Source: a virus
Strand: one strand, 5' to 3'
DNA length: 32,950 bases
IMG/VR virus record: IMGVR_UViG_3300037189_026716
Location: 1 to 32,950 of that record
In this document: positions 1-32,950 of the stretch, piece by piece
Layout: every line of letters starts with the position of its first letter
Numbering within the stretch: the stretch's first letter is position 1
Program-made: the position numbers and the translations under genes
The notes under the pieces: generated by a model
Databases searched by the model: none
What the model was told of the DNA's origin: nothing
The model's input: only the letters and a program-made list of their open reading frames with translations

Positions 1-3000
1 GATTAGCATTCAACAGCCGCTGAACATTACCCATCACAATGCTTCGGCTGCTCACAGCAGCATACCACGGCATATCGTCAGAATCTGGATTTTGTATTAG
101 GGTCGAAATGTTTATGGTCGTTAGTTTCCTCGTGGGAGACCAGGGTGCCATCGAGCTATTTTTTACCCAGAAATAGTAATATGTCGTCGCAGAACCACCG
201 GAGCCGTATTCGACTATCTCTGACCAGCTCGGATTTGTAGGATTTCTGATACTTCCTGTAGGGATAAAAGTTCTGCTTCCATCTGAGATGCTTTCGCCTT
301 GCGCAGCATAACTAGCCCAATCTGAAGGCGGTATAGGGCTTCGTATCCATTCATACACGTCAACACTTGTTCCAGGGGCGATCTTTCCCCAATGTTGTAT
401 CCTGTATTGTTCATCTCCGATGCCATAATCAATATACCTCGCCGTTGAAAGATCCCACCACACCTCGCCGAGCTGGGCGCTGCTCCATGCCTCGCTTTCG
501 CTTAGTGCGTAGCCACTTGAATTTCCTTTGTTATACTTGGCCGGATCGAAATCAGTCTTGTAGCTGATTTCAGCATCAGCCTTACCAGAAATACGACCCT
601 GTATCGGATCATGGTATCCAACCAACGAAATCAGTGCCTTGCTATCAGAATCATACAACCGAGATTCAACCATCTGGCTAGCTGCCACTCGGTATTCCTG
701 TTGCCGATATGGATACCACTTATTAAAGCTTCTTGTGTAGACCGTCCATGCTCCTGGAACGATTCCTCCCTCGTCGACATAAACGATGTCGCCGTCCATC
801 CAACCTCCTGGTGGCTCGCCGCTATCTCGATCAAATATCGTGGCAAATCTCATTGGTCGATAAACTAATATCGTTCCGCCTATACCCTGTTCAAAGGTAG
901 TAACTGGTATCTGAAAGGTCTTTGGCGTCACACCGCTGATCACATAGGTACCATTTAGTATTGCTAATCCAAAAACGCCATATATGACTACTATATCACC
1001 ATCAAGCAATCCGTGCTCAGCAATGGTTGTAATGATAGTAGGCGTGTCATTAACCTGGCTAGGTATGGTGATATCAATTTGGCTTACCGCCTTGGTTAAT
1101 ATCCAAGCGTTCCAGCCTCCGGTATTGTTGATAAATTGCCATACCGTGTCGCGTTCTTGCAGCGGTATTAGTTGTGAGCGCCTATCAGAATACAAACTAA
1201 ACAATCCGGCTGTGTTTGTTACAAACCAAGTGGTCTCACCAAGCATGGCATAGCCGGCGGTTGGTAGATCAGTTTGTGGATTAATAGCATAGCTGGTTCT
1301 CAGCGCAAATAGGCGATCTTGATAACTTTCAGGAGGTGTTACTATCAACGGATCGCCAGGCACTATGTCAAGAACCTGATCACCGCTGTAGTCACTGTCA
1401 CTGGTACTAAACAGCCTAATCCACTGCGGATCGTTGACGACCTTTGCCTGTGGTAATCTGTATTCAATGACGTTGTTAAGGCTGGTTGCACCATACCATC
1501 CGGTACGTATCAACCATTCCTCATAGTAATTAAAAGAACTGTCAGCCGGTATTATCGAGGTATTGCGAAGCAGCCTATCAATGGTGCTTCTGGTACCTTT
1601 TTGCCTAATGAATCCCTGATAAAACTCAAACTGCGTGGCATCCTCTAGCAAGAGATTTTGCATGTAAACCCGATCCTGATAACCGATCAGATGCTTTGCA
1701 AGATTTCTGATATCGGTTCGATCGACCACACCGAGTTCGGTGGTCTTTTGTACGATCGCACCATTTATCGGATTAATTTCGTTATAATTCTTCGGTTGGT
1801 CAATGTTGAAATACTTGCGTACATCATTAGCCGTGGTTTCAAGATTGGTTGTCATGCTCCACGTACCCGTGTTGGCATTCTGGGTCAGGAAATACCCGGG
1901 AGCATCAACTCGCCCATTCCAATCATTGGTCCTGTATGCATATATCTTAACACGTTCCTGCCTGAGATTATACAAAGGCTGATATACTATATCTCCAAAG
2001 GCCGTGATGTTATCAAAAAATACCGCATGTTCGAGCGTTGTTCTATAAAGTCGAAGACCGTAGATTCCCTGAGAGTTATTTGGTTTAACGGTAATAGCAC
2101 CCTCATCCCTGATAATCGTAACGTTTTGAGGTTGTACCGGAGATCCAGCCCTGTCCACGATCGGATAGGTCCCTGCCGTTATCCCGTTAACATATTGTAT
2201 ATTACCATATTGCTGAAAAAATCTTACGCTGTCAGCACTTGGACTCAGTGTAATAAACGTACCGTTGTCCCAGGAACCTTGGCTCCAAAACAAAAATTCC
2301 TTGGCGCTTTGGCTCCAGTTCAATACAACGTTTGCATCTTCGCTGTATTGATCAAAGACCCACCCTTGATCAGTCAACCATCTACCATAGCTGATCAAAA
2401 AGTCGTAAACATCTTGCCTAGTGGAAAACACCTTACCGTATGGCACGTAGGATGTTGTTGGTAATCCAATCTTGTATTCGATTGCCTTTTGATTACCAAT
2501 CACTATTGAATTTTTTGCACCATTGGTATTGCTAGGTATGATGGTGAAGATCTGACCAACCGGATCATATCCGTAAACCCGCCATCCGTTCTTTACCTGC
2601 TCGACGACCACGCCGCTATAGATGCTTTCTCCGATGCTGGTGCTTTTGTAGAGGTATGTATTGATGTTTTCATTTGGAACTATCTGGCTATTGTATCCAA
2701 GATCTCCAAAACTGTCCACGGTTACTCTAAGGCTATTGCTGTTGATGTAGCCTGCCATTCGTTGGGCAAGCTGTACGTTACCTCCCCTGATGAGATTACC
2801 AAAATAGTTAGTAACATCTAATCCTTGGCTAACAAGGTATTCGGATATCCAGTGCTGGAATCCACAGCTACCAAAATAAGAAAGATCGCTTTCGTTTGGT
2901 ATGGTAACACCTATCGACAGGGTGTTTGGTTTCTCCCTGTGTACATAAAACTCATTGCTACCGCGGCGAGAATTGGTATCAATGTACAGCCATTGTGAAC

Positions 3001-6000
3001 TTGATGTATTAGCGAACGAGTCAACGGTTCGCAGTGAATCCCAGGTGTATTCAACGAATCGAGCCGGCTTCATGAGATAGCTAACCTGAGAGATTACAAA
3101 GGAATAGTCCTGAGAATATGTCCATGCGCTCTCAACCGGTGAGCCATCACCAAATATCCATTCAGATCTAGACGAATACACATCTGGTATAGATGCCACA
3201 CAACCAGCTGCATAAGGAGGCAGTAGATTTCCTTGATCATCAACTGGTATTGAACTCATCAGACCTGGGCGAGCCCATGCTTGATGTTGACCGGCACGTG
3301 CGCCTTGCCTGATGATGCCATCTCGAAGATCTTCCCACAATGCAGTGTTACCTCGAGTGTACGGAGACGACCCGTACTGTGCATCCCACCAAGCCGGCTT
3401 TTGGGTAAACCCGAGCATTTCCCATGGATGTGTATTTGGTCGATCAGTATCGTAAAACCATCGATAGATCCCTTGCCAATGACCAGGCACCGCTTGGCCA
3501 TTGAGATCGAGAACACTTCGATAGTTGTAAGAAAATTGATTGGTTGTATCGTATCCTGTATTCGCCCTAAACTCGATCTGGCCGTTGATCGTCCATTTAT
3601 CAAAGAATGATCGTTGGAGCCGCAAGGTCTCACTGCGGCTGTAGTCGCTAGAGCGCCATTTTCCTGGCATGTATTCCCTGGTATCAAATACCAGTGCAGC
3701 GTCTGGATCTCGATATCCGGTTGGAAGCCCGTTGTACAAATCTAGCTCAAATTTCAACCATGCTGCTGCAACCGGGTTGGTCAATTCTTCTGGATTTGTC
3801 GTCGAGGTTTGTCCATGAACAAACGTACCTAGCTGTTCACCTTGATCGTTCACCATGACGATGCGCGCACCGTCGTGTGTTTGTATCACCAATCTAGTAT
3901 CTGTATAGGTCCACGAGTCTAGATAAACAACCGGCTGATAAACCGGAGTTAGTCCCAATCGAGCAGGCGATGCCGGAACATAGGTCGGAGACGAGCTTTT
4001 CATCGAGCAATATGATCCGGGCATACCATCTGGACCACTATTAGCCCACGGGCTTGCTTGGGTCTTCCCAACATTGATTTGTGCCAGGGCGGAAGAGACC
4101 CATTGTGCGACCACATAAGGATCGCACGATCCAGAGGAGGACGCTGAGAATCCCTGCTTAGTCGACTGGCTAAACAACGCTTGCAGGAATCGATTGTAAA
4201 ATCTTTGATACGATCTCTGTGCAAACTGCATCGCTGCTATCGGATCGGCTGGCCCTTGTGTTGATGTTGCATCGTTGATACGAATGGTGTTCATCAGAGC
4301 AAGCTTGATCATCGGAGCACGGTGTTGTAATATCGACAGACCTAGCCCACGATTTTTTGCAGTATCTCGATAGTTGTTGCTACCAAGAGTTGTGCCGGTA
4401 AGACCTGTTTGGTTGCTGATAATATCGATGAACTGTTGCAAAAATTGGCTACGAGTGGTTGACACGATTTCATCGTTGTTCGGATTTGCGCGTAAATTGA
4501 GCGGAATTTCGTAATATCCAATTAGTTCTGACGGTGCGGTGCTGTTCCAGCTTTTAACTATCAATCTTGATCCTGGTATGATCGACGAAATTATCGATAC
4601 TATATTTCCACTAACCAAGTAGTCACTGCCGTTTCTCAGTTCAGTTTGGGTGCCATTTGGCGTTATTGAATATACCATTATGGTCGGCAGGGTATTTGGT
4701 ATCTGCACAGCCGGGGTCTGATCGATGCGATATTCAGCTTGATTTCTGGTTACAACAAATTCGTTAACGATGTATTGCCTGCTTGATGTGGGGGCAGAAT
4801 ACCACGAGTTCGAAAACTGATCGTCGCCGATACCGGCAAACAGATAACCGCTATAGGTCTGCTGGCGATTATCGCTGATGTAGTTTACGGTGTCTGATGC
4901 TAAATTGTTGATAAAAACATAATCACCGAACTGGTCGAGCTTGGCATTAATCCCAAGCTCCGAATCGAAGGATGAATTCTGATCCAACGTATATCCAAAC
5001 ACATGGCTGCCAGCAAATGTGCTCGACGGATAAATGCTAGGATCGTCCATTGCATTGCCGTTGATGTCATACAGTATGAATAACGGAGGTATCGTCGTGC
5101 CCTGTTTTTGCTGGCCAGATGACGACCAATTCATTCCATCATAATAGAGATTATATCCCTGTAGGGCGCCAAACTTAACGTTAACTCGATCACCGTACAT
5201 CGGAGATCCGTTTTGATCGCCATTCAATTGAACAACAGTGAGCTCAATTGCCCCGGCGATCTGTCCCGATACCTCATATATCTTTCCGTTGGTATTGAGA
5301 TTTTCATCGGCCAGTGGCAACACTCGCATACCGTCGCGCAGAGGAACACCGTCGATAGACCACGATGGCTGCCCAACGATAGATCCCAGGAAATCGCCAT
5401 TGGTAGTATCAACAAGATCCACCGATCCTTGGTTTCGAAAACCGTACTTGTACAAATTGATGTTGCTGTCAAACTCAATGATAGGGCGACGGGCTTGTTG
5501 TTGATACGGATCTGGATTGACTTCCTTGCTGAACTTGATAACATCAACGTGGAACCATCTATTGGTCGAACTCCATTGATTTCCATCCTTGCTAGCTCGA
5601 TTGATGGTTATGTATTGCTTGTATTCAAGTGAATCGTCTCCGCCCCAGCTGGACGTATCCCACGAAGTTAAATCCCATCCTGGGTTTGCCAGTGAAAATA
5701 TCTCAACAAGCTGTATCCCTTGACCAACAAGCTCAATGATAAATTCTCGACCATTGATCGAATCAGTTCGATCTGCCCGAGGTACGATTTTCATTCCAGT
5801 GGTAAACGGTAATGTAGTCTCGACCACTTCGCCGGTCGACTCGTACTTTATCGTTCCGGTATAAGTGTAGTTAAGGGCATCAACCACATCATTTAGAAGA
5901 TCAGTTGTGTCTAGCAATTCAATTGCCGCCGGGCCGTATGGTAACCAATAGTAGTTATAAAAGTTAACAAACTTATCAGCATCTATCGGAGGACTCCACG

Positions 6001-6352
6001 AGTAGTATTCCTGTTCAAACAATCGATTATGATTATCAACCAGTGCGCCTTGAAATCGCAACTGACCCAGTAGATCCTCGTAAAACAATGCATTGGTCAG
6101 CAATCCGCTCTGGTAATCCTTGCTAACGATCGTCGGTGAAAATTGATAATCCGCGCGATTCTTGGTAGGCTCACCGATGTAAAAATCCTTAACTGGATCG
6201 TACCATGCTGGTCTATTACCAACATACCCGGTTAAAAACTCAACACTTTCCGGTTGAAAAAGATGATCAACCGTGGCCGCAAATACCTTGGTAAGTGTTT
6301 CAGTACGTAGATGCCCTGGAAGGAGCTCAATAGTTCGACGCTTATCAACCAT
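1..6352 (-). CDS. Giant tail/baseplate structural protein, partial (C-terminus beyond left edge)
   Basis: The minus-strand frame opens with an ATG at 6352 and stays open to base 1, giving 2117 codons without a stop. I read every codon across the interval. The start overlaps the gp6 stop by eight bases (ATGGTTGA), so the two are translationally coupled in the wedge operon. The N-terminus (MVDKRRTIELLPGHLRTETL, then a Leu-Phe-Gln-Pro-Glu-Ser-Val-Glu stretch near residue 36) and an internal segment rich in Trp, Tyr, Asn and Gly look like a secreted or virion beta-rich protein. No catalytic motif or membrane segment was seen. In T4 the gene after gp6 is gp7, a 1032-residue wedge protein, so a gp7-like or peripheral baseplate/fiber role follows from position only. 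Similar very long proteins next to gp6 are, to my memory, usual in large T4-like phages. That it is a gene is nearly certain; its function is inferred. Confidence 0.9.
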   Translation of the reverse strand, partial: MVDKRRTIELLPGHLRTETLTKVFAATVDHLFQPESVEFLTGYVGNRPAWYDPVKDFYIGEPTKNRADYQFSPTIVSKDYQSGLLTNALFYEDLLGQLRFQGALVDNHNRLFEQEYYSWSPPIDADKFVNFYNYYWLPYGPAAIELLDTTDLLNDVVDALNYTYTGTIKYESTGEVVETTLPFTTGMKIVPRADRTDSINGREFIIELVGQGIQLVEIFSLANPGWDLTSWDTSSWGGDDSLEYKQYITINRASKDGNQWSSTNRWFHVDVIKFSKEVNPDPYQQQARRPIIEFDSNINLYKYGFRNQGSVDLVDTTNGDFLGSIVGQPSWSIDGVPLRDGMRVLPLADENLNTNGKIYEVSGQIAGAIELTVVQLNGDQNGSPMYGDRVNVKFGALQGYNLYYDGMNWSSSGQQKQGTTIPPLFILYDINGNAMDDPSIYPSSTFAGSHVFGYTLDQNSSFDSELGINAKLDQFGDYVFINNLASDTVNYISDNRQQTYSGYLFAGIGDDQFSNSWYSAPTSSRQYIVNEFVVTRNQAEYRIDQTPAVQIPNTLPTIMVYSITPNGTQTELRNGSDYLVSGNIVSIISSIIPGSRLIVKSWNSTAPSELIGYYEIPLNLRANPNNDEIVSTTRSQFLQQFIDIISNQTGLTGTTLGSNNYRDTAKNRGLGLSILQHRAPMIKLALMNTIRINDATSTQGPADPIAAMQFAQRSYQRFYNRFLQALFSQSTKQGFSASSSGSCDPYVVAQWVSSALAQINVGKTQASPWANSGPDGMPGSYCSMKSSSPTYVPASPARLGLTPVYQPVVYLDSWTYTDTRLVIQTHDGARIVMVNDQGEQLGTFVHGQTSTTNPEELTNPVAAAWLKFELDLYNGLPTGYRDPDAALVFDTREYMPGKWRSSDYSRSETLRLQRSFFDKWTINGQIEFRANTGYDTTNQFSYNYRSVLDLNGQAVPGHWQGIYRWFYDTDRPNTHPWEMLGFTQKPAWWDAQYGSSPYTRGNTALWEDLRDGIIRQGARAGQHQAWARPGLMSSIPVDDQGNLLPPYAAGCVASIPDVYSSRSEWIFGDGSPVESAWTYSQDYSFVISQVSYLMKPARFVEYTWDSLRTVDSFANTSSSQWLYIDTNSRRGSNEFYVHREKPNTLSIGVTIPNESDLSYFGSCGFQHWISEYLVSQGLDVTNYFGNLIRGGNVQLAQRMAGYINSNSLRVTVDSFGDLGYNSQIVPNENINTYLYKSTSIGESIYSGVVVEQVKNGWRVYGYDPVGQIFTIIPSNTNGAKNSIVIGNQKAIEYKIGLPTTSYVPYGKVFSTRQDVYDFLISYGRWLTDQGWVFDQYSEDANVVLNWSQSAKEFLFWSQGSWDNGTFITLSPSADSVRFFQQYGNIQYVNGITAGTYPIVDRAGSPVQPQNVTIIRDEGAITVKPNNSQGIYGLRLYRTTLEHAVFFDNITAFGDIVYQPLYNLRQERVKIYAYRTNDWNGRVDAPGYFLTQNANTGTWSMTTNLETTANDVRKYFNIDQPKNYNEINPINGAIVQKTTELGVVDRTDIRNLAKHLIGYQDRVYMQNLLLEDATQFEFYQGFIRQKGTRSTIDRLLRNTSIIPADSSFNYYEEWLIRTGWYGATSLNNVIEYRLPQAKVVNDPQWIRLFSTSDSDYSGDQVLDIVPGDPLIVTPPESYQDRLFALRTSYAINPQTDLPTAGYAMLGETTWFVTNTAGLFSLYSDRRSQLIPLQERDTVWQFINNTGGWNAWILTKAVSQIDITIPSQVNDTPTIITTIAEHGLLDGDIVVIYGVFGLAILNGTYVISGVTPKTFQIPVTTFEQGIGGTILVYRPMRFATIFDRDSGEPPGGWMDGDIVYVDEGGIVPGAWTVYTRSFNKWYPYRQQEYRVAASQMVESRLYDSDSKALISLVGYHDPIQGRISGKADAEISYKTDFDPAKYNKGNSSGYALSESEAWSSAQLGEVWWDLSTARYIDYGIGDEQYRIQHWGKIAPGTSVDVYEWIRSPIPPSDWASYAAQGESISDGSRTFIPTGSIRNPTNPSWSEIVEYGSGGSATTYYYFWVKNSSMAPWSPTRKLTTINISTLIQNPDSDDMPWYAAVSSRSIVMGNVQRLLNAN

Positions 6353-9300
6353 TTGTTATTCCTAGAACCGTTTCTGTTAGTGCTGGTACTATCTGAACAT
6401 CGGTCACTCGTGCGCTGCTGATGAAAACCTCATCAGCATTACAGGTGATTTCAAAAAGATCTCCAAATTTTGCCTGTGCATTCAAGGGAGTGATCACCAC
6501 CGAACCAACTATGGTAGCCAATCTCTGATGTATATAAGCCGCAAGCTCAGTAAAGTAGAAACTTTGGCCAAAATCCCAGTTGGACAGGCTAAAATAATCA
6601 TTTACCGCAGCAATGACCAGGCTTTTCACCTCGTTGTCGGTTACCGTGGTACCGGGTGTTTTAACGACCTTGAACTTGGCTTGCAGTTCCTGTTCTGCTT
6701 GGCTACCAAACAGAACCTTGTATCTAACCGGATGCCATACCATCTGATCGGTCATTTGCTTGTAAGCTTCGAGATCGATGAAATCTGCCTTGAGATCAGC
6801 ACTGGTCGGTGGCTGAGGAATGGTCGTTGTTGATCCATTTGTGGCGATCCAGTTTCTAACGTCTGTATTGTATGCCGATGTTAGAACATACATATCTATG
6901 AGGTTCATCACCGCGGGATTGATGCGTTGCTCAGATGGTGCATAATGCTTCCATAAAAAGCTGATGTTTTTTCGACCAATCCTCATGCGATATTCGTTGG
7001 TGACGTTGTATAGCATGCTCTTGCTGTATCGAAAAAAGCTTTGGGTACTGATGACATATGCTATGTCACCCTCCTTCCACGCTGGATTGGTAGAGTTAGT
7101 TGGAGGGATCAAGGACGGATTGAGATATATCCTGGATATGGGAATATCAATTGGCTGCCAGTATTGATAACCGTCGGAACTGGTTATGCGTTGCCAAAAC
7201 ACCATCTTTTCCGGTGAGACCGATGGATCAACTATCTCATTGAATTCCTCCGGGTCGTCGGGTATCCCAAAGTTGTTACCTTCCCACATGGTCAAACGAA
7301 CGCTTCGTGGATCAGCATAACCGTCCGGATATATCTGCTGACCGGTGATTTGCCATTGATAATCCTTACCAAGTGCCAGTCCAGTGATCGGATCAGGATT
7401 AATGCTGAGGACCGATATGTAGTCAAGCTTTGCTGAACTGGTATTTGGATCATACACCTTCTTGGTGTTTTCAAAATAGAATCGATTCTGTCGAACACTT
7501 TCAAAGATATAACGCATGGATCGCGTGTATATGCGCCATCCAGACCCGGTCCATATGACCTTGACCAACCAGCTAGCATCCTTGTTCATGCTGCTGGTAT
7601 CACCGGCAAAATCCAAGCTAAACGTGTCGCTCGAACTTAGATTATCCGGTGATATGATCTTCCAAACCATATCACCGGAATCATATCGAATTCCAAAGGT
7701 CTGCTTGGTACCTAGCGCCGATGCTATGTTAGAAACTTCCGAGGTCGTTAAGGTCGTGCGGAAGGCTGCAATAACGCTAACCGGAATATCGCCGGTGTTT
7801 ATAAGATTGCTCAATGTTACCGCGCCCTGATTCGTGACCAGCTTACCAGTTAAACCAACACCTGTGCCGTTGCCGATTATACCAACGACCGATGCTTGCT
7901 TGCCACTGGAAAATTTCATCAACGACCCTTGTGAAACATAGTGCCAAGCTGACTGCGTGCTTGCATAGCTACCAAGTGGTACTGCCGTGCTTTGATCAAA
8001 AAATGCACCAGTGGTGCTCTTGGTAAGGCTGGTAATGGTTTTCCACGTATAACCAGCCGGTATCGCAACTCTTGGATAGTTGTAATAATAAAAGTTCTTA
8101 AGCTCGAGGGCCTGTGTTTGATTACCAAGGCTGCCGTTGAGAAGAGGTTGTATCTGCGTGTTCACGACCACCGTGTAGTTGATACCCGGCGATGTAACAA
8201 CATCGCGCATGTTGAGATCATTTTCGCTGTAAAGTATCCCGTCGGTGCCAAATACGTTTAGATCATTGTAACTACCGGTCGGATCTGTCACATCTAGATA
8301 ACGGCTTTGACCGCTGTAAATTCGGTTTACGGCCTTGTTCTTCAGTACCCGACCATCCTGTAGTGGGAAAAGATTGTAGTCTTCTCCGTTGACCATTCTA
8401 TCCTGGGTGTAATAGATCTGCGGTGCATTCTGGGCAATCCTAAAATTGCTTTCGGTTCCCTGTGCATTATTAACCGTGTAGCTTAGGTTAGTGGTAAACG
8501 CTACGTTCCATACGTTGTTGAGGTTATCAACATAGCTAAATGCAAAGGTCTGATTTGAAATGTCACTCGGGCGTATTTGATAGGTGAGATTGTTGCTGGT
8601 TCTATACCACACCCTGATCACACCTATGGGAACATTACCAAAATTTCCGTCAGCAAATCTAATGCTGACCTGATCATTACCATTGTTATCCCGGCTTATA
8701 ACGCTGAAAATGTCTCGCTCGCCCTTGTCCAGGCTGTTGTAGATCACGTTGTATCCGTTAATGGCCGGTACCTTTTTCCACTTCTTATTAACAAGCCCGG
8801 TAGTATCAATGTTTTGAACCCATACATCGGTCTGATTAACGCCATCTGCATTCACGTCGATCACTCGATTTGGAACCGGAAGGCTGCACTGATAATCCTT
8901 GAACTGCATATTTCCCTGCTTGAAGTACAGAAAAAATCCAGAATTTGGACTTGAATAGCCATTTCCGTCATTTCGATAGACAATGCTCCAGGAATTGAGA
9001 GGGTCTGGATCAATCTCATAAAACGAACCGCTGTTAGCCAGATTGGTGATCGACCCCTCATCAAAGCTAACGTTTGCCAATTCCATTGACAAGTTATTAC
9101 CAGCAACACTAGCAGTGAAAGGCACGACACCGGTTGGTATCGACGTGTTGTTCATCTGGTAGAGTTCAGTAGGGACGCCTTGCACGATTCCGCTCTTGGC
9201 CGGATCTCCAAAGGTATTGGTTGCGTTTAACGTGGCATTGATGACCAATATGAACTGTTCAAACCAATCAGCGTTATTCTGGTCATTCCAGATGATCTGC

Positions 9301-9725
9301 ACGTTCTGCAAATTGTTACCATACGAATCATAAATCGATTGATTGGTAATCGTTGTGGTGATTTTTAACAGCCCGCTTGCAGGTATTGATCGCTGTGGCT
9401 GATAGCTCAACATCCTTGCTAATCGAAAAACGCTTTCCCGCCTGGTGGCCGTATCTAGGAAGTTTTCCCTGGTATTGAGATCCATACGAAACGCAAGGCT
9501 TTGTCCAAGATATGCCAGCAGATCGATCAACGCAACAAACTCGGAACTTTCGATCCAGTCGTTGAAATCTTCCGGATAATTTAGACGAACATAATCAACC
9601 ATCGCAGAACGAATGGTTTCAAAGTCGTATGCATTGAAATTTACCTGAGTGAAGGCCGTGTATATGACCCTCCAATCTTCTCCGGCAAATAACTGACTTT
9701 GCCTGACCTGCTGTGTAGTTGCCAT
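6345..9725 (-). CDS. 6: Baseplate wedge protein gp6 (T4-like), enlarged
   Basis: This 1126-residue protein is the gp6 wedge component, which dimerises around the T4 baseplate hub and links neighbouring wedges. The N-terminal 110 residues carry the family hallmark: DWRVIYTAFTQVNFNAYDFE, then a NYPEDFNDWIESSEFVALID block and an LARMLSYQPQRS motif that I recognise from T4-like phages. T4 gp6 is 660 residues, so this one has several hundred extra residues, mostly in the middle, rich in Asn, Ser, Thr and Tyr and probably beta-structured. A strong ribosome site (AAGGAAAG) lies just ahead of the ATG. It sits 15 bases after gp25 and overlaps the giant downstream gene, so all three should be one late transcript. 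The start is well supported; the role of the extra region is unknown. Confidence 0.93.
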   Translation of the reverse strand: MATTQQVRQSQLFAGEDWRVIYTAFTQVNFNAYDFETIRSAMVDYVRLNYPEDFNDWIESSEFVALIDLLAYLGQSLAFRMDLNTRENFLDTATRRESVFRLARMLSYQPQRSIPASGLLKITTTITNQSIYDSYGNNLQNVQIIWNDQNNADWFEQFILVINATLNATNTFGDPAKSGIVQGVPTELYQMNNTSIPTGVVPFTASVAGNNLSMELANVSFDEGSITNLANSGSFYEIDPDPLNSWSIVYRNDGNGYSSPNSGFFLYFKQGNMQFKDYQCSLPVPNRVIDVNADGVNQTDVWVQNIDTTGLVNKKWKKVPAINGYNVIYNSLDKGERDIFSVISRDNNGNDQVSIRFADGNFGNVPIGVIRVWYRTSNNLTYQIRPSDISNQTFAFSYVDNLNNVWNVAFTTNLSYTVNNAQGTESNFRIAQNAPQIYYTQDRMVNGEDYNLFPLQDGRVLKNKAVNRIYSGQSRYLDVTDPTGSYNDLNVFGTDGILYSENDLNMRDVVTSPGINYTVVVNTQIQPLLNGSLGNQTQALELKNFYYYNYPRVAIPAGYTWKTITSLTKSTTGAFFDQSTAVPLGSYASTQSAWHYVSQGSLMKFSSGKQASVVGIIGNGTGVGLTGKLVTNQGAVTLSNLINTGDIPVSVIAAFRTTLTTSEVSNIASALGTKQTFGIRYDSGDMVWKIISPDNLSSSDTFSLDFAGDTSSMNKDASWLVKVIWTGSGWRIYTRSMRYIFESVRQNRFYFENTKKVYDPNTSSAKLDYISVLSINPDPITGLALGKDYQWQITGQQIYPDGYADPRSVRLTMWEGNNFGIPDDPEEFNEIVDPSVSPEKMVFWQRITSSDGYQYWQPIDIPISRIYLNPSLIPPTNSTNPAWKEGDIAYVISTQSFFRYSKSMLYNVTNEYRMRIGRKNISFLWKHYAPSEQRINPAVMNLIDMYVLTSAYNTDVRNWIATNGSTTTIPQPPTSADLKADFIDLEAYKQMTDQMVWHPVRYKVLFGSQAEQELQAKFKVVKTPGTTVTDNEVKSLVIAAVNDYFSLSNWDFGQSFYFTELAAYIHQRLATIVGSVVITPLNAQAKFGDLFEITCNADEVFISSARVTDVQIVPALTETVLGITNG

Positions 9726-9740
9726 TCTTCTTTCCTTAGA

Positions 9741-10175
9741 TCACATTGTCTCGCTTTGAGCAAGGCTGCGACGATCAAAATCCACCGAAAAAGAGCTAAT
9801 TGCGTTCAATGGTACATACAATAAAACCATTTGTATGCGCATTCCGTGATCTTGCTCGGTTACATTAATCGATTGGAGCTTGACCCTGGGATCAGCATCA
9901 ATGACTTTCTGTGCTTCATATATTATGTCATTTCTAACGGCATCCAGAGGCTCAAAAAGATAATCCCAGATACCGCATCCCCAACCGGGCATCATTAACC
10001 TCTCGTTGCGTTTGGTATAAAAATGATTCAAAAGGTCCTGTTCTACCAGCTTGAGATCCACCAATTGTTGACCCTTTGGGGCACCAACGGTTGAATATCC
10101 AACGAACAGATTTCTAGTGGTTAAGTTTGCCATGTCATTGATATTTATCCTAGCTAGAATGACCGTTTTTGACAT
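9741..10175 (-). CDS. 25: Baseplate wedge protein gp25 (GPW/gp25 family)
   Basis: This is a 144-residue gp25-family protein (T4 gp25 is 132). gp25 locks the wedge to the hub and starts sheath polymerisation in contractile tails. The family core is clear: LVDLKLVEQDLLNHFYTKRN, then ERLMMPGWGCGIWDYLFEPL, then a C-terminal beta region. The frame is open upstream to 10235, but those extra residues (Cys-rich, starting MTSPCLCC) look like translated leader. I chose the ATG at 10175 because the stretch ARININDMANL looks conserved in the family. An ATG at 10133 (MANLTTRN) is possible. Neither has a strong Shine-Dalgarno. It is the first gene of the minus-strand wedge operon and is divergent from the acyl carrier protein gene. 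Confidence 0.9.
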   Translation of the reverse strand: MSKTVILARININDMANLTTRNLFVGYSTVGAPKGQQLVDLKLVEQDLLNHFYTKRNERLMMPGWGCGIWDYLFEPLDAVRNDIIYEAQKVIDADPRVKLQSINVTEQDHGMRIQMVLLYVPLNAISSFSVDFDRRSLAQSETM

Positions 10176-10176
10176 C

Positions 10177-10205
10177 TTGACTATCGACGAAAGATAGATA
10201 AAAAT
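10177..10205 (+). promoter_or_regulatory. Possible sigma70-type promoter for the acyl carrier protein block
   Basis: TTGACT at 10177-10182 is followed after 17 bases by AAAAAT at 10200-10205, within the divergent interval between gp25 and the acyl carrier protein gene. The -10 match is weak (four of six). It is supported mainly by position. Confidence 0.3.
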
Positions 10206-10235
10206 TGCAAGACAGCACAAACATGGAGATGTCAC

Positions 10236-10481
10236 ATGCCGACCGTAGAAGAAGCCGTTCTCGGATATTTAAACGAATCAAAACTGATCAGCACCGAAGT
10301 ACAACTCAACCATCTACTATCCGATGATCTAGCAATGGATAGCTTAGATGTAATTGAGCTCACCATGCATCTCGAAGAAAAGCTTGGAATCACAGTCGAC
10401 GACGACGACGACAATATAAGATTGTCCGACACCGTCGGGCATCTAATAGATTCAATCCGAGACAAATACGGTATCGATTGA
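10236..10481 (+). CDS. Acyl carrier protein (phage-encoded)
   Basis: This 81-residue protein has the classic acyl carrier fold signature. The motif DSLD carries Ser36, the residue modified by 4'-phosphopantetheine, inside LAMDSLDVIELTMHLEEKLG, and a DDDDD acidic stretch precedes the last helix. Length and acidity fit bacterial AcpP. The protein would need host holo-ACP synthase to become active, and in other systems such proteins carry acyl chains or peptides. A GGAG ribosome site lies seven bases before the ATG. The stop (TGA) overlaps the next gene's ATG by one base, so they are co-translated. No acyltransferase or synthase lies next to it, so its partner is unknown. Alternatives are a decoy that alters host lipid synthesis or a carrier for a modification made elsewhere in the genome. 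Confidence 0.88.
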   Translation: MPTVEEAVLGYLNESKLISTEVQLNHLLSDDLAMDSLDVIELTMHLEEKLGITVDDDDDNIRLSDTVGHLIDSIRDKYGID

Positions 10482-10687
10482 TGATCAGTTCTGAATTGAT
10501 TGAGGAAGTTGCCAAGACCATTTATTGCGATAGCTACACGCAATACGGGACTTGCACACCAGAACACTGGAAAAGAACCAGCGAAGTCCAACGGAATTTT
10601 TGCCGAGGTCAGGCGCGAGCCGTGCTGGACCTTCTTGTTTCAAAGAAACTGCTCGTCACTCCAGTTGGGATAAATCTGCTCAAATAA
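10481..10687 (+). CDS. Small conserved-looking protein of unknown function
   Basis: A 68-residue protein starts at the ATG that overlaps the acyl carrier protein stop (TGATG). I do not recognise it. It has three Cys (about residues 16, 25 and 41), an N-terminal helix (SSELIEEVAKTIY), a central basic stretch around HWKRTSEVQRNFCRGQ, and a helix ARAVLDLLVSKKLL. This is the sort of compact helical protein common in T4-like accessory regions. Coupled translation and matching codon use make it a probable gene. No function can be given from the sequence. Confidence 0.7.
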   Translation: MISSELIEEVAKTIYCDSYTQYGTCTPEHWKRTSEVQRNFCRGQARAVLDLLVSKKLLVTPVGINLLK

Positions 10688-10716
10688 ATATCCCGTGAAC
10701 TGGTAACGGAAATGAA

Positions 10717-11211
10717 ATGAAAATAACCATCAAGGGTCGGTATTTTTCTGATGAAAAGCGCCAATTGATGATTGATTTCACCGAATGGTGCGGACACAAG
10801 CTGATCAGCCGTCAGATGCAGAGAAACATGTCAGTGATCATACACATCGTTGGTCCAAAGATGTTTGATCAGGATAGACAGTACGGCCTTACTGATATCA
10901 ACGAGGACGATGATTGGGATCGTCCAAGAAATTTCATCATCAAGATAACCAATAGATTTGCCATCCTACGAAGCCTCATGATCCTTGCACATGAGATGGT
11001 CCATGTCAAACAGCATGCTAAAAAAGAGCTGTCATTCTGCGGAAAAACCGGAAAACCAAAATGGCATGGCAGCAAGATACCAGACGATGAGCTAGACTAT
11101 TGGGATCTACCATGGGAAATCGAAGCCCATGGTAGGGAAAAAGGCTTGGTGTACCAATGGGCCGTTGATCGCGGTCACCATTCAAAACCGTGGCTAAAGG
11201 AAGTGTTCTAA
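10717..11211 (+). CDS. Zinc metalloprotease-like protein (HExxH, SprT-like)
   Basis: This 164-residue protein has the zincin motif HEMVH at residues 92-96 in the hydrophobic helix LRSLMILAHEMVHVKQHAKK. A later LPWEIEAHGRE segment (residues 131-141) contains a Glu (E136) that suits a third zinc ligand. The order matches small SprT-like or related phage metalloproteases. The catalytic Glu is E93. Its substrate is unknown; SprT-like enzymes in cells cut DNA-protein crosslinks, and phage versions have no settled role. A short gap separates it from the preceding small gene and a GGAA lies just before the ATG. There is no signal peptide, so it is likely cytoplasmic. The zincin call is firm, the SprT assignment tentative. 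Confidence 0.75.
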   Translation: MKITIKGRYFSDEKRQLMIDFTEWCGHKLISRQMQRNMSVIIHIVGPKMFDQDRQYGLTDINEDDDWDRPRNFIIKITNRFAILRSLMILAHEMVHVKQHAKKELSFCGKTGKPKWHGSKIPDDELDYWDLPWEIEAHGREKGLVYQWAVDRGHHSKPWLKEVF

Positions 11212-11238
11212 CTACGATCAAGTCCTCGAAATGATCGG

Positions 11239-11266
11239 TTGACAGCACAATGCAACGTGTTAGTAT
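11239..11266 (+). promoter_or_regulatory. Sigma70-type promoter upstream of the HARP-like gene
   Basis: A perfect -35 (TTGACA, 11239-11244) is followed after 16 bases by TAGTAT (11261-11266). It lies between the metalloprotease stop and the chosen ATG at 11293. The TTG at 11239 opens the reading frame but is better read as the -35 box than as a start codon. Confidence 0.55.
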
Positions 11267-11292
11267 CTGTCATGACCAACGAGGACCATACT

Positions 11293-12003
11293 ATGACATC
11301 ATGGACCACGGACGCCAATTCGCCAAACACGGCCGAACGCATGATACAACAACTTGCTGGGGTGTGTAATCACGCTAGCACCTTGGACGGTTCTGGATTT
11401 TCCAGACTGGACTCAGCGTTTGGGCACTCATTGGCCCAGCAAGCATCCAACAATCGCGCATGGAGCGTTAAGCAGGCCACAGCAGCATTGAAGTTGCTTC
11501 GAAAATATCAGCGCCAGCTAGGCGGGCAAGATTTCATGGACAACTGGCTGCAATCTCCGATCTTTTGCCAAAAACCAATCGATCCGCTTGAACGCACAAC
11601 AACGGATGCAACTGCTGATCGAAAACTGGTCAGTAGCCAAAGCGACGCGTTGTTTATCTTTCGATATGATGCCCAGGTGGTACAGTCTATTAAAACTGAT
11701 CTCAAAGGAGAGCACGGCGGCAAAAAGTTTTGGGCATCATGGCATCCGGACAAAAAATGCTGGTCAGTACCGGTAAATGAGACCAGCATCGCACCCATCA
11801 TGGATGTTGCTGAACGATTTGGATTTGACGTCGAACAGCGATTCATCGACTACTTGGAAAAAATCCAAGAAAAGACGCAGGAAAGCCGCACCCTGTTGTC
11901 GTTGAACGACAACAGGCATGTGGTAGTGGTATCAGACAAAATCATGATCTCGGTCGCCGATGCGGCCATTCTCGAGGAATTTGAAAATGCACTCAACGAT
12001 TAA
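11293..12003 (+). CDS. HARP-domain-like accessory protein next to an SNF2 helicase
   Basis: This 236-residue protein starts at the ATG with a GAGG ribosome site eight bases upstream (11281-11284). Two earlier in-frame starts are less likely. The N-terminal half is helical (an RMIQQLAGVCNHAST segment and a helix LKLLRKYQRQLGG). The second half resembles the HARP domain of SMARCAL1-type annealing helicases: a FIFRYDAQVVQSIKTDLKGE stretch, then FWASWHPDKKCWSVPVNE and a helix ending RFGFDVE. In those enzymes the domain binds forked DNA and is fused to the SNF2 motor; here it is a separate gene two positions upstream. I infer that it loads or directs the helicase. The similarity is by eye, so it needs a profile test. 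Confidence 0.65.
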   Translation: MTSWTTDANSPNTAERMIQQLAGVCNHASTLDGSGFSRLDSAFGHSLAQQASNNRAWSVKQATAALKLLRKYQRQLGGQDFMDNWLQSPIFCQKPIDPLERTTTDATADRKLVSSQSDALFIFRYDAQVVQSIKTDLKGEHGGKKFWASWHPDKKCWSVPVNETSIAPIMDVAERFGFDVEQRFIDYLEKIQEKTQESRTLLSLNDNRHVVVVSDKIMISVADAAILEEFENALND

Positions 12004-12268
12004 TTCATACGACGACCGAGACACGCTGATCCAGATGTTCGACGAACTCGGCGTTCGGCACGGAGAAACCTTCGATGACGGACGCCGTTGGTGCGGAGTG
12101 TGTGAAACTCCTCGTTTCGCACGTTCAAAGGAAGCCGTCGTAACCTGGTTGGACAAGGTCTGTCCAGACTGCCACGCTGTATGGCCCGAATATGTTGAGG
12201 AATTTATCTCCGGGATCGTTGACGACGATGAAGACCTGGACGAATTTTCTCCGCATGTGATCAACTAA
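11987..12268 (+). CDS. Small acidic protein with two Cys pairs (zinc-ribbon-like), unknown
   Basis: This 93-residue protein starts at an ATG that overlaps the previous gene by 17 bases, with GAGGA at 11974-11978 as ribosome site inside that gene. It has WCGVC in the middle and CPDC about 30 residues later, with basic residues between them, so a small zinc-binding domain is likely. The C-terminus is very acidic (GIVDDDEDLDEF). A weak promoter for the helicase follows it. The arrangement HARP-like, Cys-pair protein, SNF2 suggests a shared role in DNA handling, but no function is established. Confidence 0.75.
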   Translation: MHSTINSYDDRDTLIQMFDELGVRHGETFDDGRRWCGVCETPRFARSKEAVVTWLDKVCPDCHAVWPEYVEEFISGIVDDDEDLDEFSPHVIN

Positions 12269-12274
12269 ATTCGC

Positions 12275-12303
12275 TTGACCGAACTCACAAGATCTGCTAG
12301 TTT
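12275..12303 (+). promoter_or_regulatory. Weak sigma70-type promoter upstream of the SNF2 helicase
   Basis: TTGACC (12275-12280) and TAGTTT (12298-12303) are separated by 17 bases. The -10 match is poor, but the layout resembles the promoter at 11239. A strong ribosome site (GGGGAG) and the helicase ATG at 12333 follow. Confidence 0.35.
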
Positions 12304-12332
12304 ACAGGCTCAAACAAGGGGAGCAGTTCAAT

Positions 12333-13937
12333 ATGCTTTCGGTTAATGCTACCGTTGAAAACACACGCAAGGTATTGAGGATCGCTACCAAGCACGGCTT
12401 GAAGGTCGATCCGCAAATCCATGAGGTCTTGAACAGCATACCGCGCGTGCGATGCATCCCAGGTTTTAAGTTCGAGCTCAAGGATTTCCAAGCCGACGGC
12501 GTTGCCTGGCTAGAAAGCCAGCTTGGCACTGGGCTGCTTGCGGACGAACAGGGCACCGGTAAGACCGTCCAAGTCATGGCTTACGCCCACAAGAATCATA
12601 TGTTCCCCATGTTGGTGGTGTGTCCAAACACGTTGAAATACAACTGGCGAAATGAGATCATCGCCATGACCGGCCAGACATATCGCATCAACATCATTGG
12701 TAAAGTTTACAGCCGGCGCCAGACCGAAAAGCGTGCATTACGGCATCCCAACGTGGTGTACAGCAAGGTGCCCGAAAACGGCTGCGACATCTACATCATC
12801 AACTATGATATCCTGGCTGCCAACGTGGATGCGCTTGAAGCGCTGAATCTACGGTTCATGGCCGTGGATGAAAGCCACAAGATCAAGAATCCGGACGCCA
12901 AGCGCACCAAGGCCTATACACGCCTTGCCATTGGCGAGATCGATGAAAAAAAGGCAGGGCGGTACGAAACCGTCAAGATCGGTCAAGGCGTTCAAAAGGT
13001 CGTGCTGATGAGTGGAACACCGATGGTGAACCGTCCCAAGGAGCTGTGGACCACCGTGCGTAGCATTGGTAGCTGGGTGCCGGAATTCAGCAAATGGAGT
13101 CGATTTGGATTCCGCTATTGTAATCCAAAGAATAACGGATACGGCTGGGATTTCAATGGTGCTAGCAACATCGACGAGCTCAATGGATTGCTAGCGCAGC
13201 ACATCATGCTGCGCCGCCTCAAGGTAGACGTTCTCAAGGATCTGCCGCCCAAGGTGTACCGCACCATTCCGCTGGATTTTGATCGCAGGGAATACGACAA
13301 GGTCGAATCCGCATTCAACGGTATTAATTGGAAGGCAGGGATGGAGACCATCATCCGCATGGGCGGAAATGCGCCCAAGAGTGATGATGCTATCGTTGCC
13401 ATCCAAAAGTTGCGCGAGATTGCAGCTTATGCCAAGCTGGATTCTACCATCGAGTGGATCCGAGACTACACCGAGGAAGGCGAGAAGATCGTTGTTTTCG
13501 CACATAATCGGTTAGTGATCGACACCATCCGAGATTCGCTTGAAAATGAAGAGGACTACCAGGGCGCGGTTGGTGTCATCTACGGCGGCATCAAGGACGA
13601 AGCACGGGCCGATGCTGTGCTGGCGTTCCAGGAGGACCCAACGGTCCGTGTGATCCTCGTGGGTATCACCGCTGGCGGATTTGGTCTCACGCTTACTGCG
13701 GCCAAGGCGGTGGCGTTTGTCCAGCTCCCCTGGACACCAGGTGAGATCAGCCAGTGCGCGGATCGCATTCACCGCATCGGGCAGGTTGCCGACACCGTAA
13801 CAGTATTCAACCTTGTTGCCGAAGGAACCGTCGAAGAAGAGATGGCCGACATGTTGATCAGCAAGGGGCAGGTTCTCGATGCGGTTCTTGATGCCGGGCG
13901 GGCGGTTAATACCCTGGATCTAAAGGTGTCTGCTTAA
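12333..13937 (+). CDS. SNF2-family helicase (SMARCAL1/UvsW-like DNA translocase)
   Basis: A 534-residue superfamily 2 motor. Motif I is DEQGTGKT (residues 71-78), motif II is DESHKIKN (179-186), and motif III LMSGTP follows. Motifs V and VI lie in the C-terminal lobe, where GGFGLTLTAAKAVAFVQLPW leads to QCADRIHRIGQ. The GFKFELKDFQADGVAWLESQ segment is the Q-motif region. Such proteins anneal or regress forked DNA; T4 UvsW does this job during recombination-dependent replication but belongs to another branch. The family resemblance is closest to SNF2 annealing helicases. Base use is visibly more GC-rich than the flanking small genes. The stop overlaps that of gp5 on the opposite strand. The upstream HARP-like protein is a probable partner. 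Confidence 0.92.
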   Translation: MLSVNATVENTRKVLRIATKHGLKVDPQIHEVLNSIPRVRCIPGFKFELKDFQADGVAWLESQLGTGLLADEQGTGKTVQVMAYAHKNHMFPMLVVCPNTLKYNWRNEIIAMTGQTYRINIIGKVYSRRQTEKRALRHPNVVYSKVPENGCDIYIINYDILAANVDALEALNLRFMAVDESHKIKNPDAKRTKAYTRLAIGEIDEKKAGRYETVKIGQGVQKVVLMSGTPMVNRPKELWTTVRSIGSWVPEFSKWSRFGFRYCNPKNNGYGWDFNGASNIDELNGLLAQHIMLRRLKVDVLKDLPPKVYRTIPLDFDRREYDKVESAFNGINWKAGMETIIRMGGNAPKSDDAIVAIQKLREIAAYAKLDSTIEWIRDYTEEGEKIVVFAHNRLVIDTIRDSLENEEDYQGAVGVIYGGIKDEARADAVLAFQEDPTVRVILVGITAGGFGLTLTAAKAVAFVQLPWTPGEISQCADRIHRIGQVADTVTVFNLVAEGTVEEEMADMLISKGQVLDAVLDAGRAVNTLDLKVSA

Positions 13938-16900
13938 CCGGTCGGGCCAGTAACTGCCAACGGTGCAGTTGACATGATGGTAACTCCGGTTGGACCAGTT
14001 ACCTGTCGAAGTCCGTCTGTGTAGCTGCCAATGAGATCTGACTGGCTCTCTCCGCCGCGGAAATCCGTTGCTGGTCCAGATATAAAGTTTATGATCTCAG
14101 CCCGGCGTCTCAACACCAAGCCGGGCAGTACCTGACCAACGGCGTTAACAGTATGCTGCATCCATGTATTTGGTACCTTTGAGAGGTTGTTTTCATTGAA
14201 ATTTTTCAGCGCATCTGAGCGTTTAAAATTGTTTTCGCCGATGTTGAATGCCAGGCTACAAAACATGTCGTATTGTGTCTGGCTAACTCCCTGTGTAATT
14301 TCTGGACGAACCCATTGTTGAACGACTTGTATGTCCTGATCAAACAATTCGTTAATCTGTTGTTGGGTCAGAGGTGCATTCAATTGCACATTGTCGCTAC
14401 CAATCCTAATAGTCTGGGCAGAGAGTTCCTCAGGTGTTAGCGTATGTCCATAGCCAATTTCTTGCTTCGGTGGGTTACCTACCTCTATCGGACGATAGCT
14501 ACCGTTTTCCCTGGAAACTATGAACTGTCGACCTTCATCGCTTAGAACCAAGCTGTTGGATGTCATAACGTTAGCCCGTCCGATCAACGTTGCCTCGTAT
14601 CTATACAGCGGCTGATTCCTAGAATTGTACGCAACTCCGCGATAGACCGCCGGCGGCATGTCACTGCGCGGGCTACCATATATGTCAAGAGGTGCATTGC
14701 TGTTTAGCGCTATTTCGCCATCTCGAAGACCAGTGTTGTTATTGATTTGCGTGGAATCACGTAGATTCTGGAAGTTACGTCCGCCGTGATTTTCATAGGG
14801 CTCGTGATGTGGCAAGTGGGGTAGTATCGTATCGGTTAGCACCACCACCGCATTGCCAAGGGAATTGAGAACTATGTCAGACTGCGGACGGCTGGCAGGT
14901 CCTTCTGCCAGCGCAGCAGCGGTAGCAGGTGGCGGTGGAGCGCCATTGAGATCTATCCTAGGCCCGTTGATGTTGATCTGACCGGCAGCACCGACAGTCC
15001 ACGCGCCTCTTGCCGATTCGTGAACAAAGCCGCCAGCAGCCCTGTTGATGTTCTGTCCGGCTGAATCAAACAGATTATTTCCTGCCAACCGATGCATGTC
15101 CTTGGCCGAAGTTATGAACATGTGCTGCTCAGACAAAAGGTGCATGCTGTTTCGGCTTTGCATCTTAATGTACCCGCCAACAACGGTAGTGTCAGGTGAG
15201 CTCAGCGGTTGGTCCTGGGCTGATGCACGGGTGGTATCGTTAACACCGCGCGTATATCCGTCGACCTCCCTGCCGCCAGCACCTATGCCCGCCAACTCAG
15301 GGCGGTTGCGGAACAAGTTAGCTTCGTTTCGGCGTCGCCTTGTTAGATCGGTTCCGTCCGATGCCCTGGTTATGGTTTGTTCAATCAGTGCTGCGGCGCT
15401 TTCTATGTCCCGTTGATTGACGAAATTGCTTAATCCTGCATCACGTAATCTTCCTAGACCACCACCTCCTGCGTTGTAACAAAAGCTGATCATTGATGCT
15501 TTTTGATACGGACCGAGCTGATCGTAGGTACCTCGTAAAACATTTTGTGCAGTTTGTTCGTACTTACGTAGATCAACCTGGAATATGCCCTCTGCCTGTT
15601 CAGCATTACATGTGGTATTTTCTCCATAGGTGCCAACGATCGGTACCTGTCCGGCAAAACCGGCATCGATATATGCCCGTTGCCTGCTTCTAGACGACAG
15701 CTCGTTCATGCCCATGTTATGGCCGAAGGCAATTGCATAGTTTATCGACTGGCGAGGCGGATCGCGATACGCTCGCAGCGACGGTTGGCCTCGACCTTCT
15801 TCCTGTTTGATAAACTGCGATGCAATGGAGATGTAGTTGAGATTTTCACTAGCTCCGGTTGCACTTGTGGGTGAAGCAGCCGCACCAGGAGCAACCGGGC
15901 CAGTTGGTCCAGTTTGTTGCGATTGTATGGTCGCAGGGGTTGTTGCGTTTTGACCGCGCAATCTCTGCACTTCTGTATTAGCAGCTGATTCCAAATACAA
16001 CATTGCCCGCATCTCTGCCGGGGTATAAAGGCTTGGATTGGCCCGCCCAAACTCAACCGCAGATCTATACTGGGCTGCTTTAGCTTCAGCATCCTCCAGC
16101 GACCTAAAGGTACCCGTATTATATGGTCCATATGGCGTTTGGCCAACACCTCCGGCGCTTGCACCAGTTACACCGTTAACTACCGCATCCGGCGACGGTA
16201 TGCACAAGGCCCGCGCATCATTGGCCACCAGCGCGTAATCCCTGGGATGCAGATTATCCGACGACGGGTATCGGCTGAGATTAAGGGTCTTATCCCCCTT
16301 GCTGTCAGCAAATGTTTTAACCGTTGCTTTCAACACATCGTCGTATGGTAGCAGCCAAATATAATTATTAGATGCTAGAGAAGTTCGAATTGAATCGAGG
16401 TTAGACGTTAATGTTGATTGATTTCCCTGTGGCCCGTCATTGCTACCAACGCTGAGTATGGCATTCACGGAATTTTGAATGCTGGTGTTTTCCCTAACCC
16501 GTACGGCAATCTCCGTTGACGATTCGCCTACCACGGCTGATACTACCGCGCCTTCTATTCTGGAGCCAACTCCCTGTGCAATGCTGTCTCCGACCACAAC
16601 AATGTTACCAGTTGCTGGCAGCGACGGTGGCGGGACACCAGCCGTAGACGATACTCCCGCAGTTGTCGGTTTTCCGCGAGCACGCATGTTAATGTCACGA
16701 CCAGCTTCAATGTTAACATCTAGGTCGCCCCGTATGTTAATGCTGCCCTGGCTCCTCAAGGTGATATCATCCTGTGCATAGATGTCAACCTTGCCAGTTG
16801 CATCCATGCTGATCCAGTTCTTACCATCAACGCTGTTTAGATAGATAAATCCAGACGTGTCGTTAATCATGATTTGAGCGCCGCTTTGCGTTCTAAATCT

Positions 16901-17569
16901 GATGTAGTTATTGGTAGGACTGTCATCGAACACCATTTGGCTACCGCCCGGTGTTAATATACCGTAAATCGAATTAGCCGGTTCGGCCCTGCGGGCACCA
17001 CTGTCACTGACTCCTCTTATGGTATCAACGTTTAATCCCTGCCTTAAGAGACCCTCGGCCAATGGAGAATATTCCGGTCTTACCGGATTATTTAAATTGG
17101 TGTTAACAACTTTCTTGTTGTATTCGGCAACTGGAGTGCTAGCAGTGCTGTCTTGCCCGGGCAATCCAGGCACCATGTGGTTCATGTTTTGCTGGTATAA
17201 ACACCCTAGCCATATTCCTCTAGCCGGATCCCCATTGATGAATGCGCAAACTACCTCGTTGTTCACATCTGGCGGTATGAACCACATGCCGTAGCTTTTT
17301 TGCGTGCCTGCAAAGGTGTTTTCGTTTTTATTGTCATAAATGCTAGTCGCACCAGCAAACGGTGAACAGTAGCTAACGATGAACCAACCATTTTCGTCAT
17401 TTGGGTCACCGTTGAGTTCTGGTATCCAGACCTTCAGTCGGCCCATGCGTAGAACATCATCAGCTACCTTGATAAATCCAACATAAAATTTGTCCTGCAA
17501 GGTTCCTCGGCCAGGAAGCTCAAGATCATAGCTGCGCGGAGCATTGATGTGTCTTGTTAGGGTTACCAT
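13934..17569 (-). CDS. 5: Giant gp5-like baseplate spike with SGNH hydrolase and two lysozyme-like domains
   Basis: This 1211-residue protein is a multi-enzyme version of T4 gp5 (575 residues). The N-terminal OB-fold region (to about residue 130) contains GRLKVWIPELNGDPNDENGW. A beta-prism-like repeat region (to about 300) ends in SINIRGDLDVNIEAGRDINM. An SGNH/GDSL hydrolase follows: GDSIAQGVG (near 328), GSND (near 375) and DNLHPRD (near 440), matching the catalytic Ser, Asn and Asp-His blocks. A first GH24 lysozyme-like domain spans about 583-745 (FIKQEEGRG, AFGHNMG, SFCYNAGGG). A second spike-type segment follows, then a second lysozyme-like domain (about 1005-1165: SDEGRQFIVSREN, EIGYGHTLT, LAFNIGENNF). 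Both have unusual residues at the T4 Thr26 position. AAGGA lies before the ATG. It would cut the cell wall during infection. Confidence 0.9.
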   Translation of the reverse strand: MVTLTRHINAPRSYDLELPGRGTLQDKFYVGFIKVADDVLRMGRLKVWIPELNGDPNDENGWFIVSYCSPFAGATSIYDNKNENTFAGTQKSYGMWFIPPDVNNEVVCAFINGDPARGIWLGCLYQQNMNHMVPGLPGQDSTASTPVAEYNKKVVNTNLNNPVRPEYSPLAEGLLRQGLNVDTIRGVSDSGARRAEPANSIYGILTPGGSQMVFDDSPTNNYIRFRTQSGAQIMINDTSGFIYLNSVDGKNWISMDATGKVDIYAQDDITLRSQGSINIRGDLDVNIEAGRDINMRARGKPTTAGVSSTAGVPPPSLPATGNIVVVGDSIAQGVGSRIEGAVVSAVVGESSTEIAVRVRENTSIQNSVNAILSVGSNDGPQGNQSTLTSNLDSIRTSLASNNYIWLLPYDDVLKATVKTFADSKGDKTLNLSRYPSSDNLHPRDYALVANDARALCIPSPDAVVNGVTGASAGGVGQTPYGPYNTGTFRSLEDAEAKAAQYRSAVEFGRANPSLYTPAEMRAMLYLESAANTEVQRLRGQNATTPATIQSQQTGPTGPVAPGAAASPTSATGASENLNYISIASQFIKQEEGRGQPSLRAYRDPPRQSINYAIAFGHNMGMNELSSRSRQRAYIDAGFAGQVPIVGTYGENTTCNAEQAEGIFQVDLRKYEQTAQNVLRGTYDQLGPYQKASMISFCYNAGGGGLGRLRDAGLSNFVNQRDIESAAALIEQTITRASDGTDLTRRRRNEANLFRNRPELAGIGAGGREVDGYTRGVNDTTRASAQDQPLSSPDTTVVGGYIKMQSRNSMHLLSEQHMFITSAKDMHRLAGNNLFDSAGQNINRAAGGFVHESARGAWTVGAAGQININGPRIDLNGAPPPPATAAALAEGPASRPQSDIVLNSLGNAVVVLTDTILPHLPHHEPYENHGGRNFQNLRDSTQINNNTGLRDGEIALNSNAPLDIYGSPRSDMPPAVYRGVAYNSRNQPLYRYEATLIGRANVMTSNSLVLSDEGRQFIVSRENGSYRPIEVGNPPKQEIGYGHTLTPEELSAQTIRIGSDNVQLNAPLTQQQINELFDQDIQVVQQWVRPEITQGVSQTQYDMFCSLAFNIGENNFKRSDALKNFNENNLSKVPNTWMQHTVNAVGQVLPGLVLRRRAEIINFISGPATDFRGGESQSDLIGSYTDGLRQVTGPTGVTIMSTAPLAVTGPTG

Positions 17570-17581
17570 GATATTCCTTGG

Positions 17582-20260
17582 TTAAAATAGGCCAAAATTC
17601 ATCCCAGACGGTGATGTAAGGGGATTATTTTCTTGGCTGTAGGGGTTGGTGTTTACCGCAGGCGGAACCACACTAACGCTAGGGGCAGCAGCTGGTGTTG
17701 GAGAAGCTGTCGCTGCCGGAGCTGCGCCTGCTGCACCGGCAGCTTGTTGCGCAGCAATACTGGTCGCCGGCGCGGGATTAACGGCAGGGTTTCCTTGCAC
17801 GGAACTAGACTGCAACAATGGATCCTTGATCGCCTTGATAGCCTGTGTGAACTTGCCATCTTTGAAAATGCTGCGTATTTCTATCGCGCTGTAGATACCG
17901 TTAAATGCAATGCTGCTGGTATTAAATTCAACGTAACCGGTTTCCTCATTCGGAGCTTCTCCGGTCCTAAAATTCAAAAAGAACCCAGTTTCGCCTCCGT
18001 AGAAAAATGCCGCTTGTGGTGAGTATTGTAGCTCAGACTGCCGCGCTGCTGTTGCGATAGCTGAATTTTCCTCAATGTTCCCCAACCCAATCCAGTATGG
18101 ATCACCACGTATTTCAATGTTAACTTCAACAAAATAAGGCGTTGACATGACGTCGTTCAATACCGCTGCTACCAAACTTCGATTCCTAGGAAGGCTTTCT
18201 AGATTAGCCCGTGCCGAAGCTTGCTCTGATTGAGCCGCACCAGCCATGGTAGCGATCTGACCGATCGGAGCTGATACCGGTCGCAGGCTCACCGGTAGAG
18301 GTGTTGAATAAAAATTTGCCACCCTAGCGTCCTCAAGATAGAGATTCTGACGATTTCGTGTGGATAGATCCCACGCAGCTCTGGTGGCAAAATTTTGTAC
18401 TGCTGCACCTCTGATGTCATCGTTACCAACCTGTACCTGCAAGCCCTGCAACATCTGTTCTCCAGGGCTGCGATTTTCCCAGCGTTCCTGGAATCTCCTA
18501 GCGTCGTTGCCATATTGAGATAATAAGCGCTCGGCTTCCTGAAGGGTTTGCTGTGCCGATTCAATCTGTGGCTGATTTTGCTGGGCATTTCGAGCATTCT
18601 GCAGGGCACTGAGATTTTGCCGAGCTGTCTGTACCTCTGCCCTAGCTCGACGATATTGATTAGCCGATGCAAATGCAATGCTGGTCGGATCGACCTGAGG
18701 CCCAATGGTATAGTTGCTGTAAACGTTTTGGCCAAGTTGTGTCGGAACTGATGCTTGCCAAAACCATTCAAGCTTGATATCAAGCTTGATTACATCAAGA
18801 TTTGTCCCGGTAAAGATGTAGTCGTAGACCTTGTTATATCTCTTGGATCTAACCAGTGTGTTTTGTCGATCCTGTTGCTGCGCCGGCTGCTGTGTGGCAA
18901 CAGCATTTTGTTGATCAACGATAGCCCTAGTTGTGGGATATTCGGTAACCGTGTAGGTAACCTTTCGAACATAATCATCCGTTAGATAATCAAAACCAAC
19001 GATCTGAGATCTAGCATGTATAGCAAACATGTTTGCCATACCATTTGCTCGTATGCTTGCTTGGCTTTGTCCCGGACGTGCTTGGCTAGGTTGCCCGGGT
19101 TGACGATCTTCACCGGCTACAAACTGTCGCCCGCGTTCGGTCATGCTGATGACGAAATATAACACGGTACTGATATCCATGCCTCTGGATAGGCTAAATG
19201 TTGGATTGGCGAAATTTGCCGGATCGGTCAAACTAATGCTGCTGTTTCGTTGATCAGTGGTCGGTACGGTGGAAAATCGCCAGTCGCCCATGTCGTTTGG
19301 TAAAACGAATTCATATTCAATTCGGCGCACATTGTCGTTTTCCAGGTTCAATTGCTGATCATTCATGACCTGTTGTAATCGACGGAAAAATTCACCAATC
19401 GTTGGCGGATTTAAGTTTCCGATATTAACACCACTAGGTAACATAGCAACGTGATCAGAATTTGCATACATGCCGTCTAACATGCCCTCGATGTTGTACT
19501 CGGTACCGCTGCTAGTTGTGTCAGACTCTAACTTGGTTACGTTAATCCTGAAAAGCTTATACAATCCAACTTTCATGTCAGGCGTAGTGATATTTCCGGC
19601 CTCATCATATCCGGTAAACCATATCTCGATAAAGGTCGAGTTAGTTAGATGATTCCTAACCCCCATTCTTCTAGACAGGGAATAGATTCGATCAATCAGG
19701 CTGAGACCGTACGGTTCCTTCAGCGTCATCTTAAATTTAGTATGCAGCATAGATTGCACCCGCTGCGTTGGAGCACAGATGTTTTCTATTTCAAAATCAG
19801 TGATGTTAAATCCGGCGGTTACACCGCTTTCAGCTATGACAACCTTTTTGGTAGATTGAAACTCAAGAGCCGAAGCAATGCTTGATCCGACTAAATCATC
19901 AGTTAAGCTCCATCTGACATGATAGGTATAGTTAGCAAATTGATGCAACACATTTGGATATGCTTCAACTTGTCGACCTGGAGTCGACGTGACCTGAGAT
20001 CTAAAATTTTGGGATATCTGTCCTATCTGTGCCGCACCTTGATATGCATCACCGGAAACTAGATTCTGCAATGCACCCTGTGCATCGGAAAACGTAATCG
20101 CGTTACCAGATCCAGGAAATATCGGGGAAAATGCCGCTTGGGCAGCCGCAGTCACCGATCCACGATCAACCTGAGTTGGTGATACTGGTGGGATCGCACT
20201 TGCTGCCCGAACCTGTTCAGGTGGCGTTAGAGGTGCTGATGATCTTGGGCCAGTTGGCAT
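17582..20260 (-). CDS. Large structural protein, baseplate hub candidate (gp27-like position)
   Basis: An 892-residue protein between gp53 and gp5, 12 bases before gp5 and 2 bases after gp53. It has no enzyme motif. The first half holds beta-rich segments (TYHVRWSLTDDLVG; ITDFEIENICAPTQ; TFIEIWFTGYDEAG). A Gln/Ala-rich coiled coil lies near residues 530-600 (ARQNLSALQNARNAQQ; ESAQQTLQEAERLLSQ). The C-terminus is an Ala/Pro-rich tail. In T4 gp27 (391 residues) forms the hub with gp5, so position suggests a hub or hub-associated role, but I see no clear gp27 match. The ATG follows a GAGAG ribosome site that overlaps the gp53 stop. Gene certain, function inferred. Confidence 0.85.
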   Translation of the reverse strand: MPTGPRSSAPLTPPEQVRAASAIPPVSPTQVDRGSVTAAAQAAFSPIFPGSGNAITFSDAQGALQNLVSGDAYQGAAQIGQISQNFRSQVTSTPGRQVEAYPNVLHQFANYTYHVRWSLTDDLVGSSIASALEFQSTKKVVIAESGVTAGFNITDFEIENICAPTQRVQSMLHTKFKMTLKEPYGLSLIDRIYSLSRRMGVRNHLTNSTFIEIWFTGYDEAGNITTPDMKVGLYKLFRINVTKLESDTTSSGTEYNIEGMLDGMYANSDHVAMLPSGVNIGNLNPPTIGEFFRRLQQVMNDQQLNLENDNVRRIEYEFVLPNDMGDWRFSTVPTTDQRNSSISLTDPANFANPTFSLSRGMDISTVLYFVISMTERGRQFVAGEDRQPGQPSQARPGQSQASIRANGMANMFAIHARSQIVGFDYLTDDYVRKVTYTVTEYPTTRAIVDQQNAVATQQPAQQQDRQNTLVRSKRYNKVYDYIFTGTNLDVIKLDIKLEWFWQASVPTQLGQNVYSNYTIGPQVDPTSIAFASANQYRRARAEVQTARQNLSALQNARNAQQNQPQIESAQQTLQEAERLLSQYGNDARRFQERWENRSPGEQMLQGLQVQVGNDDIRGAAVQNFATRAAWDLSTRNRQNLYLEDARVANFYSTPLPVSLRPVSAPIGQIATMAGAAQSEQASARANLESLPRNRSLVAAVLNDVMSTPYFVEVNIEIRGDPYWIGLGNIEENSAIATAARQSELQYSPQAAFFYGGETGFFLNFRTGEAPNEETGYVEFNTSSIAFNGIYSAIEIRSIFKDGKFTQAIKAIKDPLLQSSSVQGNPAVNPAPATSIAAQQAAGAAGAAPAATASPTPAAAPSVSVVPPAVNTNPYSQENNPLTSPSGMNFGLF

Positions 20261-20262
20261 CG

Positions 20263-20574
20263 TTAAACTCTCAATCTAGGTAAGTTTGCTTTATTAGGTA
20301 GATAAATGGTAATACCTGCCTTCAAATCGTAGATCGGGTCCTTGATGGTGTTTGGATTTCGAACGGCAAAAATCCACCACCAACCGGTTGATCCATATTG
20401 ATCAAATGCTAACAGATCCGGACGTTTGTCGTATTTTGCTTGTACCGTATATAATTGATCGTCAGTCTGCGGTAAAACAAATGGACCGTTCCAAAAATCC
20501 AAATATTCGAGATATACGTTTACCTGATCAGTGCCAGCATACGGGCTAGCCGGTTGATAATTTACCGTTGTCAT
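20263..20574 (-). CDS. 53: Baseplate wedge protein gp53-like
   Basis: A 103-residue protein carrying the gp53 core: a YDKRPDLLAFDQYGSTGWWW motif, then IFAVRNPNTIKDPIYDLKAG and a short ITIYLPNKANLP tail. T4 gp53 (196 residues) clamps gp6, gp7 and gp25 and contains a LysM-like fold; this one is shorter but keeps the conserved WWxFAxxNPN...DPIxD stretch. The ATG overlaps the previous gene's stop (ATGA) and an ideal AGGAGG lies nine bases upstream, so it is co-translated with the tube-junction protein. Confidence 0.87.
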   Translation of the reverse strand: MTTVNYQPASPYAGTDQVNVYLEYLDFWNGPFVLPQTDDQLYTVQAKYDKRPDLLAFDQYGSTGWWWIFAVRNPNTIKDPIYDLKAGITIYLPNKANLPRLRV

Positions 20575-21521
20575 ACCCAGGTACCTCCTCTCAGCAGCGA
20601 TCCATCCCTGAATTGTGAAAGATCGAATGCTCTCAGCCGCCTCGGGGTATTTTGCACGATCAGCTGCACCTGTATGTTGAATAGGGCCGGTAACCAGGCA
20701 TATCCATCATTTGTTTGTGAGCTTATATTGGTACTGTTGATCGAATTAAGAACCGAATATAGCTCATTTGGACTAGCAGGTTGGGGGCTTCCGCCTTGAT
20801 CTGCGTTGATTTTAACCGGAACGTAATCGACGTCGTTTGGCAACGTAACTGAAAACTGGGTGATGATCACCGGTAGAGCGTTGAACATGTATTGACCGTA
20901 GGCGTCAAACAACAGAACCGGTGGGGGAGTCCCTTGGTATTTTTCGGCATCAGATCCCTGTGCTCCACCAAACCACATCTTTGTTGATGTTCGGAGAAAA
21001 TGAATGCATGCCATAGCGTATGCACCTTCTGCCTGGCTTTGAACGGTGAATTGCCCATCAACCGACAGTTTTAGCGCCGGGGTGCGAGTATAGCTATGAA
21101 AATCCTGGTTAGTATGTACCAACTCCATAGGCGTGTAGGTCACATCTTGTTGATATGTGATAGTTGGTTGATAGGGAAATACAACTCCGTTGGTATCCAA
21201 CAGTGGTTTCATCAACCCCGTTCCATATACTATACCAGTAGACCCCGGTTTAGCCCTAAGTCGAACGCGTCTGCCAGCAGTATCTTGTAAGTTTTGTGGA
21301 GCCGATGGTGCAGCACCTAGATCTTGCAAAAAATAAAGAGATTGTATAGCTGTCTGCAAGTTTCGAAGGGTTCCTTGCACATCGCCGCCCTGCGCCGATG
21401 CCCGCTGGTATGCAGAAAGGGCTTCTTGTATGTTCGGAGGCGTGTTTGTTCCTTCTACCATCGTATTATATTCCAAAATCCAGGTCTGTTGACGATATTT
21501 ATCACCTCTATAAACCACCAT
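20571..21521 (-). CDS. Tail tube-baseplate junction protein (gp48/gp54-like)
   Basis: This 316-residue protein has a motif set I associate with tube-terminating or junction proteins of T4-like phages: GTGLMKPLLDTNGVVFPYQP, then TNQDFHSYTRTPALKLSVDG, a helix MACIHFLRTSTKMWFGG, and GTPPPVLLFDAYGQYMFNAL. T4 gp54 (320 residues) and gp48 (364) are tail-tube-like proteins that start tube growth on the baseplate, which fits both length and position. I cannot separate gp48 from gp54 by eye. I chose the ATG at 21521; an in-frame TTG nine bases upstream is unlikely. No clear Shine-Dalgarno precedes it. It is first in the minus-strand run to gp5. Confidence 0.85.
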   Translation of the reverse strand: MVVYRGDKYRQQTWILEYNTMVEGTNTPPNIQEALSAYQRASAQGGDVQGTLRNLQTAIQSLYFLQDLGAAPSAPQNLQDTAGRRVRLRAKPGSTGIVYGTGLMKPLLDTNGVVFPYQPTITYQQDVTYTPMELVHTNQDFHSYTRTPALKLSVDGQFTVQSQAEGAYAMACIHFLRTSTKMWFGGAQGSDAEKYQGTPPPVLLFDAYGQYMFNALPVIITQFSVTLPNDVDYVPVKINADQGGSPQPASPNELYSVLNSINSTNISSQTNDGYAWLPALFNIQVQLIVQNTPRRLRAFDLSQFRDGSLLRGGTWV

Positions 21522-21540
21522 GTTAACCAAATGGTCTGGT

Positions 21541-21569
21541 TTGACTCAATAGTTCAAAATAGTTACAAT
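21541..21569 (+). promoter_or_regulatory. Strong sigma70-type promoter for gp55
   Basis: TTGACT (21541-21546) and TACAAT (21564-21569) are separated by 17 bases, five of six matches in each box. It is followed by AGGA and the gp55 ATG at 21600. It lies in the divergent gap with the tube-junction gene. Expression of the late sigma factor from a host-type promoter is what the T4 programme requires. Confidence 0.7.
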
Positions 21570-21599
21570 AACAACACTTTCACTTGATAGGAAACAAGC

Positions 21600-22424
21600 A
21601 TGGCCATAGCCCCAGTAAAAATCAAATATCTAACCAACAAGGATCTGTTGGAAGAGATCCACCGTAGCAAAACATCGTATTGTTCCTATCCAGACCCCAT
21701 TTATGCCCGATACGATTTTATCGTCAATGACATCAAGCTGATAACGCCGACCAGGGTAGAAGAAGCTAGAAAGAAAAAGCTTGCTGAACTACAGATGATC
21801 GAGAAAAAGGCACAGATCTCCCAAGGGATCAAGGATCCTAAAATAACCATAACCCTAGATGATGTACCAATTGAGTCGATAGTGATTAGGCTGATGACAC
21901 ACACGCACATACCGATCAATCCTGACAAGGTTGATAAAGCCAAGACCGTAGCTGAGCGACACATGCGATGCAATTTTCCTCCATTCCAACACTACATCAT
22001 GAAAGAAGACGTACTGACCTGTGTACTCAAAAGCCATTGGAAAGGCGGGCTAGAAAATGGTCATTTCTGTCGAGACCACGGAAAGATGACCAATAATCTA
22101 GCATTGATGTTCATGAAACTGGTTGATCGGTACGGGCATCGCGGTAACTGGCGCGGCTATACCTACATCGATGAAATGAAGTGCCAGGCACTGTTGCAGC
22201 TATCCCAGGTTGGATTACAGTTCGATGAAAGCCGATCAGATACACCAAATCCATTTGCCTACTACACGCAAACCATTACCAATAGCTTCATGCGCATACT
22301 GAATATTGAAAAGAAAAATCAAAACATCCGCGATGATATCTTGATCATGCACGGAGCATCGCCAAGCTATACCAGAATGGTTGATAACGAGATAGCCCAA
22401 AAGATCCCACCAAAGGAAGCTTGA
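21600..22424 (+). CDS. 55: Late-transcription sigma factor gp55-like
   Basis: This 274-residue protein is longer than T4 gp55 (185). The N-terminal third (NKDLLEEIHRSKTSYCSYPD and a following helix rich in Lys and Glu) is an added region. The C-terminal part shows the sigma region-2-like block GYTYIDEMKCQALLQLSQVG, then FAYYTQTITNSFMRILNIEK and NQNIRDDILIMHG, which match gp55 homologues in T4-like phages. gp55 replaces the host sigma factor on RNA polymerase and reads the TATAAATA-type late promoter, normally with gp33 and the gp45 clamp; neither partner is in this window. AGGA seven bases before the ATG is a good ribosome site. It heads the plus-strand group with gp47 and gp46. Confidence 0.88.
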   Translation: MAIAPVKIKYLTNKDLLEEIHRSKTSYCSYPDPIYARYDFIVNDIKLITPTRVEEARKKKLAELQMIEKKAQISQGIKDPKITITLDDVPIESIVIRLMTHTHIPINPDKVDKAKTVAERHMRCNFPPFQHYIMKEDVLTCVLKSHWKGGLENGHFCRDHGKMTNNLALMFMKLVDRYGHRGNWRGYTYIDEMKCQALLQLSQVGLQFDESRSDTPNPFAYYTQTITNSFMRILNIEKKNQNIRDDILIMHGASPSYTRMVDNEIAQKIPPKEA

Positions 22425-22463
22425 AAACGACTGCCATGCGCCGTGTTATTATCGACGGCTTTA

Positions 22464-22492
22464 TTGCTACCGATCGTACGGTGAGGTAAAAT
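22464..22492 (+). promoter_or_regulatory. Sigma70-type promoter upstream of gp47
   Basis: TTGCTA (22464-22469) and TAAAAT (22487-22492) are 17 bases apart in the 90-base gap between gp55 and gp47. AGGG and the gp47 ATG at 22515 follow. Confidence 0.45.
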
Positions 22493-22514
22493 AGATTCTA
22501 GCTAGGGATCTATC

Positions 22515-23534
22515 ATGGCAATCAATCCAGACTTTTCAAAAGTAGCGGTGTTCACCGATCTGCACTATGGCATGCGAAACAACAGCCGTGATCATAATGA
22601 CAGTTGCGAGAGATTCATCAAATGGATGATCCAGCAAAGCGAGGACCGGGGTATTCGAACCTGCATCTTCGGCGGGGACTTTCACCATGTTAGATCCGCC
22701 ATCAACATTTCAACATTGAACTATTCGGTTAGCGGCCTCAAGCTGCTTAACGACTATTTTGACAACACGTTCTTCATCCTCGGTAACCACGATTTGTTTT
22801 ATCGAGACAAGTACGAAATACACAGCCTGCCATACATCACACAGTTTCCAAAAATACACACGATCTCTACCATGACCGAAATGGACGGGGTTGCATTTGT
22901 GCCATGGTTGGTTGCTGATCAATGGAAAAAAGTGCCAAATCTCAAATCCCCATATATGTTTGGTCACTTTGAGCTACCAAAATTCAAGATGAATGCAATG
23001 GTAGAAATGCCAGATCACGGACTGCTCAATGCCGCACACTTTGTTAACCAAACTCAGGTATTTTCCGGACATTTCCACAAAAGACAAAACAAGGGCAAAA
23101 TATGGTACATTGGAAACGCATTCCCTCACAATTTTGCCGATGCCTGGGATGATGATCGCGGGATGATGGTGTGGACACCGGGACAGGACCCAGATTTTAT
23201 CACATGGCCTGAAACACCAAAATATAGAACCCTAACCATGAGCCAGGTCGTGGCCGATCCGTCCCAATTTATCGATGATCGAACCTTTGCCAAGATCACC
23301 ATGGATATCAACGCTTCGTATGAGGACGTTAATTTTATCAAAGAACTGCTGGAAAATGAGCTCAATGCTCGAGAGGTGCAGATAATAACCCCCAAGAACA
23401 GCGATCCTGACATGCTGGACGAAGCCGACATCAATTTTGAAAGTGTCGATACCATCGTGATAAGCCATCTTCAAAGCATCGAATCCAACACAATGGATAA
23501 AAACGAGCTGGTCAAGATATACCAAGGTATTTGA
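22515..23534 (+). CDS. 47: Recombination nuclease subunit gp47 (SbcD/Mre11-like)
   Basis: At 339 residues this matches the T4 gp47 length. The calcineurin-type phosphoesterase motifs appear in order: FTDLHYG (Asp15, His17), GGDFHH (Asp55), GNHD (90-93), then FGHFE and SGHFHKRQ. Two metal ions bound by these residues drive the exo/endonuclease of the gp46-gp47 complex, which resects double-strand ends for recombination-dependent replication and helps degrade host DNA. The C-terminal third is the DNA-binding and capping region and is less conserved. An AGGG ribosome site sits seven bases before the ATG. An HNH endonuclease gene separates it from gp46. Confidence 0.95.
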   Translation: MAINPDFSKVAVFTDLHYGMRNNSRDHNDSCERFIKWMIQQSEDRGIRTCIFGGDFHHVRSAINISTLNYSVSGLKLLNDYFDNTFFILGNHDLFYRDKYEIHSLPYITQFPKIHTISTMTEMDGVAFVPWLVADQWKKVPNLKSPYMFGHFELPKFKMNAMVEMPDHGLLNAAHFVNQTQVFSGHFHKRQNKGKIWYIGNAFPHNFADAWDDDRGMMVWTPGQDPDFITWPETPKYRTLTMSQVVADPSQFIDDRTFAKITMDINASYEDVNFIKELLENELNAREVQIITPKNSDPDMLDEADINFESVDTIVISHLQSIESNTMDKNELVKIYQGI

Positions 23535-23535
23535 T

Positions 23536-24114
23536 ATGTTGATACCCGATCCGTGCTTGTGGGATATTTCTATGACGGCAAGAGAAGTTGCCGTAAAATT
23601 AGAAGTTCATCCAATTACAATATGGCGATGGCGCAAAAAACTTGGAATCAAGATGTCAATAGGTGCTAAACCCGGCAAAGCGGTACCTAAACGGATTAAA
23701 CGAGAAGCAAGGACGTGTGTTGCAGAAGGATGTAACAATTCATTTGTCACCGTTCCATCGGTTAAGAAACGATTCTGTTCTCATCGATGCCAGGCCTTGA
23801 CTCGAAAAAGTTGGTTGACAAGAAAAGCGCCCAGAAAACGAAATCTAAACATGTCGACCTGGAAGAGATACCTACGTAATGTCCATGGTGCGAGTCAACG
23901 GATTTATGAAGCAAACATCGATAGGATCAATCCTAATCGACACCCGCGAACCCTTTGTGGTGTAGAAGGTGGATGGCAACTCGATCATATTATCTCAATC
24001 AAGGAATGCTTTGCTAGAGGTATGACCGTAGAGGAAGCATCGTCGATAGAAAACCTTAGAATGCTTCCATGGAAGGACAATCTGATGAGGTATTACAATG
24101 GCTCTCATAATTAA
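23536..24114 (+). CDS. HNH homing-type endonuclease inserted between gp47 and gp46
   Basis: A 192-residue protein with three parts. An N-terminal helix-turn-helix (TAREVAVKLEVHPITIWRWR, residues 14-33) should bind DNA. A Cys-pair zinc motif follows (C61, C66, C81, C85: CVAEGC then CSHRC). The HNH catalytic core is WQLDHI (147-152) with Asn173 and a final NLMRYYN. Such free-standing genes cut an intron- or gene-lacking allele and spread by repair, and they are common guests in T4-like genomes. The ATG lies one base after the gp47 stop, and the stop overlaps the gp46 start by 17 bases, so the gene has been fitted tightly into the operon. The insertion point is exactly between two co-acting nuclease subunits. 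Confidence 0.88.
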   Translation: MLIPDPCLWDISMTAREVAVKLEVHPITIWRWRKKLGIKMSIGAKPGKAVPKRIKREARTCVAEGCNNSFVTVPSVKKRFCSHRCQALTRKSWLTRKAPRKRNLNMSTWKRYLRNVHGASQRIYEANIDRINPNRHPRTLCGVEGGWQLDHIISIKECFARGMTVEEASSIENLRMLPWKDNLMRYYNGSHN

Positions 24115-25876
24115 AAACGTAATCATCAAAAATTTTCTAAGCTGCGGCAACGCCACACAAACCGTTGAGCTTAACAAAACCGGATTGAGCTTGGTCCTCG
24201 GTGAGAATCTCGACATGGGAGGTAACGGATCACGAAACGGGGTCGGCAAAAGCACCATCCTGCAGGCCATATCATTTGGCCTATACGGGCAAAGCCTTAC
24301 CAACATCAGGGTTAATAATCTCATAAACAACATCAATCAAAAGAACATGATGGTGGCCGTTGAATTTGAAAAGGACGGTCATCAGTATCGCATTGAACGG
24401 GGGCGCAAGCCAAATTTCTTTCGATATATCGTTGATGACAAGAATGTTGACGAAAGCACCGACGACGCACAGGGCGAAAACCGTGAAACCCAAAAGGAAA
24501 TAGATAATATCCTCGGTATGAGCCATTCTCTGTTCAAGCACATACTTGCGCTCAATACCTACACGGAACCATTCCTCAGCCTGGGTGCATCAAAGCAACG
24601 AGAGATCATCGAGGAGCTGCTGACCATCACCCTGTTAAGCCAAAAGGCTGAAAATCTCAAGGAGATGATCAAGATCACTAAAACCTCCATTGAGCAGGAG
24701 GATTTTCGAATAAGGACCGTGAAGCAAAGCAACGATCGAATTCGACTAACCATGCAGGATATCGCACGAAAGGCCGATAATTGGGACATCACCAGGCAGT
24801 CAACCATTGATGAGCTAGCCAAGGCCATCGAGAGCCTTGAGACCCTTGACATTGAGCGAGAGCTGCAATCCCATCGAGATTTGGATCTGTATAACCAACT
24901 AGTATCGTCAAAGTCACAGATCACCAGGGATCTTGCCATGAAAGGTCGGCACCTACAGCAGATGTCCACGCAGCTCAATGCTGCCTTAACTGACTACGAC
25001 AAGGCCGTTAATCACGAATGCCCAACATGCGGACAAGGCATCCATGATCAGGAGCACGAAAGGATACGAACTGGTCTAGAAACCAAGATCATGCAACTTG
25101 ACACCCAGACCAAGGCCGAGCAAGAAGAGGTCGATATTAGCAAAACTCAGCTAGCCGAGCTAGACCGCGTGTTAAATGAAATGACCAAACCGATGACCGC
25201 ATATCAGACCCTGGAACAAGCTCTAAATCATCGAAACACGCTGGAACAGCTGATCAAGGAATTGGAAAAGGAGGTCGTATCAGTTAATCCATATCGAGAT
25301 CAAAATACCAGCCTAGCCGGTACCATGCAAGAGGTAACATACGACGATCTCAACCAACTGATTAAGGATCGAGATCACCAAGAATTTTTGTTTAAGCTGC
25401 TGACCAACAAGGACAGCTTCATTCGAAAGCGTATCATCGATCAAAATCTAGCATATCTAAACCTACGTCTCAACGAGTATCTAGACAAGCTTGGATTACC
25501 ACATCAGATCAAGTTTATCAATGATCTATCAGTTGAAATCAGCTTAAATGGACAGGAATTGGATTTCGACAATCTTTCTCGAGGGGAGCGCACACGGTTG
25601 ATACTTGGACTAAGCTGGGCATTCAGGGACATCTTCGAAAATACCATGCATGCTATAAATTTGATATTCGTTGACGAGCTGCTTGACAGCGGAATGGATC
25701 CTCAGGGTCTTGAGGGTGCTATCGAGATACTTAAAAAGATGGAACGCGAACGAAACAAGAACATTTTCGTGATTAGCCACCGAGAGGAACTGATCAATCG
25801 TGTCGGCGCCGTGTTAACCGTTATCAAAGAAAACAGCTTCACGACATTCAGCGTTGATCATTCAGCCGCAAGCTGA
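24098..25876 (+). CDS. 46: Recombination nuclease subunit gp46 (SbcC/Rad50-like)
   Basis: This 592-residue SMC-like ATPase pairs with gp47. The Walker A box is GSRNGVGKST (residues 44-53), the zinc hook is CPTC (308-311) between long helices, the signature motif is LSRGER (493-498), and Walker B is LIFVDE (522-527). The two coiled-coil arms flank the hook (for example RTVKQSNDRIRLTMQDIARK on one side). T4 gp46 is 560 residues. ATP binding clamps DNA ends and regulates gp47 cutting. The ATG is inside the HNH gene, with GAGG seven bases upstream. It converges with the minus-strand nuclease gene, leaving two bases between the stops. Confidence 0.95.
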   Translation: MALIIKNVIIKNFLSCGNATQTVELNKTGLSLVLGENLDMGGNGSRNGVGKSTILQAISFGLYGQSLTNIRVNNLINNINQKNMMVAVEFEKDGHQYRIERGRKPNFFRYIVDDKNVDESTDDAQGENRETQKEIDNILGMSHSLFKHILALNTYTEPFLSLGASKQREIIEELLTITLLSQKAENLKEMIKITKTSIEQEDFRIRTVKQSNDRIRLTMQDIARKADNWDITRQSTIDELAKAIESLETLDIERELQSHRDLDLYNQLVSSKSQITRDLAMKGRHLQQMSTQLNAALTDYDKAVNHECPTCGQGIHDQEHERIRTGLETKIMQLDTQTKAEQEEVDISKTQLAELDRVLNEMTKPMTAYQTLEQALNHRNTLEQLIKELEKEVVSVNPYRDQNTSLAGTMQEVTYDDLNQLIKDRDHQEFLFKLLTNKDSFIRKRIIDQNLAYLNLRLNEYLDKLGLPHQIKFINDLSVEISLNGQELDFDNLSRGERTRLILGLSWAFRDIFENTMHAINLIFVDELLDSGMDPQGLEGAIEILKKMERERNKNIFVISHREELINRVGAVLTVIKENSFTTFSVDHSAAS

Positions 25877-25878
25877 TG

Positions 25879-26364
25879 TCAGTCAAAAAATACCGAGTCG
25901 TCCTGGGCAAGGCATGATGACAACGATGAAACGAAATAGGTCTTGTAAGGAAGATTGTAGGCGTTTGGAACTGGTTCAGTGGCAATGACGATCTCATCGA
26001 CATTGTTGTATTTGATTATGAGCAGCATTTTCTTTCCGCTGTTTTGGCTGTCCTGCTCGGCTTGCTTGATCCATCCGTCCCATTCCTTGCATTCCTGTTG
26101 CATGATGTTCTTAAACAACGGCGCCGATTTATAATGCTTGCATTCAACGGTATAAACAAAGGTCTGCGGGCATATGACATCGCCTAAGCTGGCCTTCTCG
26201 GTATCATATGTTTCCAATCTCTTTTGGTTTGATCCTCCAAAAAAGCTGCCAGAGTCAGCATTACGACGAAATGCCTTCTTGATACCGGTTTTTAATTCAA
26301 ACCGAGACGATAACAGATTTGCGATCTTTCGTTCGAAGCTGTTGCCCTTGTTTTTACTGTTCAT
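25879..26364 (-). CDS. PD-(D/E)XK-type nuclease
   Basis: A 161-residue protein starting at the ATG with AGGA eight bases upstream; a longer frame to 26385 is less likely. It has an early Glu (E11 in NSFERKIANLL), then GDVICP (Asp62) and a VECKHY block (Glu74, Lys76), the arrangement of small Holliday-junction-resolvase or restriction-fold nucleases. Trp and Lys-rich segments follow (ECKEWDGWIKQAEQ). It may cut branched or foreign DNA. Position next to the gp46 end suggests a DNA-processing role, but the gene is transcribed on the opposite strand. The fold class is convincing; the substrate is unknown. Confidence 0.8.
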   Translation of the reverse strand: MNSKNKGNSFERKIANLLSSRFELKTGIKKAFRRNADSGSFFGGSNQKRLETYDTEKASLGDVICPQTFVYTVECKHYKSAPLFKNIMQQECKEWDGWIKQAEQDSQNSGKKMLLIIKYNNVDEIVIATEPVPNAYNLPYKTYFVSSLSSCLAQDDSVFFD

Positions 26365-26484
26365 GTCTAATTTCCTATGTGGCAAGAAATATTTTCATCC
26401 AGGTATTAGATATCAAGTACCGTTATACCATGTGCTTGACTATGTATCGCCTAGATCGAGCATCAACGGCGTATTTCACCGGTG

Positions 26485-26514
26485 TTGACATATTTTTACC
26501 GGCCAAGGTACACT
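26485..26514 (+). promoter_or_regulatory. Sigma70-type promoter upstream of the unknown plus-strand gene
   Basis: TTGACA (26485-26490) and TACACT (26509-26514) are separated by 18 bases. It lies in the divergent gap before the ATG at 26536. Confidence 0.5.
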
Positions 26515-26535
26515 AATAAAATGTTAGGAAGGCAA

Positions 26536-27321
26536 ATGAGAAATAATCCAGAAACAACTCAACCAAAGCGGCGGTCTACCAATCGACGTACATTTGAAAT
26601 AGACGTTAATCGCAATGTCGAACATCATTTGAAGTATTTTATTAACCAAGAGCTTGGTTATTTTAATGTGTTAGTCGAAAAGCTAACTCCTCCACTTCGA
26701 GCGTTCCCACAGGTCTTCATGGGACTCAAGGACAAGGAACGAAAGATCTGGGAGATCTGCGCTGAGAATGCGGTTGATCCGCAAAAATTGCTGGATCATC
26801 CGACCGAACAATGGCCGGAACATCTTAGGACCTTTGCCAGCTCCATTCGAGAGCCAGATGGTTCTCCGAAGATATCACCAGCACAGATAACCATCATGAA
26901 GATCGCGGCCGAACCGGCACGATTGCATAAAAGCGTGAGACGTGCGATGGCTCTGGAAATATTGAAATACATGATCAACCAAGCTGATACCTTGCACGCC
27001 GGTATGAAAACGGAAGGACTTCGATCACCAACACAGCTTCTACATACCCAAAGCTTGGATACCAAGCGCCATTTGCAAATACCAGGCGATTTGATCAAGG
27101 TTAGTTTCGATCAAGAAACCAACAGCAGCATGGTATCGATACCATACACCGTTGATCCGTTACGCATCAACGGATTTGACATCAGCGATATAACCTTTAA
27201 ATCGGCCATCATTCGAGCACCACATCCAATCAATGGTGACGGCAAGTGGTACATCGATTTCAAGGATACTGGCGGATATTCCGTGACACTGAGTGATCAC
27301 AATGAGCGAAAGCGGAGATAA
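26536..27321 (+). CDS. Protein of unknown function, 261 residues
   Basis: I do not recognise this protein. The ATG at 26536 follows AGGAAGG, a strong ribosome site; the frame is open to 26482 but the upstream part is promoter. The N-terminus is basic (PKRRSTNRRTF), then helical (HHLKYFINQELGYFNVLVEK). A second helical part contains KSVRRAMALEILKYMINQ. The C-terminal third is beta-rich (MVSIPYTVDPLRINGFD; GKWYIDFKDTGGYSVTL). There are no membrane segments and no metal motif. A strong promoter and a hairpin right after the stop mark it as its own transcription unit, so it could be an early gene. Nothing here identifies a job. Confidence 0.8.
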   Translation: MRNNPETTQPKRRSTNRRTFEIDVNRNVEHHLKYFINQELGYFNVLVEKLTPPLRAFPQVFMGLKDKERKIWEICAENAVDPQKLLDHPTEQWPEHLRTFASSIREPDGSPKISPAQITIMKIAAEPARLHKSVRRAMALEILKYMINQADTLHAGMKTEGLRSPTQLLHTQSLDTKRHLQIPGDLIKVSFDQETNSSMVSIPYTVDPLRINGFDISDITFKSAIIRAPHPINGDGKWYIDFKDTGGYSVTLSDHNERKRR

Positions 27322-27534
27322 AAAACAGGGCAGGTATAAAACCTGCCCTGTTGCACTCGGCTCAGTTATAACGGAACGTTGGCTCAGGACGTTCACAAGA
27401 CTAGTATGTAAAAACACCAATAGAAGGTCTATAAAGCTTGAGATTTTTCCCAAAATCCATGAAACAATCAATACCACGACCACAGCAACGATCGAGATCA
27501 TGCCAATCAAGATTTTCGACCATTGACGCTGCAT
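27160..27534 (-). CDS. Doubtful small membrane protein
   Basis: A 124-residue minus-strand frame begins MQRQWSK and runs into a clear membrane helix (ILIGMISIVAVVVVLIVSWI), then a second hydrophobic stretch (SSFIDLLLVFLHTSLVNV). Its N-terminal half lies where no plus-strand gene is convincing. Against it: the terminator hairpin falls inside the frame, the last 160 bases are antisense to the 261-residue gene, and no Shine-Dalgarno precedes the ATG. If real, it might be a lysis or membrane-associated peptide read only up to the hairpin. Confidence 0.3.
   Translation of the reverse strand: MQRQWSKILIGMISIVAVVVVLIVSWILGKISSFIDLLLVFLHTSLVNVLSQRSVITEPSATGQVLYLPCFLSPLSLIVITQCHGISASILEIDVPLAVTIDWMWCSNDGRFKGYIADVKSVDA
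27326..27350. terminator. Strong hairpin, possible bidirectional terminator
   Basis: A perfect 10-base stem (CAGGGCAGGT / ACCTGCCCTG) with a 5-base loop begins four bases after the stop of the 261-residue gene. On the minus strand it is followed by six T's (a standard intrinsic terminator). On the plus strand only TT follows. So it may end both the plus-strand gene and a minus-strand transcript coming from the gp26 side. Confidence 0.75.
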
Positions 27535-27725
27535 TGTGTTTTAATTACCGAAGAGAATTTGATCTCATCGTAAATGAGACATACAATGGTTTGTCGACCG
27601 AACGTCGTCAAATTCTATGGACCCTAACAAGTCCACACTTAATGAAACAACCAAGCTCACTAGAACCAAAAACCAGGCTCACAAACGCACTCATACAGGC
27701 TCATGAAAATCTCCCCACCATCTAA
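27459..27725 (+). CDS. Doubtful small protein
   Basis: A plus-strand frame ends at 27725. Its last 60 residues (for example REFDLIVNETYNGLSTERRQ and NALIQAHENLPTI) look like natural helical protein, but the start is unclear. ATG at 27459 or TTG at 27534 are options; neither has a ribosome site. It overlaps the minus-strand membrane frame. I record it because the C-terminal part has sensible composition; it may be a decayed gene. Confidence 0.3.
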   Translation: MKQSIPRPQQRSRSCQSRFSTIDAALCFNYRREFDLIVNETYNGLSTERRQILWTLTSPHLMKQPSSLEPKTRLTNALIQAHENLPTI

Positions 27726-27774
27726 AATACAACATATCATCTAGACTATACTGATCACATACTGGCCCAATCAT

Positions 27775-28207
27775 GGTGGTGTTGCCACCTGGTGAAAGGA
27801 TAACGGCGAGGTTATCAAACTCACCACGGGAGATCTGCTGACAGCTCCCGCCAGAAAAATCGCGAAAAGGATCACGGGATCCGTGTGACAACACCCCCGT
27901 GACGCGTGGCCTGCCCCTGCATGGTAGCCTCGCGGCTTGGAGAAAATCCATAACCGAACGTGGGACTGATGGTCCCGAGAGTAGCACCCGCAAGCTGGAA
28001 ATAGGCGTTCCGCCAGCTGGTTGATCAGAACCAAGGGTGATTGCAGCATGGCCGACGACTCATCAGAAGCGGACCAATCCTCTCCCCGCAAGGGGAGAAG
28101 AATGGCTTCAAATCTATCAGAATCAGACGTAGATAAATGCGTTGTGTGTTGAAAGAGATGAGCTTGCGAATCGAAAGAAACACACAACTGATGGGCGTTA
28201 GCCCATC
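27775..28207 (+). ncRNA. Candidate large structured RNA, class unknown
   Basis: About 430 bases without a convincing gene contain at least ten consecutive perfect or near-perfect hairpins. Examples: GGTGG/CCACC (27775-27789), GATAAC/GTTATC (27799-27816), CGGGAG/CTCCCG with an inner CTG/CAG (27827-27850), CACGG/CCGTG (27873-27885), GCGTGGC/GCCTCGC (27904-27933), GGGAC/GTCCC (27962-27976), AGCTGG/CCAGCT (27993-28018), TCTCCCC/GGGGAGA with a GCAA tetraloop nested in GAAGC/GCTTC (28066-28109), a 10-base stem GTTGTGTGTT/AACACACAAC (28141-28188), and GATGGGC/GCCCATC (28190-28207). The GNRA-type loop argues for the plus strand. It does not show RNase P, tmRNA, tRNA or group I/II intron signatures that I know. 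The last stem overlaps the end of the minus-strand gp26 extension. Confidence 0.55.
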
Positions 28208-28442
28208 ACCCAATTAGCTTGCTGTTGCTCTTGCCGCTTGCCGCTTCGTAGTGTTTCTCAATGACCTTTGACATGGCTGATCGCTGATCAGCAGACAACA
28301 AATGGCTGTCCTCGAAACTAAGCCCGCCCTGCATGTAGAAAACCAATGTGGAAAGATCCTTGGTTATGGCCTTTCGATTGCGCTCCATCGTGTTGATCAT
28401 CTCAACAATGAGATCTGGATCACCGGTTAGGAGCGTTTGGCG
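28206..28442 (-). CDS. Predicted -1 frameshift extension of the gp26-like protein (tail assembly chaperone style)
   Basis: The frame is 78 residues plus stop when read from the shift site. It has an ATG at 28400 (64 residues, MINTMERNRK...) but no convincing ribosome site. Upstream of that ATG the frame stays open only to a TGA at 28458-28460, ten bases before the slippery site, and contains no ATG, GTG or TTG. The intervening codons read sensibly (RQTLLTGDPDLIVE then MINTME). A motif FYMQGGLSFEDSHLLSADQR resembles small proteins I have seen after gp26-type genes in large T4-like phages. Fusion gives about 358 residues. In lambda-like phages a shifted G-T pair acts as a chaperone for the tape measure; here the tape-measure-like gene lies next door. 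If there is no shift, it is an independent 64-residue protein. Confidence 0.65.
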   Translation of the reverse strand, partial: RQTLLTGDPDLIVEMINTMERNRKAITKDLSTLVFYMQGGLSFEDSHLLSADQRSAMSKVIEKHYEAASGKSNSKLIG

Positions 28443-29281
28443 AAAAAACTTGTTGGGTCAAAGCTCAGCGCATCCTCCCACTGGTTACCACAGCTTTCGC
28501 AAACCACTGGCACCTTCTTGGTAACTCCCACGGCATTGAGCTTGTTTACCGCCTCGATGACCAAATCGGCTTGTTGCTTGCTGATACCCATCAACCATTC
28601 ACTGATATGTGCTCGATCAGTTACTGTAGCGCCTTCCTTGATCAATTCAATCTTTTCAATGCTGCGGCTTACTAGCTCAAAGGTGATGTGGCTGAGACGA
28701 TCAACGCTTTCACCCAGCACCGCGGCCTTGGTGATGTCGTCCATTTCCTGATTGGACATTTCTAACGCACGCATGGCGCGTTCTTCCTCAAACTCTCGCT
28801 TGATGAACAGCTGGCGCATTTCAAAATCATACGGCTTCACATGCACGATGAGATCGTCATTGAACTTCATGGCAAGATCACCGTCGTCAACAAAGGATGT
28901 GTTGTCAAGCAAGGCTTGGCAGTTTAAATCAAAGGTGTTTTCGTGTGAGCAGCTTGGGCACTTGCGATCGTATTCGACCTTGCCGTTGTTGGTAGCTGAC
29001 TTGATGCCGACAAAAATGGCTTCGAGGTCCGGCAGGGTTAATCGCTTGACGTTCTTCACGTCTGGCACGCAGCTGGTAACAACCTTTTCCAGCGCTTGTC
29101 CGTTGAGCATGGCATCTGGAGTGTTGAGCATGATGTCGTCGATGGCAGCCATGGGATACACGGCTACTTCATTGTCCTCGGTCATGCTAACCTCACCGTT
29201 CTTGTACCAAAGCCCTCGGCTTGGTAGTCTCACATACAGTGACGGTTGGCGAAAGTATCTCTTGAGTGGATTTGATGACAT
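28427..29281 (-). CDS. 26: gp26-like baseplate hub/tail assembly protein with two Cys pairs
   Basis: A 284-residue protein of the T4_baseplate type. The N-terminus MSSNPLKRYFRQPSLYVRLP, then a YPMAAIDDIMLNTPDAMLNG block, and a KRLTLPDLEAIFVGIKSATN block are the family pattern. Two Cys pairs occur: KCPSCSHEN in the middle and VCESCGNQW near the end, likely zinc-binding. T4 gp26 is 208 residues and absent from finished tails, an assembly factor. The start at 29281 is my choice from family similarity; an ATG at 29308 adds nine residues. The last codons contain the slippery heptamer. It diverges from the tape-measure-like gene. Confidence 0.87.
   Translation of the reverse strand: MSSNPLKRYFRQPSLYVRLPSRGLWYKNGEVSMTEDNEVAVYPMAAIDDIMLNTPDAMLNGQALEKVVTSCVPDVKNVKRLTLPDLEAIFVGIKSATNNGKVEYDRKCPSCSHENTFDLNCQALLDNTSFVDDGDLAMKFNDDLIVHVKPYDFEMRQLFIKREFEEERAMRALEMSNQEMDDITKAAVLGESVDRLSHITFELVSRSIEKIELIKEGATVTDRAHISEWLMGISKQQADLVIEAVNKLNAVGVTKKVPVVCESCGNQWEDALSFDPTSFFAKRS
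28442..28448 (-). promoter_or_regulatory. -1 ribosomal frameshift slippery site (T TTT TTC)
   Basis: On the minus strand the bases read TTTTTTC in the register T TTT TTC of the gp26-like frame (Ser-Phe-Phe), a standard X XXY YYZ heptamer. The zero-frame stop is 12 bases further on. A six-base-stem hairpin (28399-28414) lies about 27 bases downstream, further than usual, so a stimulating structure is not certain. Confidence 0.65.
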
Positions 29282-29292
29282 GGTTTTGGTCC

Positions 29293-29300
29293 CATAAATA
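29293..29300 (+). promoter_or_regulatory. T4-type late promoter element (CATAAATA) for the tape-measure gene
   Basis: CATAAATA differs by one base from the T4 late consensus TATAAATA read by gp55. Transcription would start near 29306 and give a leader of about 50 bases before the ATG at 29360. A looser copy on the minus strand (GGTAAATA, about 29312-29319) could serve gp26. Confidence 0.45.
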
Positions 29301-29359
29301 GAAGTCATGGGTATTTACCAGGATTAACCGGGTATATTTCCATCAATGCGGTAAGAAAT

Positions 29360-32300
29360 ATGGCAGATCAAGATTCCAGCATAACAAACATAGACGATCA
29401 AGCACTGCGCCAACTGGGCACCCTAGGGTGGGCCAAGGAAACCACGCTTGAAAGCATCCTTAGAAATTCCAACATCAGTTTGAGACTGCTCGGTCAGCTG
29501 GCAAAGTCAGGTGGGTTGGACCAAGCTGCTATCGACAAGCTGACCAAGGAAATACAAAACACCAATCAACAAACGCGTCAAACCAACAATGAATATCGCC
29601 GACGGGGCAGCAGTCGCGATCGTGATGATAAATTACCGCCGGCGGCAAAGCAAGGTAAGTCAATTCTCACCAACATGCAAGCCGGTATGAAAATTGGACA
29701 ATCTGATACAACTGATTTCAGCAGGTCGCTAACTGATGCCGGGGCAGGAATTGGTAGATTTGGCCAGGTTTTACGAAACAATGTACCCGTCTTTGGTACA
29801 GGTCTCGGTATAGTTACCAGCGCGTTTGCAACACTTACCGTGGTTACCGGAGGATTGATCGACGCACTCAAGACCACCACCGACATGTCTCGTGGATTAT
29901 ATGCACAGGGCATACGGCCAGCCGAGGGAGGGTTTAATTCATTTGCAGATGCTGCTACGCAAGCTGGCTTAGGGCTCGGTGCGTTTAGCCGTATCATGGG
30001 TAACTTTGGTGCGGTTACCGCATCTCTTGGTACTCAACGTGTGCAGAGATTGGCTGGACAGATGAGCCAGATGTCTCGGCGCGGTGCTGATTTCATAATG
30101 ACGCAGGGCGAAATGACCACCGCATCGCTAGAAACCATCGAAATGATGCGCCAAAGCGGTGAGATACGGGGTCTTACTGATCAACAGATCGTCGGTCGAA
30201 CGATGGATACGGTGAGAAACTTCGATCAACTGAGCCAAGCAACTGGTAGGAATCGAGACGAGCTAAGAAAATCAACCGCAGAATTGTTAAGAACCACAAG
30301 AATGTATGGACTACAGCGCGCAGCAGGCACGGCAGGTGCCGGTAGTGTTCGAGGTTTAACCGCGGCGTTGAACGCTACTTTTGGCGCCGCAGGTGCCGGA
30401 CAGTTAGGAGAAATGATAGAAGGCATGTTCATGGGCGGACCTGCGTTGATCAGTGAATCCATGCGTCCGCTGCTGTCAATTGTCCCCGGATTTGCAACAT
30501 CTCTCGAGGATGTTACGGCCGGATTAAGATCCGGCAACCTAGATGCGCAACAGGCATCTGAACGCATGTCTGCTATCTTTGCTAACATGACAGAAGATCA
30601 AATGAAAGCCCTGCGTGCAGCAAGACCAGAGCTTTATAATTTCGTTCGAGGTTTGCAGCAGGGATCAGAAGCGTTTAGACAAGAGCAGGCACGCCGAGCA
30701 TTGCTCACGACCGAAGAACGGGAAGCCGAGGATATCCAACGGCGAAACTTGTCCGAGAGCCAAGAAGCATTCAATGAATTTAATGCCGGAATTAGTTCAA
30801 TTGGCAACACGGTAACAGCACTGCTAGGTGATGTGGCAAGAGGCCTTGCTCCGATTCTGCGACAGTTTGGACGATCTCTAACAACAGCATCAACAACCAT
30901 TAGAGAAAAACTCGGACCGTATATAACTAGATTCGGTGATTATCTAAAAAATAATATGGAATCCATAATCACTAGAATAACAACGGCATTTGATGACTTC
31001 TTCAAGTGGTTAGACAAGGAAGAGGGCCAAGGCGGATTTAGCGATTTCATGAAAGACGTTCGAGAATTTGGCACCGCCATTAGGGCTATGTTGCCTGATT
31101 TTGGATCCATTCACGAGTTTTCTAAAGGTCTTGGCGGAATGTTCGGCGGAGGTGCCGGTACAGGATATGCGATAATGGCTGCCGGAATACTAGCAGCGCC
31201 TGCGGTTATCACAGCAGCCGTGGCACTTATGGGATTGTTAATGGTCAGAACCGGTCTTGGTGCATTACGAGGATTAGGTAGGCTCGGCGGTCTTAGCAGT
31301 GGTGGTGGCGCTGCTGCGGCGGGAGGTGGCGGCGCGGCCGCAGGCGCCGCCAGGGGCGCAGGAACAGCAGCAGCGGCTCGGGGACTTGGCGGTACGCTTA
31401 GGGCATTGGTACCAGCTGCTGCCTCCTTTAGCGCAGCGGTGGTTGCAGCAGCTCCTGCCATAGCGATCATAACCGCTGCAATAATTGGATTGGCCGGTGC
31501 GTTGAGATTAGCCGCGCCCGCACTTGAACCACTTGGTAAGATGATACGAGAAGTATTTGTCGGTGGTGCGGCAATCGTTCAAAGCTTTGGGTCGGTTATC
31601 GGAAATATTGGAACCTTTATCAGGGATGGACTATCCGGGGCAGGCGCACTTCTTACCGGTATTGGTACTGCAATCAACCAAGGACTATCCGGAGCAGGCG
31701 AACTATTGCGGAGTGTTGGATCAGCAGCACAGAGTTTTGGTACTGCAATCAACCAAGGACTATCCGGAGCAGGCGAACTATTGCGGAGTGTTGGATCAGC
31801 AGCACAGAGTTTTGGTACTGGAATTAGATCTGGATTTGAAGGAGTTTCTGCGCTGGTGAACAGCGTTGGAAAGGCAATTGATTCGGCATTCTCTGGTGTA
31901 TCTCAGGTTGTTACGTCAGTTGGTACCCAGCTTTCAAACATGGTCAATTCTTTTAGGGAACTGCGAACCGCTAACGTTGACGCTACTACGAGGCAAATCA
32001 CTGCCCTCAGCGAAATTTCTAGCAATAACTTAGAAGGTTCTGCTCGTGGCATTGAAGCCATGAAACGCGCTCTAGAAGGATTTAATCCAGGAATATTGCA
32101 AAGCCTCAGCGAAGGGTTAGGTCGACTTATAACGGTTGATCCTGCGACAAAACTAGATAGATTGGTCAGTGTCGGACTAGCGTTAGACGAATCTTCAACC
32201 AATATCACACAATTTAGGGATAAGATATCAGATCTGTTGACACTGCTTAACGACGCAAACCTGGCACGGATCAACACGATTGGTAACATGTTTGACCGAA

Positions 32301-32950
32301 TTGGCCAAATATTCAGGGGAGGTATTAACACGCGACAGGTACAACCGTTAATAGATGTTGTATCATCGTTGGTACGCCAGATTAGCGCAGTAACTACCGA
32401 ACAGCTGATGACGATACCGGAACAAAGTTTTGATCGACTTAGGCAAATGGCAACACTTCTTGGTAACATTGGTACAATACTCAATTCGGATCTAAGTCGA
32501 GAACGTCTACAATCAACAATTGAAACGATTAGATCGTTAATGTCTGAAATCAATCCAGTATCAAGCCCCGGTGGGTTGCTTGGGTCACCGTTTGGTGCCG
32601 AATCCCTTGCAAGACCCATGTCAATGAATTTTGATCAGCAAGAAATTATCAACGATTTTAATCCACTTGTGCGACCAATGTCGATGGATGCCGGTTGGCA
32701 GGAAGTTATCAACGATGCTGAGGGTGTTTATGAGGCGGTATCAACAATGTCGTCGGCTTGGCAAGAAGTCATCAATGATGCCGAAGGGTTTTACGAAACC
32801 GTTGAATCATTGGATACTATGCGATCCATTACATCAGAAATCGCTAAAGAATCTTATTTAACAACCATTGCTGATGGATTTGGATTGATTCAAACATCAC
32901 TAGCAGCAATCATGCTTGATCTAGAAAAGATCCGTGTTGACCCAATTGAC
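29360..32950 (+). CDS. Tape-measure-like tail protein, partial (C-terminus beyond right edge)
   Basis: The plus-strand frame is open from ATG 29360 to the window end, 1197 codons, all read. It has the make-up of a tape measure: long Ala/Gly/Gln-rich helices, two hydrophobic segments (about residues 600-640, for example TGYAIMAAGILAAPAVITAA; and about 680-720, VVAAAPAIAIITAAIIGLAG), and repeats. An Ala/Gly-rich linker lies between them. T4 gp29 has 590 residues, so this is at least twice as long, implying a longer tail if it is the ruler. No lysozyme or peptidase motif appears in the part seen. The ribosome site is weak. The gp26 pair on the opposite strand may be its chaperones. A virion protein ejected into the host is an alternative. 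Confidence 0.85.
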   Translation, partial: MADQDSSITNIDDQALRQLGTLGWAKETTLESILRNSNISLRLLGQLAKSGGLDQAAIDKLTKEIQNTNQQTRQTNNEYRRRGSSRDRDDKLPPAAKQGKSILTNMQAGMKIGQSDTTDFSRSLTDAGAGIGRFGQVLRNNVPVFGTGLGIVTSAFATLTVVTGGLIDALKTTTDMSRGLYAQGIRPAEGGFNSFADAATQAGLGLGAFSRIMGNFGAVTASLGTQRVQRLAGQMSQMSRRGADFIMTQGEMTTASLETIEMMRQSGEIRGLTDQQIVGRTMDTVRNFDQLSQATGRNRDELRKSTAELLRTTRMYGLQRAAGTAGAGSVRGLTAALNATFGAAGAGQLGEMIEGMFMGGPALISESMRPLLSIVPGFATSLEDVTAGLRSGNLDAQQASERMSAIFANMTEDQMKALRAARPELYNFVRGLQQGSEAFRQEQARRALLTTEEREAEDIQRRNLSESQEAFNEFNAGISSIGNTVTALLGDVARGLAPILRQFGRSLTTASTTIREKLGPYITRFGDYLKNNMESIITRITTAFDDFFKWLDKEEGQGGFSDFMKDVREFGTAIRAMLPDFGSIHEFSKGLGGMFGGGAGTGYAIMAAGILAAPAVITAAVALMGLLMVRTGLGALRGLGRLGGLSSGGGAAAAGGGGAAAGAARGAGTAAAARGLGGTLRALVPAAASFSAAVVAAAPAIAIITAAIIGLAGALRLAAPALEPLGKMIREVFVGGAAIVQSFGSVIGNIGTFIRDGLSGAGALLTGIGTAINQGLSGAGELLRSVGSAAQSFGTAINQGLSGAGELLRSVGSAAQSFGTGIRSGFEGVSALVNSVGKAIDSAFSGVSQVVTSVGTQLSNMVNSFRELRTANVDATTRQITALSEISSNNLEGSARGIEAMKRALEGFNPGILQSLSEGLGRLITVDPATKLDRLVSVGLALDESSTNITQFRDKISDLLTLLNDANLARINTIGNMFDRIGQIFRGGINTRQVQPLIDVVSSLVRQISAVTTEQLMTIPEQSFDRLRQMATLLGNIGTILNSDLSRERLQSTIETIRSLMSEINPVSSPGGLLGSPFGAESLARPMSMNFDQQEIINDFNPLVRPMSMDAGWQEVINDAEGVYEAVSTMSSAWQEVINDAEGFYETVESLDTMRSITSEIAKESYLTTIADGFGLIQTSLAAIMLDLEKIRVDPID
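31662..31811 (+). repeat. Exact 75-base tandem duplication in the tape-measure gene
   Basis: Two identical 75-base units (31662-31736 and 31737-31811), each 25 codons, start TTGGTACTGCAATC and end in CAGAGTT. Weaker, diverged relatives flank them (GGACTATCCGGGG upstream near 31627, and TTGGTACTGGAATT at 31812). The reading frame is kept. The perfect identity indicates a recent duplication. Confidence 0.95.
32612..32820 (+). repeat. Degenerate 20-23 residue protein repeat near the right edge
   Basis: Three related units share the core (W/Q)QEVINDAEG. They run RPMSM...QQEIINDFN, RPMSM...WQEVINDAEGVYEAV and TMSSAWQEVINDAEGFYETV, starting near 32612, 32672 and 32741. Codons have drifted, so the repeat is older than the 75-base duplication. 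It may continue beyond the window. Confidence 0.7.

Follow-up and report, generated by a model that had tools for sequence, protein, structure and literature searches.

In phage lambda, a −1 frameshift near the 3' end of the chaperone gene associated with the tape measure gives rise to a short form (G) and a fusion (GT), and the passage of a 2016 review that deals with it states that this shift is conserved in long-tailed phages 'except T4' (PMC5009743). The tail assembly chaperones of T4-like phages are the subject of Vladimirov, Gautam and Davidson (2022, Virology 566:9-15), taken here from passages of two later papers. In the PRFect paper (PMC10885494), some T4-like phages are described, with reference to this study, as having short and fused long chaperone genes and no shift; in the paper on phage Adele (PMC12846349), poly-T signals are mentioned, with the same reference, as known in TAC-N genes of T4-like phages. 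Since both papers cite Vladimirov et al. for it, the central idea of the present analysis was already in print in 2022. The Adele paper also describes, in the passage concerned, a chaperone gene of Pakpunavirus and Vandenendeviridae in which the −1 shift is conserved, TAC-N ends with a poly-T signal and the tape-measure gene lies downstream. No description of a shift in RaK2-like jumbo phages was found in the literature searched, in which Vladimirov et al. figures only through citing papers, so that this result says little.

The DNA analysed here (the window) is a stretch of 32,950 nucleotides. It was found in a 452,799-base IMG/VR contig with 0 mismatches across the 6,879 bases compared, and the phage is therefore a jumbo phage. 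A blastn search of window positions 27000-30500 against phages returned no match, and an Rfam scan (gathering cut-offs) and a tRNA scan of the window were both empty. The features of the locus are as follows.

28427 to 29281, minus strand: zero-frame gp26-like gene, predicted short tail assembly chaperone (TAC-N), assigned by PF12322, phrog_150 and an alignment of jumbo-phage proteins
28442 to 28448, minus strand: slippery heptamer T TTT TTC, in the register X XXY YYZ
28427 to 28429, minus strand: zero-frame stop TAA, 12 bases past the heptamer, with four sense codons between
28206 to 28457, minus strand: −1 open frame, open from 28457 to a stop at 28206
28398 to 28400, minus strand: first ATG of the −1 frame, inside the conserved segment
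28381 to 28435, minus strand: possible RNA stem-loop, 6 nt past the heptamer, outer stem CGCUCC/GGAGCG, a speculative stimulator
29360 to 32950 and beyond, plus strand: tape-measure-like gene, an open ORF that runs off the window (phrog_1272, 2e-19; phrog_58, 8e-12)

The anatomy that the initial annotation had described for a −1 frameshift was confirmed. The heptamer at 28448-28442 lies at the end of the gp26-like gene in slippery register, the zero-frame codons AGT TTT TTC permitting tandem −1 slipping; the stop (TAA, 28429-28427) follows at the distance claimed; and the −1 frame is open from just upstream of the heptamer to 28206, the part from 28442 down to 28206 encoding the 78-aa C-terminal segment (TAC-C) of the predicted long form plus its stop. 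The earliest ATG, GTG or TTG in this frame is at 28400, and inspection by eye revealed no Shine-Dalgarno-like stretch at normal distance before ATG 28400 or 28388, as had been claimed. The position beside a tape-measure-like gene on the opposite strand was borne out as well: that gene adjoins the chaperone gene and is divergent from it. For the divergent neighbour in RaK2 and 121Q, the two relatives tested, the only match was to a 'virion structural protein' family.

The gp26-like product has 284 aa when read from ATG 29281 and 293 aa from the in-frame ATG 29308. The former is likely the translation start, with GGGA upstream and an N-terminus as in the relatives. The protein matches PF12322 (T4_baseplate; E 1e-16, 61.7 bits, curated cut-off 24.5) and phrog_150, named 'baseplate hub' (6e-19). 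As in lambda G/GT, a chaperone gene associated with the tape measure would undergo a −1 shift close to its 3' end and yield a short form and a fusion. The lambda heptamer, GGGAAAG, differs from that of the window, and the lambda chaperone genes are co-directional with gene H, unlike the divergent pair here. With the chaperones of T4-like phages the locus would share the short and long forms, and it has the poly-T slippery signal found in some of them; it differs in being one gene with a predicted shift on the strand opposite to the tape-measure gene. The Pakpunavirus and Vandenendeviridae chaperone, in a different phage group and with its tape-measure gene downstream, resembles it in that the −1 shift, predicted here, is conserved and TAC-N ends with a poly-T signal.

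A simple possibility is that such a heptamer occurs at this place by chance. In 7,862 codons from 16 window genes, 25 in-frame X XXY YYZ heptamers occur, among them a single T TTT TTC, at 28448-28442, and a single T TTT TTG. Phe-Phe pairs number 12 in the same genes, and the form T TTT TTC is used for one of the 12, at the end of the gp26-like gene. A T TTA AAC, a second known slippery type, at codon 126 of the gp26-like gene was set aside, being absent in the relatives L023 and L137. A stronger test than these window counts is whether the heptamer is kept in relatives. Because it is kept, the combination of heptamer and open −1 frame at the end of the gp26-like gene is not due to chance.

For this comparison, tblastn with the window protein gave 109 phage records, some of which are unconvincing; Synechococcus phages account for 47, those listed having E near 1. 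Loci were fetched from 15 named relatives, SCTP-2 and S-CAM8; the first 16 of these provide the aligned jumbo-phage proteins, which are 25-32% identical to the window protein, several being annotated 'baseplate hub'. All 17 fetched relatives have an open −1 frame and an in-register T TTT TTC, which takes the form T TTT TTT in XacN1 and RAS14; they include SCTP-2 (L018), in which a PF12322 match is absent. When the window and IMG/VR loci were included, heptamer and open frame were present at 36 of 36 jumbo loci (34 TTC, 2 TTT), corresponding to 28 distinct segments. At cyanophage-type loci the in-register heptamer, together with an open −1 frame, was found in 78 of 80 (74 TTC, 2 TTG, 2 TTA). 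The two exceptions are L074, which runs off its contig, and L089, whose frame is broken early; read from its end, L089 contains the heptamer and the −1 segment and makes a 79th such locus. A further set, picked from IMG/VR by two N-terminal motifs only, comprised 80 loci, three of which (L151, L191 and L202) run off. The in-register heptamer and the open −1 frame were present in all 77 readable loci, representing 42 distinct sites, with T TTT TTC in 73, T TTT TTT in 2 and A AAT TTT in 2. These counts are not independent trials, because near-copies are many, there is a slight overlap between the sets, in which the window contig and L023 appear repeatedly, and all loci are related by descent. 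Left out were L022 (a copy of the window) and L122 (runs off), while L058 and L077, being truncated, stand outside the C-terminal set. At the margin of detection, LR756511 (L021, a 595-kb uncultured phage record and a weak tblastn match to gp26, E 0.01) has T TTT TTC in register at 3699-3705, with 90 codons open in the −1 frame; matches to ACG-2014f (E 0.8) were discarded as apparently unrelated to gp26.

The columns of the IMG/VR alignment point in the same direction. Across the 33 distinct sites that align without gaps, entropy at the heptamer is zero, and the distance from the heptamer to the zero-frame stop ranges from 3 to 33 bases in this set. At the level of the alignment, codon-periodic, protein-like conservation of the −1 frame starts right after the heptamer, the mean entropy over its first 13 codons being 1.27, 0.94 and 1.62 bits at codon positions 1, 2 and 3 (33 sites). 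In L139 and L140 (2813-2819), the variant A AAT TTT stands in place of T TTT TTC; there the zero-frame Phe-Phe has been lost and the site nevertheless stays slippery, which points to selection on slipping and not on amino acids. The comparison of gp26 relatives that the initial annotation had proposed thus came out as it expected: heptamer and downstream frame are kept, and start codons are not. Of the T4-related loci examined, jumbo-type and cyanophage-type, no readable one lacked the signature, a result to be set against the 'except T4' of the 2016 review.

Taken together, the results make it very probable that the two tail assembly chaperones of a T4-related jumbo phage are encoded here, as a short form and a −1 fusion. 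The anatomy of the locus, its conservation and its homology to T4 gp26 and gp51 are established as properties of the sequences; the slipping itself, its rate and, on the model of lambda, the binding to the tape measure are inferred. Most ribosomes would read the gp26-like frame to the TAA and produce the short form, while a minority would shift back by a single base at T TTT TTC and continue as far as 28206, producing a fusion of 358 aa (from ATG 29281) in which an added segment, predicted to be mainly helical, follows the common N-terminal domain. By analogy with lambda G/GT, the tape-measure protein would be covered by copies of the common domain, and tube subunits would be recruited by the rare long form.

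The 2022 study reportedly describes the shift as conserved in several T4-like groups and names 26 and 51 as the genes concerned in T4. T4 gp26 and gp51 both match PF12322 across the full profile, and gp51 continues in a tail of about 48 aa beyond it. In profile-profile alignments (hhalign), the cyanophage −1 segment was aligned with the gp51 tail with a probability of 97.1 over 52 columns, and the conceptual cyanophage fusion with gp51 with 99.0 over 238 columns, nearly end to end. The jumbo fusion was aligned with the cyanophage fusion with 98.2 over 282 columns; directly against gp51 the jumbo sequences gave weak values (37.0 for the −1 segment against the tail, 35.2 for the fusion against gp51). 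By these alignments, the link from the jumbo phages to gp51 runs through the cyanophages. L131, whose frame breaks at residue 120, had been removed from the gp51 set.

The number of gene copies divides the phages in the same way. Each of the 17 shift-bearing records with a PF12322 match has one copy, and T4, RB43 and Aeromonas phage 31 have two each. No T TTT TTN was found in the last 120 nt of these six genes, although another X XXY YYZ heptamer occurs there in three of the six, as in T4 gene 26 (T TTA AAG, 103 nt before the stop). Unlike the window locus, T4 26 and 51 are separate genes, divergently transcribed. A tree of 44 chosen rows (15 jumbo, 13 cyanophage, 8 gp26 and 8 gp51), with no rooting other than at the midpoint, places gp26 and gp51 as sister clades with moderate support (89/74), joined next by the cyanophages and then by the jumbo phages. 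The profile alignments, the split in copy number and the tree suggest that the short form corresponds to gp26 and the predicted fusion to gp51. To judge from these comparisons, gp26 and gp51 look like a G/GT pair, made by a predicted shift here and by two genes in T4. The suggestion in the initial annotation that they are the same kind of chaperone pair is therefore supported by the shared PF12322 domain and by the likeness of the gp51 tail to the cyanophage −1 segment, and it is not new. The window locus appears to be a new, well-supported example of a published chaperone type; what is gained over the 2022 work is breadth and a clean contrast in copy number.

The shift might be real and its products be hub components or some other factor, not chaperones of the tape measure. 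The database labels 'baseplate hub' speak for this reading, and a passage of a T4 review cites genetic work as placing gp26 in the hub itself. The same review, in the part concerned, counts gp26 and gp51 among the chaperones of hub assembly and describes gp51 as needed, absent from the particle and of unknown function. In addition, the rows of the CBB virion proteome table pass, in the portion concerned, from CBB_247 to CBB_251 without CBB_250 or CBB_249, and PA5oct gp336 carries no mass-spectrometry note, whereas gp334, gp335 and gp343 carry one. Both observations agree with a chaperone that departs before completion of the virion, and a hub role is accordingly considered unlikely. As to the records of CBB_250 themselves (KU574722, L216), the database labels this short chaperone 'structural protein', a label unsupported by the table passage, and a passage of the CBB paper presents CBB_250 as an 894-aa lysozyme, a description that fits CBB_240 instead and is apparently a confusion.

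Structure searches were uninformative, and none argues against a chaperone fold. With the model of TAC-N (pLDDT 85.1), Foldseek returned nothing at E 0.001 or better. In a VIA search its best match had Z 7.2 and rmsd 3.1 over 72 residues and was helical, and a fifth or more of the rows cover only residues 157-259. For TAC-C (pLDDT 75.5, pTM 0.50) the best Z was 4.1. No chaperone was matched in the structure searches of either model, and sequence-profile searches of the PDB yielded no hit with E under 0.3. In the gp26-like protein of the window, Cys117/120 and Cys270/273 form two CxxC pairs that are invariant in the 17 aligned jumbo proteins, an invariance that suggests zinc binding.

The −1 frame might also be a small gene in its own right, with translation re-initiating, independently or by coupling, at ATG 28400 or at a start close to it. 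Many relatives are indeed annotated with a separate small ORF, in several of which the ATG overlaps the zero-frame stop, and a start (TTG counted) lies at most five codons from the heptamer in 9 of 41 distinct IMG/VR sites. However, the frame of PA5oct contains no ATG, GTG or TTG at all, and in RaK2 the first start lies far inside. ATG and GTG are missing from the first 13 −1 codons in 39 of 42 distinct IMG/VR sites, and yet the frame is conserved like a protein right after the heptamer. T4 gp51 is, moreover, a natural fusion of both parts. We regard a separate gene as very unlikely. The initial annotation had counted an independent strong start in homologues against the shift. Starts (ATG, GTG or TTG) no more than four codons from the heptamer do occur: among distinct segments, 10 of the 28 from jumbo phages and 22 of the 48 from cyanophages have one, but the heptamer is kept in each of these. 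In view of such starts, re-initiation may serve as an additional route in some phages. Under the preferred reading, a ribosomal shift, the small 'hypothetical' ORFs that follow gp26 should be joined to it as candidate products of ribosomal slippage.

That the frames are joined by RNA polymerase slipping on the T run (six T in the window, seven in XacN1 and RAS14), and not by the ribosome, is highly improbable, as six T is short for transcriptional slippage, L139 and L140 obey X XXY YYZ with a T run of only five, and the cyanophage variants T TTT TTG and T TTT TTA also keep the pattern.

A structure in the RNA downstream of the heptamer was considered as a stimulator of ribosomal slipping. The stem-loop of the window gave z −2.73 and −3.69 in two folding runs; that of L023, a 68% relative, gave −5.48, and in L137, a 55% relative, it does not form. 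Being strong in the window and L023 and unformed in L137, the stem-loop is left as speculation. A general stimulatory structure was rejected: the 70 nt past the heptamer at 29 distinct sites (28 jumbo-type and S-CAM8) showed no clear excess of structure, the mean z being −0.84 against −0.22 in 366 control windows (one-sided p 0.067). It is conceivable, as a tentative proposal that we think more doubtful than probable, that recoding and gene duplication are interchangeable solutions within one gene family, the −1 shift being the older and having been replaced in the T4 lineage by duplication of the gene into 26 and 51, and that the lineage of the window added a stem-loop that tunes the ratio of the two forms. 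If so, jumbo phages and cyanophages would have retained the single-gene shift, and in T4 one copy (26) would supply the short form and the other (51) the fused long form.

Two other regions of the window may be recorded. Between SbcD-like and SbcC-like genes there is a small ORF at 23536-24114 (plus strand) that matches HNH endonucleases weakly. At 13934-17569 (minus strand), a gp5-like hub protein of 1,211 aa is encoded, whose lysozyme domain is near the C-terminal end (residues 1037-1158), unlike T4 gp5, in which a passage of PMC5259590 places the lysozyme domain centrally.
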